Assembly (NCBI GenBank): GCA_030430385.1
Contig: JAUIFO010000012.1
Coordinates: 62,001-126,000 of the forward strand
Origin: Bacteroidia bacterium
Lineage (GTDB): Bacteria > Bacteroidota > Bacteroidia > Flavobacteriales > Flavobacteriaceae
Direction of reading: 5' to 3'
DNA length: 64,000 bases
In this document: positions 1-64,000 of the stretch, piece after piece
Layout: each line of letters starts with the position of its first letter
How positions within the stretch are numbered: the stretch's first letter is position 1
Notes under the pieces: model-generated
Told to the model about the DNA's origin: nothing
The model's input: only the letters and a program-made list of their open reading frames with translations
Databases searched by the model: none
Program-made: the position numbers and the translations under genes

Positions 1-381
1 TCTATTGTTTTAGGAGCAATTGGTTTGGTAATGGCCAATAAAAGCCTTCAAGAATATGCCGAACATCCTGATGCATTTTCTAGAAGTAGTTTTAGTAATG
101 TTCAAACTTCTAAAATCATAAACATTGTATCCATAGCTGTAGGATCGGTTATTACAATAGCCTATATCTTATATTTTGTGTTTTATGGTGTTTTAATTTC
201 TCAAGCTTTTAAACAAGCTTATGACAACAATCATTATGATGATTATTACGAATGGGAAAATGATTCAATTTATGACGACGACGATTTTAATGAAGTAGTT
301 GAAGATACTCTAAATGTTGAAACTGTAGAAATTGATGAATTCGGCAATATTGAAATAAAAACAGATAGTATAAATAAATAA
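1..381 (+). CDS. CCC-motif-type small membrane protein, 5' end outside window
   Basis: The reading frame is open from base 1, so the gene starts before the window; the TTG at 25 and ATG at 31 are internal codons. The visible part has the end of a hydrophobic segment (SIVLGAIGLVMANKS), a linker, a second membrane segment (about IINIVSIAVGSVITIAYILY) and a very acidic tail rich in Asp, Glu and Tyr. This two-helix layout with a short N-x-SL-x-Y linker resembles the flavobacterial CCC-motif membrane proteins, whose cysteine motif would lie in the missing N-terminus. Function is unknown. It ends 41 bases before hppD on the same strand. Confidence 0.7.
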   Translation, partial: SIVLGAIGLVMANKSLQEYAEHPDAFSRSSFSNVQTSKIINIVSIAVGSVITIAYILYFVFYGVLISQAFKQAYDNNHYDDYYEWENDSIYDDDDFNEVVEDTLNVETVEIDEFGNIEIKTDSINK

Positions 382-422
382 TAGTATTCCTGTTTTATCA
401 GGAAATAAATAAGACAAATATT

Positions 423-1583
423 ATGGCAAAAGAAGTAAAAAGCGTCAATTATGGATTAGAAAAAATCTTTGAAGATGCTCAGGATTTTTTACCACTTTTA
501 GGAACAGATTATGTTGAGTTTTACGTTGGTAATGCAAAACAGTCTGCTCATTTTTATAAAACAGCATTTGGCTTTCAATCGTATGCTTATAAAGGTTTAG
601 AAACAGGATCTACCGACGAGGTTAGTTATGTTTTAAAACAAGATAAAATCAGATTAGTTCTTACAACACCTTTAAATAGTAAATCGCCTATCAATGATCA
701 TATTGTGCGTCATGGAGATGGTGTTAAAGTTGTGGCACTCTGGGTTGATGATGCGCGTAAATCTTTTGAAGAAACTACAAGTCGAGGTGCAAAGCCATAC
801 ATGGAACCAACCGTTGAAAAAGATGAGCATGGTGAAGTTGTTCGTGCAGGAATTTACACGTATGGAGAAACAGTCCACATGTTTGTTGAACGCAAAAACT
901 ACAACGGAACTTTTTTACCAGGTTACAGAGCTTGGGAGTCTGATTATAATCCAGAACCAGTAGGCCTGAAATATATAGATCATATGGTAGGTAACGTTGG
1001 TTGGGGACAAATGAACAAATGGGTGAAATGGTATGAGGATGTGATGGGATTTGTTAATTTTCTGTCTTTTGATGATAAACAGATTCACACAGAATATTCT
1101 GCGCTTATGAGTAAAGTAATGAGCAATGGTAATGGTCGAATCAAATTTCCAATTAACGAACCTGCTAAAGCAGCCAAGAAGTCGCAAATTGAAGAGTACT
1201 TAGATTTTTATGAAGGTGAAGGTGTACAACATATTGCTGTGGCTACAGATGATATCATTAAAACTGTGGCGCAATTAAAAGCTAGAGGTGTTGAGTTTTT
1301 ACCACCACCACCACAAGCTTATTATGATATGATTCCTGAACGCTTAGGCGAACATCGCGATATGATGAAGGAAGACATTAGTAAACTTCAAGATCTTTCT
1401 ATTTTGGTTGATGCTGATGAAGAAGGTTACTTACTTCAAATATTCACCAAACCTGTTGAAGATCGACCAACCTTGTTTTTTGAAATCATTCAACGAATGG
1501 GTGCTCGCGGATTTGGAGCTGGAAACTTTAAAGCACTTTTTGAATCTATAGAGCGTGAACAAGCCAAACGTGGAACCTTGTAA
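423..1583 (+). CDS. hppD: 4-hydroxyphenylpyruvate dioxygenase
   Basis: Converts 4-hydroxyphenylpyruvate to homogentisate in tyrosine catabolism, in the cytoplasm, using non-haem Fe(II). At 386 residues it has the usual length, with two vicinal-oxygen-chelate domains. The iron ligands are visible: His187 (YIDHMVGNV), His270 (VQHIAVATDD) and Glu354 (FFEIIQR). The C-terminal segment RGFGAGNFKALFESIE is typical of the family. ATG at 423 is the only sensible start. Homogentisate dioxygenase is not in the window and may lie upstream. The DUF3108 protein and kynA follow, so this is an aromatic amino acid catabolic neighbourhood. Confidence 0.97.
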   Translation: MAKEVKSVNYGLEKIFEDAQDFLPLLGTDYVEFYVGNAKQSAHFYKTAFGFQSYAYKGLETGSTDEVSYVLKQDKIRLVLTTPLNSKSPINDHIVRHGDGVKVVALWVDDARKSFEETTSRGAKPYMEPTVEKDEHGEVVRAGIYTYGETVHMFVERKNYNGTFLPGYRAWESDYNPEPVGLKYIDHMVGNVGWGQMNKWVKWYEDVMGFVNFLSFDDKQIHTEYSALMSKVMSNGNGRIKFPINEPAKAAKKSQIEEYLDFYEGEGVQHIAVATDDIIKTVAQLKARGVEFLPPPPQAYYDMIPERLGEHRDMMKEDISKLQDLSILVDADEEGYLLQIFTKPVEDRPTLFFEIIQRMGARGFGAGNFKALFESIEREQAKRGTL

Positions 1584-1610
1584 GGTTCTGCTCCTGTTAT
1601 TCTAAATACA

Positions 1611-1753
1611 TGTCATTTCGAGCAGACTTGTTTATCGAAATAAGCAGGGAATTAGAATAGAGGAATTTTGTGTCATTCAGAAGGAAGCGCAGCGACTGAA
1701 GAATCTTTTTTTAGGAAATTCTTCACGACACTTTGTTTCGCTCTGAATGGCAT
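1611..1753. repeat. Intergenic cluster of palindromic repeat units
   Basis: This fills much of the 312-base gap after hppD. A unit starting GTCATTTCGAGC (1612) is followed by one starting GTCATTCAGA (1672), then by an inverted partner ending TCTGAATGGCA (about 1752). The last two fold on each other: GTCATTCAGA...GAAGAATCT against AGGAAATTCTTC...TCTGAATGGC. One unit of the same type (GTCATTCAGAGCG...GAAGAATCT) recurs inside leuS at 52455. The T-run after 1753 means the structure could also end hppD transcription. The rest of the gap holds no ORF. Confidence 0.65.
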
Positions 1754-1814
1754 TTTTTTTTAAACTCTAACATAACTATAACACTAGGATTTACTTCGGT
1801 CTCGTGTTTTTTTT

Positions 1815-1822
1815 TATTTTTG
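1815..1822 (+). promoter_or_regulatory. Candidate -7 box for the DUF3108-kynA run
   Basis: TATTTTTG matches the Bacteroidota -7 consensus TAnnTTTG and lies 73 bases before the DUF3108 start. No convincing -33 TTTG is seen at the usual spacing, and the surroundings are T-rich, so a chance match is possible. Confidence 0.35.
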
Positions 1823-1895
1823 GAATAGTAATTGTAATTCTCCCTATAGACAAGGCTAATAAACGCTTTGAAATTTATTTTACAATACATACGTT

Positions 1896-2675
1896 ATGAA
1901 AAATATTATACTATTTATAGGTCTTTTAATAAGTGCAAGTTTTGCAGCTCCACAGCAGGATACTGCATTTCAAGAGGGAGAATGGTTTAAATTTGAAATG
2001 AGCTACAGTAATTTTCTAAAAGCTGGGAATGCCACTTTAGAAGTTAAGGAATCCACGTTCAATGGGAAACCAGTATATCATGTAGTTGGTAAAGGGTGGA
2101 CCACTGGAGCAATTAAATGGTTTTTCAAAGTTAAAGATCGCTACGAAAGCTATATTGATAAAGAAACAGGTGTGCCTTATAAATTTATTAGGAAAATTGA
2201 TGAAGGTGGTCATACGAAAGATATCGAAATTAAATTCGACCACGATAAACAAGAGGCTTTTATCGAGGATAAAAAACGCAAAACTCAAAAGACAATTGCT
2301 ACCGAAAAGGATGTTCAAGACATGGTTTCTGCATTTTATTATTTGAGAAATAATTATGATACTGAGTCTATTAAAGAAGGTGAGATCGTAACACTCAATA
2401 TGTTTTTTGATGAAGAAAATTATAACTTCAGATTAAAATTTCTAGGAAGAGAAACGATTGATACAGAATTTGGTAAAGTAAAAACTCTTGTTTTTAGACC
2501 TTATGTAATGGCTGGACGTGTGTTTAAAGAACAAGAAAGTTTAACCCTTTGGGTTAGTGCTGATAAAAATAAAATTCCTTTAAAAATTAAAGCCGATTTA
2601 GCTGTAGGCTCGCTTCAGGCTAATTTAGAAGCTTTTAAGGGACTGAAACATTCCTTTCAGGTTCAATTTGACTAA
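1896..2675 (+). CDS. Exported DUF3108 domain protein
   Basis: A 259-residue protein with an N-terminal signal peptide (MKNIILFIGLLISASFA, cleavage probably near AAPQQ). The rest matches the DUF3108 pattern: beta-rich, starting with the FQEGEWFKFEMSYSNFLKAG type of sequence, then GKGWTTGAIKWFFKVKDRYESY and a late SLTLWVSADKNKIPLKI strand. It probably resides in the periplasm or at the outer membrane. Biochemical function is unknown for this family. It ends 7 bases before kynA and is probably cotranscribed with it. Confidence 0.85.
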   Translation: MKNIILFIGLLISASFAAPQQDTAFQEGEWFKFEMSYSNFLKAGNATLEVKESTFNGKPVYHVVGKGWTTGAIKWFFKVKDRYESYIDKETGVPYKFIRKIDEGGHTKDIEIKFDHDKQEAFIEDKKRKTQKTIATEKDVQDMVSAFYYLRNNYDTESIKEGEIVTLNMFFDEENYNFRLKFLGRETIDTEFGKVKTLVFRPYVMAGRVFKEQESLTLWVSADKNKIPLKIKADLAVGSLQANLEAFKGLKHSFQVQFD

Positions 2676-2682
2676 CTAAAAT

Positions 2683-3615
2683 ATGGATGATTTACGCAAA
2701 TTTGACGATATCGTCAAGCAGCTAGAAGAGAAATATAAAAACATAGACCAAGATACAGACGACCATTTATACGGCTTACTTTACAGTAAGCCTATTACAT
2801 ATTGGGACTACATACAAACAGATGCACTTCTAAACCTTCAAATCCAACGTACCACGCTTCCTGATGAGATGGTATTTATCGCTTACCACCAAATTAACGA
2901 ACTTATTTTCAAAATGATTCTTTGGGAAATTGATCAGGTGGCTCAAAAAGAAGATTTACACGTCGATTTTTTTGAGAGTAAGATCATGCGTATCAGTCGT
3001 TATTTTGACATGCTAACCACCTCGTTTAATATCATGCGTGAAGGAATGGAAGTAGAGCAGTACATGAAGTTTAGATATACCTTAACACCTGCTAGTGGTT
3101 TTCAAAGTGCGCAATACAGAATGATTGAGTTTGCATCTACCGAGCTTATAAACTTGATCGATATCAGATTTAGAGCTACAATTGATAGGAACACCCCTTT
3201 TGAACACGCTTTTGAGCACTTGTATTGGCAAGCGGCTGGTAAAGATTATAAAACCGGAAAAAAATCGACACTTTTAGTCAATTTTGAGAAACGTTACAAA
3301 GGTGACTTTATACGTTTTATGCAGACTTATAACACCAAAAATCTTTGGACTAGATTTAAAGAGCTGCCTTCTGAAGACCAAAATGATGAAGCTTTGGTTA
3401 AAGCTATGAGACATTTTGATTACACCGTAAATGTTACTTGGGTTATGGCACATTATAATGCAGCGAGGCATTACATTGAAAGTGGCTTAGGAGATGGAGA
3501 AGCTACAGGTGGAAGCGATTGGAAAAAATACATGCACCCGAAATACCAAAAACGCATATTTTTTCCTGAACTTTGGAGCGAAGATGAATTAAAACATTGG
3601 GGAGAAAATCTTTAA
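2683..3615 (+). CDS. kynA: Tryptophan 2,3-dioxygenase
   Basis: Haem enzyme that opens the indole ring of L-tryptophan to N-formylkynurenine, the first step of the kynurenine pathway. At 310 residues it has bacterial TDO features: YWDYIQTDALLNLQ, the active-site His69 in FIAYHQINEL, SGFQSAQYRMIEF, a probable haem-ligand His257 (WVMAHYNAARH) and the substrate loop EATGGSDW, which corresponds to the family GTGGSSG motif. No other kynurenine gene is in the window. The next gene's real ATG (3630) is 14 bases after this stop. Confidence 0.96.
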   Translation: MDDLRKFDDIVKQLEEKYKNIDQDTDDHLYGLLYSKPITYWDYIQTDALLNLQIQRTTLPDEMVFIAYHQINELIFKMILWEIDQVAQKEDLHVDFFESKIMRISRYFDMLTTSFNIMREGMEVEQYMKFRYTLTPASGFQSAQYRMIEFASTELINLIDIRFRATIDRNTPFEHAFEHLYWQAAGKDYKTGKKSTLLVNFEKRYKGDFIRFMQTYNTKNLWTRFKELPSEDQNDEALVKAMRHFDYTVNVTWVMAHYNAARHYIESGLGDGEATGGSDWKKYMHPKYQKRIFFPELWSEDELKHWGENL

Positions 3616-3629
3616 CTACCGAAAAATTA

Positions 3630-4919
3630 ATGCAACCAAAACAATTATTAATAGCACTTTTTATCTGTATTGGTATGTGGTCTTGCAAAGACGACGATAC
3701 TAAACCTAACACTATAACACAACAAACCCAAGTAGAACCTGAACCAAAAAAAGAATTCGGATTCGTACTTGATGATTACATTGTTAAACGTGATACCATC
3801 AAAAGTGGTGATAGCTTCGGCGAAATTTTAAAAAAAAATCATATTGGTTATCCGAGAATCTTCAACATTGCTGAAAAAGCTAAGGATAGCTTTGATATTA
3901 GAAAGCTACAAGTAGGAAAACCATATACCTTACTTTGCGCGAATGATTCCTTACAAACACCAGAGTGTTTCATATATCAGCCTAACAGTATTGATTATGT
4001 GGTTATTAAATTTGCCGATTCCATTGAAACCTATCGAGGTAAAAAGCCAATATCTATTGTTCAAAAAGAAGCCTCAGGTGTTGTGTTGAGTAGCTTGTCT
4101 GAAACTATGGAATCTCAAGGGTTGCCTTATGTTTTGATTAATGACATGTCTGATATTTATGCTTGGACCATAGACTTTTTTAGACTTCAGAAAGGAGATC
4201 GCTTTAAAATTGTATACAAGCAACGCTTTATTGAAGATTCTATTTATGCTGGTATTGAAAGTATAGACGCAGCATATTTTCAGCATAAGGACGAATCGTT
4301 CTATGCCTTTAATTTCATGGTTGATAGCACGAAACAAATCGCAGACTACTTTGATGAAAACACCAAGAGTTTAAGACGAACATTTTTAAAAGCACCAGTG
4401 AAGTTCAGTCGTATCTCATCACGTTATAATCTTAATCGTCGTATAGCGTATTATGGTTATAAACTAAGACCACATAAGGGAACCGATTTTGCAGCACCAA
4501 TTGGAACACCAATTTTAGCCACAGCTAACGGAACAGTTACTGAGTCTAGAAGACGAGGTGGAAATGGGAAATATGTCAAAATTAAGCATAATGCGACATA
4601 CAGTACCCAGTACCTTCATATGAAAGCCCAAAATGTCAAAAAAGGCGACTTTGTGAAACAAGGTGATGTTATTGGTTGGGTTGGTATGACGGGGAATACT
4701 GGTGGTCCACATGTGTGTTATCGCTTTTGGAAAAATGGAAAACAAGTCGACCCTTTCAAAGAAAAATTACCCGCTGCTGAGTCTATTCCAGAGACACTAA
4801 AAGCATCTTACACAGAATTCATAAAACCATTAAAAGCTCAGTTGGATAATATTCAATTTCAAGATACTGCTATTGATTTACCTTCTGAAGAAGAAACCTT
4901 AACATTGAACATACAATAA
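3630..4919 (+). CDS. M23-family peptidoglycan metallopeptidase, lipoprotein
   Basis: I start it at ATG 3630 because this gives a lipoprotein signal ending in the lipobox (GMWSC); an upstream start at 3597 would put the signal inside the protein and overlap kynA. A LysM/OapA-like region (VKRDTIKSGDSFGEILKKN) is followed by a C-terminal M23 domain with HKGTDFAAPIGTP (His282, Asp286), YLHM (His330) and GPHVCYRFW (His361). The usual HxH is HxC here, so a cysteine (Cys363) replaces one zinc ligand. The role is probably hydrolysis of peptidoglycan cross-bridges at the cell envelope, or binding without hydrolysis if the change is inactivating. The stop overlaps the pgi start by one base. Confidence 0.9.
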   Translation: MQPKQLLIALFICIGMWSCKDDDTKPNTITQQTQVEPEPKKEFGFVLDDYIVKRDTIKSGDSFGEILKKNHIGYPRIFNIAEKAKDSFDIRKLQVGKPYTLLCANDSLQTPECFIYQPNSIDYVVIKFADSIETYRGKKPISIVQKEASGVVLSSLSETMESQGLPYVLINDMSDIYAWTIDFFRLQKGDRFKIVYKQRFIEDSIYAGIESIDAAYFQHKDESFYAFNFMVDSTKQIADYFDENTKSLRRTFLKAPVKFSRISSRYNLNRRIAYYGYKLRPHKGTDFAAPIGTPILATANGTVTESRRRGGNGKYVKIKHNATYSTQYLHMKAQNVKKGDFVKQGDVIGWVGMTGNTGGPHVCYRFWKNGKQVDPFKEKLPAAESIPETLKASYTEFIKPLKAQLDNIQFQDTAIDLPSEEETLTLNIQ

Positions 4920-6568
4920 TGGCTTTAAAAACCATCAATCCTACTACTACTGACGCTTGGAAAAAACTACAAGCGCATTTCGAAACAATTAAAGACACAC
5001 ATCTTAAAACACTATTTGAGCAACATACCAATAGAGCAAATGCGATGCTTATACAATGGGATGATTTTTTTGTTGATTATTCCAAACATAGAATCACATC
5101 TGAGACCTTAAACTTACTAATCGATTTGGCTAATGAAGTCGATTTACCTGACGCGATTCAGCATTATTTTTCAGGAAAAGAAATTAATCAAACTGAAGGA
5201 CGAGCGGTATTACATACTGCATTACGACAAGATAAATCTGCACATATTGAAGTTGATGGTACAAACATCATTCCTGAAGTATTTGCTGTAAAAGATAAGA
5301 TAAAGACTTTTTCAGAAAGTGTGATTCAAGGAGAATTGAAATCGTATTCTGGAAAACCTTTTACAGATGTAGTAAATATCGGAATTGGTGGATCAGATCT
5401 AGGGCCAGCAATGGTTGTTGATGCCCTATCTTATTACGCCAACCATTTAAAGGTGCATTTTGTAAGCAATGTGGATGGTGATCATGTTAATGAGGTGATC
5501 AAAAAATTGAATCCTGAGACCACCTTATTTGTGATTGTGTCTAAAACTTTCACCACGCAAGAAACACTCTCTAATGCTAATACCATAAGATCTTGGTTTT
5601 TAAAGCATGCTCCAGATGAAGCGATTTCAAAACACTTTGTTGCTGTGTCTACAAATATTGAAAAAGTGAAAGCGTTTGGAATAGACGAATACAATATTTT
5701 TCCAATGTGGAATTGGGTTGGTGGACGATTCTCACTTTGGAGTGCTGTAGGATTGTCTATTAGTTTAGCCATTGGCTATGAAAACTTTGACAGTCTGTTA
5801 AGAGGTGCGCACAAAATGGATACGCATTTTAAAACGGCAGATTTTGATAAGAATATTCCTGTGATTACAGCCTTATTGAGCGTTTGGTACAATAACTTTT
5901 TTGGAGCTGAAAGTGAAGCGGTAATTCCATATTCTCAATACTTGAATCAGTTTGCAACCTATTTACAACAAGGCATAATGGAAAGTAACGGAAAAAGTAT
6001 TGACAGAAATGGGAAGCCTATTAATTATCAGACAGGAACAATTATTTGGGGAGAACCTGGTACTAATTCTCAGCATGCTTTTTTTCAGCTTATTCATCAA
6101 GGGACTAAATTAATTCCTGCTGAGTTTATTGGTTTTGCAAAATGCCTACACGGAAATCAAGATCATCAAGATAAGTTAATATCTAATTTTATTGCGCAAA
6201 CTGAAGCCTTAATGAATGGAAAAACGGAAGCAGTGGTTATTGAAGAACTTAAAGCGCAAGGATACTCAGATGAGCATATAAAACAACTAACACCATTTAA
6301 AATCTTTGAAGGGAATAAGCCTACAACCACAATTTTTATCGATACGCTTACACCTGAAAGTTTAGGGAAATTAATTGCAATGTATGAGCATAAGATTTTT
6401 GTACAAGGAATTATTTGGAATATATTCAGTTATGATCAGTTTGGTGTTGAATTAGGGAAACAACTCGCTAATTCTATTTTAAAAGATATCGAGAGTGACA
6501 ATGTGGTTAATCCACATGATGCTTCAACACAACAGTTGTTAGCGCATTATAAGTCTCTTCAATCTTAA
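4919..6568 (+). CDS. pgi: Glucose-6-phosphate isomerase
   Basis: Interconverts glucose 6-phosphate and fructose 6-phosphate in glycolysis and gluconeogenesis. It has 549 residues, the length of the long bacterial PGI class. Signatures include NIGIGGSDLGPAMV, the SIS-type SKTFTTQET phosphate loop, WVGGRFSLWSAVGLS and GTNSQHAFFQLIHQGT with the catalytic His. The TAATG junction with the M23 gene indicates translational coupling. It converges with gldD across a 39-base gap. Confidence 0.98.
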   Translation: MALKTINPTTTDAWKKLQAHFETIKDTHLKTLFEQHTNRANAMLIQWDDFFVDYSKHRITSETLNLLIDLANEVDLPDAIQHYFSGKEINQTEGRAVLHTALRQDKSAHIEVDGTNIIPEVFAVKDKIKTFSESVIQGELKSYSGKPFTDVVNIGIGGSDLGPAMVVDALSYYANHLKVHFVSNVDGDHVNEVIKKLNPETTLFVIVSKTFTTQETLSNANTIRSWFLKHAPDEAISKHFVAVSTNIEKVKAFGIDEYNIFPMWNWVGGRFSLWSAVGLSISLAIGYENFDSLLRGAHKMDTHFKTADFDKNIPVITALLSVWYNNFFGAESEAVIPYSQYLNQFATYLQQGIMESNGKSIDRNGKPINYQTGTIIWGEPGTNSQHAFFQLIHQGTKLIPAEFIGFAKCLHGNQDHQDKLISNFIAQTEALMNGKTEAVVIEELKAQGYSDEHIKQLTPFKIFEGNKPTTTIFIDTLTPESLGKLIAMYEHKIFVQGIIWNIFSYDQFGVELGKQLANSILKDIESDNVVNPHDASTQQLLAHYKSLQS

Positions 6569-6607
6569 TGAGTTGTAAGTTCTGAAAGGCTCATCATTAG
6601 AAGAAAA

Positions 6608-7183
6608 TCATTCCTTCCATTCAATCGTTTCCATAATATGCTGAATATCATTTTTAAGATACACAGCAGCAGGATAAATGGAATCATAATTTGGCTTGGC
6701 GTAAAAGTATAGTGATCCACTTAAAAAGTGGTTAATGCTATCAGTAACGTAAAATTGTGATTGAGAAGCGGCATTACCTCCGACTTCATAAAACATTCCA
6801 AAGACCTTTCGATCAGGGTTTTCATAAACCCGACTTTCAATTTCGTCTGCTTTGATAGTATGCTTTTGGGTTAAATTTTGAGCATCTCTCAATAGGTCTC
6901 TTAGGTTATTATTTTCAACCTTTTTGTAAGTAAGATATATAGTGCCTTTTAGTTGCGGATAATTAATATTCACACCAGATGTATGATGTATACCATCTAA
7001 TTTAATGTTGGAAATATTATCTGCAATTTGATTCTTTTCAAATGTAAAAGGAAGTTTAATATCTACTTTCTTATACATTGGTTCAGGATATTCCAAACGC
7101 AGCATAGCCTTAGGTTTTGGAAGCGGATCATTTCCGCAAGCAAAGCATAACATTAATACTAATAAAACAGCAAATGGTCTCAT
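6608..7183 (-). CDS. gldD: Gliding motility lipoprotein GldD
   Basis: A 191-residue lipoprotein: signal MRPFAVLLVLMLCFAC with the lipidated Cys16, then PKPKAMLRLEYPEPMY and PFTFEKN, which are characteristic of GldD. GldD is required for gliding and T9SS-related functions in Flavobacterium, and its molecular role is not defined. The start is 5 bases after the gldE stop, matching the conserved gldE-gldD pair. Confidence 0.93.
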   Translation of the reverse strand: MRPFAVLLVLMLCFACGNDPLPKPKAMLRLEYPEPMYKKVDIKLPFTFEKNQIADNISNIKLDGIHHTSGVNINYPQLKGTIYLTYKKVENNNLRDLLRDAQNLTQKHTIKADEIESRVYENPDRKVFGMFYEVGGNAASQSQFYVTDSINHFLSGSLYFYAKPNYDSIYPAAVYLKNDIQHIMETIEWKE

Positions 7184-7188
7184 AAATT

Positions 7189-8496
7189 TTAATCCAGAAT
7201 CGTGAACTTTATATCTTTTAAACGCTTTTTTTCAATAGCTTCTACAGTGAAAACGTAATTTTTAAAATTTATTTTACTCTTCAACCTCGGAAAGATTCCT
7301 GAAATCTCTAAAACAAACCCAGCTATGGTTTCAGCTTCACCTTTATAAGATTCAAAAACAGAAACATCTTCAATATTTACGATTCTGTAAAAATCTTTAA
7401 GAGTCGTCTTACCTTCAAACGTGAAATTTTTGTCATCTATTTTGGTGTAAATTACATTGTCATCATCAAATTCGTCACTAATATCACCAACAATTTCTTC
7501 AATGACATCTTCTAAAGAAACCACACCAGACGTACCTCCATATTCATCTACTACAACAGCTAAATGGACTTTCTTTTCCTGAAATTCTACCATAAGATCA
7601 TCTAACTTTTTGTTCTCAGGGACAAAGAAAGGTTCTCGCAATAAGGTAGTCCATTCAAATTCATTTCTATCAATATGAGGCAATAGATCTTTCACATATA
7701 AGACTCCCGTAACGGTATCGATATTATCTTTATAAACGGGAATTCTAGAGTAACCATTTTTGATGATCTCAGGAACGATCTCACTAAACTTCTGACTCTC
7801 ATTAAGAGCAAAAATGTCCATTCTTGGACGCATTACTTGTTTGGTATCTGTGTTTCCAAAAGAGACAATTCCTTGTAAAATTTTTTGTTCTTCAAAAGTG
7901 GTATCACCTTCAGAAGTTAATTCTAAAGCTTGCGATAATTGGTCAACACTAATATTTGATTTTTGCTTCCCTAATCTGTTGTGAATCGTAAGACTAAAAA
8001 ATCGCATAGGTAAACTAATTGGAGAAAAAATTACATCCAAAACCTTCAGAGGAATTGACATAAAAGTTGAAAATTTCACACTGTTTCTGCTGGCGTAAAT
8101 TTTGGGAACAATCTCACCAAACAACAATATTAAAAATGTAATAACAACAACTTCTAATAAAAACCGAAGCCAAGTTATATCGATGCCTTTGAAAAGGAAT
8201 TCTCCGAGGAAAGCAAATAAGATTACAATTCCAATGTTTATAAAATTATTAGCCACAAGTATGGTTGCCAATAACTTTTTTGGCCGTTCTAATAATTTAG
8301 AAATGATCGTAAAAGACTTTGGTTGTTCGTCCAAACCTGTATCAATATCAGATTTGGTTAAAGAGAACAATGCCACTTCAGCTCCAGAAATCAAGGCAGA
8401 ACACAGAAGTAAAATGATCAGTAAAATTAAGCCTGAAATCAAGGCTGAATTTCCAGATAATAATGCAATTAAAAAACTCGAGGGCTCAGGATCCAA
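7189..8496 (-). CDS. gldE: Gliding motility-associated protein GldE (CorC/HlyC-type membrane protein)
   Basis: A 435-residue inner-membrane protein. The N-terminal DUF21/CNNM region has about four membrane segments (for example LISGLILLIILLLCSALISG and FLLEVVVITFLILLFG). A CBS-domain pair follows, with TKQVMRPRMDIFAL and VVDEYGGTSGVVSLEDVIEE, and then a C-terminal CorC/HlyC domain. The family includes Mg2+/Co2+ efflux-type proteins; in flavobacteria GldE is linked genetically to GldD. It lies 19 bases downstream of ssb. Confidence 0.93.
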   Translation of the reverse strand: MDPEPSSFLIALLSGNSALISGLILLIILLLCSALISGAEVALFSLTKSDIDTGLDEQPKSFTIISKLLERPKKLLATILVANNFINIGIVILFAFLGEFLFKGIDITWLRFLLEVVVITFLILLFGEIVPKIYASRNSVKFSTFMSIPLKVLDVIFSPISLPMRFFSLTIHNRLGKQKSNISVDQLSQALELTSEGDTTFEEQKILQGIVSFGNTDTKQVMRPRMDIFALNESQKFSEIVPEIIKNGYSRIPVYKDNIDTVTGVLYVKDLLPHIDRNEFEWTTLLREPFFVPENKKLDDLMVEFQEKKVHLAVVVDEYGGTSGVVSLEDVIEEIVGDISDEFDDDNVIYTKIDDKNFTFEGKTTLKDFYRIVNIEDVSVFESYKGEAETIAGFVLEISGIFPRLKSKINFKNYVFTVEAIEKKRLKDIKFTILD

Positions 8497-8515
8497 TACG
8501 TTAATTTTTTAGATA

Positions 8516-8956
8516 TTAAAATGGTAAATCATCATCTTCAGCAATTGGTTGCGAAGGTGTAGATGGCTCAGGTTGATTTATCTGAGGTTGTGTTTCAGAT
8601 AAGCTAGCTTGTGCTTCATTTTTATTAGTCAAGAAAGTGAAATCTGTACACTGAATTTCAGTAGAATAACGATCATTGCCTTTGTCGTCTTGCCATTTTC
8701 TCGTTTTTAAACGTCCTTCAATGTAAACTTTATCACCTTTAGAAAGGTATTTTTCACAAATTTCAGCAGCTTTATTTCTTACAACAATATTATGCCATTC
8801 TGTATTTGTAACGCGCTCGTTAGTTTGTTTGTTGGTGTATGTTTCATTAGTTGCTAATGGAAAACGCCCAACACAATTTTTATCATCAAAATAATGCAGC
8901 TTTACTTCATCTCCTAAATGCCCAATTAGCATTACTTTATTTAATGTTCCTGACAT
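8516..8956 (-). CDS. ssb: Single-stranded DNA-binding protein
   Basis: A 146-residue SSB with an N-terminal OB fold (MSGTLNKVMLIGHLGDEVKL, TEWHNIVV, YIEGRLKTRKW), a Gln/Pro/Ser-rich linker, and the acidic tip DDDLPF that recruits SSB-interacting repair proteins. It coats single-stranded DNA in replication and repair. It sits between mutY and gldE, a gene order common in Bacteroidota. A separate DUF3127 protein at 42893 carries a similar tip. Confidence 0.96.
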   Translation of the reverse strand: MSGTLNKVMLIGHLGDEVKLHYFDDKNCVGRFPLATNETYTNKQTNERVTNTEWHNIVVRNKAAEICEKYLSKGDKVYIEGRLKTRKWQDDKGNDRYSTEIQCTDFTFLTNKNEAQASLSETQPQINQPEPSTPSQPIAEDDDLPF

Positions 8957-8977
8957 GATCTAAATGGTTTGAAATTA

Positions 8978-8985
8978 CAAAATTA
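8978..8985 (-). promoter_or_regulatory. Candidate -7 box for ssb-gldE-gldD
   Basis: On the minus strand this reads TAATTTTG, a match to TAnnTTTG, 22 bases upstream of the ssb ATG. It would place the transcript start about 15 bases before the gene. Confidence 0.45.
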
Positions 8986-9033
8986 AACAATTTGTAATGA
9001 GAGTATTAAAAGTATGAAAAAATTGTGAATTCT

Positions 9034-10083
9034 TTAAGCACTTAAATTAAATTGCTCAATAAACTTACTAATTAAAATAGGTGTTGGAAACGCTTTGATG
9101 TCTGCCGTAGCTATAGATTCACTTGGAAATTTTTCTGGAGTTATGATCCAAAACTTGGTGTGCAAATGCTGATGCGATAATTTATGTATGATGTCTTTTT
9201 CATTGTAAAGCGAATGTGTTATAGCGACCTTATTAATAGGTGTGTTTTCTAAATCGAGCAGATGAAACTCATCTGCTTCAAGGCTTTTTGAAGACTCAAC
9301 CAAGGGGAATTGATATAAATGTTGCCAGATACCTTTAGTTGTGCGTTGTTGGAAAACCACGCGTTTGTGATCTTCAGATAAGATGACAAGAAAATTAAAA
9401 TATTTTGTAACCACTTTAGTTTTCTTTAGCTTTATTGGAAGCACATCTATCAAGTCTTTATTATATGCGATGCAAGATTTCTGTAATGGACAATCAGAAC
9501 AATTTGGGTTTTTGGGTTTGCATTGCATGGCACCAAATTCCATTATAGCTTGATTGTAGTCGCCTGGTTGTTTGACATCAATTAATTCTGAAGCTAAAAC
9601 TTTAAATTCTTTAATACCTTTTGAAGAGTTGATAGCTGTTTCAATTCCAAAGTAACGTGACAATACACGATACACATTGCCATCAACAACAGCAGTAGGC
9701 TCGTTAAAACAAATGGAAGCAATAGCACTAGCCGTGTAATCACCAACACCTTTAAGTTGTAACAGTTCAGTATAGGTGTTGGGAAATAATCCATTACGTT
9801 CATGAGCGATGTACTTTGCCGAAGCATGTAAATTTCGAGCTCTGGAGTAATAGCCTAAGCCTTGCCATAATTTTAAAACCTTCTCTTCGGAAGCATTTGC
9901 AAGATCAAAAACGGTTGGAAAATCTTTAACAAAAGCTTCATAATAGGGTAACCCTTGTTTGATTTGTGTTTGCTGTAAAATGATTTCAGATAACCAGATG
10001 AAATACGGATTTTTAGTGGTTCGCCAAGGAAGTGTTCGCTTATTTACTGAATACCAATGAGTTAAAACTTTATTAAAATCCAT
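9034..10083 (-). CDS. mutY: A/G-specific adenine DNA glycosylase
   Basis: Removes adenine mispaired with 8-oxoguanine. At 349 residues it has a helix-hairpin-helix glycosylase domain with catalytic Glu33 (LSEIILQQTQ) and Asp134 (AVVDGNVYRV), the HhH segment LKGVGDYTASAIAS, and a [4Fe-4S] cluster from Cys188, Cys195, Cys198 and Cys204 (spacing 6-2-5). The C-terminal NUDIX-like domain (KGIWQHLYQFPLVE) recognises 8-oxoG. Divergent from the HU gene. Confidence 0.97.
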   Translation of the reverse strand: MDFNKVLTHWYSVNKRTLPWRTTKNPYFIWLSEIILQQTQIKQGLPYYEAFVKDFPTVFDLANASEEKVLKLWQGLGYYSRARNLHASAKYIAHERNGLFPNTYTELLQLKGVGDYTASAIASICFNEPTAVVDGNVYRVLSRYFGIETAINSSKGIKEFKVLASELIDVKQPGDYNQAIMEFGAMQCKPKNPNCSDCPLQKSCIAYNKDLIDVLPIKLKKTKVVTKYFNFLVILSEDHKRVVFQQRTTKGIWQHLYQFPLVESSKSLEADEFHLLDLENTPINKVAITHSLYNEKDIIHKLSHQHLHTKFWIITPEKFPSESIATADIKAFPTPILISKFIEQFNLSA

Positions 10084-10102
10084 AAAATTTGATTCGTAAA
10101 TG

Positions 10103-10110
10103 CAAAAATA
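10103..10110 (-). promoter_or_regulatory. Candidate -7 box for mutY
   Basis: On the minus strand it reads TATTTTTG, matching TAnnTTTG, 20 bases before the mutY ATG. It is divergent from the HU promoter about 60 bases away. Confidence 0.45.
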
Positions 10111-10143
10111 AATGTTTATAACGTTAAATTTTAATTAATTACG

Positions 10144-10176
10144 TTTGAAATATTGAAATTAAATTACCTATATTTG
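10144..10176 (+). promoter_or_regulatory. Promoter for the HU gene
   Basis: TTTG at 10144-10147 and TATATTTG at 10169-10176 match the Bacteroidota -33 and -7 elements, with 21 bases between them. The ATG is 40 bases downstream of the -7 box. Confidence 0.6.
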
Positions 10177-10216
10177 CATCCCTTATAATTAATAGATAAC
10201 CCTAAAATTAATAACA

Positions 10217-10507
10217 ATGACAAAAGCTGATATCGTAGCTAGAATTTCTGATAAATTAGGAATTGAAAAAGGAGATGTACAAGCAACAGTAGAAACTTTT
10301 ATGGAAGAAGTAAAATCTTCTTTAGAAGGTGGAGATAATGTTTACTTAAGAGGTTTTGGAAGTTTTATCGTAAAGACTAGAGCTGAGAAAACAGGAAGAA
10401 ATATTTCAAAAAACACAACAATAAAAATACCTGCACACAATATACCTGCATTTAAACCTGCTAAAGTATTTGTTGAAGGTGTTAAGACCAATGTTGAGGT
10501 CAACTAA
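10217..10507 (+). CDS. HU-family DNA-binding protein
   Basis: A 96-residue nucleoid protein of HU/IHF length plus a short tail. It has the MTKADIVARISDKLGI helix, EEVKSSLEGGDNVYLRGFGSF, the TRAEKTGRNI beta-arm and the intercalating-Pro region KIPAHNIPAFKPAK. It bends and compacts DNA. The position between mutY and rng is conserved in Bacteroidota. A 29-codon basic ORF follows after 36 bases. Confidence 0.95.
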   Translation: MTKADIVARISDKLGIEKGDVQATVETFMEEVKSSLEGGDNVYLRGFGSFIVKTRAEKTGRNISKNTTIKIPAHNIPAFKPAKVFVEGVKTNVEVN

Positions 10508-10543
10508 GACATTAAACAAATATTAATTTAAAAAGACTTATTT

Positions 10544-10633
10544 ATGCCAAGTGGTAAAAAAAGAAAAAGACACAAGGTAGCGACGCACAAGCGTAAAAAA
10601 AGAAGACGCGCTAATCGTCACAAGAAAAAATAA
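10544..10633 (+). CDS. 29-residue very basic protein, possibly ribosomal
   Basis: ATG at 10544 opens a 29-codon frame ending in TAA at 10631-10633. The product begins MPSGKKRKRHKVATH and ends RANRHKKK; 17 of 29 residues are Lys or Arg and three are His. The start follows the HU stop by 36 bases and a strong terminator comes directly after the stop, so it sits neatly at the end of the HU transcript. From memory, near-identical small basic ORFs occur at this place in other Bacteroidota. The composition fits an RNA-binding ribosomal peptide. The Bacteroidota-specific ribosomal protein bL38 is one candidate identity, which I cannot confirm from sequence alone. Confidence 0.75.
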   Translation: MPSGKKRKRHKVATHKRKKRRRANRHKKK

Positions 10634-10672
10634 ATTGAAAAAGTAGTTTTTTGAACTACTTTTTCAATTTTT
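10634..10672 (+). terminator. Intrinsic terminator after the HU/small-protein transcript
   Basis: A near-perfect hairpin (GAAAAAGTAGTT, short T loop, AACTACTTTTTC) is followed by a T-rich tail. It separates the HU transcript from rng. Confidence 0.8.
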
Positions 10673-10694
10673 AACAAACGTTCTTTGATATAAA

Positions 10695-10734
10695 ATTCAT
10701 GAGTTTATTGCGCTTACCTTCGCAATACATGAAT
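10695..10734 (+). promoter_or_regulatory. Structured region upstream of rng
   Basis: A two-part hairpin: outer stem ATTCAT (10695-10700) with ATGAAT (10729-10734), inner stem ATTGCG (10707-10712) with CGCAAT (10721-10726). A second small hairpin, ATTTTGA/TCAAAAT, lies at 10780-10799, just before the rng ATG. The gap between 10673 and 10816 holds no ORF. Whether either structure is transcribed is unknown, as no clear promoter is visible. Confidence 0.4.
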
Positions 10735-10816
10735 TTACTGGATTTAATATCCTGTGTCAAATTATAATACTATCCATCTATTTTGAAACGAATCAAAATG
10801 GACTAAAATTAACAAC

Positions 10817-12358
10817 ATGGAAAAAGAATTGATTATAAGATCGAGTTCTGATATTGTTGATTTTGCCTTATTAAAAGATGGAAAACTTATCGAATTACAC
10901 AAAGATGAAGACGATAACAATTTTTCTGTTGGTGATGTGTTTATTGCCAAAGTAAGAAAATCTGTTCCCGGACTAAATGCTGCATTTGTTAATGTAGGTT
11001 ATGAAAAAGATGCCTTTTTGCATTATCATGATTTAGGTCCGCAATTGCCTTCACTTTTGAAATTTGTTAAGCGTGTAAGCACAGGTAGACATACCGATTT
11101 TTTACTTAAAAATTTTCAATTTGAGAAAGATATTGACAAAAACGGAAGCATTGCTAACGTTTTAAAATCAAATCAATCTCTTTTAGTACAAATAGTAAAA
11201 GAACCAATTTCAACTAAAGGGCCTCGCATTAGTAGTGAGATCTCAATAGCTGGTCGTTATATTGTATTAGTACCTTTTTCTGATCGAATTTCAATCTCTC
11301 AAAAGATCGAATCTAAAGAAGAAAAAGAACGCTTAAAGCGTTTGGTGCGTAGTATAACACCTAAAGGATTTGGAGTTATTATTCGTACGGTTGCAGAAGG
11401 CAAAAAAGTTGCCGAACTCGACCAAGATCTACAGAATTTGCTGAATCGATGGACAGCAATGTGTAGAAAGCTCAAGAAAGCGCATTTTCCAAGTAAAGTA
11501 CTTAGCGAAATGAACAAAGCATCCTCTATTTTGAGAGATATTTTTGACGATTCATTTTCTAGTATCATTGTAGATGATGAAACACTTTATGGGCAAATTA
11601 AAGATTATGTGCATTTGATTGCACCTGCTAAAGAATCAATAGTTAAGTTTTACAAAAATGGCGTGCCTGTATATGAAAAATACGGCATTGAACGTCAAAT
11701 TAAAACATCTTTCGGACGTACAGTGTCTATGGCAAAAGGCGCTTATTTAGTTATTGAACACACCGAAGCGATGCATGTTATTGATGTCAATAGTGGAAAC
11801 AGATCTAACAAAGAAAAAAACCAAGAGGATACTGCTCTAGAAGTCAATTTAATCTCAGCGTCTGAAATTGCTCGCCAATTACGATTACGTGATATGGGAG
11901 GGATTATAGTCGTCGATTTTATTGATATGGGAAAAGCGGAGAATCGAAAAAAATTGTACAATCATCTTCGTGATGAAATGAAAGATGATAAGGCAAAGCA
12001 TAAGATTTTGCCACCAAGTAAATTTGGTCTAGTACAAATTACTAGACAACGTGTTCGCCCAGAACGCAATATTAAAACCAAAGAAGAAAATCCAAATGCA
12101 GGAGGAGGAGAAGTAGAAGCACCAATTGTGTTGATACAGAAAATCACTCAAGATTTGGAGCGACTCTTCAAAAAAGACTATAAGAAGATTACGCTTAATG
12201 CGCATCCATTTATAGCAGCCTTTTTAACCAAAGGGTTTCCATCAGTACGTTCTAAATGGTTTTTAGAACATAAAAAATGGGTAAAAGTTTTACCTCGAGA
12301 TGCTTACACATATCTTGAATATCATTTTTTTGACAAAAATGGTAAGGAAATCAAATAA
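10817..12358 (+). CDS. rng: Ribonuclease G/E family endoribonuclease
   Basis: Endonuclease for rRNA maturation and mRNA decay. At 513 residues it has an N-terminal S1-containing region (GDVFIAKVRKSVPGLNAAFVN), an RNase H-like part, and catalytic Asp323 (MHVIDVNSGN) and Asp367 (IIVVDFIDM). After FGLVQITRQRVRP, where E. coli RNase E/G carry the CPxCxG zinc-link, this protein has a Lys/Glu/Asn/Gly stretch without cysteine. Either this subgroup lacks the zinc-link or it oligomerises differently. A strong terminator follows. Confidence 0.94.
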   Translation: MEKELIIRSSSDIVDFALLKDGKLIELHKDEDDNNFSVGDVFIAKVRKSVPGLNAAFVNVGYEKDAFLHYHDLGPQLPSLLKFVKRVSTGRHTDFLLKNFQFEKDIDKNGSIANVLKSNQSLLVQIVKEPISTKGPRISSEISIAGRYIVLVPFSDRISISQKIESKEEKERLKRLVRSITPKGFGVIIRTVAEGKKVAELDQDLQNLLNRWTAMCRKLKKAHFPSKVLSEMNKASSILRDIFDDSFSSIIVDDETLYGQIKDYVHLIAPAKESIVKFYKNGVPVYEKYGIERQIKTSFGRTVSMAKGAYLVIEHTEAMHVIDVNSGNRSNKEKNQEDTALEVNLISASEIARQLRLRDMGGIIVVDFIDMGKAENRKKLYNHLRDEMKDDKAKHKILPPSKFGLVQITRQRVRPERNIKTKEENPNAGGGEVEAPIVLIQKITQDLERLFKKDYKKITLNAHPFIAAFLTKGFPSVRSKWFLEHKKWVKVLPRDAYTYLEYHFFDKNGKEIK

Positions 12359-12363
12359 ATATC

Positions 12364-12399
12364 AAAAAACCCCTTTTCGTTTAACGGAAAGGGGTTTTT
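12364..12399 (+). terminator. Terminator between rng and the aldo/keto reductase
   Basis: Hairpin AAAACCCCTTTTC / GAAAGGGGTTTTT with a short loop. It is symmetrical, so it can serve rng on the plus strand and the converging reductase gene on the minus strand. Confidence 0.85.
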
Positions 12400-12425
12400 G
12401 TTTTATATATAAACCATTATTTTGA

Positions 12426-13463
12426 TTAAGGTGCTGGATTTGGGTTTTCGGCATGAACTGCATTTATAGCACTCAGAATTTCAGGACTTAGTTGTATGTG
12501 AATACTGTCAATATTTTCTTCGAGTTGCTCCAAAGAGGTTGCTCCTATAATATTACTGGTTATAAATGGTCTGTCTGTAACAAAAGCCAAAGACATTTGT
12601 GCTAAGGTCATATTGTTATCTTCTGCAATTTGCATGTACTGCTTAGTGGCTTCAGTGGCTTTATTACCACTATATCTCGAAAATCTTGGAAAGAGCTTTA
12701 ATCGTGCATTGTTAGCAGCTGTGCCTTTAATATATTTTCCAGATAAAACACCAAAAGCCATTGGAGAATAGGCCAACAAACCAATTTGTTCTCGCATAGA
12801 AATCTCTGCCATATCTCCTTCATACACACGATTTAATAACGAATATGCATTTTGAATGGTTATAGGTCTTGGTAAATTATGCGACTTAGATTCCTCTAAA
12901 TAACGCATCGTTCCCCAAGCTTTTTCATTGGAGATACCTATCTGACGAACCTTACCTGATTTAACAATCTCATCTAGACTATGAAGAATTTCATTGAAAT
13001 TATCTTCCCAAGAATCATTAGGATTATGAACATAATCTCTTATTCCAAACGTGTTGGTTTGACGCTCAGGCCAATGAAGTTGGTATAAATCTATGTAGTC
13101 TGTTTTGAGACGTTTTAAACTATTGTTTACAGCGTCATTTAATGCTGCTTTACTAAAGCCATTGGTTCTTATATGTGCCGTATAATCTCCAGGTCCTGCA
13201 ATTTTAGTGGCCAAAACAATTTGATCTCTTTTGCCTGTTTTTTCAAACCAGTTTCCAATAATGCGTTCAGTTTCTGCATAAGTTTCAGCAGTAGCTGGCA
13301 CAGGATATAATTCGGCAACGTCAAAAAAGTTGATGCCTTTATCGACTGCTAAATCCATTTGCGCAAAACCTTCCTCTTGGGTGTTTTGATTTCCCCAGGT
13401 CATAGTACCTAAGCAAATTTTACTAACTTTTATATCGGTATGTGGTAACGTTGTATATCTCAT
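12426..13463 (-). CDS. Aldo/keto reductase, Tas-like
   Basis: A 345-residue NADPH-dependent oxidoreductase with a TIM-barrel fold. The catalytic tetrad is visible: Asp in FFDVAELYP, Tyr in the same motif, Lys in LATKIAG and His in YQLHWPER. The WPERQTNTFG stretch and the overall length resemble E. coli Tas. The natural substrate is not known. Repeat sequence GTCATCCTGAACTTG lies just upstream of the start. Confidence 0.9.
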   Translation of the reverse strand: MRYTTLPHTDIKVSKICLGTMTWGNQNTQEEGFAQMDLAVDKGINFFDVAELYPVPATAETYAETERIIGNWFEKTGKRDQIVLATKIAGPGDYTAHIRTNGFSKAALNDAVNNSLKRLKTDYIDLYQLHWPERQTNTFGIRDYVHNPNDSWEDNFNEILHSLDEIVKSGKVRQIGISNEKAWGTMRYLEESKSHNLPRPITIQNAYSLLNRVYEGDMAEISMREQIGLLAYSPMAFGVLSGKYIKGTAANNARLKLFPRFSRYSGNKATEATKQYMQIAEDNNMTLAQMSLAFVTDRPFITSNIIGATSLEQLEENIDSIHIQLSPEILSAINAVHAENPNPAP

Positions 13464-13480
13464 TTCAAATTATTGTCGTT

Positions 13481-13506
13481 GTCATCCTGAACTTGTTTCA
13501 GGATCT
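13481..13506. repeat. Short palindromic repeat upstream of the reductase gene
   Basis: GTCATCCTGAA, CTTG loop, TTTCAGGATCT forms a hairpin of the kind repeated across flavobacterial genomes (GTCATCCTGAA...TTCAGGATCT). It begins 18 bases before the minus-strand start at 13463. Confidence 0.6.
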
Positions 13507-13531
13507 CATTTTTATACTTGTAAAGATAAGA

Positions 13532-13564
13532 AGACCTTTCAGCTCAAGGAAATCTGAAAGGTCT
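13532..13564 (-). terminator. Hairpin downstream of the OmpA gene
   Basis: AGACCTTTCAG pairs with CTGAAAGGTCT across an 11-base loop. On the minus strand a pyrimidine-rich TCTTATCTTT follows, so it may end the OmpA transcript, although the T-run is weak. Confidence 0.45.
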
Positions 13565-13629
13565 AAATCTATGTTAAGGTTTTTTGTTTTTTATAAGTGA
13601 TTCTGAAATTAATTTAGAATGACGCTTCA

Positions 13630-14589
13630 CTAAATATCATTTAAAAGCTTTGAAATCTCATCTAGTTTAGGCGTTAGAATTACTTCTATACGTCTGTTTT
13701 TCGCTTTGCCTTCTGCTGTGTCGTTTGATGCAATTGGAGCAAATTCGCCACGACCAGCAGCTGTTAAGTTTTCTGGATGAATAGCCTTGTTTTCTCTTAA
13801 AATAGTTACGATTGCAGTAGCTCTTTTGGTCGATAGATCCCAGTTACCACTTAATTGTGTATTGCCTTTGTAAGGCACATTGTCTGTATGGCCTTCAATT
13901 AAAATAGCAATGTCAGGGTTTTCGGCTAATACTTCACCTAGTTGTTTTACCGCTTGTTTTCCTTGAGTTCCTACAGACCAACTTCCAGATTGGAATAAGA
14001 GTTTGTTTTCCATAGAGACATAGACTTTTCCATCACGTTGCTCCACAGTTAAACCTTTACCTTCAAAATCGGTTAAAGCACTTGAAATAGCATCTTTAAG
14101 TTGTGTCATTGCAGCATCCTTAGATGCAATAATTTGTTCTAGTTCAGAAACACGTTGCGATCGTGATTCTAATTCTTTTTTAAGCTTTTCAAGTCTTGCG
14201 TTTTCAGCAGCTAATGCTTGCTCTTTAGCTTCGAGCTGGGCTAATAGTTCTTTGTTCTTTTTTGAGTTTTTAGCAATTTCTGCACTACTATTTTGTTCTA
14301 AAGCATCATAAGATGCTTTTAAGTTATCTAAGTTGGCTTTAGTAGCATCGTAATCACTTTGTAGCTTATTGCGTTGTGCTAAAGCTGTTTCATAGTCACG
14401 TTGAAGACTCGCCAAATCATTTTCAGCTTTATTTAAAGCGGTCTGTAAATCGCGATTTTTGTCCGTTACTTTTTTATTTTCTTTTTTGAGATTGGCATAC
14501 TTACTTTCGAGGTCTTCATATATTTTTTTAGAGACACATGATGTAAATATGACAAGTGAGAGTGCTATTAATGACAATTTTTTAAGCAT
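13630..14589 (-). CDS. OmpA-family peptidoglycan-binding lipoprotein
   Basis: A 319-residue lipoprotein: signal with lipobox SLVIFTSC (Cys18), a long coiled coil (about residues 25-165) of Lys/Glu/Ala/Leu heptads, and a C-terminal OmpA domain. The peptidoglycan-binding signature is present: ILIEGHTDNVPYKG, LSTKRATAIV, AAGRGEF and NRRIEVIL. It probably ties the outer membrane to the cell wall. It lies 33 bases downstream of xth and may share its transcript. Confidence 0.93.
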   Translation of the reverse strand: MLKKLSLIALSLVIFTSCVSKKIYEDLESKYANLKKENKKVTDKNRDLQTALNKAENDLASLQRDYETALAQRNKLQSDYDATKANLDNLKASYDALEQNSSAEIAKNSKKNKELLAQLEAKEQALAAENARLEKLKKELESRSQRVSELEQIIASKDAAMTQLKDAISSALTDFEGKGLTVEQRDGKVYVSMENKLLFQSGSWSVGTQGKQAVKQLGEVLAENPDIAILIEGHTDNVPYKGNTQLSGNWDLSTKRATAIVTILRENKAIHPENLTAAGRGEFAPIASNDTAEGKAKNRRIEVILTPKLDEISKLLNDI

Positions 14590-14622
14590 AGGTTTTAGTT
14601 TTTAATTGATTGGTTTTTATTT

Positions 14623-15384
14623 TTAAATATCTATTTCAACGAGTATCGGACAATGATCACTGTGAACAGCTTCTGTTAAGATAACGCTTCGTTTTATTTG
14701 ATCTTGTAATGGTTGTGTTACCATAGCGTAATCTAAACGCCAGCCTTTATTGTTAGCTCTAGCATTAGCTCTATAGCTCCACCAAGAAAACTCTTGTTTT
14801 TCAGGATGAAGATATCTATACGAATCAATAAATCCGCTATCAATAAAACGCCCTAACCATTCACGTTCTTCAGGTAAAAATCCTGAGACACCTTTCATTT
14901 TTGGGTTATGAATATCAATTTCTTCATGGCAAATATTATAATCGCCAAGCACGATCAAATTAGGATATTCAGAACGCAAAGTGTTCAAATAATTATGAAT
15001 GAGATCCATGTATTCAAATTTATGCGCTAAACGCGCATCATTAGTTCCCGAAGGTAAATACATACTCATAATTGATAAGCCATCATAATCAACTCTGAGG
15101 TTACGACCTTCAAAATCCATAGATTCTATACCTGTTCCGTAAGCGATATGATTGGGTTCGGTTTTACAAAAAATAGCAACACCACTATAACCTTTTTTTT
15201 GTGCACTAAACCAGTAATGATAATTATAACCAGCATTTTCAATAGCTTCAATATCGACTTGTTCTTTCATGGCTTTAATTTCTTGGAGACAAATCACATC
15301 AGGATTTGCACTTTTGAGCCAATCCGTAAAGCCTTTGTTCATCGCTGCTCTAATACCATTGACATTGTAAGATGCTATTTTCAT
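14623..15384 (-). CDS. xth: Exodeoxyribonuclease III
   Basis: AP endonuclease and 3'-5' exonuclease of base-excision repair. At 253 residues it has family motifs MKIASYNVNGIRAA, CLQEIKA with metal-binding Glu35, VLGDYNICHEEID, the WWSYRANARANNKGWRLDY block and the SDHCPI terminus. Divergent from the large barrel gene at 15519. Confidence 0.96.
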   Translation of the reverse strand: MKIASYNVNGIRAAMNKGFTDWLKSANPDVICLQEIKAMKEQVDIEAIENAGYNYHYWFSAQKKGYSGVAIFCKTEPNHIAYGTGIESMDFEGRNLRVDYDGLSIMSMYLPSGTNDARLAHKFEYMDLIHNYLNTLRSEYPNLIVLGDYNICHEEIDIHNPKMKGVSGFLPEEREWLGRFIDSGFIDSYRYLHPEKQEFSWWSYRANARANNKGWRLDYAMVTQPLQDQIKRSVILTEAVHSDHCPILVEIDI

Positions 15385-15518
15385 ACTATAAATCTATTAG
15401 ATAATTTTTATTAAATATGGAATCTCGGCCTAAATTAAATAATACTGTACTTTTACACTATTATTTTAAGGAGCTTTTAACCATAAAATAATTTTTCGCT
15501 TTAGAAGTTTTATAGGTA

Positions 15519-18500
15519 ATGAAAATTGCTATGTCGCTTATTTGTTTTATGATAGGTTGCTCTTTGTATGCTCAAGAGCCAGCTTCTAATTATAAGACAA
15601 AAAAACTAGCTGTAAGAGATAGTATTCAAATTGATACGGTAAGTATTAATACGAGTAGTTTTGTTTTAAAGCGTAAAGATGGTACTGTGCTTGACTCTAC
15701 CTACTACAGTATTGATTTTTCAAAGTCTGTTCTCACCTTTAAAAAACCTGTTGATACAGATTCTATAATTGTTGATTATTTACGTTATCCCGATTTTATA
15801 ACACGCAGATATTTTCAACTAGACGAACGCATAATTGTTGAAGATACAGATAACTTACAACGTCTTTATAAACTCAATCAATCTAATGTTAACCGTTCCT
15901 TTTTACCTTTTGATGGATTAAGTACTTCTGGAAGTATCTCAAGAGGTGTGACCATTGGGAATAATCAAAATTCGGTTTTAAATAGTGAGTTGGATCTACA
16001 AATTACTGGGAAGCTCAGCGACAAAGTATCGCTAAGAGCATCGATTCAAGATGCTAATATTCCGTTGCAAGAAAGTGGTTATTCCCAGCGCTTAGATGAG
16101 TTCGATCAAGTATTTATTGAAGTGTTTAGCGACAAATGGAATATTAGAGCAGGAGATATAGATCTGATAAATACTAACAGTTATTTTGCAAAATTCACCA
16201 AACGTGTTCAAGGGTTGTTGGTGAATACTACATTTGATAAGCCCGAATCTGATACCAATATTTTTGCTTCTGGAGCCATTGTAAGAGGGCAATTTACAAG
16301 TAGTCAGTTTACAGCTCAAGAAGGCAATCAAGGACCTTACAAGCTACAAGGACCTAATAGCGAATTATTTGTGCTTATTGTGTCTGGCAGTGAAACGGTT
16401 TATGTTAACGGAATTCCCATTGAACGTGGTGAGAATAAAGATTATATCATCGATTATAATGCTGGTGAAATTATTTTCAATGCGACGTTTCCAATCACTT
16501 CTGAAATGCGTATTACAGTCGATTATCAATTTAGTGAACGCAATTATTCGCGATTTACTGTATATGGAGGCGGAAATTATGAAACTGAAAAATTAAAGCT
16601 TGGTGTTTCTGTGTTTTCTGAAAGTGATGCTAAAAATCAGCCGCTTCAACAGAATTTGTCTTCAGAGCAAGTTGCTATTCTTTCTGAAGCTGGCGATGAT
16701 CGATCCTTAATGGTGGCACCTTCAGATGTTTCAGAATCTTTTAATGAAAATCGAATTTTATACCGAAAAGAGTTTTTTAATGACGAGGAGATATTTGTGT
16801 TTTCAACAAATCCTGAAGACGAATTATTTAGTGTGCGATTTACACAAGTTGGAGCTAATCAAGGGAATTATATTCTATCAAATTCTAACGCTATTAGTAA
16901 TATTTTTGAATTTGTACCTCCTTTAAATGGTGTACCTCAAGGGGATTATGAACCCATCGTTCAGTTGGTGGCTCCTGTAAAATTACAAGTGGCTGTTTTG
17001 AATGGTGCTTATAAACCTTCAGAAAAAACCGATATTTTATTTGAATTGGCTGGAAGCCGAAATGACTTGAATTTGTTTTCAGATCTAGATGATAGCAATA
17101 ATGATGGCTTTGCAGGTAAATTAACTGTACGTCAAAATTTGATAAAAGCTGATAGCTCATGGAATTTTAATGCTTATGGTGATGTTGACATTATTCAGAA
17201 GGACTTCAGAACGATTGAACGTTTATACAGACCTGAATTTAATCGTGATTGGAATTTAGAAAACCCACTTGGAAATCAAGCACTAATCACTTCAGGAGTT
17301 GAGTTGATTCATCCCGAAAAGGGGACAGCCAATTATGCGTTTGAGCATTTAAATTATTCTGAAAACTTTAATGGAAACAGACATAATGTTTTGGCTAATC
17401 TTAAGTTGAATCAATGGCAAGTTTTTACAAATTCGAGCTTTTTAAGTAATAATAGTGCTGCTTCTAAATCGACGTTTTTAAGGTCCTTCAATCGATTGAT
17501 TTATCAATTCAAAAAGCAATGGGTTGGTACCAAATTAGCCATGGAAGATAATGAGCAACGTTTAAAATCTAATGATTCACTAACAAATTTAAGTCAGCGA
17601 TTCACCTCTTATGAAGTTTTTACAGGACTTGGAGATAGTACAAATGTGTTTGTTGAAGTTGGATACATTAATCGTGTCAATGACAGTTTACGATTTAATC
17701 GCATAGAAAAAGTGAATACATCGCAGACCTATTATTTAAAATCGCGACTCATTAAAAACAAGCAAACCGATTTAACCTTGTTTGCAAATTATAGGCGTTT
17801 AAAGCAAGAAGATGCTAGTCTTGAAGACGATGAATCTATAAACAGCAGGTTAAATTATAACCAGCGTTTGTTCAATAATATCGTATCATGGAACACTATT
17901 TTTGAAACCAATTCAGGAACCTTAGCGCAACAAGATTTTACCTATGTTGAGGTTGATCCAGGACAAGGCGCTTATACATGGTTTGATTATAACGACAATG
18001 GAGTTCAAGAGTTAGATGAATTTGAACTAGCTCAGTTTGCAGACGAAGGTAGCTTTATTCGTGTATTACTTCCAAATCAAATTTTTGTCAAAACACATCA
18101 AAATCGATGGAGTCAAACGTTAACATTAAACTTTCAACAATGGTCTAACGCCGAAGAACGCTCACGAAAATTTTGGTCACATTTTTACAATCAAACCTCT
18201 TTTTTAATTGATCGAAAAAACAAAAGGAAAGGAAACACGTTTAATTTAAATCCGTTTTCATCGAATGAAGATGATGAATTAGCATTAAACAAAAGTATAC
18301 GAAATGTGTTGTTTTATAATCGTGGAAAACAACGCTACACAACCTCATATACGTATTTGAATAACACATTAAGAACGGTTTTGTCTGTCGGATTTCAAGA
18401 AAACAGATTAGAAAGTCATCAACTGCAGTTTAATCATAAGTTTGCCAAAAGTTGGCTCTTTAATTTTGAGTCCAGTTTTGAAACCAACGAAAGCATTAAT

Positions 18501-18929
18501 GAAAATTTTGTGACGCGAAATTTTAACCTAGAAGAAGTCAGATTTGAACCTAAGCTATCTTATATTTTCAATGAAAATGCACGTTTTGATATATTTTACC
18601 AATATGCCACTAAAGATAATACCATAGGTGACGAGGAAGGCTTGCTTCAAAATAATTTTGGAATATCATTTACCTACAATAACGCTCAAAAAATTGCCCT
18701 TACAGGAGAAGTGAATTATTTTAAGAACGACTATGATGGTAATCCCAATACACCTGTAGCCTATCAAATATTGGAAGGCTTACAACCAGGAAATAACTTC
18801 ACTTGGAGTTTATTGGCGCAAAAAAAACTGACTAAGTTTTTAGATTTGAATTTGAATTACTTCGGAAGAAAAACCGAAAGCAGTAAAACCATACACACTG
18901 GAACCATTCAGTTAAAGGCGTATTTTTAA
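15519..18929 (+). CDS. Large predicted outer-membrane beta-barrel protein
   Basis: An 1136-residue exported protein with signal peptide MKIAMSLICFMIGCSLYAQ. The N-terminus (about 20-110) looks like a small beta domain. It is followed by SISRGVTIGNNQNSVLNS, DLQITGKLSDKVSLRA and FDQVFIEVFSDKWNIRAGD, which resemble strands of very large Bacteroidota barrels such as SprA. From about residue 330 alternating polar/hydrophobic strands with many aromatic ends continue to a final strand ending in Phe (TIQLKAYF). An acidic Asn/Asp-rich insert, YNDNGVQELDEFE, could bind calcium. I do not recognise a named family. A role in surface secretion or assembly is only a guess. Confidence 0.7.
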   Translation: MKIAMSLICFMIGCSLYAQEPASNYKTKKLAVRDSIQIDTVSINTSSFVLKRKDGTVLDSTYYSIDFSKSVLTFKKPVDTDSIIVDYLRYPDFITRRYFQLDERIIVEDTDNLQRLYKLNQSNVNRSFLPFDGLSTSGSISRGVTIGNNQNSVLNSELDLQITGKLSDKVSLRASIQDANIPLQESGYSQRLDEFDQVFIEVFSDKWNIRAGDIDLINTNSYFAKFTKRVQGLLVNTTFDKPESDTNIFASGAIVRGQFTSSQFTAQEGNQGPYKLQGPNSELFVLIVSGSETVYVNGIPIERGENKDYIIDYNAGEIIFNATFPITSEMRITVDYQFSERNYSRFTVYGGGNYETEKLKLGVSVFSESDAKNQPLQQNLSSEQVAILSEAGDDRSLMVAPSDVSESFNENRILYRKEFFNDEEIFVFSTNPEDELFSVRFTQVGANQGNYILSNSNAISNIFEFVPPLNGVPQGDYEPIVQLVAPVKLQVAVLNGAYKPSEKTDILFELAGSRNDLNLFSDLDDSNNDGFAGKLTVRQNLIKADSSWNFNAYGDVDIIQKDFRTIERLYRPEFNRDWNLENPLGNQALITSGVELIHPEKGTANYAFEHLNYSENFNGNRHNVLANLKLNQWQVFTNSSFLSNNSAASKSTFLRSFNRLIYQFKKQWVGTKLAMEDNEQRLKSNDSLTNLSQRFTSYEVFTGLGDSTNVFVEVGYINRVNDSLRFNRIEKVNTSQTYYLKSRLIKNKQTDLTLFANYRRLKQEDASLEDDESINSRLNYNQRLFNNIVSWNTIFETNSGTLAQQDFTYVEVDPGQGAYTWFDYNDNGVQELDEFELAQFADEGSFIRVLLPNQIFVKTHQNRWSQTLTLNFQQWSNAEERSRKFWSHFYNQTSFLIDRKNKRKGNTFNLNPFSSNEDDELALNKSIRNVLFYNRGKQRYTTSYTYLNNTLRTVLSVGFQENRLESHQLQFNHKFAKSWLFNFESSFETNESINENFVTRNFNLEEVRFEPKLSYIFNENARFDIFYQYATKDNTIGDEEGLLQNNFGISFTYNNAQKIALTGEVNYFKNDYDGNPNTPVAYQILEGLQPGNNFTWSLLAQKKLTKFLDLNLNYFGRKTESSKTIHTGTIQLKAYF

Positions 18930-18963
18930 GACTTAATTTTCTTACAAAAGCGTTTTATTCAAT

Positions 18964-18971
18964 TATATTTG
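18964..18971 (+). promoter_or_regulatory. Candidate -7 box for the T9SS LRR gene
   Basis: TATATTTG matches TAnnTTTG, 25 bases before the ATG at 18997. No clear -33 TTTG is present. Confidence 0.4.
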
Positions 18972-18996
18972 CTGGTATAAATAATTGAAGATCAAC

Positions 18997-20187
18997 ATGT
19001 ATAAAACGAGACCTTTATCTTTACTATTACTTGCATTATTATGTCAGTTTACCTTCGGTCAAATTGTGAACATTCCAGATGCGAATTTTAAAAATGCGCT
19101 ACTCAATAACTTTCCTGAAATTGATACAAACAATGATGGTGAAATACAAGTTTCAGAAGCTGAAGCTACTACTATAATTAGTGCTTTTAGTCAGGGAATT
19201 AATAGTCTCGTAGGTATTGAGGCCTTTGTGAATTTAGAACGATTAGTTTGCTTTAATAATCCCATTGCTAGTGTTGATTTTTCAAATAATACACAGTTGC
19301 AACAAATTAGTATGTCCTTTACAGATTTGTCGGAAATTGATATTTCAAATAATTTACAACTTAGTTTTATTAGTTTAGGGTATACCTCGATAAGTGACAT
19401 TGATGTTGTACCTCATAGTAATTTAGAGTATCTTGATATTGATGGTACTAACATTACTAGTGTAGATGTAACGAATAATACGGGTTTAAAGGCTATTAGT
19501 TTAATTAAATTGAATGGTGTAACTTCTATTGACCTGTCTAATAATTTATTATTAGAGTCAATTGCTCTTAGAGAAACTGGAATTACGAGTTTTGATTTTT
19601 CGATATTTCCAAGTTTAAAGATATTGGACGTAGGCTTCACAAACTTTACTGACGTCGACCTTTCCAATAACCCTCAAATGTGTTTCTTAAGGGTTCGAGA
19701 TTGTTCGCTCTTAAACACTATAAATATTCAAAATGGAAATACTCAAGGACTAGCGCCTGGTTCCACTTGTTCAGTTGATTTTACAATAGGAGGATTAACC
19801 AGTCAGTCAGGTTTGAATGCATCTCCAGGTTGTCCGAATTTAGATCTTATTTGTGTAGATGATATACAGTTTGCAACAGATAATTTTAATCAGATTCCTA
19901 CGCAAACACAGTTTGTTGAGGATTGTTCGGTGTTGTCTGTAGATAGTTATTCACTTCAAGAGGCTGTTCTATTGAATAATCCTGTTACTGACAATTTAAC
20001 GATTGAAAGCACACAAAATATAAAAACAGTATCAATTTTTTCAATTACTGGTAAGCAAATCCTTTCAGAAGAAAGCGATACGAATATCTTAGATATTGAT
20101 GTTTCTTATCTAACCTCTGGCTTGTATTTTGTAGTTTTAGAGACTACCGAAGAACGAGTAGAGGTTTTAAAATTCTTAAAAAAATAA
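18997..20187 (+). CDS. Secreted leucine-rich-repeat protein with T9SS sorting domain
   Basis: I start it at ATG 18997; the TTG at 18985 lies too close to the -7 box. The signal peptide (PLSLLLLALLCQFTFG) is followed by IVNIPDANFKNALLNN and an EF-hand-like DTNNDGEIQVSE, then about nine short LRR units of the type LSNNxxLxxIxL, with 'SNN' or 'TNN' before each hydrophobic step. The C-terminal 75 residues form a type A T9SS sorting domain (NPVTDNLTI, SIFSITGKQIL, GLYFVVLET, VEVLKFLKK). It is probably displayed on the cell surface or released. A shorter relative lies at 59980. Confidence 0.88.
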   Translation: MYKTRPLSLLLLALLCQFTFGQIVNIPDANFKNALLNNFPEIDTNNDGEIQVSEAEATTIISAFSQGINSLVGIEAFVNLERLVCFNNPIASVDFSNNTQLQQISMSFTDLSEIDISNNLQLSFISLGYTSISDIDVVPHSNLEYLDIDGTNITSVDVTNNTGLKAISLIKLNGVTSIDLSNNLLLESIALRETGITSFDFSIFPSLKILDVGFTNFTDVDLSNNPQMCFLRVRDCSLLNTINIQNGNTQGLAPGSTCSVDFTIGGLTSQSGLNASPGCPNLDLICVDDIQFATDNFNQIPTQTQFVEDCSVLSVDSYSLQEAVLLNNPVTDNLTIESTQNIKTVSIFSITGKQILSEESDTNILDIDVSYLTSGLYFVVLETTEERVEVLKFLKK

Positions 20188-20196
20188 ATTGTACTT

Positions 20197-20760
20197 ATGA
20201 AAAAAATGATCTTATATGCAATCCTCTGTGTGTTACCTTTGGTTGCAATTGCCCAAGATGATGTTCAAGACGAAAACAATAGTAGCTCTACCAATTTTAA
20301 TGAGATAAAACTAAATGCGCTTTATCTTGTTGGTGGTGCTTTTGACCTCAGTTATGAACGTACATTAAATGAAGAATCTGGATTAGGATTAAACGTATTT
20401 ATTCCTTTTGACGACGACATAAAAGAAGACGTAAATTTTTATTTGTCACCTTATTACAGGTTTTATTTTGGCAAAAAATATGCTGCTGGATTTTTTATAG
20501 AAGGCTTTGCCTTATTAGGATCGTATAATTACTTTACTCTAGAACAAGGTTTAAGTAGCTTTGATCCCTTAATATTTGATGTTGTTGAAGAGACAGTTAT
20601 AGATTTAGGTGTAGGTATCGGTTTTGGAGGTAAATGGGTTACTAATAGTGGTTTTATTGGTGAGTTGAATTTAGGATTTGCACGTAATTTTTTTAATACT
20701 GAAGACACCGATTTTGAAATCATAGCTAAAGCTGGTATCACTATTGGTTATAGGTTTTAA
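20197..20760 (+). CDS. Small outer-membrane beta-barrel protein, DUF3575-like
   Basis: A 187-residue protein with signal peptide ending VAIAQ and an acidic Asp/Asn linker, then eight or so amphipathic strands (KLNALYLVGGAFDLSYER, FYLSPYYRFYFG, AAGFFIEGFALLG) ending AGITIGYRF with a C-terminal Phe. This fits a small OmpX/DUF3575-type barrel. It starts 9 bases after the LRR gene and is probably cotranscribed. Function is unknown. Confidence 0.8.
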   Translation: MKKMILYAILCVLPLVAIAQDDVQDENNSSSTNFNEIKLNALYLVGGAFDLSYERTLNEESGLGLNVFIPFDDDIKEDVNFYLSPYYRFYFGKKYAAGFFIEGFALLGSYNYFTLEQGLSSFDPLIFDVVEETVIDLGVGIGFGGKWVTNSGFIGELNLGFARNFFNTEDTDFEIIAKAGITIGYRF

Positions 20761-20777
20761 TAAAAAAAGAACACTAT

Positions 20778-20813
20778 AAAAAAACTCCTAAGTTTTATGC
20801 TTAGGAGTTTTTT
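20778..20813. terminator. Bidirectional terminator
   Basis: AAAAAACTCCTAAG pairs with CTTAGGAGTTTTTT across a 7-base loop. It lies between converging genes and can serve the barrel gene (+) and glyS (-). Confidence 0.88.
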
Positions 20814-20831
20814 AATGAGCTATTAATTAGT

Positions 20832-22373
20832 CTATCTTATTCGCTGAAGCCAATGTTTGACATCCACTTCCTTTTTGATGATATCTTTTAAATCTTCAAT
20901 CTTTACGCGTTCTTGCTCCATCGTATCACGATGACGAATGGTTACCGTTTGATCGTCTAATGTATCGTGATCTACTGTGATACAAAACGGTGTTCCGTTT
21001 GCGTCTTGTCTTCTGTAGCGCCTTCCAACAGCATCTTTTTCGTCATAAGCCACATTAAAATCCCACTTTAGGTCTTCGATGATTTGCTTTGCGATATCTG
21101 GAAGTCCGTCTTTTTTAACCAAAGGTAATACTGCTGCTTTAGTTGGTGCTAATACAGCAGGTAATTTTAAAACGGTTCTTACACTACCATCCTCCAGAGT
21201 TTCATCTTCAAGGGAGTTTGAAAATACCGCTAAAAACATACGATCTAATCCAATAGAGGTTTCCAAAACATAAGGCGTGTAACTTGCATTCTCCTCATGG
21301 TCGAAATATTGTAATTTCTTTCCAGAAAATTCCTCGTGTTGCTTCAGGTCGAAATCAGTTCTTGAATGAATTCCTTCCAATTCTTTAAATCCGAAAGGGA
21401 ATTTAAATTCAATATCAGTAGCAGCATCAGCATAGTGTGCTAGTTTTTCGTGGTCGTGGAAACGATAATTGTCATCACCCATTCCGAGAGACTTGTGCCA
21501 TTTTAAGCGCATGTCTTTCCAGTAATCAAACCATTCTTTTTGAGTGCCAGGCTTAATGAAGAATTGCATTTCCATTTGTTCAAACTCACGCATTCTAAAA
21601 ATAAACTGTCTGGCAACGATCTCATTTCTGAAGGCTTTTCCAGTTTGTGCAATTCCGAAAGGAATTTTCATACGTCCAGTTTTCTGAACATTTAAAAAAT
21701 TAACAAAAATACCTTGAGCAGTTTCTGGACGTAAATAGAGATCCATGGCACTGTCTGCACTAGCACCTAATTTTGTCCCAAACATTAAATTGAACTGCTT
21801 CACATCTGTCCAGTTTCTAGACCCAGTCATAGGATCTGCAATCTCTAACTCTTCAATTAAAGCCTTTACATCTGCTAGGTCTTCATTTTCAAGAGACTTC
21901 CCTAAACGCTTTAAAATAGTGTCGATTTTTTCTTGATAACCGACTACTCTTCCGTTAGTAGATACAAATTCATCTTTATCAAAAGCATCACCAAAACGCT
22001 TAGCCGCCTTCTTAACTTCTTTATCGATCTTCGCTTCAATTTTCGCACAATAATCTTCTACCAGTACATCGGCACGATAACGCTTTTTAGAGTCTTTATT
22101 ATCAATTAAAGGATCGTTAAAGGCATCGACGTGGCCTGATGCCTTCCAAGTTGTAGGATGCATAAAGATTGCAGCGTCAATTCCAACAATATTGTCGTGC
22201 ATTTGAACCATGGCTTTCCACCAATAGTCTCTAATATTTTTCTTTAATTCAGCGCCATTTTGTGCATAGTCATAAACAGCACTTAATCCGTCGTAGATTT
22301 CACTACTTTGGAACACGTAACCATACTCTTTAGCATGAGAGATTACTTTTTTAAATTGATCGTCGTTTGCCAT
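20832..22373 (-). CDS. glyS: Glycine--tRNA ligase
   Basis: Charges tRNA-Gly. A 513-residue single-chain alpha2-type enzyme of class II. Motif 2 is visible as AFRNEIVARQFIFRMREFEQME and motif 3 as TSIGLDRMFLA, with the substrate-specific LRPETAQGIFVNF. The C-terminal anticodon-binding domain includes RYRRQDANGTPFCITVD. The length is typical for Bacteroidota enzymes. Confidence 0.97.
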   Translation of the reverse strand: MANDDQFKKVISHAKEYGYVFQSSEIYDGLSAVYDYAQNGAELKKNIRDYWWKAMVQMHDNIVGIDAAIFMHPTTWKASGHVDAFNDPLIDNKDSKKRYRADVLVEDYCAKIEAKIDKEVKKAAKRFGDAFDKDEFVSTNGRVVGYQEKIDTILKRLGKSLENEDLADVKALIEELEIADPMTGSRNWTDVKQFNLMFGTKLGASADSAMDLYLRPETAQGIFVNFLNVQKTGRMKIPFGIAQTGKAFRNEIVARQFIFRMREFEQMEMQFFIKPGTQKEWFDYWKDMRLKWHKSLGMGDDNYRFHDHEKLAHYADAATDIEFKFPFGFKELEGIHSRTDFDLKQHEEFSGKKLQYFDHEENASYTPYVLETSIGLDRMFLAVFSNSLEDETLEDGSVRTVLKLPAVLAPTKAAVLPLVKKDGLPDIAKQIIEDLKWDFNVAYDEKDAVGRRYRRQDANGTPFCITVDHDTLDDQTVTIRHRDTMEQERVKIEDLKDIIKKEVDVKHWLQRIR

Positions 22374-22384
22374 GATGCAAAAAT

Positions 22385-22416
22385 AAAAAACCGCTCCAAT
22401 TAAGTGAACGGTTTTT
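22385..22416 (-). terminator. Terminator downstream of the coiled-coil gene
   Basis: AAAAACCG pairs with CGGTTTTT around a 14-16-base loop. Read on the minus strand it ends the 22437-23321 gene before glyS. Confidence 0.75.
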
Positions 22417-22436
22417 AATAAATTATGTTTAAGATT

Positions 22437-23321
22437 TTAATACAGCTTGACCTCTGTACTTCCTAGTTTTCTATCTTCATTAAAAACATTGATGAAATAA
22501 GTACCTCGTGTTAGTGGCTTTTCATCATTTTCTGCTTCTACATCTATACAAATATCTAGGACTTGATTTTGATAATCGACTACAGTTTTTGAGCTGTAAA
22601 TAAGTGAAGAATCTCCAAAGTTAATAGCGCCTTTATCTGCCATAACATTGTTTTGAGGATTTACGATTTGAATGTATAGTTCTTTTTCGCCTTCTTCAGT
22701 TAAAGCGTTTTCAGCAAGTGTAAAACACACTTCAATTCTCTCAACCTTTTTTGCCCTGTTAGTGGCACGTTTTGTTCCTAATAGATATGAAAATGATTTT
22801 GCCTCAAATGAGTTAGCAGTTAACAGCGCTCCTTTTTCAAGACTTCTGTTTAAGTTCTCGTTTTCTTTGATGAGGTTAGAATTAGCAATACGTTGTTGAT
22901 TGAGTTGATTGTAAGCATAAGACTTTTCTTTTTCTAAAGTTTGATTAGCTTGATCAAGAGAATCAATTGTATTGAATAAAGTTTTATTTTTTTGTTTGAG
23001 GTGGTATAGTTGATTTTTGAATCGCGATACAACAGAAAGGTCGCTTTTAAGCATACTCAACGAGTCAAGAACCTGCTTCGTGTTTTCTTTAGCAGTTTCG
23101 AGTTGTGAAGAGATCAATTGATTTGAAACAGAAACTTCGTCATATCTTGTTATCATTTGAGATAACTCACTTTCTACCAGCTTCTTTTCCTGTTCTAAAA
23201 ATTGTTGATGCGCTGTAATGGATTTATAATTAGTGTAACTAAAAACGCCTAAAAATGTTACCGCAACTATTAATGAACCAATAATTAATCTGTAGTTAAA
23301 TAATTGAGGGTTAACTATCAT
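22437..23321 (-). CDS. Membrane-anchored coiled-coil protein of unknown function
   Basis: A 294-residue protein with one N-terminal membrane segment (about 12-30, LIIGSLIVAVTFLGVFSY), a long coiled coil (about 35-165, rich in Gln, Glu, Lys and Leu) and a beta-rich C-terminal domain (about 190-294, IEVCFTLAENALTEEG through GTYFINVFNEDRKLGSTEVKLY). Similar flavobacterial proteins are often labelled as chromosome-partitioning proteins without support. The layout fits a periplasmic coiled-coil protein anchored in the inner membrane. Function is unknown. Confidence 0.75.
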   Translation of the reverse strand: MIVNPQLFNYRLIIGSLIVAVTFLGVFSYTNYKSITAHQQFLEQEKKLVESELSQMITRYDEVSVSNQLISSQLETAKENTKQVLDSLSMLKSDLSVVSRFKNQLYHLKQKNKTLFNTIDSLDQANQTLEKEKSYAYNQLNQQRIANSNLIKENENLNRSLEKGALLTANSFEAKSFSYLLGTKRATNRAKKVERIEVCFTLAENALTEEGEKELYIQIVNPQNNVMADKGAINFGDSSLIYSSKTVVDYQNQVLDICIDVEAENDEKPLTRGTYFINVFNEDRKLGSTEVKLY

Positions 23322-23390
23322 TATTAATTTTGTTATTTTACTTTGCGAAACTAGATAATATGGTAGCGATATTTTATTTTTATCGATGAA

Positions 23391-24071
23391 ATGGTAATAA
23401 ATTTGTTAAACTTGTTTTTTCCGAAGGTATGTTTGGCTTGTGATAGCCATCTTACAGATAATGAAGCACATATTTGTACTTCATGTAGACATGATTTACC
23501 ATTAACCGACTTTCATTTTAATTCTTCTAATGCAGTTCATAAAATACTTTACGGACGCGTTCGTTTAGAACAAGCGACGGCATTATTACATTTTTCAAAA
23601 AAAGGAAAAGTGCAGCAACTGATGCACAATTTAAAGTATAGAGGTCATGAGGTGGTAGGTGAATTGTTAGGTAATTGGCTTGGTGAAGCTTTAAAACCTT
23701 CAAAACAGTACAAAGCTATTGACTTAGTGATTCCTGTTCCTTTACATAAGTCTAAGCAACGCCAAAGAGGTTATAATCAAGTGGATAAATTTGGAAAAGC
23801 TTTAGCCTCAGCACTTGATGCTGAGTATAAAGCAGATGTTTTAATAAAGCCTTCAGCGACCAAAACACAGGTGTTTAAAGATCGTCTTATGCGAAGTACT
23901 TCTAATACTGATAGTTTCAAACTGTCTGAATCGTATGCCATTTCTGGAAAGCATATTTTACTGGTCGATGATATCATTACTACAGGAGCTACAATAGAAG
24001 CCTGTGCAAATACCTTATTTCAAGCTAAAGATATTACACTTAGTGTGGCAACAATGGCCATTACAGATTAG
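23391..24071 (+). CDS. comF: ComF-family phosphoribosyltransferase
   Basis: A 226-residue protein with an N-terminal zinc ribbon (Cys14, Cys17, Cys29, Cys32) and a type I phosphoribosyltransferase domain with the PRPP loop HILLVDDIITTGAT. RQRGYNQVDKFGKALA is typical of ComF/GntX. In competent bacteria ComF works in DNA uptake; here its exact role is unknown. It is divergent from the coiled-coil gene. Confidence 0.92.
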   Translation: MVINLLNLFFPKVCLACDSHLTDNEAHICTSCRHDLPLTDFHFNSSNAVHKILYGRVRLEQATALLHFSKKGKVQQLMHNLKYRGHEVVGELLGNWLGEALKPSKQYKAIDLVIPVPLHKSKQRQRGYNQVDKFGKALASALDAEYKADVLIKPSATKTQVFKDRLMRSTSNTDSFKLSESYAISGKHILLVDDIITTGATIEACANTLFQAKDITLSVATMAITD

Positions 24072-24154
24072 TATTCTCCATTGTCAAATCTGCGTTAATT
24101 GTTTTGTGAGTGCTATAAATAGTTGTTATTTTGTTCCAAATTTGAAATCTTTTT

Positions 24155-25759
24155 ATGCAAACACGTTGGTTAAGAATTGCACTGCAATTAATAGTAATAC
24201 TCACATTTGTGGCATGTGCCAATAGAGGACGACCATCAGGTGGTGAAAAAGATATTGATCCTCCAGTGATCACTCGTGTTGTGCCAGAAAATTTTTCTAC
24301 CAATTTTCAAGGTAAAGAAATTAGGATTTATTTTGACGAGTTTGTTAAGATCAAAAACCTTCAAAAGCAACTTATTATTTCGCCTCCAATGGATACTGAA
24401 CCAACCATTACGCCATTAGGAACTGCAAGTAAATACATCAAAATTGTAATTAATGATACTTTGGAAGCTAATACAACCTATGCGTTTAATTTCGGACAAA
24501 GTATTGTTGATAATAATGAAGAAAACCCTTATGATTATTACAGGTATGTGTTTTCTACAGGTGATGAAATAGATTCCCTTTCAGTTAAAGGCACAATTCT
24601 AGATGCTTTGAATATAAAGCCAGATAATTTTGTTTCAGTAATGCTCTACGAATTAGATTCGACCTACACAGATTCTACCGTATATAAATCAAAACCCAAA
24701 TACATTACCAATACTTTAGATAGTTTAACCACTTTTAGTATTGATAATATAAAAGAGGGACAGTATAAATTATTCGCTTTAAAAGAAGAAAACGGTAATT
24801 TTACTTTCCAACAAAAATCTGATAAAATCGGATTTTATGAAGGTGTGGTTACAGTACCAACCGATTCGATGTTTACTGTAAAACTGTTTAAAGAAGAACT
24901 GGATTTTGACGTTAAAAGACCTAAACAAATTGCAGGTCAAAAAATTGCTTTCGGTTATGAAGGTGACTACAAGGATATGATTATTGAACCTTTAAACAAT
25001 ACCATTGAAGGGTTTGAAAAAAGAATAACCAAAGATAAAAAGTCAGACACTTTATATTATTGGTATAAACCCAAGATTGAGTTAGATTCTATGTTGTTTA
25101 GAGTTGCAAACAAGACATTTGTAGATACGCTTACTCATAAGTTTAGAGATGTTGAAAGAGACTCGCTAAAAATTGGAGCAGTACAGTCTGGAGCACTAAA
25201 CTTCAACACCAATTTTGAGATTGAATCTAATACGCCTTTTGAAAAAATCGATGAGTCCTTGATCACTATTTTAGATAAAGACTCTATTCAAGTTGATTTT
25301 AAAACAGTTTTAGATACACTCAAAAACACGTATAGTTTTGAATTTAAAAAAGAGGAATCTCAAAAGTATGCCATCAATATGTTGCCTGGAAGCTTTGAAG
25401 ATTTTTTTGGTAATGTTAACGATACACTTCAGTTTAGTGTGAGAACCAAAACTTTTGCTGAATATTCTAATATTAGAATCACACTTAGAAATGAAGTATA
25501 CCCTGTGATTGTTCAGTTAACCACAGAAAAAGGTGATGTAAAGTATGAGCAATTTGCTGATGAAGCACAGTTGTTTGACTTCCAAAATATTGAGCCTAAC
25601 ATGTATTATATTCGCGTTATTTTCGATTCCAATAACAATAAAAAATGGGACTCAGGAAGCTATTTAAAGACCTTACAACCTGAACGTGTAAGTTATTATC
25701 CTGAAGCGGTAGATGGTAGAGCAGGTTGGGATCAAGTTATTGAGTTTATTCTAGAGTAA
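24155..25759 (+). CDS. Lipoprotein with N-terminal bacterial Ig-like domain
   Basis: A 534-residue lipoprotein: signal with lipobox LTFVAC (Cys21), then a Big_5/SbsA-type Ig-like domain (about 35-135, PPVITRVVPENFSTNF, IRIYFDEFVKI, LEANTTYAFNFG). The long remainder is beta-rich with repeated acidic strands, and an Asn/Asp loop FDSNNNKKWDSG near the end resembles calcium-binding turns. It is an envelope protein of unknown function. Its 3' end overlaps the converging amidohydrolase gene by 14 bases. Confidence 0.83.
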   Translation: MQTRWLRIALQLIVILTFVACANRGRPSGGEKDIDPPVITRVVPENFSTNFQGKEIRIYFDEFVKIKNLQKQLIISPPMDTEPTITPLGTASKYIKIVINDTLEANTTYAFNFGQSIVDNNEENPYDYYRYVFSTGDEIDSLSVKGTILDALNIKPDNFVSVMLYELDSTYTDSTVYKSKPKYITNTLDSLTTFSIDNIKEGQYKLFALKEENGNFTFQQKSDKIGFYEGVVTVPTDSMFTVKLFKEELDFDVKRPKQIAGQKIAFGYEGDYKDMIIEPLNNTIEGFEKRITKDKKSDTLYYWYKPKIELDSMLFRVANKTFVDTLTHKFRDVERDSLKIGAVQSGALNFNTNFEIESNTPFEKIDESLITILDKDSIQVDFKTVLDTLKNTYSFEFKKEESQKYAINMLPGSFEDFFGNVNDTLQFSVRTKTFAEYSNIRITLRNEVYPVIVQLTTEKGDVKYEQFADEAQLFDFQNIEPNMYYIRVIFDSNNNKKWDSGSYLKTLQPERVSYYPEAVDGRAGWDQVIEFILE

Positions 25760-26525
25760 ACGTGTCTCTATCATTTAAAAACCCTAGTTTCTCTCTGTAT
25801 TTTGAAATATGCGCTTTTTGAAGTGTTACAACTTCTGTACATGCTGTTCCTGAAGGTATGGTGTCTAGGCGATTCCCTAAAACATCATAAGCTCCAGAAT
25901 GTCCTGAATATTCATAAGCATTTCCATCTAAGCCAACACGATTAACACCAATGCAATAGCTCATGTTTTCAATGGCACGTGATTTTAATAAAGCATCCCA
26001 AGCATCGATTCTTATTTTTGGCCAATTGGCAACATATAATAAAAGGTCATAATCTTCAATATTTCTAGCCCAAACAGGAAACCTTAAATCATAGCAAATG
26101 AGCGGTTTTATAGTCCATCCTTTATAGTTCACCACAAGTGTTTTGGTGCCAGCAGTATATGTTTTATGTTCATTTGCTAAGGTGAATGTATGACGTTTAT
26201 CGTAGCAATCTATTTGACCATCAGGATGCACAAATACTAAGCGATTGTAATACTTATCCTGCTCTTTAATGACTAAACTTCCTGTAATTGCAGTAGTGTT
26301 TTGAACTGCAAGATCTTGTAACCAATGAAGGCTTACTCCATCCATAGTTTCAGCAACAGATTCAGCATTCATTGTAAATCCTGAAGTAAACATTTCAGGT
26401 AAAACAATGAGGTCTACATTATCATTTAAGGCATTAATCTTCTCACTAAAGTTAATGCGATTTTGTTCAGGGTGTTCCCAAACGAGATTGGATTGTATTA
26501 AAGCGACTTTGAGTTCATTTACCAT
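25746..26525 (-). CDS. Omega-amidase-like nitrilase-family amidohydrolase (YafV type)
   Basis: A 259-residue carbon-nitrogen hydrolase with the catalytic triad Glu44 (LIVLPEMFTSGF), Lys110 (CYDKRHTF) and Cys144 (PLICYDLRFP). The size and the MFTSGFTMN motif match the YafV/omega-amidase subgroup, which hydrolyses alpha-ketoglutaramate and related omega-amides. The methionine aminotransferase nearby at 27215 uses glutamine in some bacteria and would produce such ketoamides, so a link in methionine salvage is plausible. Confidence 0.9.
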   Translation of the reverse strand: MVNELKVALIQSNLVWEHPEQNRINFSEKINALNDNVDLIVLPEMFTSGFTMNAESVAETMDGVSLHWLQDLAVQNTTAITGSLVIKEQDKYYNRLVFVHPDGQIDCYDKRHTFTLANEHKTYTAGTKTLVVNYKGWTIKPLICYDLRFPVWARNIEDYDLLLYVANWPKIRIDAWDALLKSRAIENMSYCIGVNRVGLDGNAYEYSGHSGAYDVLGNRLDTIPSGTACTEVVTLQKAHISKYREKLGFLNDRDTFTLE

Positions 26526-26573
26526 ATCATAAAATTACAAATTTTATGAGCTACTTGTGAAAGTATGATGCAA

Positions 26574-26615
26574 TAAAAAAATCTACTCTAGAGAATTAAC
26601 TAGAATAGATTTTTT
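26574..26615. terminator. Terminator downstream of the Lys-rich protein gene
   Basis: AAAAAATCTA pairs with TAGATTTTTT, with additional partial pairing (CTCTAG/CTAGAA) inside. It lies after the minus-strand gene at 26640-27149. Confidence 0.75.
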
Positions 26616-26639
26616 ATAAATAATGCCTATTGATAGGAT

Positions 26640-27149
26640 TTACATTTTCTTTTTAGCTTTATCTAGATCGGATTGTAATTTTTCTAATTTTTTAAGCCAT
26701 TTACCTTCATCTTGAGGTGACAGTTTACCTTTACGTTTTAACTTATCGTATTTTTTTTGCGCCGAGTTTAATTTTTTAGTGGCTTTGTCAAATCGGTTTT
26801 GAGCTTTTTCTTGTTTTTTTAATTCTTTTTCGGCTTTTTTTTGAGCTTTTTCGGCTTTTTTCTGTGATTTTTCAGCCTTTTTCATGTCTTTTTCAAGCTT
26901 TTTGGCGTCTTTTTCAGCTTTAGCTTCCTCTTTCATGGCCTTTTGTTTAAGTTTTACTTGTTCAGTAATTGCGACAGCTTTTTTAAAGATTATGGCTTTA
27001 TCTTCTTCAGATAAGGTTTCAGTCACATCTTTTCCGTCAAGAAAAATACGTTCATTTTTTACCTGATAGATTTTTCCATCCTTTTTAATGTCCTGAGCTT
27101 GAATCGAAAAACTAAAGGCACAAATTAAGAGTAAGAGGATATATTTCAT
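26640..27149 (-). CDS. Exported Lys/Glu-rich coiled-coil protein
   Basis: A 169-residue protein with signal peptide MKYILLLLICAFSFSIQAQ and a short N-terminal domain (DGKIYQVKNERIFLDGKDV). From about residue 70 to the end it is a highly charged helix built from degenerate KKAEKxQ heptads. Composition is dominated by Lys, Glu, Ala and Gln. It is probably periplasmic; function is unknown. Confidence 0.75.
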   Translation of the reverse strand: MKYILLLLICAFSFSIQAQDIKKDGKIYQVKNERIFLDGKDVTETLSEEDKAIIFKKAVAITEQVKLKQKAMKEEAKAEKDAKKLEKDMKKAEKSQKKAEKAQKKAEKELKKQEKAQNRFDKATKKLNSAQKKYDKLKRKGKLSPQDEGKWLKKLEKLQSDLDKAKKKM

Positions 27150-27214
27150 GATATGTTGTTTTAGGTGTTTAAAAGTTAGACCATAAACTTATGTAAAAGT
27201 CACATAAATTTTAG

Positions 27215-28357
27215 TTAAATAGAATTTAAAATAGTTGCAGCCTGCTTTAAAGTTTCAGAAGTTTTAGCAAAGCAAAAGCGTAAGACTTTATGATCTTGCA
27301 GATCGTCATAGAATACTGAAAGTGGAATAGAAGCAATTCCTTTTTCTATGGTGAGTCGTTTGGCAAATTCAAAATCATTTTCATGGGTTATTTCAGAATA
27401 ATCCAATACTTGAAAATACGTCCCTTGCGCAGGCTTAAATTTGAATCTAGACGCTTTGATGAGGTTTAGAAAGAGGTCACGTTTTTCCTGATAAAAATCA
27501 GGTAAACTCAAATAATGATCAGGTGTTTTTAAATATTCAGCTAAAGCCTTCTGCGTAGGATGGTGTACTGAGAACACGTTAAATTGATGTAAACTTCTGA
27601 AGGCTTCCATAAGTGGTTTAGGCGCACAGCAATACCCAATTTTCCATCCTGTATTATGAAAGGTTTTGCCAAAAGATGCTGTGATAAAACTGCGTTCTTT
27701 TAACCCTGAAAATTTACAAATACTTTGATGTTGTAAGCCATCAAAAACAATATGTTCATAGACTTCATCACTAAGCACAATAATGTTAGTACCTCGCGTA
27801 AGTTTATCGAGTTGAAGCAAATCAGATTCAGATAAAATCGTACCACTCGGATTATGAGGTGTGTTGATAATGATCATTTTTGTCTGTTGAGTTATTGCTT
27901 GTTCCACCAAATCCCAATTGATATGATAATCAGGAGTTTGTAAATTGACACCTATGGCTTTTCCGCCATTAGCTTCAATTGAAGGTTGATAGCTGTCATA
28001 AGCAGGTTTAAAAATGATGACTTCATCATTTGGCTTTATAAAAGCTGATATAATAGTGAAAATGGCTTGAGTAGCTCCAGCCGTAATAGTAATTTCGGTT
28101 TCAGGATGGTAGCTAGAATTGTATAGTTTTTCGAACTTTTTTGAGATGGCTTCGCGTAATTCTAACAGTCCAGCCATTGGTGCATACTGATTGTAACCTG
28201 TAGCCATGGCTATAGTAACACCATCAATAAGTTGTTGGTCACTTTTAAAATTTGGAAAGCCTTGAGACAAATTAATGGCATTGTGCTTGTTAGCCAAGGC
28301 ACTCATTACTGAGAAAATTGAGGTCTCGGCGTTAGTTAGTTTTGGTGTGAATTGCAT
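27215..28357 (-). CDS. Methionine aminotransferase (PLP-dependent, class I/II)
   Basis: 380 residues from ATG 28357. A start at 28384 would add residues encoded by the upstream terminator stem, so it is rejected. Family signs: NLSQGFPNFKSDQQL, GATQAIFTIISAF, NTPHNPSGTILSESDL, SDEVYEHIVFD and the PLP lysine in SFGKTFHNTGWKIGY. The closest characterised relative is E. coli YbdL, a methionine-preferring aminotransferase that makes or uses the keto acid KMTB. The omega-amidase at 25746 and ahcY nearby fit methionine metabolism. Confidence 0.9.
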   Translation of the reverse strand: MQFTPKLTNAETSIFSVMSALANKHNAINLSQGFPNFKSDQQLIDGVTIAMATGYNQYAPMAGLLELREAISKKFEKLYNSSYHPETEITITAGATQAIFTIISAFIKPNDEVIIFKPAYDSYQPSIEANGGKAIGVNLQTPDYHINWDLVEQAITQQTKMIIINTPHNPSGTILSESDLLQLDKLTRGTNIIVLSDEVYEHIVFDGLQHQSICKFSGLKERSFITASFGKTFHNTGWKIGYCCAPKPLMEAFRSLHQFNVFSVHHPTQKALAEYLKTPDHYLSLPDFYQEKRDLFLNLIKASRFKFKPAQGTYFQVLDYSEITHENDFEFAKRLTIEKGIASIPLSVFYDDLQDHKVLRFCFAKTSETLKQAATILNSI

Positions 28358-28373
28358 AAAGTAAATATAAAAC

Positions 28374-28401
28374 AAAACCCTCACATTACTGTAAGGGTTT
28401 T
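28374..28401 (-). terminator. Terminator of the 28424 lipoprotein gene
   Basis: AAAACCCT...AGGGTTTT hairpin. On the minus strand it follows the lipoprotein gene and precedes the aminotransferase start. Confidence 0.75.
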
Positions 28402-28423
28402 AGTTATTGAATGCGATAGCTAT

Positions 28424-29788
28424 CTAAAAGAAAATAATGTTATTTAATGTAGAAAAACCATGTATGTCTACGGTAAGTATATCTTTAATACCTCCTTCTG
28501 CTCCAGGGACTGATAGACTAATTGTCGAGTTCCCTTGAGGGAGTGTTACCGTAATGCTATCAGTATATCCATCGGTTCCAACAACACTAATTGTAGCAAT
28601 CATTCCATCAAGGATACAATTTAATTCGGCAGTAGCTATATAATCTTGTTCTGGACTTGGGTCGAACGGGTTGGTATAGAAATCTTTTACTTTTGGTTCT
28701 TCAGGTATTGCAATGTTGATATCATCAAAAGGTCCAGATGTTGGGTATTCATTGGTTTCGGCACCAACAATAGTTGAGCCTCCATCTATATAAATTGCAG
28801 GTTTAAAAGTAAACTGAGTCGGTATATTTTCATCGAGAGCTTCAGAATCACACATGGCAGCAAGTACAGAAGGTACTCCAGGAGCAGGACTAGCACCTAA
28901 GGTATTGCAATAGATATTTAAAGAGTTTATTAAAATTTCGCAACCTGTAAAAACTTGTAAACTTGCAGCAGTAAAAGCAGACGAAATAGCAACACAAAGT
29001 GTTATTTGTCCGCCTGGAATGGCATTTAAGAATTGTAAACCATCACATAATGTTCCTAATACACTTTCTACGCTAAAGCAAATCTCATCAACTTGAATTG
29101 CTGATGGTTGAGGTTGCTTTACATTAAAACAATACGAGCCATTACCATTAGAATTAGCATAATATTGCGCTTGATAATCTGGGTCATCCACACCTTTTGC
29201 TAAAAGTAAAATACTTGCATTATTGAAAGGTTCCTCACACTGTTGTAAGTTTACTTGTAAGTTAGAGATGTTGCAAGCTGCTCTATTTTGCGATGCATCT
29301 GTAGGTGTTGTTTCAATTAGTTTTAGTTTTTTACCAGATCTAATTGATGAGCTGTTCTGAGGTTTTCTATTTTGATCTTGAAAAGTACTTAATGGAAAGC
29401 TTAGTCTATTTTGCCCTTGAGCAGTGACTACAGATACTCTTACATCATTGAGATCATCATAATTGAATTTTATCGAGGAACCATCAGATGCAAATACTTT
29501 TGATGGTCTTCCAGCCTCATCGATTTCTGTATATATAGGTTTATCTAGTTGAGGATACTTTACTCCAACAAGATTACAATTCAAGGCTCTACCCAAATTG
29601 TCTTTTTCACCATAATATGAAATGATAATATCATCTGAGCGTTCAAGTCTAAGTAGTAAGGGGTTGGCTGGATCAACAGATATAAATTGTTTGATCTCAA
29701 GCTCATTGTCAGCAGAATCGTCTTCAGTATCACATGCGATCATTAAAAATGCAATAATAAATAAGACACTTAATTTAAAAGTTTTCAT
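28424..29788 (-). CDS. Lipoprotein of unknown function
   Basis: A 454-residue protein with a lipoprotein signal (lipobox AFLMIAC, Cys19) followed by an acidic Asp/Glu spacer, the pattern for surface-exposed lipoproteins in Bacteroidota. The middle (about 160-300) is Cys-rich, with CNISNLQVNLQQCEEP, CFSVESVLGTLC and further Cys residues that could form disulfides. The C-terminal part is beta-rich, ending in a DILTVDIHGFSTLNNI strand. I do not recognise a domain. Confidence 0.7.
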   Translation of the reverse strand: MKTFKLSVLFIIAFLMIACDTEDDSADNELEIKQFISVDPANPLLLRLERSDDIIISYYGEKDNLGRALNCNLVGVKYPQLDKPIYTEIDEAGRPSKVFASDGSSIKFNYDDLNDVRVSVVTAQGQNRLSFPLSTFQDQNRKPQNSSSIRSGKKLKLIETTPTDASQNRAACNISNLQVNLQQCEEPFNNASILLLAKGVDDPDYQAQYYANSNGNGSYCFNVKQPQPSAIQVDEICFSVESVLGTLCDGLQFLNAIPGGQITLCVAISSAFTAASLQVFTGCEILINSLNIYCNTLGASPAPGVPSVLAAMCDSEALDENIPTQFTFKPAIYIDGGSTIVGAETNEYPTSGPFDDINIAIPEEPKVKDFYTNPFDPSPEQDYIATAELNCILDGMIATISVVGTDGYTDSITVTLPQGNSTISLSVPGAEGGIKDILTVDIHGFSTLNNIIFF

Positions 29789-29863
29789 AATATTTGGTTT
29801 GTAAGATTTGATATAAACTTATAACCAAATAAAACCTTAAACCATACCTTGTAAAGGGTATAT

Positions 29864-29893
29864 TAAAAAACCCTCACATTAGTGCGAGGGTTT
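29864..29893 (-). terminator. Terminator downstream of ahcY
   Basis: AACCCTC and GAGGGTT pair around ACATTAGTGC, with a T-run on the minus strand. It lies 55 bases after the ahcY stop. Confidence 0.78.
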
Positions 29894-29947
29894 CTATATA
29901 TCTAAAAGAGAAGCGATCTAAAATCTAGAAGCGCTAGCGTTCTTTTT

Positions 29948-31264
29948 TTAGTATCTATAGTGCTCTGGCTTAAATGGCCCTTCTTTTTTAACACCAATAT
30001 ATGAGGCTTGATCGTCACGTAATTCAGTAAGTTCAACACCAATTTTTTCAAGGTGAAGTTTCGCTACTTTCTCATCTAAATGTTTAGGTAACATATAAAC
30101 GTCATTCTTATAAGCTTCAGCATTATTCCAAAGTTCAATTTGCGCTAAGGTTTGGTTTGTAAATGAGTTACTCATTACAAAACTTGGATGCCCTGTAGCA
30201 CAACCTAAATTTACCAATCTACCTTCAGCTAAAATAATGATGTCTTTACCATTTACTGTGTATTTATCAACTTGAGGTTTGATTTCTACTTTAGAGCTTC
30301 CGTAGTTTTTATTCAACCAAGCCATATCAATTTCATTATCAAAATGACCTATATTACAAACGATAGCTTTGTCTTTTAAGGCTTCAAAATGACGTCCTTG
30401 AACAATGTCTTTGTTTCCAGTAGTTGTAATAACAATATCAGAGTTTCCAACTACAGATTCTAAACGTTTTACTTCAAAACCATCCATAGCAGCTTGTAAA
30501 GCACAGATTGGATCAATTTCGGTTACTGTAACAATACTTCCAGCACCTTTAAACGATGCAGCAGTTCCTTTTCCAACATCACCATAACCACAAACTGTTA
30601 CGCGCTTTCCTGCTAACATGACATCAGTAGCACGACGAATAGCATCTACAGCACTTTCTTTACAACCATATTTGTTGTCAAATTTCGATTTAGTAACTGA
30701 ATCGTTAACATTGATAGCTGGCATTGGTAAAGTTCCATTTTTTACTCGCTCGTAAAGACGATGAACACCAGTTGTTGTTTCTTCAGATAAACCATTGATA
30801 CCTTCAGCTAATTCTGGATATTGGTCTAAAACCATATTTGTTAAATCACCACCATCATCTAAAATCATATTTAAAGGTTGTCTGTCTTCTCCAAAAAATA
30901 AGGTTTGTTCAATACACCAATCAAACTCTTCTTCAGTCATTCCCTTCCAAGCATAAACAGGAATACCAGCAGCAGCAATAGCAGCCGCAGCTTGATCTTG
31001 AGTTGAAAAGATATTACAAGAACTCCAAGTTACATCTGCACCAAGTGCAACTAAAGTTTCAATAAGTACAGCTGTTTGAATGGTCATGTGTAAACAACCT
31101 GCAATTCGAGCGCCTTTTAAAGGTTGTGTGTCTTTGTATTCTTCACGAAGACTCATTAATCCTGGCATCTCAGCTTCAGCGAGTTCAATTTCCTTTCTTC
31201 CCCATTCAGCAAGAGACATATCTTTAACTTTATAAGGAACGTAAGTTGATGTTTTTGTAGTCAT
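29948..31264 (-). CDS. ahcY: Adenosylhomocysteinase
   Basis: Hydrolyses S-adenosylhomocysteine to homocysteine and adenosine with bound NAD. A 438-residue protein with [31 protein letters not shown], the NAD-binding Rossmann motif [28 protein letters not shown] and [10 protein letters not shown], and the conserved C-terminal KPEHYRY. It recycles the methylation by-product. No SAH or SAM riboswitch is visible in the short leader. Confidence 0.98.
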
Positions 31265-31281
31265 AATTATTTCTTTCTATC

Positions 31282-31289
31282 TATATTTG
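31282..31289 (+). promoter_or_regulatory. Candidate -7 box for the phosphopantetheinyl transferase operon
   Basis: TATATTTG matches TAnnTTTG, 45 bases upstream of the ATG at 31334. On the other strand a TACCTTTG box at 31303-31310 could serve divergent ahcY, so the two promoters would overlap. Confidence 0.45.
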
Positions 31290-31333
31290 CGTTTAGCGAC
31301 TGCAAAGGTAATCATTAAGTTTCAAATATTTAA

Positions 31334-31960
31334 ATGCCACTTTATAAAACTATCCATCCTAATTCACAAACTATCGTTAAAATCTGGCAGATTACTGAAT
31401 CTTATGATGAGTTATTACAACCTCTTGATCTTAAACCGAATAGCTTAGAACGTGTTTTAGGGATGAAGAGTGAATTGCATCAACGTGGTTTTTTAAGTGT
31501 GAGACATCTCCTTCGTGATTTTGGATATACAGATCAGGACTTGTATTATGATGAGAATGGGAAACCACATTTAAGAGATGGGAAACATATCTCGATTACA
31601 CATTCATTTACCTTTTCAGGAGTTATTGTTAGTGATGCTGAAGTTGGTATTGATATTGAAAAGCAAAGGCCAAAAATTGCCATCATCGCTAAAAAGTTTG
31701 TAGATTATGAATTCAATTACCTTTCTGAAACCGATTCAGATTACGTAAATAAACTTACCGTTATTTGGGGGATTAAGGAATCTCTTTATAAATTATTTGC
31801 CACACCAGGCATGTTGTTTAAAACACATTTTTTAGTTATTCCGTTTGTGATGAACGATGGCGAAACCATCGCTTGGATTGATTACAAGCAAAAAAAATAC
31901 AGATATCACACACATTTTTTAGAATTTGAAGGGTTTACTTGTGCCTATGTTACTGCTTGA
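31334..31960 (+). CDS. 4'-phosphopantetheinyl transferase superfamily protein
   Basis: Transfers phosphopantetheine from CoA to a carrier-protein serine. It has 208 residues with the Sfp-type motifs: GKHISITHS (about 84-91), VGIDIE with the metal-binding Asp107 and Glu109, and WGIKESLYK (145-153) with Glu149. In length it lies nearer the Sfp class than AcpS. It could serve fatty acid synthase or a secondary metabolic carrier; no carrier-protein gene is in the window. Its TGA overlaps the next ATG (ATGA). Confidence 0.9.
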   Translation: MPLYKTIHPNSQTIVKIWQITESYDELLQPLDLKPNSLERVLGMKSELHQRGFLSVRHLLRDFGYTDQDLYYDENGKPHLRDGKHISITHSFTFSGVIVSDAEVGIDIEKQRPKIAIIAKKFVDYEFNYLSETDSDYVNKLTVIWGIKESLYKLFATPGMLFKTHFLVIPFVMNDGETIAWIDYKQKKYRYHTHFLEFEGFTCAYVTA

Positions 31961-32691
31961 TGAAAAGGGTTTACAAAAACATACTAGCATCTATTTCAAA
32001 TAAAGAAAAACTATTAGCCGTTTTAATTGATCCTGATAAAATGCCTGTTGATCACGTTGCTCATTTTATAGACAAGGTCAATCAATCAGTAGCGACACAT
32101 ATTTTTGTTGGTGGAAGTACAGTTGCTGAAGACGTTACAGAGTCACTTATCATCGCCATTAAAACCTATACCAAATTGCCAGTTTTGATCTTTCCAGGTG
32201 ATGTTAATCAAATTTCAAAACATGCGGATGCCTTATTGTTCTTGTCCTTAATTTCTGGAAGAAATCCAGAGTATTTAATTGGCAAACATGTCACATCAAT
32301 ACCTCAATTAAGGGCAACAAACTTAGAAGTTATTTCAACAGGTTACATACTTATTGAAAATGGAAGACAAACAGCAGTAGAACGTGTTACAAAAACGAAG
32401 CCAATTCCGCGAACAGACCTGCAAGTTATTATAGATACAGCTAAAGCAGGTGAGTTGTTAGGAATGAAATGGATGTATTTAGAAGCTGGAAGTGGTGCTT
32501 TACATCCTATTACACCTCAAATTATTCGTGCTGTGAAACAAGAACTCAGCATACCACTTATAGTTGGTGGAGGTATTAGAAGTAAAGCACAATTAGATGA
32601 AGCTTATCACGCTGGAGCTGATCTTGTAGTTATTGGCACTGCGTTTGAAAATGACATTACATTTTTTGATGAACTAAAATCTGGTCGCTGA
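31960..32691 (+). CDS. Geranylgeranylglyceryl-phosphate synthase family protein
   Basis: A 243-residue TIM-barrel protein. ATG 31960 overlaps the upstream stop; a start at 31939 would run into the previous gene. LLAVLIDPDKMP, FVGGSTVAED, LPVLIFPGDVNQIS, STGYILIENGRQTAVERVT, YLEAGSGAL and VGGGIRSKAQLDEA are PcrB/GGGPS signatures. The family joins polyprenyl diphosphate to glycerol 1-phosphate; Bacteroidota members belong to group II. The bacterial product's role is uncertain, and no glycerol-1-phosphate dehydrogenase gene is here. The last two codons and the stop lie in a palindromic repeat (32683). Confidence 0.9.
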   Translation: MKRVYKNILASISNKEKLLAVLIDPDKMPVDHVAHFIDKVNQSVATHIFVGGSTVAEDVTESLIIAIKTYTKLPVLIFPGDVNQISKHADALLFLSLISGRNPEYLIGKHVTSIPQLRATNLEVISTGYILIENGRQTAVERVTKTKPIPRTDLQVIIDTAKAGELLGMKWMYLEAGSGALHPITPQIIRAVKQELSIPLIVGGGIRSKAQLDEAYHAGADLVVIGTAFENDITFFDELKSGR

Positions 32692-32749
32692 GGCTCTCGA
32701 TGCGACCGCAACAAATCTATATTAAGTGACTTCAAGAGTCTCAGTCACC
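32683..32749. repeat. Inverted pair of 25-nt palindromic repeat units
   Basis: Unit 1 on plus (32683-32707): stem GGTCGC/GCGACC, loop TGAGGCTCTCGAT. Unit 2 on minus (32725-32749): stem GGTGAC/GTCACT, loop TGAGACTCTTGAA. Stem bases differ between units but still pair, and loops are nearly the same. Unit 1 contains the stop codon of the GGGP-synthase gene. The same unit occurs twice in frame in leuS. Confidence 0.85.
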
Positions 32750-32756
32750 AATTATT

Positions 32757-33017
32757 ATGAATATATCAGTAGAATTGACTTTAACACCTTTACATGATGA
32801 CTACGAACCTACCATCATTCATTTTATCAAGCAATTGCGAGCGTCGCCTCTAAAAGTTTTAGAAAACCCGTTGAGTACACAGGTTTATGGTGATTATGAT
32901 GAGGTTATGAAAGTGCTAACAGTTGAGATCAAAGAGGCATTTCAACTTATAGAACGAGGTTTGTTGCATATGAAAATTGTAAAATCAGATCGATACGATT
33001 ATGAACCACATTTTTGA
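32757..33017 (+). CDS. YkoF-like thiamine/HMP-binding protein (Thiamine_BP, DUF77)
   Basis: An 86-residue protein with one ferredoxin-like domain of the MTH1187/YkoF family: NISVELTLTPLHDDYEPTI, NPLSTQVYGDYDEVMKVL and LHMKIVKSDR. YkoF in Bacillus binds thiamine and hydroxymethylpyrimidine. The next gene is a PnuC-type permease, whose ATG lies inside this ORF's last codons (17-base overlap), supporting a vitamin-uptake role. The cargo is inferred, not shown. Confidence 0.75.
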   Translation: MNISVELTLTPLHDDYEPTIIHFIKQLRASPLKVLENPLSTQVYGDYDEVMKVLTVEIKEAFQLIERGLLHMKIVKSDRYDYEPHF

Positions 33018-33642
33018 GTTCTTTTTTGAAGTCTATCAAGATAGACCAACACACTTAATTGTTTTAGAAGCTATTACGTTTATAACAGGTATTATGAGTG
33101 TTATTTACGCAAAACGTGAACATATTTTAGTGTACCCAGTTGGTTTGATTGCGACAGTGATTACTGTTTATATCTTTTTTCACGATAAGCTTTTAGGAGA
33201 TATGATGATGAATTTCTACTACTCGGTTATGAGTATTTATGGTTGGTGGAATTGGTCAAGAAAGAAAGATGGTCAATATATGGTTCCTATTTCTAGAACA
33301 AATACAAAAGAAAAGTTTATTGGTTTTGGAATGTTTTTACTCACGATTGGAGTTACCTATGTGGTTTACACTGGCTTTGATGTTCCAATAAATACTTCTA
33401 ATTATATTGATATTTTTACTTCTGGATTGTTTTTTACTGCGATGTGGTATATGGCTAATAAGAAAATAGAGAATTGGACATTGTGGATTATAGCCGATTT
33501 AATAACGGTTCCATTATATGCTTATAGAGGTTGGGGAATGTTATCTTTGCAATATCTTATTTTTACCATATTAGCAATTCAAGGCTACTTGGCATGGAAG
33601 AAAAGCTTAAACAAATCACATTTAAAGACAAAACCCTTATAA
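33001..33642 (+). CDS. PnuC/PnuT-family vitamin transporter
   Basis: A 213-residue membrane protein with about seven hydrophobic segments. The pattern LIVLEAITFITGIMSVIYAKREH, YYSVMSIYGWWNWSRKK and TLWIIADLITVPLYAYRGW matches the PnuC family. Members carry nicotinamide riboside (PnuC) or thiamine (PnuT) by facilitated diffusion, with trapping by a kinase. The YkoF-like protein before it and the NadR-like kinase after it (49-base overlap) give opposite hints about the substrate. A TPP riboswitch gene lies 2.8 kb downstream. Confidence 0.85.
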   Translation: MNHIFEFFFEVYQDRPTHLIVLEAITFITGIMSVIYAKREHILVYPVGLIATVITVYIFFHDKLLGDMMMNFYYSVMSIYGWWNWSRKKDGQYMVPISRTNTKEKFIGFGMFLLTIGVTYVVYTGFDVPINTSNYIDIFTSGLFFTAMWYMANKKIENWTLWIIADLITVPLYAYRGWGMLSLQYLIFTILAIQGYLAWKKSLNKSHLKTKPL

Positions 33643-34169
33643 GGGTTGTGTTTTTTGGTCCTGAATCGACTGGGAAATCTACTTTGGCTGAAGCATTAGC
33701 AGAGTCTTACAATGTAGATTTTGTGGAAGAGTATGTACGCGCTTATGCTGAAAAGAAAAAGAAAGATAATCAAAAGCTCAGCAAAGACGATGTATTGCCT
33801 ATTGCTATTGGTCAAATGCAAGAGGAAAACATAAAGTCTGAAATAGCTGAACAATTGCTTATTTGTGATACTGACCTTTTGGAGACAAAAGTGTATTCTG
33901 AATTTTATTACAATGGCTATTGCCCTGAATCCTTGAAAAAATATGCTTATGAAAATCAATACGATTTATATTTTTTAACCTATATTGACATTCCTTGGGA
34001 AGACGATGGAATTCGAGATCAGCCCAATCAAAGATTACAGTTATTTAATCGTTTTGAAGACGAACTAATAAAAGCAAATAAACCCTATATTATTTTAAAA
34101 GGAACTCTTGAAGAACGATTAGAAATTTGTAAAACACATATCAATTCATTACTAAGACAAGACGATTGA
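33594..34169 (+). CDS. NadR-like AAA-family ATPase/kinase
   Basis: 191 residues from ATG 33594; the longer frame from 33531 would lie in the transporter gene. The Walker A motif is GPESTGKST, followed by FVEEYVRAY and LICDTDLLETKVYSEF, as in the ribosylnicotinamide kinase domain of NadR. The NMN adenylyltransferase domain is absent. It probably phosphorylates the vitamin imported by the PnuC-type protein; whether that is nicotinamide riboside or thiamine cannot be decided from sequence. Confidence 0.82.
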   Translation: MEEKLKQITFKDKTLIRVVFFGPESTGKSTLAEALAESYNVDFVEEYVRAYAEKKKKDNQKLSKDDVLPIAIGQMQEENIKSEIAEQLLICDTDLLETKVYSEFYYNGYCPESLKKYAYENQYDLYFLTYIDIPWEDDGIRDQPNQRLQLFNRFEDELIKANKPYIILKGTLEERLEICKTHINSLLRQDD

Positions 34170-35722
34170 AATTTTCAAAAGACGATATATTACAAATAGA
34201 AAAGAAAGGACTATCCATTCAAAAAGTGATGCAACAAATTGAACTTTTTGAAAAGGGATTACCTTATACAAATTTAGTTTCAGCAGCAGTAATTAACGAT
34301 GGAATCATTCGATTATCTAATGCTGAGATAGAGGATTATGTGTCTTTATTCGAATCCAAAAAAAATGAACTTTCCATTTTAAAATTTGTTCCAGCCTCTG
34401 GCGCTGCTACGCGAATGTTTAAATTTTTGTACGCCTTTTTAGAGGAGTATGATGACACTAAGGAAAGTATTAATTCCTATATCAATACACATAAAAACAC
34501 TCATTTATCCATTTTTTTTGTAGGTATTGAAAAGTTTCCATTTTATCAAATTGTGCTGGATAAATTAAAAGAAACGTATAAAGATTTTGAATCATATTCG
34601 GTCAATAAACAACAGTTGCTTTTTGTCAAAATGGTCTTAGATGTTGATAAGCTTGATTATGGTAATTTCCCTAAAGGACTTCTACCATTTCACAAATACA
34701 AAAATCAAGTGTTATCAACAGCGTTTGAAGAACATCTCTTTGAATCAGCATTATACTCTTCTGAAAAAGAACCTACGAAGCTACATTTTACAATTTCAGA
34801 ACGACACAATCACAAGTTTGATTCCGAATTTAAACGTATTGAACAAAAGGTTGAAACCAAAACAGGATCAAAATTTGATATTTCCTTTTCTTACCAAAAG
34901 GAGTCAACAGATACCATTTCGGTTACACCAAAAAACAAACCATTTAGAGATGACAATGGTTCGTTGTTATTCAGACCTTCTGGACATGGCGCGCTTATCG
35001 AAAACTTAAACGATCAGGAAGCAGATATTATTTTCATTAAGAACATAGACAATGTTGTCACCTATAAATACAAGAATGAAGTCGCTAAATACAAAAAAGT
35101 ATTAGGTGGTATTTTAATTGATCTTCAAAATACAGTGTTTAGCTATTTAAAGCTTCTTGAAAAAGGCAATGTTTCCGAAGATAAACGCATAGAAATAGGG
35201 ACGTTTTTGATCAATAAAATGAATGTTAAGATCAGTTCAGAGTTTGAAAAATATTCGTCTAAATATCAAATTGAGTATTTAACCGAAAAATTGAACAGAC
35301 CAATACGAGTTTGTGGGATGGTTAAAAACGAAGGTGAACCTGGAGGTGGACCATTTTGGGTGAAAGATGAAAGCGGACAAATATCACTTCAAATTGTTGA
35401 ATCTGCTCAAATCAATAAAAAGAGTAAACGCCAAAAAGAGATTCTAAAGCATGCAACACATTTTAATCCTGTAGATCTAGTATGTGGAATCAAAAATTAT
35501 AAAGGTGAAAAATTTAACTTGAAACGTTTTGTTGATCCTAAAGCTGCATTCATTACTATGAAAACCAAAGTAGGAAAAGATATTAAAGCTCTTGAACTTC
35601 CTGGTTTGTGGAATGGGAGCATGGCCAACTGGAATACTGTTTTTGTTGAAGTACCACTTATTACTTTTAATCCTGTTAAAACTGTAAACGATCTATTAAA
35701 AGCACCACATCAAATTAAGTAA
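34166..35722 (+). CDS. DUF4301 family protein, TTG start
   Basis: A 518-residue cytoplasmic protein. It begins at TTG 34166 within the upstream gene's stop (ATTGA overlap). The N-terminus KFSKDDILQIEKKGLSIQKV is the conserved opening of DUF4301 proteins, and the first internal Met (residue 22) would remove it. Visible blocks: VPASGAATRMFKFL, LLFRPSGHGALIENLN, GMVKNEGEPGGGPFWV and LPGLWNGSMANWNTVFVEVP. The VPASGAATRM part looks nucleotidyltransferase-like. Function unknown; it overlaps the vitamin genes and may be coregulated. Confidence 0.82.
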   Translation: MKFSKDDILQIEKKGLSIQKVMQQIELFEKGLPYTNLVSAAVINDGIIRLSNAEIEDYVSLFESKKNELSILKFVPASGAATRMFKFLYAFLEEYDDTKESINSYINTHKNTHLSIFFVGIEKFPFYQIVLDKLKETYKDFESYSVNKQQLLFVKMVLDVDKLDYGNFPKGLLPFHKYKNQVLSTAFEEHLFESALYSSEKEPTKLHFTISERHNHKFDSEFKRIEQKVETKTGSKFDISFSYQKESTDTISVTPKNKPFRDDNGSLLFRPSGHGALIENLNDQEADIIFIKNIDNVVTYKYKNEVAKYKKVLGGILIDLQNTVFSYLKLLEKGNVSEDKRIEIGTFLINKMNVKISSEFEKYSSKYQIEYLTEKLNRPIRVCGMVKNEGEPGGGPFWVKDESGQISLQIVESAQINKKSKRQKEILKHATHFNPVDLVCGIKNYKGEKFNLKRFVDPKAAFITMKTKVGKDIKALELPGLWNGSMANWNTVFVEVPLITFNPVKTVNDLLKAPHQIK

Positions 35723-35723
35723 G

Positions 35724-36131
35724 ATGTTTGATGAAGATGCCATATTACTAGAACTACAATTTAAAGCTATAAAAAGCTCAGGATCTGGTGGGCAACATGT
35801 GAATAAAACAGCCTCTAAAGTTGAACTTACGTTTAATGTTGATCGTTCTGAGGTGTTATCAGAAGCTCAAAAAAACTTACTTAAGCTAAACCTTCAATCG
35901 CGACTTACCAAAACATTTGATTTGATACTTCAATGTGGTGAAAGTAGAAGTCAGCATAAAAACAAATCTATTGTAATAGCTCGGTTTTTAGATCTTTTAA
36001 AAACGAATCTTATTGAAGAGAAGGAACGTAAAGAAACTAAAGTTCCAAAAGCTGTAAAACGTAAACGATTGGAAAACAAGAAAAAGCAAGCAGAAAAAAA
36101 AGCCAATCGTAAACCACCTAAATTAGATTAG
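35724..36131 (+). CDS. arfB: Alternative ribosome-rescue hydrolase ArfB-like
   Basis: A 135-residue single-domain release-factor-like protein. The catalytic GGQ lies in SSGSGGQHVNKTASKVEL (about 17-34), and the C-terminal tail is Lys/Arg-rich (about 105-133), as in ArfB/YaeJ, which inserts its tail into the empty mRNA channel of stalled ribosomes and releases the peptide. It begins one base after the DUF4301 stop. Confidence 0.93.
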   Translation: MFDEDAILLELQFKAIKSSGSGGQHVNKTASKVELTFNVDRSEVLSEAQKNLLKLNLQSRLTKTFDLILQCGESRSQHKNKSIVIARFLDLLKTNLIEEKERKETKVPKAVKRKRLENKKKQAEKKANRKPPKLD

Positions 36132-36166
36132 TGTTTCGTTGATGATATAAATGGTTATGTTTTCAT

Positions 36167-36196
36167 ATCATCGTAATATTGCAATATTACGATGAT
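36167..36196. promoter_or_regulatory. Perfect 30-bp palindrome, possible operator
   Basis: The half-site ATCATCGTAATATTG is followed directly by its exact reverse complement, with no spacer. No T-run follows, which argues against a terminator. It lies 36 bases after arfB and about 50 bases before the promoter of the TPP-riboswitch transcript. A two-fold-symmetric binding site for a dimeric regulator is likely; regulator unknown. Confidence 0.6.
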
Positions 36197-36248
36197 GACT
36201 TAGATGAAATTAATTAAATTTCTTTAGCGCCATTTTACATTTGTATAC

Positions 36249-36256
36249 TATCTTTG
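36249..36256 (+). promoter_or_regulatory. -7 box for the thiamine receptor transcript
   Basis: TATCTTTG matches TAnnTTTG and lies 4 bases before the first paired base of the TPP riboswitch, so the transcript would start at or near the riboswitch P1 stem. Confidence 0.6.
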
Positions 36257-36259
36257 CAG

Positions 36260-36346
36260 CGTTCTCAAAAAAGGGGTGCCTATTATCGGCTGAGATCATA
36301 CCCAATGAACCTGGAACAGGTAATGCTGTTTAGGGATTACGAACGC
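36260..36346 (+). promoter_or_regulatory. TPP (THI-box) riboswitch
   Basis: Conserved THI elements are in order: GGGGTGCC (36273), GGCTGAGATCATACCC (36288), TGAACCTGGAACAGGTAATG (36306) and GGGATTACG (36333). P1 is GCGTTC (36260-36265) with GAACGC (36341-36346). Downstream are a hairpin ACATC/GATGT and GAATACT/AGTATTC followed by TTTCGTTC, whose CGTTC can compete for the P1 strand GAACG. This suggests premature termination or altered folding when TPP is bound. It controls the TonB-dependent receptor at 36468. Confidence 0.95.
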
Positions 36347-36467
36347 AAAAACATCTTATTGATGTTTTAGTGAATACTTATTGATATGAGTATTCTTTCG
36401 TTCAAAAAATTAATTATTAATTAAAGAATAATGACCTCTTTTTATTCGATTATAAAAATTTAATCGT

Positions 36468-38663
36468 ATGAAAAATGTATTCGCTTTTTTAGGTCTATTT
36501 ACACTGTCCTTAGGTGTAATTGCGCAAGAAAAAGCCCAAGAACAAGTTCAAGATTCAACAAAAGTTGAAACCTTAGACGAAGTCTTAGTGAAAGCAGTTC
36601 GCGTAGATGCTAAATCTCCAATCACGCATTCTAATGTAACTAAAAAAGAATTAGCCAAACGTAATTTAGGACAGGACATTCCTATATTATTAAATTATCT
36701 GCCTTCTGTTGTAACCACCTCAGATGCAGGAGCTGGAATTGGTTATACTGGCATTAGAGTTCGTGGTGTTAGTTCACAATCTACAAATATTACCATAAAC
36801 GGGATTCCTTATAACGATGCAGAATCATTAGGTACATTTTGGGTGAATTTAGGAGACTTTGCATCGTCTGTTGAAAGTTTACAGTTGCAACGTGGTGTGG
36901 GAACATCAACAAATGGGTCAGGTGCTTTTGGAGCCAGTGTAAATGTGCTCACTGATGCAGCTTCAAATGAAGCTTATGGCGAAATATCAAATTCATTTGG
37001 AAGTTTCAACACGAGAAAACATACAGTGAAATTTAGTTCTGGATTGTTAAATGACCACTTTGAAATTGCTGGTCGCTTATCTAATATTGCTTCAGATGGT
37101 TATATTGATCGTGCATCAACCGATTTAAAATCTTATTTTTTACAAGGGACTTTCATTGATGATAATACCCTTATAAAAGCGATAACTTTTGGTGGAAATG
37201 AATTGACTTATCAATCTTGGAATGGCCTTGAAGATTTAGATAGATTGGAAAATGATAGAACGTATAACACTGCTGGCGAGTATACCGACGACAATGGTGT
37301 TACTCAGTTTTATGACCGTGAAGTTGATGATTATAAACAGGATCACTACCAATTGCATTGGAACCAACGCTACAATAACCAATGGTCTACGAATATCGGA
37401 CTTAACTATACTTACGGAAGAGGCTTTTTTGAGCAGTTTAGAGAAGATGACGATTTTGAAACGTATGGATTGACACCGCTTATGGTTAATGGTCAGGAGG
37501 TTAATTCAACAGACCTGATAAGGCGTCGTTGGCTAGATAATGATTTTTATGTATTTAATGCCTCTGCAAATTATAAAAATAACAATTTGGATATGATCTT
37601 TGGCACCTCATTTAGTCACTATGATGGAGATCATTTTGGTGAAATTATCTGGGCAGAGTTTGCGAGTCAGAGTGAGATTAGAGACCGCTATTATGAAGGT
37701 AACGGAAAGAAGAATGATTTTTCAGTTTTTGCAAAAGCAAATATCAGATTAAATGAAAAGATAAAGTTGTTTGCAGATTTACAAATGCGAAATGTTAACT
37801 ATGAAACCTCTGGAATTAATTCAGATCTATTAGCGTTTAATGTCGATGAAAATTATACGTTTTTTAATCCGAAAGCTGGAATTACCTACGAATTGAATGC
37901 GTCTAATAACTTCTATTTTTCGTATGCTAGAGCCAACAGAGAACCAAGTAGAGATGACTTTGAAAATAACGAAAAAATAGAGCCTGAGCAGCTTAACGAT
38001 TTTGAATTTGGTTGGAGACATAAAAAGAATAACTTCAGCTTTAATGCCAATGCTTACGTCATGTTATATAATGAGCAACTTGTACTTACTGGAAATATTG
38101 ATAATGTCGGAAATCCAATTAGAACAAACAGTGGTAAAAGTTCTAGAATTGGTTTAGAATTAGAAGCAATCGTTCCTGTAAGTTCAAAGCTTACTTTACA
38201 GCCTAACGCAACACTAAGCTCAAATAAAAACAAAGAAACGATCATCTCTTTTGATGGTGAATTGGTAAACCTTGGTAAAACTGATATTGCTTTTTCTCCA
38301 GAATTGATCTTTGCTAATGCCATAGTTTATCAACCCATAGAACAGTTGCAATTAGCATTATTGAGTAAGTTTGTTGGAGAGCAATTTATGAGTAATACTG
38401 AAGCTGAATTGTCTAAACTAGATAGTTTCTTTATAAACGATATAAACATTACTTATGCGATTACACCAAAATCTGTTTTTGATGAGATCGTCGTAACAGG
38501 TTTAGTGAATAATATTTTTAATGAAAAATACATCTCTAATGGGTATTACTATACGTATGATGATGATTTTTCTAACCCAGGAACTATTGAAACAGTTGAA
38601 GGTGCTGGATTTTATCCGCAAGCCACTACAAACTTTTTGCTAGGACTTACATTAAAATTTTAA
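36468..38663 (+). CDS. TonB-dependent receptor, predicted thiamine uptake
   Basis: A 731-residue outer-membrane receptor with signal peptide ending GVIAQ, a TonB-box-like segment (TLDEVLVKAVRV, about 35-47), a plug domain (SPITHSNVTKKELAKRNL, IRVRGVSSQSTNITINGIPY, LQLQRGVGTSTNGSGAFGASVN) and a 22-strand-type barrel ending GLTLKF with C-terminal Phe. It lacks the N-terminal carboxypeptidase-like domain seen in SusC proteins. The TPP riboswitch in its leader is strong evidence that the ligand is thiamine or a precursor; such receptors have been predicted in Bacteroidota from this linkage. Confidence 0.93.
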   Translation: MKNVFAFLGLFTLSLGVIAQEKAQEQVQDSTKVETLDEVLVKAVRVDAKSPITHSNVTKKELAKRNLGQDIPILLNYLPSVVTTSDAGAGIGYTGIRVRGVSSQSTNITINGIPYNDAESLGTFWVNLGDFASSVESLQLQRGVGTSTNGSGAFGASVNVLTDAASNEAYGEISNSFGSFNTRKHTVKFSSGLLNDHFEIAGRLSNIASDGYIDRASTDLKSYFLQGTFIDDNTLIKAITFGGNELTYQSWNGLEDLDRLENDRTYNTAGEYTDDNGVTQFYDREVDDYKQDHYQLHWNQRYNNQWSTNIGLNYTYGRGFFEQFREDDDFETYGLTPLMVNGQEVNSTDLIRRRWLDNDFYVFNASANYKNNNLDMIFGTSFSHYDGDHFGEIIWAEFASQSEIRDRYYEGNGKKNDFSVFAKANIRLNEKIKLFADLQMRNVNYETSGINSDLLAFNVDENYTFFNPKAGITYELNASNNFYFSYARANREPSRDDFENNEKIEPEQLNDFEFGWRHKKNNFSFNANAYVMLYNEQLVLTGNIDNVGNPIRTNSGKSSRIGLELEAIVPVSSKLTLQPNATLSSNKNKETIISFDGELVNLGKTDIAFSPELIFANAIVYQPIEQLQLALLSKFVGEQFMSNTEAELSKLDSFFINDINITYAITPKSVFDEIVVTGLVNNIFNEKYISNGYYYTYDDDFSNPGTIETVEGAGFYPQATTNFLLGLTLKF

Positions 38664-38685
38664 TTGAATTAAAGAACGCATTTGG

Positions 38686-38727
38686 GTGGAGGTTGAGAGC
38701 TTATCAAGGTATTCTCGAAGCCTCCAC
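38686..38727. repeat. Larger palindromic repeat variant
   Basis: Outer stem GTGGAGG/CCTCCAC, inside TTGAGAGC...TATTCTCGAAG. The inner TGAG and CTCGAAG pieces match the repeats at 32683 and in leuS, but the central loop is longer. It lies between converging genes (receptor and Rieske-like lipoprotein). Confidence 0.65.
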
Positions 38728-38735
38728 AATATGTG

Positions 38736-39161
38736 TTAGTTCGTAATGGTAAGGTCTGAACCATTTACAGAAACACGATACTCTTTTAGAGCACATTGGG
38801 TTTGTGTTCCTTCAGATAAACCAGTCAATAAGTTATAAGTGTTAGCATCTTGACAACCACAAGTTACAAGCGTACCATCTTTTGATAAAAATGAACAACT
38901 ATCTGGATTATGACTTGGGTCAGCAGCATCAAATGCTCTAAAATTTCCGCCAACATTAATCACATAAACACCTCCATTTCCTTCATTGGCTATCAAAACT
39001 GAATTCGTAGCAAACTCTAGTTGACTGTACTGAGGTAAGTTTAAACTTATCGTTCTGTTGACACCAATATTTTGTAAAAAATTACAACGATTATTACCAT
39101 CATCATCACTTTTACATGAAGCAAGAAATATAAGTGATACTATTATTAAGAGCTTTTTCAT
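38736..39161 (-). CDS. Rieske-like lipoprotein lacking canonical ligands
   Basis: A 141-residue lipoprotein (lipobox FLASC, Cys16). The C-terminal half follows the order of a Rieske domain: NFRAFDAADPSHNPDSC, a TLVTCGC turn, NTYNLLTGLS and KEYRVSVNGSDLTITN. The usual CxH and CxxH cluster motifs are not intact: Cys89, Cys101 and Cys103 remain, and only His84 is near. Whether it binds a cluster is doubtful. Flavobacteria commonly carry similar Cys-only lipoproteins near greA. Confidence 0.65.
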   Translation of the reverse strand: MKKLLIIVSLIFLASCKSDDDGNNRCNFLQNIGVNRTISLNLPQYSQLEFATNSVLIANEGNGGVYVINVGGNFRAFDAADPSHNPDSCSFLSKDGTLVTCGCQDANTYNLLTGLSEGTQTQCALKEYRVSVNGSDLTITN

Positions 39162-39217
39162 GAGCTAAATTTTTGACCGCAATTTACAACAATTTCAATG
39201 TTGAAATAAATATTTTG

Positions 39218-39225
39218 TATCTTTG
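39218..39225 (+). promoter_or_regulatory. -7 box for greA
   Basis: TATCTTTG matches TAnnTTTG. The predicted transcript start is near 39231, immediately before the leader hairpin. Confidence 0.55.
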
Positions 39226-39231
39226 TATTCT

Positions 39232-39303
39232 AAATCTCGTGTGAGCGAGATTTTTTTGTTATTCCCGAACACAATAGCGTCTATTATAGCATTTCGTTCG
39301 GGA
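39232..39303 (+). promoter_or_regulatory. Structured greA leader with terminator-like hairpin
   Basis: Hairpin 1: AAATCTCG (39232-39239) with CGAGATTT (39246-39253), followed by a T-run to 39257, the form of an intrinsic terminator. Hairpin 2: TCCCGAAC (39263-39270) with GTTCGGGA (39296-39303), with an inner AATAG/CTATT stem. Both lie between the -7 box and greA. No plus-strand gene just upstream needs a terminator here. Confidence 0.6.
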
Positions 39304-39351
39304 TGTTTTGACTAAAGAGATTAAGTATTACATAAAGTAAACGAAGGAATT

Positions 39352-39825
39352 ATGAGTAAAGTATCTTATTATACTGCTGAAGGATTGAAAAAATTAAGAG
39401 ACGAATTACAGCAACTTAAAGATATAGAACGACCAAGAGCTTCCCAAGCGATTGCTGAAGCTAGAGATAAAGGTGATTTAAGTGAAAATGCTGAATATGA
39501 TGCTGCTAAAGAAGCACAAGGGTTATTAGAAATGAAAATTTCTAAACTTGAAGAGACTTTAGCTGGAGCTCGTGTTATTGATGAGTCTCAAATGGATACC
39601 TCAAAAGTATTGGTGCTTTCTAAAGTGAAAATCAAAAACCAAACCAATGGCATGGAAATGACCTATACTTTAGTAGCCGATGGTGAAGCAGACTTGGCTT
39701 CTGGGAAAATCTCTGTAAACTCTCCAATTGGTAAAGGACTTCTTGGTAAAGCTGTTGGAGATGTTGCTGAAGTACAAGTGCCTAATGGAACGATGAAATT
39801 TGATGTTTTAGAAATTTCCAGATAA
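39352..39825 (+). CDS. greA: Transcription elongation factor GreA
   Basis: Rescues backtracked RNA polymerase by stimulating transcript cleavage. A 157-residue protein with the N-terminal coiled coil (about 10-75) carrying the tip residues in GDLSENAEYDAAKEAQG, and the C-terminal FKBP-like domain (SVNSPIGKGLLGKAVGD). Length and motifs are standard. It precedes the HIT protein gene by 84 bases, separated by a terminator. Confidence 0.98.
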   Translation: MSKVSYYTAEGLKKLRDELQQLKDIERPRASQAIAEARDKGDLSENAEYDAAKEAQGLLEMKISKLEETLAGARVIDESQMDTSKVLVLSKVKIKNQTNGMEMTYTLVADGEADLASGKISVNSPIGKGLLGKAVGDVAEVQVPNGTMKFDVLEISR

Positions 39826-39844
39826 TAATTTTTCAATATCTAAT

Positions 39845-39877
39845 TAAAAAGATTCCTTCTAAAGAGGAATCTTTTTA
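39845..39877 (+). terminator. greA terminator
   Basis: AAAAAGATTCCTT pairs with GAGGAATCTTTTT around CTAAA and ends in T-rich sequence. Confidence 0.85.
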
Positions 39878-39909
39878 TATTTATAGACCTTATCTATTAC
39901 AATTGAATT

Positions 39910-40302
39910 ATGGCATCAATTTTTACTAAAATAATTAATGGAGATATTCCGTGTTATAAGGTTGCTGAAACAGACGAATTTTTAGCTTTTTTGGACATAA
40001 ATCCTAATGCAAAAGGCCATACATTATGCATTCCTAAAAAGGAAGTTGATAAATTGTTCGACCTTGATGAAACAAGCTATAATAATTTAATGGCATTTTC
40101 TAGAAAGGTTGCCATTGCTATTGAAAAGGCAATTCCATGTAAACGTGTTGGGATGACTGTGATCGGATTAGAAGTTCCACATGCACACGTGCATTTGATT
40201 CCTTTGAATTCTATGGAAGATGCGCGATTTATTAGTAAAACGCCATTAAGTGATGAAGAATTTAAGGCGACAGCTTCTGCAATTGCCTCCTTAATTGATT
40301 AA
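39910..40302 (+). CDS. HIT-family protein
   Basis: A 130-residue nucleotide-binding hydrolase with the histidine triad in HAHVHLIPL and the N-terminal FTKIINGDIPCYKV typical of the Hint/PKCI branch. It acts on phosphoramidates or dinucleotide polyphosphates. Its stop overlaps the converging 40299 gene by 4 bases. Confidence 0.94.
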   Translation: MASIFTKIINGDIPCYKVAETDEFLAFLDINPNAKGHTLCIPKKEVDKLFDLDETSYNNLMAFSRKVAIAIEKAIPCKRVGMTVIGLEVPHAHVHLIPLNSMEDARFISKTPLSDEEFKATASAIASLID

Positions 40303-40655
40303 AACGAAAGTACACCTGTTACAAACAACATCACTGTAACAAAAAGTAATACATCTACAATTACAAAAATCCATCCTGCTTGTTTTAACTTGAAAGATTT
40401 TGCCTTAGGCTTTACTGCTCTTTTTTGGTAAGCCACAACTTGTTCAATCGCATCTGTCCATCTCACAGGAAAAATAATCGTATCGCAAGTTTTACAATGC
40501 ATTTCTAGAGAGGTATCTTCTGTTATAGCTTTATAAAATAAGTTTTCGATGAAGCGCTGTTTGAAAGTGAGCATAAGGCCATCATTAGAGTAGCACTCAG
40601 GACAATTATTGTTGAGTGGCACTTCCTTTAATGTAAATGATGATTGTGTTTTCAT
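40299..40655 (-). CDS. Small zinc-ribbon membrane protein of unknown function
   Basis: A 118-residue protein with two CxxC pairs (CPEC and CKTC, a zinc ribbon), then a WTDAIEQVV segment, a basic stretch and one C-terminal membrane helix (about 93-116). The zinc domain would face the cytoplasm. It follows the histidine kinase gene by 7 bases on the same strand, so the two are probably cotranscribed. Confidence 0.72.
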   Translation of the reverse strand: MKTQSSFTLKEVPLNNNCPECYSNDGLMLTFKQRFIENLFYKAITEDTSLEMHCKTCDTIIFPVRWTDAIEQVVAYQKRAVKPKAKSFKLKQAGWIFVIVDVLLFVTVMLFVTGVLSF

Positions 40656-40662
40656 ACCTGCC

Positions 40663-41820
40663 TTAAGATAACAATTTTAAGGAAATTTGCATAGTGGTTC
40701 CTTTTCCAACTTCTGAATGCAATACTTTTATTTTTCCATCATGGTAGTCTTCAATAATACGTTTTGCTAGGGATAAACCTAAGCCCCAACCTCTTTTTTT
40801 GCTCGTATAACCAGGTTGAAAAATTGTATTGAAATGTTGCTTTGAGATGCCTTTTCCAGTATCTGAAACTTTAATCTTTACAAATTTTGAATCATTATCA
40901 ATAGTGATTTTTAGCTGCCCTTTTCCTTTCATGGCATCAATAGCATTCTTAACCAAATTTTCAATGGTCCAGCTGTAGAGTTGCCGATTTAAATTGACCA
41001 TCATTACATGGTCTGGAGCTGTGATTTCAAAGTCAATTAATTTTGAAGAACGCGATTTTAGATAATCGTAAGATTCAATGGTTTCCTTTACAATATCTGT
41101 ATGTTCTAGAGTTGGAACCGAACCAATTTTACTAAAACGATCTGTTATGGTCTGTAACCTAGTAATATCTTTTTCAATTTCAGATAAGTATTCAGGTTTC
41201 ACTTGTTCGGATCTAAGAATTTCGGTCCAACCAACCAAAGACGATAATGGTGTTCCAATTTGATGAGCTGTTTCTTTTGCCATACCTGTCCACAGTTTAT
41301 TTTGTTCTGCTGTTTTAGAACTTTTGTAAAAGAAATAGGCGACAGCAGCAAATAAAAAGATGATCACTAACAGTGCAAGAGGATAATATTTTAACTTATT
41401 CAGAAGTGGCGAATTACCATAATACAAGGTGTTAAATAATTGACCATTGGCGACCACCTGAATAGGTGTGTTTTCACTCTCAAAAGTAGTTTTAAGTTTT
41501 TCTATATATAATTTAGGATTGTTAACAGTTGTAGTATCTATATTTCTAATACTATTTATATTGTTGTCAGTATCTAATAGAATCATAGGCGTTGTGGTAT
41601 TACTTTCCATAATTCTAGATGTGACTTCAATTTCAGCATCATCATCATCAGATTCCATAAAAGTTTCAAGAGCAAAGGACCAATTTTCCATTTTGGTACG
41701 TTCTTCTTCTTTAAAATGTTGAAAAAACACATACGTATTCCACAGAATAAGAGAAATGATAATAAAAGACGCAACAATGATAATCCAACGCGTCATATTT
41801 CGGGTCATGGTTAGTGCCAT
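40663..41820 (-). CDS. Sensor histidine kinase
   Basis: A 385-residue kinase with two membrane helices (about 13-34 and 143-165) around a periplasmic sensor of about 110 residues. A short dimerisation/phosphotransfer helix has the His in KETAHQIGTPLSSLVGW, and the HATPase domain has NLVKNAIDAMKGKG (N box), VSDTGKGI (G1) and KRGWGLGLSLAKRI (G2). No response-regulator gene is next to it. The signal is unknown. Confidence 0.92.
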   Translation of the reverse strand: MALTMTRNMTRWIIIVASFIIISLILWNTYVFFQHFKEEERTKMENWSFALETFMESDDDDAEIEVTSRIMESNTTTPMILLDTDNNINSIRNIDTTTVNNPKLYIEKLKTTFESENTPIQVVANGQLFNTLYYGNSPLLNKLKYYPLALLVIIFLFAAVAYFFYKSSKTAEQNKLWTGMAKETAHQIGTPLSSLVGWTEILRSEQVKPEYLSEIEKDITRLQTITDRFSKIGSVPTLEHTDIVKETIESYDYLKSRSSKLIDFEITAPDHVMMVNLNRQLYSWTIENLVKNAIDAMKGKGQLKITIDNDSKFVKIKVSDTGKGISKQHFNTIFQPGYTSKKRGWGLGLSLAKRIIEDYHDGKIKVLHSEVGKGTTMQISLKLLS

Positions 41821-41988
41821 TAACTATAATTTTGAATTTTAAATATACTCAAAGTTTCCAATTACTAGAAACTTTAAATATACAATGCAATTCTGTTAAT
41901 AATATTGTCTTAACTCGCCTGCAAATCACTTTCATAACTATGGCATTATAATTACATTTGCCAATTATTAGCTAAAACGAATAATTAG

Positions 41989-42858
41989 ATGGCAACTTTT
42001 GATCCTAAAGCAATTTCAACAGGTAAACTACATGGCTATTTGCTTAGCGCTGTTGCACCTAGACCTATTGCTTTTGCCAGCACTATTGATGCTGATGGCA
42101 ATCCAAATTTGTCGCCATTTAGTTACTTTAATGTGTTTAGCTCTAATCCTCCAATCCTAATTTTTTCACCTGCAAGACGTGTTCGAAATAATACAACAAA
42201 GCATACGCTAGAGAATGCTCACGAGACCAAAGAAGTGGTCATCAATGTTGTAAATTATGACATTGTACAGCAAATGTCTTTAAGTAGTACAGAATATGGA
42301 AAAGGGGTTAATGAGTTTAAAAAGGCTGGACTTACAATGTTGGCTTCTGAAGATGTAAAACCCTTTAGAGTTGCTGAATCTCCTGTACAATTTGAGTGCA
42401 AAGTGAATGATATCATATCGCTAGGGAATGAAGGAGGTGCTGGAAATTTGATCATTTGTGAAGTTGTAAAATTTCATATTGATGATGCTGTTCTAGATGA
42501 AAACGAAGTCATTATTCAAGAAAAATTAGACTTAGTAGCTAGAGCAGGTGGAAGCTATTACAACAGAGCAAAAAGCGGTTTCTTTGAGATTCCTAAGCCT
42601 TTAACAACGCTTGGTATTGGTGTTGATGCTATGCCTGAAGTTGTTAGAAACAGCATGATTTTAACAGGTAATGATCTAGGAATGCTTGGGAATGTAGAGG
42701 TTTTACCTTCACAAGAAGAAATTGATAAATTCATAAATGGTGTTAGTGAACGTTATCCTAACATCAAAGACATGTCGCACAGACAAAAACATAAAATTGC
42801 AAGAAACTATTTAAGTTATGGAGACGTAAATAGTGCTTGGAAATTATTATTATCATAA
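41989..42858 (+). CDS. Flavin reductase family protein (FMN-binding split barrel)
   Basis: A 289-residue protein. The N-terminal split barrel (about 10-200) has YLLSAVAPRPIAFASTIDADGNPNLSPFSYFN, which binds FMN, and GAGNLIICEVV. An additional C-terminal helical region (about 200-289) is typical of the Bacteroidota subgroup. It probably reduces flavin or is an NADH:flavin oxidoreductase; substrate unknown. It precedes the DUF3127 gene by 34 bases. Confidence 0.88.
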   Translation: MATFDPKAISTGKLHGYLLSAVAPRPIAFASTIDADGNPNLSPFSYFNVFSSNPPILIFSPARRVRNNTTKHTLENAHETKEVVINVVNYDIVQQMSLSSTEYGKGVNEFKKAGLTMLASEDVKPFRVAESPVQFECKVNDIISLGNEGGAGNLIICEVVKFHIDDAVLDENEVIIQEKLDLVARAGGSYYNRAKSGFFEIPKPLTTLGIGVDAMPEVVRNSMILTGNDLGMLGNVEVLPSQEEIDKFINGVSERYPNIKDMSHRQKHKIARNYLSYGDVNSAWKLLLS

Positions 42859-42892
42859 ACAGTAACATAAATTAATTATAAGTATTACAAGA

Positions 42893-43267
42893 ATGGAAGT
42901 ACAGGGAAAAATCAAAATGATTGGTGAAACGCAGACGTTTGGAAGTAACGGATTTAGAAAAAGAGAAGTCGTAGTAACAACTGAAGAACAATATCCTCAG
43001 CATATTTTAATTGAATTTGTTCAAGACAAAACAGAGTTATTAAATACTTACCAAGTTGGACAGTCTGTTAAAGTAAATATTAACTTAAGAGGAAGAGAAT
43101 GGGTAAACCCTCAAGGGGAAACAAAGTATTTTAATTCTGTTCAAGGTTGGCGAATTGAAAACCTTCAAGCAGCAGCTTCAGATAATATGCCTCCTGTTGC
43201 TCCTGCGGAAGCTTTTGAGCCTGCAACAAATATTAACGAAGATGATCACGACGATCTTCCGTTTTAA
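42893..43267 (+). CDS. DUF3127 protein, OB-fold-like with SSB-type acidic tip
   Basis: A 124-residue protein: an N-terminal beta domain (KIKMIGETQTFGSNGFRKRE, VVVTTEEQYPQHILIEF, VNINLRGREWVNPQGE), an Ala/Pro linker, and the acidic C-terminus DDHDDLPF, nearly the same as the ssb tip at 8516 (DDDLPF). DUF3127 is an OB-fold-like family. The tip suggests it binds the same repair partners as SSB, and nucleic acid through the OB fold. Confidence 0.85.
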   Translation: MEVQGKIKMIGETQTFGSNGFRKREVVVTTEEQYPQHILIEFVQDKTELLNTYQVGQSVKVNINLRGREWVNPQGETKYFNSVQGWRIENLQAAASDNMPPVAPAEAFEPATNINEDDHDDLPF

Positions 43268-43298
43268 GTCTAGAACTCCAAAGGTTTATATGAAAACT

Positions 43299-43331
43299 AA
43301 AAAGACTTCAATTGTATTGAGGTCTTTTTTT
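43299..43331 (+). terminator. Terminator after the DUF3127 gene
   Basis: AAAAAGACTTCAA pairs with TTGAGGTCTTTTT around TTGTA, ending in a T-run. Confidence 0.82.
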
Positions 43332-43364
43332 GTACTTTAATCAGAAACATTACCATTAATCATT

Positions 43365-43991
43365 ATGACGTTTTTAGGAAACGATACTACTTTTCCAGAA
43401 GTGACAAACGCAAATCCTGACGGACTTCTTGCTGTTGGTGGTAACTTATCAACAGATCGATTAATTGAAGCTTACAAAAGTGGTATTTTTCCGTGGTACG
43501 ATGAAAATAGTCCGATTTTGTGGTGGTCTCCTGATCCGCGTTTTGTGCTTTTTCCTGAAAAATTAAAAGTTTCCAAAAGTATGAAACAGGTATTGCGCAA
43601 TTCTGATTTTGTGATTTCTGTTAACCAAGATTTTGAAGCTGTGATCTCTAATTGTTCGAGTATTAAACGCCATGGTCAAAAAGGCACATGGATTACCAAT
43701 GAACTAAAAGCAGCTTATATTGAATTGCATCATCTTGGACTTGCAAAATCTGTTGAGGTGAGGCTCAATAATGAATTAGTTGGCGGACTTTATGGTGTTG
43801 ATCTAGACAATGGTGTGTTTTGCGGCGAAAGTATGTTTAGTAAAGTAAGCAATGCCAGTAAAATTGGATTTATATCGTTTATTCAAAACTCGAATTACAA
43901 GCTTATAGATTGTCAAGTATATACCAATCATTTAGAAAGTCTTGGCGCAGAAGAGCTTCCACGGCATGAATTTTTAAAATATCTATCTTAG
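43365..43991 (+). CDS. aat: Leucyl/phenylalanyl-tRNA--protein transferase
   Basis: Adds Leu or Phe to N-terminal Lys or Arg of proteins, marking them for the ClpS/ClpAP N-degron pathway. At 208 residues it has GIFPWYDENSPILWWSPDPR, RHGQKGTWI, GLAKSVEVRLNNELVGGLYG and CQVYTNHLESLGAEELPRHEF. Its stop overlaps the converging DUF2490 gene by 4 bases. Confidence 0.96.
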   Translation: MTFLGNDTTFPEVTNANPDGLLAVGGNLSTDRLIEAYKSGIFPWYDENSPILWWSPDPRFVLFPEKLKVSKSMKQVLRNSDFVISVNQDFEAVISNCSSIKRHGQKGTWITNELKAAYIELHHLGLAKSVEVRLNNELVGGLYGVDLDNGVFCGESMFSKVSNASKIGFISFIQNSNYKLIDCQVYTNHLESLGAEELPRHEFLKYLS

Positions 43992-44674
43992 ATCGTTAGC
44001 ACTAACGCAGAATTCAAAAAGACCGTTTCCTCAGTTTCAATATTGATTCGATTCAATCGTAATTCAACACCAAATTTAAAATTCAAATCTTTAGAAAGTA
44101 ACAACCCAATTGTTGGCGATAAACGGTATTCTAATTCAGGTTTGTAGCTGTTTGCACTGGTAAATAAAGCTTCGTTGGTCAATACAAAATAGGTTTCACC
44201 AACATCTAATTTTAAGCCTTGTAATGGGATGTCTAAGGCTAAACGATAGCGAAATCTAAAAGCTGTAAAGTCGTCATAAAAGCGTTGCTCACTTCTAAAA
44301 CGATGCCCAAACCTTAAGGTTTTAAAAATGGTTTTCTTATTGAATTGTTGTGTAAACCTGATTTCGTTACTCGAATCTTCAAAAGCAGCTCTTTCTCTAT
44401 ACATTAAGCCTAAGGCCACACTTTGTTTTAAGTCTAATTTTAATGTCGAAAAATGACTGATTTGAACTTGTCGCATTCGGTATACAATGCCTTCATCAGT
44501 ATAAACGAAGGCACGATTACTAAGTTCAAAATTTACAGCATAACGTTCATTAGCACGATGTTGAATGGCAAATGCATTTTCGTTAAAGACTTCAGTGTCA
44601 TTTTGAGCATAATTGGTGAGTCCGAGTAGCATGAATACCACTGCGACTAGGATTCTAGTACATAATGTATTCAT
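43988..44674 (-). CDS. DUF2490-like outer-membrane beta-barrel protein
   Basis: A 228-residue protein with signal peptide ending LTNYAQ. The rest is alternating beta strands (FRSEQRFYDDFTAFRFRYRLALDIP, LELRLNRINI) with Arg-rich strand ends, a layout seen in DUF2490 barrels. It overlaps the 44655 gene by 20 bases and follows tag in the same run. Function is unknown. Confidence 0.7.
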   Translation of the reverse strand: MNTLCTRILVAVVFMLLGLTNYAQNDTEVFNENAFAIQHRANERYAVNFELSNRAFVYTDEGIVYRMRQVQISHFSTLKLDLKQSVALGLMYRERAAFEDSSNEIRFTQQFNKKTIFKTLRFGHRFRSEQRFYDDFTAFRFRYRLALDIPLQGLKLDVGETYFVLTNEALFTSANSYKPELEYRLSPTIGLLLSKDLNFKFGVELRLNRINIETEETVFLNSALVLTI

Positions 44675-45236
44675 AGCTATCTTGTTCTACAGGTCTTGAA
44701 TTCAAAAAGGCGCCATTACTATCAAAAGTCATTTCTTGGATGCTCCAATTTTTATTGGTCTTTGTAGCTACAACGAGCTCATAATAAGAAGCAATATCAG
44801 GTCGTTTTTGTAATACTGTATTAAGGAATTGTTTGGCGTCTCCTTCACTTTCATAAAGGTATTGTTCTTGGATTTTTATAAAATCAAAGCGGTCAAAATG
44901 CGTTTCTAAATACGATTTAATATTCAATTTTATGGCTTCAGGAATGTGACGCTCTTTGATTGTAACTTCAACATCTTCAAAAGTTCCGTCTTTGTCAAAC
45001 TCAACACTATACCAATGCTTTTTGAATTTGAATTTGCTTTCGTAACTTTCATTATCATTGTCAATTTCTTTGTAATAGCGAATACGTTTTACTGATTCAA
45101 TAACCGTATTTACAATTGAAGCAGCTTCTTCTGGAAATTGCTCAACACGAATTCGTGATTCTTTTTCATTTTTGGTCTGCGCAACACATGTCATTGCACA
45201 TAGCATTAAAAAAAAGAAACAGAGGTTAAACTTCAT
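44655..45236 (-). CDS. Exported protein, possibly PepSY-like
   Basis: 193 residues from ATG 45236, which gives a clear signal peptide (MKFNLCFFFLMLCAMTCVAQ); the earlier start at 45260 adds eight residues that overlap tag. It has repeated YxxEFDKDGTFEDVEVTI and FDSNGAFLNSR-like patterns that resemble PepSY-like folds. It overlaps tag by 11 bases and the barrel gene by 20 bases, so the three are probably one operon. Function is unknown. Confidence 0.7.
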   Translation of the reverse strand: MKFNLCFFFLMLCAMTCVAQTKNEKESRIRVEQFPEEAASIVNTVIESVKRIRYYKEIDNDNESYESKFKFKKHWYSVEFDKDGTFEDVEVTIKERHIPEAIKLNIKSYLETHFDRFDFIKIQEQYLYESEGDAKQFLNTVLQKRPDIASYYELVVATKTNKNWSIQEMTFDSNGAFLNSRPVEQDSYEYIMY

Positions 45237-45795
45237 TATATCTAAAGCAATTGACTTCATGATCGTTTACCATTCCAGTAGCTTGCATATGCGCATACAT
45301 TACAGTTGTACCAACAAATTTAAACCCTCTCTTTTTTAGATCCTTACTAATAGCATCACTTAAAGGCGTATTTGCTGGAGCATCTTTATAGTTTTTGAAA
45401 CTATTTTTAATAGGTGTGCCATCAACAAAATCCCAAATATATTTTGAGAATGATCCAAATTCTTCTTGAATTTTAATAAAAGCTTGCGCATTGGTAACCG
45501 TTGCGTTAACCTTTAATTTGTTTCTGATAATACCTTCATTTTGAAGTAAGTTATCGATTTTAGCTTGGTTGTAGTTTGCAATTTTTTTGTAGTCGAAATT
45601 ATCAAGCGCTTTTCTGAAATTGTCGCGTTTCCTCAATACGGTTATCCAACTTAAACCAGCTTGAAAGGTTTCAAGAATCAAAAATTCAAATAAGGTATCG
45701 TCATCACGAACTGGAACTCCCCATTCTTCGTCGTGATAAGCTTCGTATAGCGAATCGCCTTCGCACCAACCGCATCGATGTGTTTTCATATTCAA
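45226..45795 (-). CDS. tag: DNA-3-methyladenine glycosylase I
   Basis: Excises 3-methyladenine from alkylated DNA. A 189-residue protein with the zinc-binding Cys8 and His21 (RCGWCEGDSLYEAYHDEEWG) paired with HEVNC near the C-terminus, as in E. coli Tag. FELLILETFQAGLSW-type helices contain LILETFQAGLSWITVL, and VGTTVMYAHMQATGMVNDH is typical. ATG 45795 (MNMKTH) or 45789 could be the start. Confidence 0.95.
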   Translation of the reverse strand: MNMKTHRCGWCEGDSLYEAYHDEEWGVPVRDDDTLFEFLILETFQAGLSWITVLRKRDNFRKALDNFDYKKIANYNQAKIDNLLQNEGIIRNKLKVNATVTNAQAFIKIQEEFGSFSKYIWDFVDGTPIKNSFKNYKDAPANTPLSDAISKDLKKRGFKFVGTTVMYAHMQATGMVNDHEVNCFRYNEV

Positions 45796-45925
45796 GTATT
45801 AAAATCTAAAAGTAGTAAGTTTTTGACAAATATTTCGTCTAAATCTGCGAAACAAATAATGATATGTAACGATGATACTTATCATAATTTAATTGAAATT
45901 TATTGCCTTAATTTACATTTTTAAT

Positions 45926-46546
45926 ATGATTACTTTGGAAGAAACTTCAGTGAAAGACATTATAAAAAAGAGCTTATCTAAAGCTATTTCTTATTCAGAA
46001 TACAGAACACTTGTTAATGATTTAACCGAACAAAAATCTACGTCAGGCGCAGAAAAAACAGAAGCCTTAGTTAATTACACAATGCTAAATAACCAACGAA
46101 TGAAACGTTGGGATAAAACCGTTAAACTTTCAGAAAACGCAAAAGAACGTATAGCTAGTTATAGCAAAAATATCACTTGGCTGGTGATTACAGAAAGTTG
46201 GTGTGGTGATGCTGCTCATGTGATTCCTGTGTTAAATGTTTTAGCTGAACACAATCATCATATCGATTTGAAATTGGTGTTTAGAGATGAAAACCCTGAA
46301 TTAATGGATCAGTTTTTAACCAATGGTGGACGTGCTATTGCGAAGCTAATTATAATTGATAATGTTACTGGTGAAGTTGTCAATACTTATGGACCTCGAC
46401 CTAGTGAAGCCACAAAAATGGTAGTTGATTATAAGTCTGCTCATGGTAAACTTACACCAGAGTTTAAAGAAGATCTACAGCGTTGGTACAATAAGAATAA
46501 AGGTCAGAATGTTATTGACGATCTACTGGATTTATTGGAACTTTAG
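45926..46546 (+). CDS. Thioredoxin-fold protein with WCGDA motif
   Basis: 206 residues from ATG 45926; the TTG start at 45893 would add a spurious hydrophobic stretch. The central part is a thioredoxin-like fold (NITWLVITESWCGDAAHV), but the CxxC redox motif is replaced by a single Cys followed by Gly-Asp-Ala. It is a common flavobacterial 'thioredoxin family' protein. A disulfide reductase role is unlikely with one Cys; function is unknown. It converges with the TonB-like gene (4-base overlap). Confidence 0.8.
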   Translation: MITLEETSVKDIIKKSLSKAISYSEYRTLVNDLTEQKSTSGAEKTEALVNYTMLNNQRMKRWDKTVKLSENAKERIASYSKNITWLVITESWCGDAAHVIPVLNVLAEHNHHIDLKLVFRDENPELMDQFLTNGGRAIAKLIIIDNVTGEVVNTYGPRPSEATKMVVDYKSAHGKLTPEFKEDLQRWYNKNKGQNVIDDLLDLLEL

Positions 46547-47295
46547 TTTTTCCCTTTAAAGTAATAGGTTATAGAACCTAACTGACTTTTTTTAGAGGGA
46601 TCGCTATTAAAAACTGCATTTTTTGCATACTCCAGAGCATGATCAATTAAGCATTGATTATTTGAAGAGGATCTTGAATTGATATAGGTGTCAGTTACTA
46701 AACCATTAGCATCTACAGTAATATTTACTACGATTTTCCCCGTAACTTCACACAAGTAAACAGGAGGTGGTAAGGTTACTTTTTTCCGATTGCTCAATGA
46801 AAAGGATACACTGCTATTTCTATTTGAAGTATGGTCTTCAGTTGTTTTTTTGGAATGCATTGCCAAAATATCATTGGCTTTATTAAACGATTCGCGCTCT
46901 TTAGAATTTACAGCGTAATTTTGAGCACTATTGTAATTAGAGTTTGCAGTTAAGATATCGTCTTGTGTTTCTGAAAAGTCTTCGGAAGCGGTTTCTTCGG
47001 AAGCTGTTGTTTGTTCAAAATCGTTTGAAGCCATCGATTTGAAGTTTTTCATGAGTTCTTTAAACTCTTCATCTTCATTAAAGGCTTCGTTAGTTTCTGA
47101 ATTTTGCTGCTCTGAAGCTTTTAAAGCTTCTTCGATAGCTTGTAATTCTTCAGGTGTATAAGGCTCTACTTCATAATAGCTTTCAGAAATAAATTCAGAA
47201 GCTTTTGTAATATGAACGCTAAACATAGCCATTACCAAAGTGCCAGTAATGAGAAGTGTAATGATTAGAGCTTTATGTTTTTCTAAGAAATTCAA
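46543..47295 (-). CDS. TonB-like energy transducer
   Basis: A 250-residue protein with an N-terminal membrane helix (about 8-28), an acidic Glu/Ser/Asn-rich linker rather than the classical Pro/Lys one, and a C-terminal TonB/AgmX-like domain (VTGKIVVNITVDANGLVTDTY, CLIDHALEYAKNAVF, QLGSITYYFKG). It could couple the inner-membrane ExbBD complex to TonB-dependent receptors. No exbB or exbD is next to it. It lies 86 bases downstream of truB. Confidence 0.83.
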   Translation of the reverse strand: MNFLEKHKALIITLLITGTLVMAMFSVHITKASEFISESYYEVEPYTPEELQAIEEALKASEQQNSETNEAFNEDEEFKELMKNFKSMASNDFEQTTASEETASEDFSETQDDILTANSNYNSAQNYAVNSKERESFNKANDILAMHSKKTTEDHTSNRNSSVSFSLSNRKKVTLPPPVYLCEVTGKIVVNITVDANGLVTDTYINSRSSSNNQCLIDHALEYAKNAVFNSDPSKKSQLGSITYYFKGKN

Positions 47296-47381
47296 AATAC
47301 AATTTAAACAGTACGATCTTTAAGTTATATACGTTCAAGGTAATCATTTAGATTAAAAACAAGCCTAAATTGAAGACTATT

Positions 47382-48068
47382 TTAAGAGAGTTGCGCTATA
47401 AAAGCTTCAGGAGAAATAGCATCATTTACATTAAAATCTCCAATTTTTGTACGTCGTAATTCAGAAAGATGCGCTCCAGAATTTAACGCTTTACCAAAGT
47501 CGTGAGCCAAAGATCTAATGTAAGTACCTTTACTACAAACCACTCTAAAATTGAGATGATTACTATCAATAGCAGTGATTTCAAATTCTGAAATTTGAAC
47601 CTGTCTTGATTTTATGTCGACAGATTCTCCTGCTCTCGCAAACTCATACAAACGCTTCCCATCTTTTTTAATGGCTGAAAATACAGGAGGAAATTGTTCA
47701 ATTGTACCAATAAAAGTTTCAGTCGTTTTGTGAATCAAGTTTTCTGTGATGTGATCTGTTGGAAACGTTTGGTCGATCTCAGTTTCAAGATCATAGGATG
47801 GCGTTGTGCTTCCGATAACAAAAGTCCCTGTGTACTCCTTATCCTGACCTTGAAAAGTATTAATTTGTTTGGTCATTTTTCCTGTACAAATTATCAATAA
47901 ACCCGTTGCTAAAGGGTCTAATGTTCCTGCGTGACCAACCTTAATTTTTTTGATATTAAAAGCCTGTCGGATTTCCCAACGCAATTTATTAACGGCTTGA
48001 AATGAAGTCCAATGTAACGGCTTATCAATAAGCAAAACTTGTCCAGATTGATAATCTTCAGCTGTCAT
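47382..48068 (-). CDS. truB: tRNA pseudouridine55 synthase
   Basis: Makes pseudouridine 55 in the T loop of tRNAs. A 228-residue protein with catalytic Asp51 in KVGHAGTLDPLATGLL and the LLIDKPLHWTSF motif. This short form lacks a C-terminal PUA domain, common in Bacteroidota. The start is 2 bases after the uppP stop. Confidence 0.96.
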   Translation of the reverse strand: MTAEDYQSGQVLLIDKPLHWTSFQAVNKLRWEIRQAFNIKKIKVGHAGTLDPLATGLLIICTGKMTKQINTFQGQDKEYTGTFVIGSTTPSYDLETEIDQTFPTDHITENLIHKTTETFIGTIEQFPPVFSAIKKDGKRLYEFARAGESVDIKSRQVQISEFEITAIDSNHLNFRVVCSKGTYIRSLAHDFGKALNSGAHLSELRRTKIGDFNVNDAISPEAFIAQLS

Positions 48069-48070
48069 TT

Positions 48071-48868
48071 TTAGGAATTTAATAAGGCAAAAATGATGGC
48101 AATGATACCAACTATAACACAGTAGATAGCAAAATAAGAGAGCTTACTTTTTTTGACTAAAGCAATCATCCAAGTACATGCAAATAAACCTGAAATAAAA
48201 GCTGCAACAAAACCAATACCAAGACTTGTAAAATTGGCACTTTCATAAGAAATATCACCACTTAATACATCCTTGGCGATCTTTCCGAAGATCAAAGGCA
48301 CAACCATTAAAAATGAAAATCGTGCAGCTTTGGTTTTATCGTTTCCAAGTAAAACAGACGTAGAAATAGTTGCTCCAGATCTGGAGATGCCAGGAAGCAT
48401 GGCTACAGCTTGCGATAACCCTATAACGAATGCATTTGAAAAGCTTACTTTTTTATTTGTGTCTCTAGCTTTGTCTGCAAGAAATAGTAAGGCTGCAGTA
48501 ACGATAAGCATGCATCCTACTAATAAAATGTTTCCTCCAAAAAGTTGTTCCAGTTGTTCTTCAAAAAAGAGTCCAACAATCACAGCAGGTAGCATTGATA
48601 GTGCAATTTTTGAAACAAATTGTAAGTCCTCATTCCATTTAAATTGAAACACACTTTTTATAATCTCTAATATGTCTTTTCTAAAAACAACGATGGTGCT
48701 TAAGGCTGTAGCAAAATGTAAAACGACAGTAAATAATAAACTTTCTTTTGGTACAGAGTTGTCGCCCAAAATAGCTTTGCCAAGTTCAAGATGACCACTT
48801 GAAGAGACAGGAAGAAATTCGGTGAGTCCTTGAATAATACCTAAGATGATAGAGTCAATAATATCCAT
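48071..48868 (-). CDS. uppP: Undecaprenyl-diphosphatase
   Basis: Recycles the lipid carrier for peptidoglycan synthesis at the inner membrane. A 265-residue protein with family motifs GLTEFLPVSSSGHLELG (about 14-30) and LPGISRSGATIS, and about eight membrane helices. It confers bacitracin tolerance in other bacteria. It sits in the conserved ftsX-DUF3098-uppP-truB order. Confidence 0.96.
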   Translation of the reverse strand: MDIIDSIILGIIQGLTEFLPVSSSGHLELGKAILGDNSVPKESLLFTVVLHFATALSTIVVFRKDILEIIKSVFQFKWNEDLQFVSKIALSMLPAVIVGLFFEEQLEQLFGGNILLVGCMLIVTAALLFLADKARDTNKKVSFSNAFVIGLSQAVAMLPGISRSGATISTSVLLGNDKTKAARFSFLMVVPLIFGKIAKDVLSGDISYESANFTSLGIGFVAAFISGLFACTWMIALVKKSKLSYFAIYCVIVGIIAIIFALLNS

Positions 48869-48924
48869 GACGCAAAAATATCAAAATAGAGATACCAAGA
48901 GCTAAAAAGAATGAAAATTTGTAT

Positions 48925-49188
48925 TTATGATTTAGAAGACTTATCAGGATCTAATAAAATCGCATACACCTGAATACCGAAACCAATTAACACTAAAGCA
49001 GGTGCCAATCTAATACGTCTCCAGCTAAAAATTGAAGGATCAAAAACATTTGGATCGTCGCTTCCGCCACCAGCCATAACAATGAAACCTAGCGCAATAC
49101 AAGCTAATCCGATAAGCATGAACTTATAGTTCTTCTTTCCGAAGATGAATTCATTTTTAGAAGCTTCTTTACGTTTTTGCTCTCCCAT
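48925..49188 (-). CDS. DUF3098 membrane protein
   Basis: An 87-residue protein with two membrane helices (KFMLIGLACIALGFIVMAGG and RRIRLAPALVLIGFGIQVYA) around a short loop carrying DPNVFDPSIFSWRR, the typical DUF3098 centre. Function is unknown; the conserved position between ftsX and uppP suggests an envelope role. Confidence 0.88.
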   Translation of the reverse strand: MGEQKRKEASKNEFIFGKKNYKFMLIGLACIALGFIVMAGGGSDDPNVFDPSIFSWRRIRLAPALVLIGFGIQVYAILLDPDKSSKS

Positions 49189-49197
49189 AATAGTCGT

Positions 49198-49557
49198 TTA
49201 TTGTTCTTCAGAAGTTCCCGAAGAAAACTCAGTATAAATAATGTCATCATCTAAAGCCAATTGAGAAATATGCTCAGAAGTTATTCCTCCCATTACTTTA
49301 GCCAAGTGCAAAGTAACAGTTTTATTTAAAACTTTAGCGTTAAGAGTATCTAAATTTAAGCCTTGCTCTAATCCACGATTAATATAATAGAAATCAGTAC
49401 CATCATCATGAAATACAATGTCATTCACACCACCTTCAGTAATTTGGGTAATAGTTACAGTCTTTACAACACAATCTTTAGGTTTCGGATTATTAATAAT
49501 ACATGACGTGAATGTGAAAAAAGATATAAGAAAAAGAATAGATGACAGTCTGTTCAT
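49198..49557 (-). CDS. Small lipoprotein of unknown function
   Basis: A 119-residue protein with a lipoprotein signal (SFFTFTSC, Cys19) and a beta-rich mature part (DCVVKTVTITQITEGGVNDIVF, TVTLHLAKVMGG). It interrupts the usual ftsX-DUF3098 order and ends 9 bases before the DUF3098 start. Confidence 0.65.
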   Translation of the reverse strand: MNRLSSILFLISFFTFTSCIINNPKPKDCVVKTVTITQITEGGVNDIVFHDDGTDFYYINRGLEQGLNLDTLNAKVLNKTVTLHLAKVMGGITSEHISQLALDDDIIYTEFSSGTSEEQ

Positions 49558-49618
49558 GACGACGAGTTGGTTAACAACTTCATAACGTACATTAAATGAA
49601 TTTAGTACTTACTTACCA

Positions 49619-50497
49619 CTAGTAATACAACTGATCGGTCTTCAAATTTAAAAAACGTTGTGTAGCAATAAAAGTACTAATCCATGTAATCAAAATACCA
49701 AGTAGAAAGATACCAACAAACAAAGCAACAACTAGAACAGGATTTTGTAACAATTCCAATTCAGGAAAAGTAAGATTGAGATAATGCAGCACAATACCAA
49801 CACCAACTAGTGCCACAATAGCACCAATCATTCCAAGTTGTACACTTTTAAACACAAAAGGTCTTCTGATAAAAGTTTTGGTAGCACCAACCATTTGCAT
49901 TGTTTTAATGATAAATCGCTTAGAGTAAACAGCGAGTCGTATCGAACTATTGATGAGTAATACAGCAATTAATGTAAAAAGCGCACTTAATAAAAGTACC
50001 CAAAAGGTGATTTTTTTGACATTATTATTCATGAGTTGCACCAGATCATTATCGTAGGTAATGTCTTCAATGAATTTTTTATTAGCAAGTTCTTCTGTGA
50101 TACCATCCAGTGTTTCAGTAGTCACATAATCAGCTTTTAAATACACATCAATAGAGTTTTGAAGCGGATTATATCCAACAAAATCCATAAAATCTTCACC
50201 AGTTTCAGCTTTCATCAATTCCGCAGCTTGTTCTTTAGAAACATACTCTGTAGACTTTGTGTAATCTGCCATTGCTAATGTATTCTGAAGCTGATCAACT
50301 TCAACTTGTTTTGCAGAATCATTTAAATAAATGGTCACGACAACTTGCTCTCTAAAATGATCTGCAACTTTTTTGGCATTTAAAACCAATAATCCCAAAC
50401 AACCAAGTAAAAACAAAACGAGAGCAATACTAATCACTACAGAAAAGTAGGAGGTAATTAATTTACGTTTTTGATATCTGTCAAAAGATGAACTCAT
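49619..50497 (-). CDS. ftsX: Cell-division ABC transporter permease FtsX
   Basis: A 292-residue permease with the FtsX layout: a cytoplasmic N-terminus, helix 1 (about 18-38), a large periplasmic domain (about 40-165, VVTIYLNDSAKQVEVDQL), and three further C-terminal helices with KRFIIKTMQMVGATKTFIRRPF. With FtsE it activates peptidoglycan hydrolases at the division site. FtsE is not encoded here. Confidence 0.94.
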   Translation of the reverse strand: MSSSFDRYQKRKLITSYFSVVISIALVLFLLGCLGLLVLNAKKVADHFREQVVVTIYLNDSAKQVEVDQLQNTLAMADYTKSTEYVSKEQAAELMKAETGEDFMDFVGYNPLQNSIDVYLKADYVTTETLDGITEELANKKFIEDITYDNDLVQLMNNNVKKITFWVLLLSALFTLIAVLLINSSIRLAVYSKRFIIKTMQMVGATKTFIRRPFVFKSVQLGMIGAIVALVGVGIVLHYLNLTFPELELLQNPVLVVALFVGIFLLGILITWISTFIATQRFLNLKTDQLYY

Positions 50498-50700
50498 AAA
50501 ATTGTCGTTAATGGTGTAAAAATATAAAACAAATTGAATAAAGACTTCAAAAGAGACAAGTCTTTTAACATCTCATAAAATAGCATTCGTATTGTTGTTA
50601 GAATCGTATTAATATTTGTGAGGAATACGCATCACATCTAAGCATTTCATTCATTTCTACAATTACAACGCTTAAACTTTTAATTGTGTTGTAATACCGT

Positions 50701-50721
50701 TAAATTTGCGATCTAAATTTG
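50701..50721 (+). promoter_or_regulatory. Two tandem -7-like boxes before leuS
   Basis: TAAATTTG occurs at 50701-50708 and 50714-50721, both matching TAnnTTTG. TTG triplets at 50684 and 50689 are possible -33 elements but the spacing is not ideal. The second box ends 8 bases before the ATG, so a transcript from it would be nearly leaderless. Confidence 0.45.
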
Positions 50722-50729
50722 CAGATTTC

Positions 50730-53720
50730 ATGAGTTATCATTTTAATGAGATAGAAGCCAAATGGCAAAAATATTGGTCAGAGCATCAGACTTTTAAAGC
50801 TAAAAACAACAGTGATAAGCCTAAATATTATGTGTTAGATATGTTTCCTTATCCTAGTGGAGCTGGTTTACATGTTGGTCATCCATTAGGTTATATTGCG
50901 AGTGATATTTATGCGCGTTATAAACGTCATAAAGGCTTTAATGTGTTGCACCCTCAAGGTTATGATAGTTTTGGGTTGCCTGCCGAGCAATATGCTATTC
51001 AAACAGGTCAGCATCCTGCAGTTACAACTGAAACAAACATCACCACCTATCGTCGTCAATTGGATAAGATTGGATTTTCGTTCGATTGGAGTAGAGAAGT
51101 GCGTACCAGTAATCCTGAGTATTACAAGTGGACACAATGGATCTTTATTCAATTATTTGAGTCGTATTATTGTAATGATGCTGATAAAGCACGTCCAATT
51201 TCAGAATTGATTGCTGTATTTGAAACTGAAGGGAATCAAACCATTAATGCAGCTTGTGATGATGATGTTATTCCTTTTTCTGCGGAAGAATGGAAGCAAT
51301 TTTCTTCGGAAAAACAGCAAGATATATTACTACAATACAGACTTACGTATTTAGCTGAAACGGAAGTGAATTGGTGCCCAGCACTCGGAACAGTTCTAGC
51401 AAATGACGAAATCGTCAATGGGGTTTCAGAACGTGGTGGTCATCCTGTTATTAGAAAGAAAATGACGCAATGGAGTATGCGGATTTCTGCTTATGCTGAA
51501 CGTTTGCTTCAAGGTTTGGAAACTATAGATTGGACAGATTCACTTAAGGAAAGTCAGCGTAATTGGATTGGAAAATCGGTTGGTGCAGCAGTAACGTTTA
51601 ATGTTATTCCGACGATGGTGACTGAGGCTCTCGAAGTCACCAAAAACACGGACACTTCGAGTACCTCAGTGTCCAGAACAATCGAAGTCTTCACCACACG
51701 ACCTGACACGATTTTCGGTGTGTCCTTCATGACCTTAGCACCAGAACATGAATTGGTTTCTAAAATCACAACTCCAGATCAAAAAGCTGAGGTTGAAGCG
51801 TACATTGAAGCCACAGCAAAACGAAGTGAACGTGATCGTATGGCAGATGTTAAAACCATCTCAGGAGCATTTACAGGTGCATATGCCGAGCATCCATTTA
51901 CCAAAGCTCCAATTCCAATTTGGATTGGCGATTATGTGTTGGCTGGCTACGGAACAGGTGCTGTAATGTCTGTGCCTTGTGGTGATCAACGTGATTATGA
52001 TTTTGCGAAACACTTTAATATTCCAATTCCAAATATTTTTGAAGGCGTTGATATTTCTGAAGAAGCTTTCGCTTCAAAGGATAATGTGAAAATTGCTAAC
52101 AGCGATTTCCTTAATGGAATGAACTACAAAAAAGCAACCAAACGTGCGATTTACGAATTAGAGCAATTAGGTCAAGGTAAAGGAAAAACCAATTACAGAT
52201 TGCGTGATGCGGTGTTTAGCAGACAACGTTATTGGGGCGAACCATTTCCTGTGTACTATGTCAACGGAAAACCACAAATGATCGATGCCAAGCATCTACC
52301 AATTGTTTTACCAGACGTTGAAAAATATTTGCCAACCGAAGAAGGCGAACCACCTTTAGGTCGCGCTGATGTTTGGGCTTGGGATACAAAACACAATAAA
52401 GTAGTATCTAATGATTTGGTGACTGAGGCTCTCGAAGTCACCTCTAATGATAATGTCATTCAGAGCGCTAGCGAAGAATCTCATTCTGTCGCGTCGAGCA
52501 TGTCACCTCGAGCGGAGTCGAGAGGTGAGACATTTCAAGATAACGGAATCTATCCTCTAGAACTCAACACCATGCCAGGTTGGGCAGGAAGTTCTTGGTA
52601 TTTCTTTAGATATATGGAAGAACAAGCCAATAGAGGTGACGCCTTTGCTTCTGAAGAGGCGTTAAAATATTGGGAGAATGTCGATTTATACATTGGTGGA
52701 AGCGAACACGCTACAGGACATTTATTATACGCACGTTTTTGGGTGAAGTTTTTAAACGATAGAGGCTTTGTTGGAGTTGATGAACCCTTTAAAAAGCTCA
52801 TTAACCAAGGGATGATTTTAGGGACGAGTGCTTTTGTCTACAGAGAAGAAGGAACAAATATCTTTTTGTCTAAAGGCTTAATTGATGGAAAAAATGTTCA
52901 AGCTATACATTCTGATGTGTCTTTTGTCAATGCTTCTGATGAATTAGATGTTGAAGCTTTTAAAAATTGGCGACCTGAGTTTAAAAAAGCAGAGTTTGTA
53001 TTAGAGGATGGGGTCTACAAAGTTGGTCGCGACGTCGAAAAAATGTCTAAGTCCAAATACAACGTTGTGAATCCAGACAATATTTGTGAGCAGTATGGTG
53101 CAGATAGTTTGCGTTTATACGAAATGTTTTTGGGGCCTTTAGAGCAAGCTAAACCCTGGAATACGGCAGGTATTACTGGTGTACATGGCTTTTTGAAAAA
53201 ACTTTGGAAGCTCTATGTTGGTCAAGACGGCTTAAATGTTAAGGATACTGAACCTACTAAAGACAACCTAAAAACCCTTCATAAAACCATCAAAAAAGTT
53301 GAGGACGATATTGAGAATTTTTCGTTCAATACATCAGTATCAACCTTTATGATTGCAGTTAATGAGTTGACCGCTCAAACGTGTACTAGCAAACAAATCC
53401 TAGAGCCATTATTGATTCTAATTTCACCTTATGCACCTCATATCGCTGAAGAATTATGGCAGCAGCTCGGACATACAAAGTCAATATCTACTGCAGCTTT
53501 TCCAATTTTTGAAGAAAAACATTTGGTTGAAAGCAGCAAGAATTATCCGATTTCATTTAACGGAAAAATGCGTTTTACACTTGAGCTTCCGTTAGATATG
53601 AGTAAAGAAGATATTGAAAAAACAGTGATGGCTCATGAAAAAACCATTGCACAATTGGATGGTCGTACACCTAAAAAAGTGATTGTGGTTCCTGGAAAAA
53701 TTGTCAATATTGTAGGATAG
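50730..53720 (+). CDS. leuS: Leucine--tRNA ligase with two in-frame repeat insertions
   Basis: 996 residues from ATG 50730; the TTG at 50706 would read through the promoter boxes. Class I catalytic motifs HVGH (48-51) and KMSKS (771-775) are present, as are the editing-domain [13 protein letters not shown] and GTGAVMSVP. Two stretches look foreign to the family. Around residues 296-316, between FNVIPT and IEVFTTRP, lies [19 protein letters not shown]. At about 563-602, before [13 protein letters not shown], lies [12 protein letters not shown] plus a Ser/Glu-rich segment. Both are encoded by palindromic repeats (51617, 52418). The frame stays open and all catalytic motifs remain, so the enzyme is probably functional. 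Confidence 0.96.
51617..51674. repeat. Inverted repeat pair inside leuS (editing-domain entry)
   Basis: Unit on plus, 51617-51641: stem GGTGAC/GTCACC, loop TGAGGCTCTCGAA. Unit on minus, 51650-51674: stem GGACAC/GTGTCC, loop TGAGGTACTCGAA. An 8-nt spacer separates them. The block adds about 20 codons in frame and reads VTEALEVT in the first unit. Confidence 0.85.
52418..52531. repeat. Composite repeat block inside leuS
   Basis: Three repeat types in a row. At 52418-52442 is a unit identical to the plus unit at 51617. At 52455-52481 is GTCATTCAGAGCG...GAAGAATCT, as at 1672. At 52502-52531 is GTCACCTCGAGCG...TCGAGAGGTGAGAC, a hairpin with CACCTCGA/TCGAGAGGTG arms. About 38 codons are added and the first unit is read in the same frame (VTEALEVT) as in the other leuS copy. 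Confidence 0.82.
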
Positions 53721-53722
53721 GT

Positions 53723-54085
53723 ATGATTTTGTCAAGGCTCAAAAGAAATGATAAAATCGGACTATTCTTTTTTGTAGCCTTTGTTACCAGCATGTCTTTA
53801 CTTTGGTTTTTTGAAGAACGCTATGATAAAGCAGCTTGGTTAAGCACACCTTCAGAGCGTTATAAAATGGTTGATGACATTATTGAGTCGCAATTATTGA
53901 TGCGGAAATCTAAAGCTGAGGTAATCGAGCTATTAGGGCAACCTGACACGACACTTTCACAACCTGAAGATGGGTTTATATATCGATTAGGAACACCTCC
54001 AAGTTTTTTTGATGACAAACCCGAACAATTACTCATCATTTTTGAATTAGGCAGTGTTTCAAAAGTAACGCTTGCTCTTGAATGA
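53723..54085 (+). CDS. Small membrane-anchored protein, SmpA/OmlA-like
   Basis: A 120-residue protein with an N-terminal membrane helix (about 12-29, GLFFFVAFVTSMSLLWFF) and a small domain with RKSKAEVIELLGQPDTT...DGFIYRLG, which resembles the helix-turn of SmpA/BamE-type folds. It starts 2 bases after the leuS stop. Function is unknown. The 220-base gap after it holds no gene that I can support. Confidence 0.68.
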   Translation: MILSRLKRNDKIGLFFFVAFVTSMSLLWFFEERYDKAAWLSTPSERYKMVDDIIESQLLMRKSKAEVIELLGQPDTTLSQPEDGFIYRLGTPPSFFDDKPEQLLIIFELGSVSKVTLALE

Positions 54086-54305
54086 TATTTCATCAATGTT
54101 AAATTTAATGGTTTAACTGCGGATGACTTTGATGAGTAAAAGCGAGTATCAATTCATAAAAAAAGGTTTTAAAAATTGAAGATTTTTTAATTTGACTTCC
54201 CTTATTTACGAACTTCATAAAAATTAAAAGGAACTTAAATATCTTCAGGTGCGCTTTAAATTTTCATTGTAAATTTCTTCCAATAACCGTTAATTAATAC
54301 TAGGT

Positions 54306-55403
54306 ATGAATATTGGAGTTCCCAAAGAAATAAAAAGCAATGAAAGTCGTGTAGGCATGACACCTTCAGGTGTGTTTGAGCTCACCAAACAAAATCACAA
54401 AGTCTTTGTTCAAAAAAATGCAGGCTTTGGAAGTGGATTTTTTGATCAAGACTATATTAATGTTGGAGCCATCATATTAGATGCCATTGAAGAGGTATAT
54501 GATGCTAGTGAGATGATTGTCAAAGTTAAAGAACCCATTGAAGAAGAATATCCGTTAATAACCTCAAAGCATACAGTGTTTACATATTTTCATTTTGCCT
54601 CTAGTGAAGTATTAACTAAACAAATGCTTAAAAGCAAAGCGGTATGCATTGCCTATGAAACCGTTGAAGATCCCGATGGAAGTTTACCTCTGCTAACACC
54701 AATGTCCGAAGTTGCTGGCCGAATGGCAATCCAGCAAGGTGCTAAATATTTAGAAAAACCAATAAAAGGCAGAGGTGTTTTACTGGGAGGTGTTCCTGGT
54801 GTGCCTCCAGGAAAGGTTTTAGTTTTAGGCGCAGGAGTTGTTGGTATTCAAGCAGCAAAAATGGCAGCTGGATTAGGCGCTCATGTTACTATTATGGATA
54901 TCAATATGAAGCAATTACGCTATGTGAACGATGTTATGCCTAATCATGTAGTTACCGAGTTTTCAAGTGAATATAATATTAGAAAACGTATCAAAGACCA
55001 TGATCTAATTGTAGGAGGTGTTTTGATCAAAGGCGCTAAAGCACCAAAATTAATTACACGTGATATGTTAAAGGAAATGCGTCCAGGAACTGTCGTTGTA
55101 GATGTTGCTGTAGATCAAGGTGGTTGTATAGAAACAACGCGAGCTACTACTCATGAAGATCCAACGTATATTATAGATGACGTGGTACATTATTGTGTTG
55201 CCAATATGCCTGGAGCTGTGCCATATACTTCAACATTAGCATTAACGAATGTCACGTTACCGTATGTTTTAAAATTGGCTAATCTTGGTTGGGAGAAGGC
55301 AACAAAAATTGATAAAACTCTAGAAAAAGGATTAAATATTGTTAATGGTGAAATTGTATACCAAGAAATAGCTGAAGCCTTTGATAGTGTATTAATATCC
55401 TAA
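54306..55403 (+). CDS. ald: Alanine dehydrogenase
   Basis: Converts alanine to pyruvate and ammonia with NAD. A 365-residue protein with the substrate-binding Arg15 (NESRVGMTP), Lys75 (IVKVKEP) and His96 (TYFHFAS), the Rossmann motif VLVLGAGVVGIQAAKMAA and Asp in VVDVAVDQGGCIET (about residue 270). GAVPYTSTLALTNVTLPYV is typical. The N-terminal MNIGVPKEIK fixes the start. Confidence 0.96.
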   Translation: MNIGVPKEIKSNESRVGMTPSGVFELTKQNHKVFVQKNAGFGSGFFDQDYINVGAIILDAIEEVYDASEMIVKVKEPIEEEYPLITSKHTVFTYFHFASSEVLTKQMLKSKAVCIAYETVEDPDGSLPLLTPMSEVAGRMAIQQGAKYLEKPIKGRGVLLGGVPGVPPGKVLVLGAGVVGIQAAKMAAGLGAHVTIMDINMKQLRYVNDVMPNHVVTEFSSEYNIRKRIKDHDLIVGGVLIKGAKAPKLITRDMLKEMRPGTVVVDVAVDQGGCIETTRATTHEDPTYIIDDVVHYCVANMPGAVPYTSTLALTNVTLPYVLKLANLGWEKATKIDKTLEKGLNIVNGEIVYQEIAEAFDSVLIS

Positions 55404-55493
55404 ATCAGTTTGATGCGTACTGACAAATTTTCCTAAAGTGAACTTGGCTTACTTTTTGCTATCTTTATTGTAACTAATTTAATTTTTAAAATT

Positions 55494-56198
55494 ATGAATG
55501 GAATGATGGGATATTATATACTAATTGGTGCCATTGCTTTGGTTAGCTGGTTAGTAAGTAACCAATTAAAACGAAAGTTTGCTAAATATTCTAAAACGCA
55601 ACTTAGAAACGGAATGAGTGGAAGGGAAATTGCTGAAAAAATGTTAGCAGATCATGGAATTACTGATGTTGAAGTAATTTCAGTGAGAGGTCAATTGACA
55701 GATCATTACAATCCAAAAAATAAAACAGTTAACTTAAGTGAAGCAGTATACAGTCAGAGAAATGCAGCTGCAGCAGCTGTAGCAGCGCACGAAGTTGGAC
55801 ATGCTGTGCAACATGCTCAAGCTTATAGTGCTTTAGGAATGCGTTCTGCATTAGTGCCTATTGTGAGTGCAACATCTGGTATGTCGCAATGGTTGGTGAT
55901 TGGTGGTTTGGTTCTTGGAGCAGCAGCTGGTGTTGGTTTAGGGTATTGGGTTGCATTGGCAGGACTCGCTTTTATGGGATTTGCTACGTTGTTCAGTTTT
56001 ATCACATTACCTGTAGAATATGATGCAAGTAACAGAGCATTAGCTTGGTTAAAAAATAAAAATGTCGTAACACCAGAAGAATACAAAGGTTCTGAAGACG
56101 CTTTAAAATGGGCTGCAAGAACGTATTTGGTTGCTGCAATTGGAGCATTAGCATCCTTGTTGTATTGGGCACTTCAAGTGTTTGGTGGAAGAGATTAA
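55494..56198 (+). CDS. Zinc metallopeptidase, YugP family
   Basis: A 234-residue membrane protease with an N-terminal helix (about 4-20), the zinc motif AAHEVGHAVQHAQAY (HEVGH, about 102-106) and two or three C-terminal membrane segments. YugP-type proteins are widespread and poorly characterised. A terminator follows the gene. Confidence 0.92.
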   Translation: MNGMMGYYILIGAIALVSWLVSNQLKRKFAKYSKTQLRNGMSGREIAEKMLADHGITDVEVISVRGQLTDHYNPKNKTVNLSEAVYSQRNAAAAAVAAHEVGHAVQHAQAYSALGMRSALVPIVSATSGMSQWLVIGGLVLGAAAGVGLGYWVALAGLAFMGFATLFSFITLPVEYDASNRALAWLKNKNVVTPEEYKGSEDALKWAARTYLVAAIGALASLLYWALQVFGGRD

Positions 56199-56223
56199 CA
56201 AGAATTCAACGCGAATAAAGCGA

Positions 56224-56254
56224 AGTCGGATAAGTGTTTTATCCGACTTTTTTT
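56224..56254 (+). terminator. Terminator after the zinc protease gene
   Basis: AGTCGGATAA pairs with TTATCCGACT around GTGTT and is followed by a T-run. It lies upstream of ATG 56285, which argues against a Bax-inhibitor start at 56234. Confidence 0.85.
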
Positions 56255-56284
56255 ATACATTTAAATGCAATAATAATTACTTAT

Positions 56285-56989
56285 ATGGAAAATCAAATTC
56301 AAGAGGGTGTCTTACTCAGCGAAGTGTCTCAGGTAGATCGTGTAGCCTTTTATAAAAAAACTTACAGTCATGTAGCTGGAGGTGTTTTACTTTTTATCAT
56401 TTTCGAATACCTATTGTTGCAAAGCGAAGCTATCGTTGATTTTGCCTTATCTATGACCGAAGGCTATCGTTGGTTGATCATGTTGGGCGGATTTATGTTA
56501 GCAACAAACTATGCTGAAGGGTTAGCCCTTAAAGCAACCAATAAAAGTACGCAATATCTCGCTTACGGAATATACATTTTAGCCGAAGCATTCATTTTTG
56601 TACCACTCATTTATATCGCAGCTTTTTATATGGATTCTGGTCCTGAAATTTTAAATCAGGCTGCTATTGTAACCCTTGCATTATTTACAGGATTATCTGC
56701 TGTAGTATTTGTAACTCAGAAAGACTTTTCTTTTTTACGCACAGGATTAACGGTTGGGTTTTTTATTGCTTTGGGATTGATTATCGCTGGCATTTTATTC
56801 GGATTTAATTTAGGACTGTGGTTTTCAGTAGCGATGTGTTTATTGGCTGGAGGATCTATATTATATCAAACATCTAATTTGGTACATAAGTATTCAACCG
56901 AAGATTACATCCCTGCAGCGCTAGGCTTATTTGCGTCATTGATGTTACTATTCTGGTATATACTTAGTATTTTTCTTTCTCGAGATTAA
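56285..56989 (+). CDS. Bax inhibitor-1 family membrane protein
   Basis: 234 residues from ATG 56285. About seven membrane helices, starting with VAFYKKTYSHVAGGVLLFIIF, the typical N-terminal YKKTYxHVAxGV of bacterial YbhL/BI-1 (TMBIM) proteins, and FVTQKDFSFLRTGL between helices. Members act as calcium leak channels or modulate membrane proteases; the role here is unknown. Confidence 0.9.
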   Translation: MENQIQEGVLLSEVSQVDRVAFYKKTYSHVAGGVLLFIIFEYLLLQSEAIVDFALSMTEGYRWLIMLGGFMLATNYAEGLALKATNKSTQYLAYGIYILAEAFIFVPLIYIAAFYMDSGPEILNQAAIVTLALFTGLSAVVFVTQKDFSFLRTGLTVGFFIALGLIIAGILFGFNLGLWFSVAMCLLAGGSILYQTSNLVHKYSTEDYIPAALGLFASLMLLFWYILSIFLSRD

Positions 56990-57010
56990 TACGATTAAGA
57001 ACCTGTATAT

Positions 57011-57037
57011 AAAGCATCCGAAAGGATGCTTTTTTTG
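57011..57037 (+). terminator. Terminator after the Bax-inhibitor gene
   Basis: AAAGCATCC pairs with GGATGCTTT across GAAA, followed by a T-run. Confidence 0.88.
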
Positions 57038-57178
57038 TACACTTTAAATTCTATGCAGTTAACTTAAAAATTAATAGTACTGCCTTATTTTAGATAAATA
57101 GGTATTAATATCTATGTAGATTTACGTTGAACGACCTAAATTCATTAACTTTAAAAAGACCTAAATTACATTCCTGTT

Positions 57179-59131
57179 TTGAGACTTGATTCAGTATTTC
57201 TATTATTGTTTTCTCTCTGTTCGTTTGCCCAACAGCAATCAAGTGAATTATCGTTCAAGGTCGATTCATTGCTTCTCAACATTGACAACATACCAACAAC
57301 TCAAGAACAAGTAAGTAATTTAACAGGTTTTGCTGGGAAGTATCGTTATGTTAAAGAAACGAAGGCACTTATTGATAAAGCCATTGATATTTCTGATGCT
57401 TTACATCAAAATGACCTCCTTGCACAATCGTATTATTCTCTTGGGAATTACTATTATTTTAATTCAGAATTAGACTCTTCTTTGTTCTACAATACTAAGG
57501 CTTCAAACTATTTGAACAATGAAGATTTTCTCTTTTTAAAAGCCAAAATTCTTAATTCTAGAGGGACCGTATTAAGAAAAAAGGGTAATGTTATTGATGC
57601 TATTTCAACCTTATTAGAGTCCAAAGAAATTATGGCTAAAGTTGATACGTTACATTTTTCCGACGATAAGAAAACACAATTCAAAGGTCAAAATCTAGTA
57701 TTAAATAATTCCATAGCAAACTTCTACAATCAGATGGAAGAGTATGAGACTGCTTTGCAATATTACGACGATGCTTATGATGCAGCTTTAAAGCTTGACG
57801 CTACAGTAAATGCTGGAGTTATTTTATCTAACAAAGGTGAATCGTTGCTTAATTTTAATCGATTAGAAGATGCCGTTCAAACGCTAATTAAAGGAAAGCA
57901 ATTAAAAATTAAAGGAGCTGCACATCCAAGACTCATTGCAAATTCAGATCTTAATATTGGTTATGCGTATTTAAAGCAAAAGAACTTTGCTGAAGCCGAA
58001 ACCTTTTTAAATGCAGCGCATGATTATTTTACAAATAATAATCTAGAGAATCGGCTGATGCTTGCGTTAAATTATAGAGGTGAATTATTTCAAGAGCAAG
58101 GAAAGTTCATTGAAGCTAAAACAGATTGCGAATTGGCCAAAACAATTGCTCAAAAGCAAAATGACCTAGAGGCTTTTATGAATGCTTGTAAGTGTTTGTA
58201 TGAAGTCAATAAAGATTTAAACCTATTCGAATTATCTCTGGTAAATCACGAAGCTTATATTAAAGCCAAAGATTCGTTGTTCAATGAAAAAAACATAAAA
58301 AAGCAAACGCAACTGGAAATGCAATATGCTTTTGATAAAAAACAAGAAGTTCAACGACTTGAAGCAGAAAAGAAGGAGCGACAACGTAAGCTCTTTCTTT
58401 ATGTGGCGATCTTTGGATTGCTCATTGCAGCCTTACTGACTTATTTGTATCAAAAGAACAAGAACAAAAGTAAATTATTAGCAACACAAAAAGCCTTGCT
58501 TGAAAAAACTGTAGGAGAGAAAAATATGCTTCTTAAAGAAACGCATCATCGTGTTAAAAATAGTTTTCAAATTGTATCTGGACTATTGTTTCTTCAGTCG
58601 GCTAATATCAAAAATGAAGCCGCTTCAAAAGCTTTAAAAGAAACACAAAATAGAATCAATTCCATGGCAGTGTTACATCAAAAACTATACAAGCAAGATC
58701 ACACTACAGGAATTGATTGCAAAGATTATATTACTGCCTTAATGACTGATATCTTTTCATCTTACAGCATTCCAAATATTGAAAAGAAATTAGAGATCGA
58801 ACCCATCATTATGGATATTGAAGTCGTAACTTCGTTAGGTCTCATGATTAACGAGCTAGTGACCAATAGCCTGAAATATGCTTTCTCTGAAAACCAGACT
58901 TATTGTTACATTGAAATTACCTTGAAGAAACATAAAGATGAGGTCATTCTTGAAGTCATCGACAATGGAATCGGACTTCCAGAAGATACAACTAAAGACA
59001 CTCTCGGATTATCTTTGGTAAAGGACTTGGCTCAAAAGATAAGTGCGACAATTAGTTTTCAGTCCTTGCAGGAAACGGCTCCAAAAGGGAGTAAAGTGCG
59101 CATTGTTTTAAACGAAAATGATATATTGTAA
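57179..59131 (+). CDS. TPR-containing sensor histidine kinase, TTG start
   Basis: A 650-residue two-component kinase. The start is TTG 57179: no ATG lies between the in-frame stop at 57152 and it, and the signal sequence LDSVFLLLFSLCSFAQ begins there. The extracytoplasmic part (about 25-390) has several TPR repeats (AQSYYSLGNYYYFNSELDSS, AGVILSNKGESLLNFNRLEDA), then one membrane helix (about 408-424). A HisKA_2-type domain has KETHHRVKNSFQ (His456/457), and the HATPase has INELVTNSLKYAF. It is paired with the LytTR regulator that begins 2 bases later. Confidence 0.9.
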   Translation: MRLDSVFLLLFSLCSFAQQQSSELSFKVDSLLLNIDNIPTTQEQVSNLTGFAGKYRYVKETKALIDKAIDISDALHQNDLLAQSYYSLGNYYYFNSELDSSLFYNTKASNYLNNEDFLFLKAKILNSRGTVLRKKGNVIDAISTLLESKEIMAKVDTLHFSDDKKTQFKGQNLVLNNSIANFYNQMEEYETALQYYDDAYDAALKLDATVNAGVILSNKGESLLNFNRLEDAVQTLIKGKQLKIKGAAHPRLIANSDLNIGYAYLKQKNFAEAETFLNAAHDYFTNNNLENRLMLALNYRGELFQEQGKFIEAKTDCELAKTIAQKQNDLEAFMNACKCLYEVNKDLNLFELSLVNHEAYIKAKDSLFNEKNIKKQTQLEMQYAFDKKQEVQRLEAEKKERQRKLFLYVAIFGLLIAALLTYLYQKNKNKSKLLATQKALLEKTVGEKNMLLKETHHRVKNSFQIVSGLLFLQSANIKNEAASKALKETQNRINSMAVLHQKLYKQDHTTGIDCKDYITALMTDIFSSYSIPNIEKKLEIEPIIMDIEVVTSLGLMINELVTNSLKYAFSENQTYCYIEITLKKHKDEVILEVIDNGIGLPEDTTKDTLGLSLVKDLAQKISATISFQSLQETAPKGSKVRIVLNENDIL

Positions 59132-59133
59132 CT

Positions 59134-59847
59134 ATGAAATCCATATTTATTGTAGAAGACGAACCCATTATTGCCAGAACGATTAAAACAGCTCTGGAAG
59201 AGGAAGGTTATACCATTTGTGGAATCGCCAATAATGGTAAGGAAGCCTTATACGATATTGAGGATTTACAACCTGATTTGGTCTTATTGGATATTACACT
59301 AAAAGGCGATGTAGATGGTATTACTGTTGCAGAAAAACTTCAAACAAAGACCAATATTCCTTATGTGTTTTTAACGTCGCTAACAGATGCCGAAACCACC
59401 GAACGTGTCAAACAAACCAGACCTGCAGGTTTTATAAGTAAACCTTTTACAGTTGCAAGCTTGCGTAATAATATTGAAATAGCACTTTTTAAATTAAATG
59501 ATGCTGAAACCAATAACGAGGATGCAACCGTTGATGACGAAGCACTTTTCATTAAGAACAAAAGTGAGTTTATCAAGCTCAAAAAATCTGAGATCCTTTT
59601 TTTTGAAGCGTCCGATTTTTATTGCTATGCGCATACCTTGGAAAAAAAAACGCTTATTAGCAGGACGTTGAAATATGTAGAAAGCCATTTGAACGATTCA
59701 ACCTTTTTAAGAGTACATCGATCGTATATTGTTAATCTCAAAAAAATAGATGCGCTTTATGATGGCTATCTTAGCATCAACAAGAAAACCATTCCTGTAA
59801 GTAAATCCAATAAAGAGAAATTACACAATTCTCTATCACTGCTCTAA
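59134..59847 (+). CDS. LytTR-family response regulator
   Basis: A 237-residue regulator. The receiver domain (about 1-120) has the phospho-acceptor Asp53 in PDLVLLDITLKG and the KPFTVASL Lys. A LytTR DNA-binding domain (about 140-237) has ILFFEASDFYCYAHT, HRSYIVNLKKIDALYDGY and KKTIPVSKSNKEKL. With the preceding TPR kinase it forms a complete two-component pair. Targets unknown; the surface-protein genes just downstream are candidates. Confidence 0.94.
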   Translation: MKSIFIVEDEPIIARTIKTALEEEGYTICGIANNGKEALYDIEDLQPDLVLLDITLKGDVDGITVAEKLQTKTNIPYVFLTSLTDAETTERVKQTRPAGFISKPFTVASLRNNIEIALFKLNDAETNNEDATVDDEALFIKNKSEFIKLKKSEILFFEASDFYCYAHTLEKKTLISRTLKYVESHLNDSTFLRVHRSYIVNLKKIDALYDGYLSINKKTIPVSKSNKEKLHNSLSLL

Positions 59848-59979
59848 TTTCGTTTACTGAATATTTAGTTCTTTTCACTTAAAAAACAAGCACTTATACT
59901 TTTTTGAATCCTTAACGACGTGAGTTGAGCCTTAATTTTATTGTGATCATTTTATCAACCAACCATTAAAATCATTACA

Positions 59980-60843
59980 ATGAAATCAATTCTTTTAGTT
60001 TTCGCAACATTAACATTTAGTCTTAACTGTATTGCACAAATCACTCTAGTTCCTGATGATAATTTTGAACAAGCTTTAATTGATTTAGGTTATGACTCAG
60101 GACCCTTGAATGGCTTTGTTTTTACAGCAGATATTGAAAACATTATATTTTTAAATGTTGATGGTTATTCAATTTCAGATCTATCAGGAATTGAAGATTT
60201 TGAAGATTTACAATACCTAGTAGTTTCTTTCAATAATTTGACGACCTTGGATCTTAGGTTCAACAGTAAACTAATTCATTTGGCTTGTAATGATAATAAC
60301 CTCAGCAGTCTTAATGTGCGCTACAACTCAAAATTGAGAGATTTAATTTGCGTTAATAACAACTTAACAAGTTTAAATTTGGGTCATAATGTATATCTCG
60401 AAACTTTAATTTGTTGGTCTAACGATTTGATTAATCTTAATGTTAAAAATGGTAAGAATGCTAGAATCAATACATTTATCACTACAAATAATCCTAATTT
60501 ATCATGTATAAGAGTAGATGATCCTGCTTACAGTGAATTACATTGGACGTCCATTGATCCTGCCAGTAGTTTTAGCGAAGATTGTCGATTCAATAGAATG
60601 GCTATTGAAGCTGAAGAACAGTCCTTTTCAGTCTTTCCAAACCCAGTTAATGAGGTGTTGACGGTTTCTACAATTTCTGAAGGCAATTATGTTTTACACA
60701 CCATTGATGGAAAGCGTATTACTAATGGGCAATTGGTTGCTGGCTCAAACTCTATTGATGTTTCAAGTCTTTATGCTGGATTATACATTTTAACTATGAA
60801 TGATGAGGAGACTTCAATTCAAAAGAAGATTCTTAAGAACTAA
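59980..60843 (+). CDS. Secreted leucine-rich-repeat protein with T9SS sorting domain
   Basis: A 287-residue protein, signal peptide ending LNCIAQ. The start ITLVPDDNFEQALIDLG and following short LRR steps (LTTLDLRFNSKLIHLACNDN, LSSLNVRYNSKL) resemble the protein at 18997 but with fewer repeats. A C-terminal T9SS sorting domain follows (VFPNPVNEVLTVST, GNYVLHTIDGKRI, LYAGLYILTMNDEE). It is probably surface exposed and lies in a run of exported-protein genes. Confidence 0.87.
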   Translation: MKSILLVFATLTFSLNCIAQITLVPDDNFEQALIDLGYDSGPLNGFVFTADIENIIFLNVDGYSISDLSGIEDFEDLQYLVVSFNNLTTLDLRFNSKLIHLACNDNNLSSLNVRYNSKLRDLICVNNNLTSLNLGHNVYLETLICWSNDLINLNVKNGKNARINTFITTNNPNLSCIRVDDPAYSELHWTSIDPASSFSEDCRFNRMAIEAEEQSFSVFPNPVNEVLTVSTISEGNYVLHTIDGKRITNGQLVAGSNSIDVSSLYAGLYILTMNDEETSIQKKILKN

Positions 60844-60857
60844 TAAAAACGATCATT

Positions 60858-62594
60858 ATGAAACGTTATTTGGTTTTAGTTATTGGTCTTGTTTTCAATA
60901 GTATTCAACTGAATGCGCAAGTTGGTATTGGTAATACGAGTCCGCAAGCAGTTTTGGAGATCAGTGCGAGTGATGTGGCAACGCCTAATAATACCGATGG
61001 AATTCTGATTCCCAGAATTGACGATTTCCCAACGACTTCGCCAACTGCCTCTCAAGATGGTATGCTGGTTTTTGTTACAGGAAATGGAACACCGTCGAAA
61101 GGCTTCTATTTTTGGGATCAAAGCACCACATCTTGGGTAGCGATTACTACTGGAGGAAGAAATACTTTAGACGAAGCTTATGACGAAGGTGGCTCAGGAG
61201 CAGGTGCTTCGATTATAGCTTCGGATGGTGCCTTACGTGTAGATGGAGACGACGGATTTCTAGTGACAGGCACTTTTGGATCTGGAAATACTATTGATAC
61301 GGAAGCGACGAGTACAGGAACACGTTTCTTTTTTAATCCGAATCGTGCTGCATTAAGAGCAGGTTATGTGAGTAGCACACAATGGAACAATGCGAATATC
61401 GGAGACTATTCTGTAGCATTTGGTCAAAGTTCAAGTGCTTCACATCAGGCATCCTTTGCTGCTGGTAGTTTTGCTACTGCTAGTGGACGATACGCTTCAG
61501 CTTTAGGTAGATTTACGGAAGCACCTTCCTATTCCGAATGTGCTATTGGATCTTATCCAACAACTTACACACCAACTAATCCCAATGCATTAGACCTAAG
61601 TGATCGTGCCTTTGTAATTGGTAACTCTGCCAATACAGCCAATCGAAGTAATGCCTTTGAAGTTTGGAAGGATGGTCGCGTGATCATCAATGAGTCTTAT
61701 ACCTTGCCTAATGCAGATGGAACAGCCAACCAAGTATTGACTACTGATGGGTTAGGAAGTGTGTCTTGGGCAACACCTTCAGCTTCTGTTTCAGCAGATA
61801 ATGGCTTGACAGCTTCTGCTGGGAATGTTAGTTTAGGAGGTACACTGTCTCAAACTACTGACATAGTTCATGGAGTTGACGATCTGAATTTTAATTTAAA
61901 TAACACGGGTGAGTTCAATATTCAAGATAATAACTCAACATTTTTTGAAGCTACTAATTTAGGAACCATTAATATTGGCCGGAATTTTACTTATAATACC
62001 AGAGAAATCCTTAACGTTTATGGACGAGTGACAAGTCCCATAAACTATGTGGCCAATTTTCAAAACGAATACAATGGCAGTCGTGGCAACGGTATTTCAG
62101 TTAGATTAGAGGCCACAAGTCCAGGATCTAATCATTATTATGTTGGTTTTTATAGAGCATTAGGCAACACACTTTCTGGAAGAATCGCTGGTACTGGCAC
62201 TGGAGTAGTATATGTCACCTCCTCAGATAGACGCTTAAAAGATCATATCGTTGATATTACCAATGGGTTGGAACTCATTGAGAATATCCAACCAAGATTA
62301 TATGAGTATAAATTAAATCCTGGGACAAAAGAATATGGTTTTATTGCACAAGAATTACAATTAGTGTATCCGCAAGCCGTTAGTGGAAGTCCGAGTGACG
62401 ATGTGAACACCAATCCAATGATGGTCGATTATGGAAGATTGACACCATTACTGACCGCAGGAATAAAAGAGTTGCATCAAAAAGTCATATCGCAAGATAC
62501 TGAAATTAAAAACCTGAAATCTGAGATATCTAAATTGAAATCAATGCTAGAAAAAGTTCAGAGTGTATTAATTCTTTCTGAAGCACAACAATAA
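60858..62594 (+). CDS. Surface protein with YadA-like head and C-terminal S74 chaperone domain
   Basis: A 578-residue protein. Signal peptide ends IQLNAQ; the mature start VGIGNTSPQAVLEI is common in flavobacterial surface proteins. Residues about 175-240 contain YadA-head-like repeats (SVAFGQSSSASHQASFAAG, ATASGRYASALGR). The C-terminus is an intramolecular chaperone domain with Ser456 and Lys461 in SDRRLKDHI, matching the Ser/Lys pair of endosialidase-type self-cleaving domains, then KEYGFIAQELQ, and a final coiled coil. Trimeric assembly followed by release of the last 123 residues is likely. No T9SS domain is visible. Confidence 0.85.
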   Translation: MKRYLVLVIGLVFNSIQLNAQVGIGNTSPQAVLEISASDVATPNNTDGILIPRIDDFPTTSPTASQDGMLVFVTGNGTPSKGFYFWDQSTTSWVAITTGGRNTLDEAYDEGGSGAGASIIASDGALRVDGDDGFLVTGTFGSGNTIDTEATSTGTRFFFNPNRAALRAGYVSSTQWNNANIGDYSVAFGQSSSASHQASFAAGSFATASGRYASALGRFTEAPSYSECAIGSYPTTYTPTNPNALDLSDRAFVIGNSANTANRSNAFEVWKDGRVIINESYTLPNADGTANQVLTTDGLGSVSWATPSASVSADNGLTASAGNVSLGGTLSQTTDIVHGVDDLNFNLNNTGEFNIQDNNSTFFEATNLGTINIGRNFTYNTREILNVYGRVTSPINYVANFQNEYNGSRGNGISVRLEATSPGSNHYYVGFYRALGNTLSGRIAGTGTGVVYVTSSDRRLKDHIVDITNGLELIENIQPRLYEYKLNPGTKEYGFIAQELQLVYPQAVSGSPSDDVNTNPMMVDYGRLTPLLTAGIKELHQKVISQDTEIKNLKSEISKLKSMLEKVQSVLILSEAQQ

Positions 62595-62621
62595 AACATC
62601 AATTCATAGTTAATTGAGCTC

Positions 62622-62658
62622 AAAAAGAAAGCTGGAGTAGGGAACAGCTTTCTTTTTA
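62622..62658 (+). terminator. Terminator after the S74-domain gene
   Basis: AAAAAGAAAGCTG pairs with CAGCTTTCTTTTT around a 10-base loop. Confidence 0.85.
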
Positions 62659-62679
62659 TATTTTAATTTGACGCTCTAT
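62656..62679. repeat. Copy 1 of a 24-bp direct repeat (duplicate of the lrp 3' end)
   Basis: Identical over 24 bases (core AATTTGACGCTCTAT) to 63877-63900, where it forms the last codons and stop of the Lrp/AsnC gene. Here no lrp ORF follows; beyond 62679 a weaker match to the lrp sequence can be made with a 6-7-base gap. Confidence 0.75.
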
Positions 62680-62724
62680 ATCTTAGGAGGAATGGATTAA
62701 ATTTGGAAAGAATAAATGTTTAAG

Positions 62725-62757
62725 AAGTCGGATCAGTTATTTGTCCGACTTTTTTTT
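62725..62757 (+). terminator. Terminator-like hairpin before the beta-propeller gene
   Basis: AAGTCGGA pairs with TCCGACTT around TCAGTTATTTG and is followed by a T-run. Sequence resembles the terminator at 56224. Confidence 0.75.
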
Positions 62758-62788
62758 ACCTTTAATTCAAAATCATAAATACGAAATA

Positions 62789-63871
62789 ATGAAGGCTATA
62801 CAAGTAACTGTTTTCACACTCTTATTTGGTCTTATGAATTGGACTACAAATGCTCAAATTGAGGATTTTTTGACTGTGAATAAACCAATGGCTGTTGATT
62901 TTAAGGATAATGAAATGTATATGATTTTAAATAGTTCTGGAGGTCCTGTTTCAGATGGAGCTGTTGCTAAAGTTGACCTTACAGATGTAGATTTAAATAT
63001 CGAGATTCTAGTAGACAACCTGATTTATCCAAGAGCTATTCATATTGTTGATGATTATTTGTACTACGCAATTCCAACGAGTATTAGAAGAATAAACATT
63101 ACAGATTCAAATCCAGTACCTGAATTAGTTGTTTCTGGAACAAACTATGTTAGGGCGTTCAGCTATATAGGAGATGAGTTGTACATGGCTGAAAATGATA
63201 AAATATCGAAAATAGATCTTTCTCTAGCAAACCCATCCAAAGTGACAGTGATTGATGGATTTACAGAACAACCATTAGCTTTAGATGCGTTAAATGGTGA
63301 ATTGTATATTGCTTACGGTCATAACGTTTCTAAAATAAATGTTTCAGAATCTAACCCTGTTTTAACCGATGTTTTGATCAACCTTGTTGGTAAAATCTAT
63401 GGAATGGATTTCTATGAAGGTGATTTATATATAGAACAATCCCACAACTATCCTTCTGGACAAAAGAATATTATGAAATACAATGTGGCTCAAAACGATT
63501 TTAATTTTGAAGATGTTGTTACTTATGATGGTGGATTAACAATTATTGACGTGAAATTTCATGAGAATGATCTATATATCGCATTTGCTGGATTCGCAAA
63601 TAAAATTTCCATTTTAGAAGATGCCGACACCTTGAGTATTGAAGAATATACGTTTCAAGATAAAATTCAATTGACGCCAAATCCAGCAACCCATTTGATT
63701 TCCTTATCAAACTTGAATAGTGATGTCAATTACTCAATTTTTGATGTCAACGGTAAGGTTATAAAAAGAGGGCTAGTCAAAAGTGATCAAGCCATTGTGA
63801 TTGAGGAATTGAATTCGGGCATTTATTTTTTAAAAATAAACGACGACACATTAAAGTTTATTAAGCGATAA
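62789..63871 (+). CDS. Secreted beta-propeller-like protein with T9SS sorting domain
   Basis: 360 residues from ATG 62789; the start at 62741 lies inside the upstream terminator. Signal peptide ends NWTTNAQ. Repeated units with a hydrophobic-acidic pattern (DNEMYMILN, DDYLYYAIP, GDELYMAEND, NGELYIAYG, EGDLYIEQS, ENDLYIAFAG) suggest a six- or seven-bladed propeller. The C-terminal T9SS domain has LTPNPATHLISLSN, YSIFDVNGKVIKRG and GIYFLKIND. It lies between two copies of a 24-bp repeat. Confidence 0.85.
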   Translation: MKAIQVTVFTLLFGLMNWTTNAQIEDFLTVNKPMAVDFKDNEMYMILNSSGGPVSDGAVAKVDLTDVDLNIEILVDNLIYPRAIHIVDDYLYYAIPTSIRRINITDSNPVPELVVSGTNYVRAFSYIGDELYMAENDKISKIDLSLANPSKVTVIDGFTEQPLALDALNGELYIAYGHNVSKINVSESNPVLTDVLINLVGKIYGMDFYEGDLYIEQSHNYPSGQKNIMKYNVAQNDFNFEDVVTYDGGLTIIDVKFHENDLYIAFAGFANKISILEDADTLSIEEYTFQDKIQLTPNPATHLISLSNLNSDVNYSIFDVNGKVIKRGLVKSDQAIVIEELNSGIYFLKINDDTLKFIKR

Positions 63872-63876
63872 TTCTG

Positions 63877-63900
63877 TTATATTTTAATTTGACGCTCTAT
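63877..63900. repeat. Copy 2 of the 24-bp direct repeat (lrp 3' end)
   Basis: Second copy of the repeat at 62656-62679. It includes the stop codon and last seven codons of the Lrp/AsnC gene. Confidence 0.75.
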
Positions 63901-64000
63901 TTGTTGGTCTAAGGAAATAAAGGTTTCAGTTCTTGAAACACCTGTAATAGATTGAATGTCTTGATTAAGAACTTGCATTAAATGCTCATTGTCTTTACAT
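63877..64000 (-). CDS. Lrp/AsnC-family regulator, 3' end only
   Basis: On the minus strand an open frame enters from the window edge and ends at TAA 63877-63879. The last 40 residues read CKDNEHLMQVLNQDIQSITG, then VSRTETFISLDQQIERQIKI. This is the end of an Lrp/AsnC effector (RAM) domain, with the typical 'GV-RTET' strand. Feast/famine regulators of this family respond to amino acids. The DNA-binding part lies beyond the window. Confidence 0.85.
   Translation of the reverse strand, partial: CKDNEHLMQVLNQDIQSITGVSRTETFISLDQQIERQIKI

Follow-up and report, generated by a model that had tools for sequence, protein, structure and literature searches.

The leucyl-tRNA synthetase gene (leuS) of a Flavobacteriaceae bacterium holds an inverted pair of short hairpin repeats that is read in frame at the entry of the editing domain. 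With high confidence, this pair is explained as an in-frame REP dimer between two beta-strands of the editing domain, with more REPs in another loop of LeuRS, all of it selfish, dispersed DNA that has been selected into tolerant loops. According to this explanation, a REP-type dimer would insert in frame at the entry of the editing (CP1) domain of leucyl-tRNA synthetase (LeuRS), and further REPs would insert at the second loop. The REPs would be selfish DNA dispersed mostly between genes, moving by transposition or by copying between REPs. The intragenic survivors would be those copies which keep the frame and lie in loops tolerating extra residues, the others having presumably been removed by selection. 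Insertion as such is suggested by the comparison between species.

Hairpin units in leuS

The window analysed here is the whole 64-kb stretch of DNA. Its relevant features are given below, with leuS starting at the ATG at 50730, which was favoured over an upstream TTG.

50730..53720, + strand: leuS, leucyl-tRNA synthetase, 996 aa, with the Pfam LeuRS editing domain and class I synthetase core
51600..51613, + strand: AATGTTATTCCGAC, encoding NVIP and part of T, perhaps a relic of the left end of an earlier GTCATTCC-type REP
51617..51641, + strand: REP unit 1, GGTGACTGAGGCTCTCGAAGTCACC, translating as VTEALEVT
51650..51674, - strand: REP unit 2, inverted, GGACACTGAGGTACTCGAAGTGTCC, its top strand translating as DTSSTSVS
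52418..52442, + strand: REP unit 3, of the family of units 1 and 2, at site B, translating again as VTEALEVT
52454..52481, + strand: degenerate TGTC-tagged REP (TGTCATTCAGAGCGCTAGCGAAGAATCT; one A.A mismatch), translating as VIQSASEES, its class assigned by comparison with L096, L033 and L091
52501..52530, + strand: TGTC-tagged REP, TGTCACCTCGAGCGGAGTCGAGAGGTGAGA, within a ten-residue peptide

Unit 1 (51617-51641, + strand) reads GGTGACT-GAGGCTCTCGA-AGTCACC and unit 2 (51650-51674, - strand) reads GGACACT-GAGGTACTCGA-AGTGTCC, both being 25 bp long with stems of 7 bp, or of 8 bp in unit 1 when the next T-A pair is counted. The first-pass annotation had described an inverted palindromic pair at 51617-51674, and its sequence, stems, loops and coordinates all proved correct; the frame, also said to be intact, is indeed open through the pair, leuS running uninterrupted over 996 aa. 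What had been overlooked is a second leuS insert at 52418-52534 (site B, the editing-domain entry being site A), composed of one unit of the same family (the TGAGGNNCTCGAA family, called after its core), a good TGTC-tagged unit and a degenerate one. A strict scan for GAG-N4..7-CGA with a perfect stem of at least 5 detected four units in the 64-kb window, all four within leuS, whereas 20 first-order Markov resamples held 2 units in total (0.1 on average). As single-stranded DNA, the unit 1/2 pair folds at -16 kcal/mol (z -4.9), a value equalled by none of 200 shuffles. The degenerate TGTC-tagged unit at 52454-52481 does not fold above its shuffles (z +0.59). A reading of the loop as tandem G.A mismatches was dropped, since in the predicted DNA structure of this family GAG is paired with CTC while GA is bulged out. 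Rfam at the gathering threshold gave no match in the 64-kb window, and a repeat search of 51400-51900 did not recover the pair, probably because the stem sequences of the two units differ.

Recurrent inserts at the editing-domain entry of relatives

Relatives were sampled as the best 80 of 584 LeuRS candidates in named genomes plus the 23 genomes of the genus, and the sample is therefore one of near relatives and not a random one. After removal of duplicates, broken sequences and partial pieces, 99 LeuRS were aligned, of which 21 are from the genus. Left out were L012 and L016, whose frames duplicate those of L091 and L107, the partial L108, L109/L156 (frame broken at assembly gaps), L112-L118 (second pieces of included genes) and L110/L111, which were superseded by the fuller L154/L155. 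L012 and L016 come from named Psychroserpens, and their LeuRS frames are identical to those of the same-genus genomes G003 and G014, which identifies the genus as that of Psychroserpens. Site classes were set by regular expressions written from inspected loop sequences of the relatives, because a unit scan with relaxed rules, allowing one mismatch, G-T pairs and one bulge, was too noisy; it gave 45 matches in the 99 LeuRS (15 at site A, 12 at site B and 18 elsewhere), where codon shuffles averaged 16.7, and was not used. Five labels were set manually: one false site A match was turned to plain, three site B rows to EES, and L040 to the simple-repeat class.

The insert is absent in many of these relatives. 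The plain site A loop, with 13 or 14 residues after KSVGA, is found in 55 of the 99 LeuRS, against 32 residues in the window protein; the first-pass annotation had allowed for a segment of the same length in most Flavobacteriaceae LeuRS, which is not what the alignment contains. REP-type inserts occur in 26 sequences and belong to six classes, and the remainder comprises nine simple-repeat-like loops (six of normal length), six other long loops and three of the DUF559 type. By length, 38 of the 99 loops exceed the plain form, and 26 of these 38 spell REP-type DNA. Of the 21 genus sequences, 11 have a plain site A and 16 a plain site B. On a LeuRS tree computed without the two loops, REP presence at site A requires at least 22 changes (random mean 23.1), to be read as changes of state and not as independent gains because the tree is of a single gene, has some weak nodes and may be affected by allele exchange. 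Sister pairs differing at this site are L073/L076 (support 1.0) and L009/L011 (0.999). As the REP-type inserts, present in 26 of 99, are scattered over the gene tree, site A is no ordinary family loop, and it appears to be a spot where selfish DNA lands again and again.

The fine structure of the loop may preserve traces of earlier inserts. All 8 genes of the KQS and GGEES classes at site A have the repeat tag placed at the codon for the valine of FNV. When all site A classes are pooled, GTC encodes this valine in 14 of 44 non-plain genes as against 2 of 55 plain genes, and the plain loop was for this reason dropped as the source of the GTC tag. The NVIP of the window is GTYATTCC in DNA and resembles the way in which a tagged REP begins on its left side, here of an older insert; a whole GTCATTCCGACAGAGC..GAGGAATCT REP begins at the NVIP codon in L024 and L045. 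Judged from these sequences, the unit 1/2 pair may be nested within an older insert, of which NVIP would be the left end.

Two side observations concern other variable DNA in the gene. Simple-repeat-like DNA (FRIQNSEFRI, PTTNNQ) is a recurrent filling of site A loops, as in L020, L034, L055, L056, L036, L040 and others. Furthermore, the LeuRS stretch at query residues of about 705-726, presumably the leucine-specific domain, is strongly variable, with 12-71 extra residues at one column in 30 of the 99 sequences. Obvious REP sequence is absent from this stretch in the 99 sequences.

The second loop and a possible exchange of alleles

At site B, 80 of the 99 LeuRS are plain and 14 are of REP type by pattern, one of them (L025) having normal length; the remaining five comprise three loops with inverted-repeat sequence, an HSELVSES-type insert and a further long loop. 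The 15 carriers require at least 12 changes on the LeuRS tree (random mean 14.2), and the sister pair L083/L049 (support 1.0) differs at this site. An inverted pair of the TGAGGNNCTCGAA family is found at site B in Aestuariivivens insulae (L024).

The scatter of inserts might also come from exchange of LeuRS loop alleles by short-tract recombination or horizontal transfer, or from one old insertion followed by many losses and turnover of repeat classes. Such an account is possible, at a rather low probability, and is compatible with the preferred explanation. It finds support in the pattern (D)NG[IV][YF], which stands just downstream in 15 of 15 site B REP-or-similar carriers and in none of the 84 others, and which simple independent insertion at site B does not explain. 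Flank identity among the site B carriers is also in weak excess (p 0.038-0.097 for three flank sizes). However, the flanks of site A show no significant excess identity (p 0.06-0.34), one site carries different REP classes, and sister pairs differ in class, all of which argues against this account.

Structural setting of the insert

The editing-domain model, built from 42 sequences, has a mean pLDDT of 83.6 with the two insert blocks at about 50, and positions the insert between strands E8-18 and E43-48. PDB matches to this model are led by LeuRS structures, the LeuRS of T. thermophilus being the first. AlphaFold was also run on the full-length protein with 28 close sequences, and the resulting model (mean pLDDT 57) was set aside from the argument. 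The insert is thus predicted, at low model confidence, to join two neighbouring beta-strands within the editing domain. Moreover, the editing motif is intact in the window LeuRS, with TTRPDT and a further stretch of 19 residues. The 19 extra site A residues are expected to be translated and kept in the protein, and they are most likely near-neutral for editing.

The insert could alternatively have been recruited, the extra loop tuning editing or tRNA binding, or an mRNA hairpin regulating leuS. The stability of the paired units as RNA (-31.9 kcal/mol, z -4.1) agrees with this, as does an MLKHVQHD..HSELVSES insert which is kept with few changes in two congeners, L092 and L107. Yet recruitment is improbable, because the insert is absent in more than half of the relatives, its classes differ, and REPs are also found in unrelated enzymes.

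The repeat family in the genome and beyond

The core TGAGGNNCTCGAA has 27 copies in the 3.23-Mb genome, and its reversed pattern has none. With ORFs called mechanically, 18 copies are intergenic, six are inside genes and three are ambiguous, these last lying in a C-terminal tail, in a 92-aa frame and at a doubtful start codon. The six intragenic copies stand in open frames, three in leuS and one each in purL, an lpxH-like gene and the alpha-2-macroglobulin gene. The count genome-wide and inside ORFs, which the first-pass annotation had proposed as a check, thus describes a multicopy and dispersed repeat. In the broad sense of the term, the family consists of REPs: stem-loop palindromes sharing a motif in many copies per genome (27 against 0 for the control) and mostly extragenic (18 of 27). 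A perfect stem of at least 4 is present in 22 of the 27 copies.

The hairpin stems covary. When the 27 copies are aligned on the core, 29 cells are altered on both sides, as compared with a shuffle mean of 7.8; none of 500 shuffles is as high, and slid structures reach at most 13. A second measure is less clear, with 7 pairs altered on both sides against 4.9, matched by 31 of 500 shuffles. Watson-Crick pairing at stem positions 1-7 holds in 26, 24, 24, 22, 18, 12 and 12 of the 27 copies, respectively. This pairing could be kept by selection on the hairpin or by template-switching repair.

Outside the source genome, the 13-base core occurs in 0-5 copies in each of 22 same-genus genomes, the total of 17 against 13 for the reversed control indicating that, within the genus, the family is particular to the source species. 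In the wider family, a 14-mer is present in 16 of 299 Flavobacteriaceae genomes, with a single reversed control over all. It has 13 copies in the source genome and 11, 10, 8, 7, 4 and 3 in six others; at least three copies are found in these seven of the 299 genomes, the source included, and the genera are scattered. In four of these genomes, 20 stretches were inspected and held hairpins built alike, with compensated stems. As an observation apart, units of the family form a tandem array with a 23-bp period in one genome (G055; L216, 1009-1096).

Template switching would keep stems complementary as well, and the palindromes could in that case have arisen in place as immobile quasipalindromes. 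Such a local origin is very improbable for a core found 27 times in the genome and again in other genera. An ordinary family loop with chance repeat-like DNA has a negligible probability: the same loop is also unequal in length in the LeuRS of other bacteria in PDB alignments, but 55 of 99 loops are plain at 13 or 14 residues and the control counts are 0 and 0.1.

In-frame REPs in other genes

In the own genome, in-frame REP units (L120, L129, L131, L137 and L144) were recorded beyond leuS in the following genes.

PurL, two sites; alpha-2-macroglobulin, two sites: in-frame REP units
RNase R; LpxH-like phosphoesterase; 2-oxoacid dehydrogenase E2: in-frame REP units

The names LpxH and RNase R are a reading of the sequence and hence putative, Pfam giving a metallophosphoesterase and an RNB domain. 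REP classes other than the TGAGGNNCTCGAA family stand in frame in purL, RNase R, 2-oxoacid dehydrogenase E2 and alpha-2-macroglobulin, in a census that is partial because the stretches were picked around pattern matches. The second linker of PurL has a REP dimer in 3 of 22 genus sequences (L190, which is the own sequence, L191 and L209). The first linker exceeds its shortest form in 12 of the 21 sequences covering it, and in 7 of these 12 the extra residues are serine-rich and without repeat character.

Relation to known REP systems

The CGTC superfamily of REPs was described by Di Nocera, De Gregorio and Rocco (2013; PMC3733652). Their report treats CGTC and GTAG REPs, dimers, and REPs inside genes, tRNA synthetases included. 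Therein, the Rickettsia elements RPE-4 and RPE-6 are CGTC REPs, RPE-1 is called a longer palindromic insertion, and CGTC repeats occur in Bacteroidetes among others, with no dedicated transposase known for them. In-frame CGTC REPs are given for unspecified tRNA synthetases of X. oryzae, E. 'lithoralis' and S. alaskensis, and two Xanthomonas species have different REPs at about one recB site. In-frame REPs as such are already known, Rickettsia included.

The present family resembles the CGTC superfamily (PMC3733652) in its short hairpins, often paired, mostly intergenic and sometimes in frame. It differs in having no CGTC/TGTC tag in any of 22 units with a stem of at least 4. Repeated occupation of the same two LeuRS loops by REPs in one bacterial family likewise had no counterpart among the papers listed. 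The GAG-N6-CGA class of the own genome carries a CGTC/TGTC tag in 12 of 17 units, one of them in leuS. To GTAG REPs and RAYT (REPtrons), the likeness lies in REP-type hairpins and paired units; however, the GTAG tag is absent by eye beside the 27 copies, and Y1_Tnp is absent from the genome. With RPE-1 of Rickettsia, as mentioned in PMC3733652, the family shares palindromic DNA in frame in probably working genes, represented here by the leuS, purL, lpxH-like and alpha-2-macroglobulin frames, which are open through the units. The parallel with the palindromic elements of Rickettsia, drawn by the first-pass annotation, holds as a way of life and not as demonstrated common descent, since the present hairpins are of 25 bp and without the CGTC tag of RPE-4 and RPE-6. 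Among the papers listed from the open-licence PMC literature, none was on REPs in flavobacterial LeuRS or on their recurrence at its loops. As far as searched, both the untagged family, failing the two described tags, and the repeated use of the same LeuRS loops by different REP classes are new.

Candidate movers

Y1_Tnp (PF01797) has no match in the own genome (G000, 99.9% complete), nor in G106, another genome carrying the TGAGGNNCTCGAA family. Matches are present in 7 of the 9 family-holding genomes tested, strong in G028 and G249 and weak in G055, G095, G305, G153 and G221, and in 5 of 23 genomes of the genus; such a match does not separate RAYT from IS200-type enzymes. No one mover fits the family. 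The units may have spread through a transposase that was lost or came from elsewhere, through one REP being copied onto another, or through exchange of alleles.

DUF559 cassettes at the same loop

Three congeners (G008, G012 and G022) have an in-frame DUF559 domain at LeuRS site A, the gene of G012 being broken further on at assembly gaps. DUF559 is taken here to be a nuclease-type domain, PD-(D/E)XK-like. When 397 Flavobacteriaceae genomes were searched with this domain, 120 gave a match at E <= 1e-15, and 40 loci were inspected, namely the best 20 of the matches and 20 picked mainly for long open frames. These 40 lie at LeuRS site A (21), in MetH at two sites (9), in RecG (4), in IleRS (2), fused before HemD (3) and after HisD (1), with 8 of the 40 host names confirmed by Pfam and the others assigned from sequence motifs. 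Many further matches, in frames of about 120-200 aa, look stand-alone.

LeuRS site A, same genus: L154 (2417-2890), L155, L156
LeuRS site A, other genera: L236-L251, L253-L255, L269, L270
RecG: L256-L258, L275
MetH, two sites: L259-L265, L267, L268
IleRS: L252, L266

The DUF559-bearing LeuRS frames are open over 1078-1251 aa, except L254 (860 aa) and the gap-broken L156, and the MetH frame L260 holds two copies. In a tree of 52 DUF559 domains, seven of them stand-alone, the domains group mostly by host gene, with exceptions among the LeuRS copies, and IvDF and EvDG..H are preserved in most of the 52. Inverted ends were found at one MetH, one IleRS and one LeuRS copy; they were not found at two RecG copies and one MetH copy. 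By title and abstract start, none of the papers retrieved that mention DUF559 deals with in-frame cassettes in housekeeping enzymes. The cassettes are hypothesized to be homing elements. Tentatively, the entry loop of the LeuRS editing domain may be used by two unrelated non-spliced in-frame selfish DNAs, the REP hairpins and the DUF559 cassette, in which case the REPs may be passengers, scars or blockers. The cassettes would then sit at fixed LeuRS, MetH, RecG and IleRS sites, mostly by host gene, as homing elements would.

Implications

The source genome harbours an untagged REP family, and its search for Y1 transposases gave no match. Should the DUF559 observation stand, it would point to nuclease cassettes, inserted in frame, as a class of their own in housekeeping enzymes; if the reading of two kinds of selfish DNA at one loop is true, they would represent a novel type of homing element, with the host enzyme working without splicing. 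According to the preferred explanation by REPs selected into tolerant loops, selfish DNA would have lengthened an essential translation enzyme time and again at the same loops in members of one bacterial family. Owing to this recurrence, the entry and survival of intragenic REPs become testable with closely related species.
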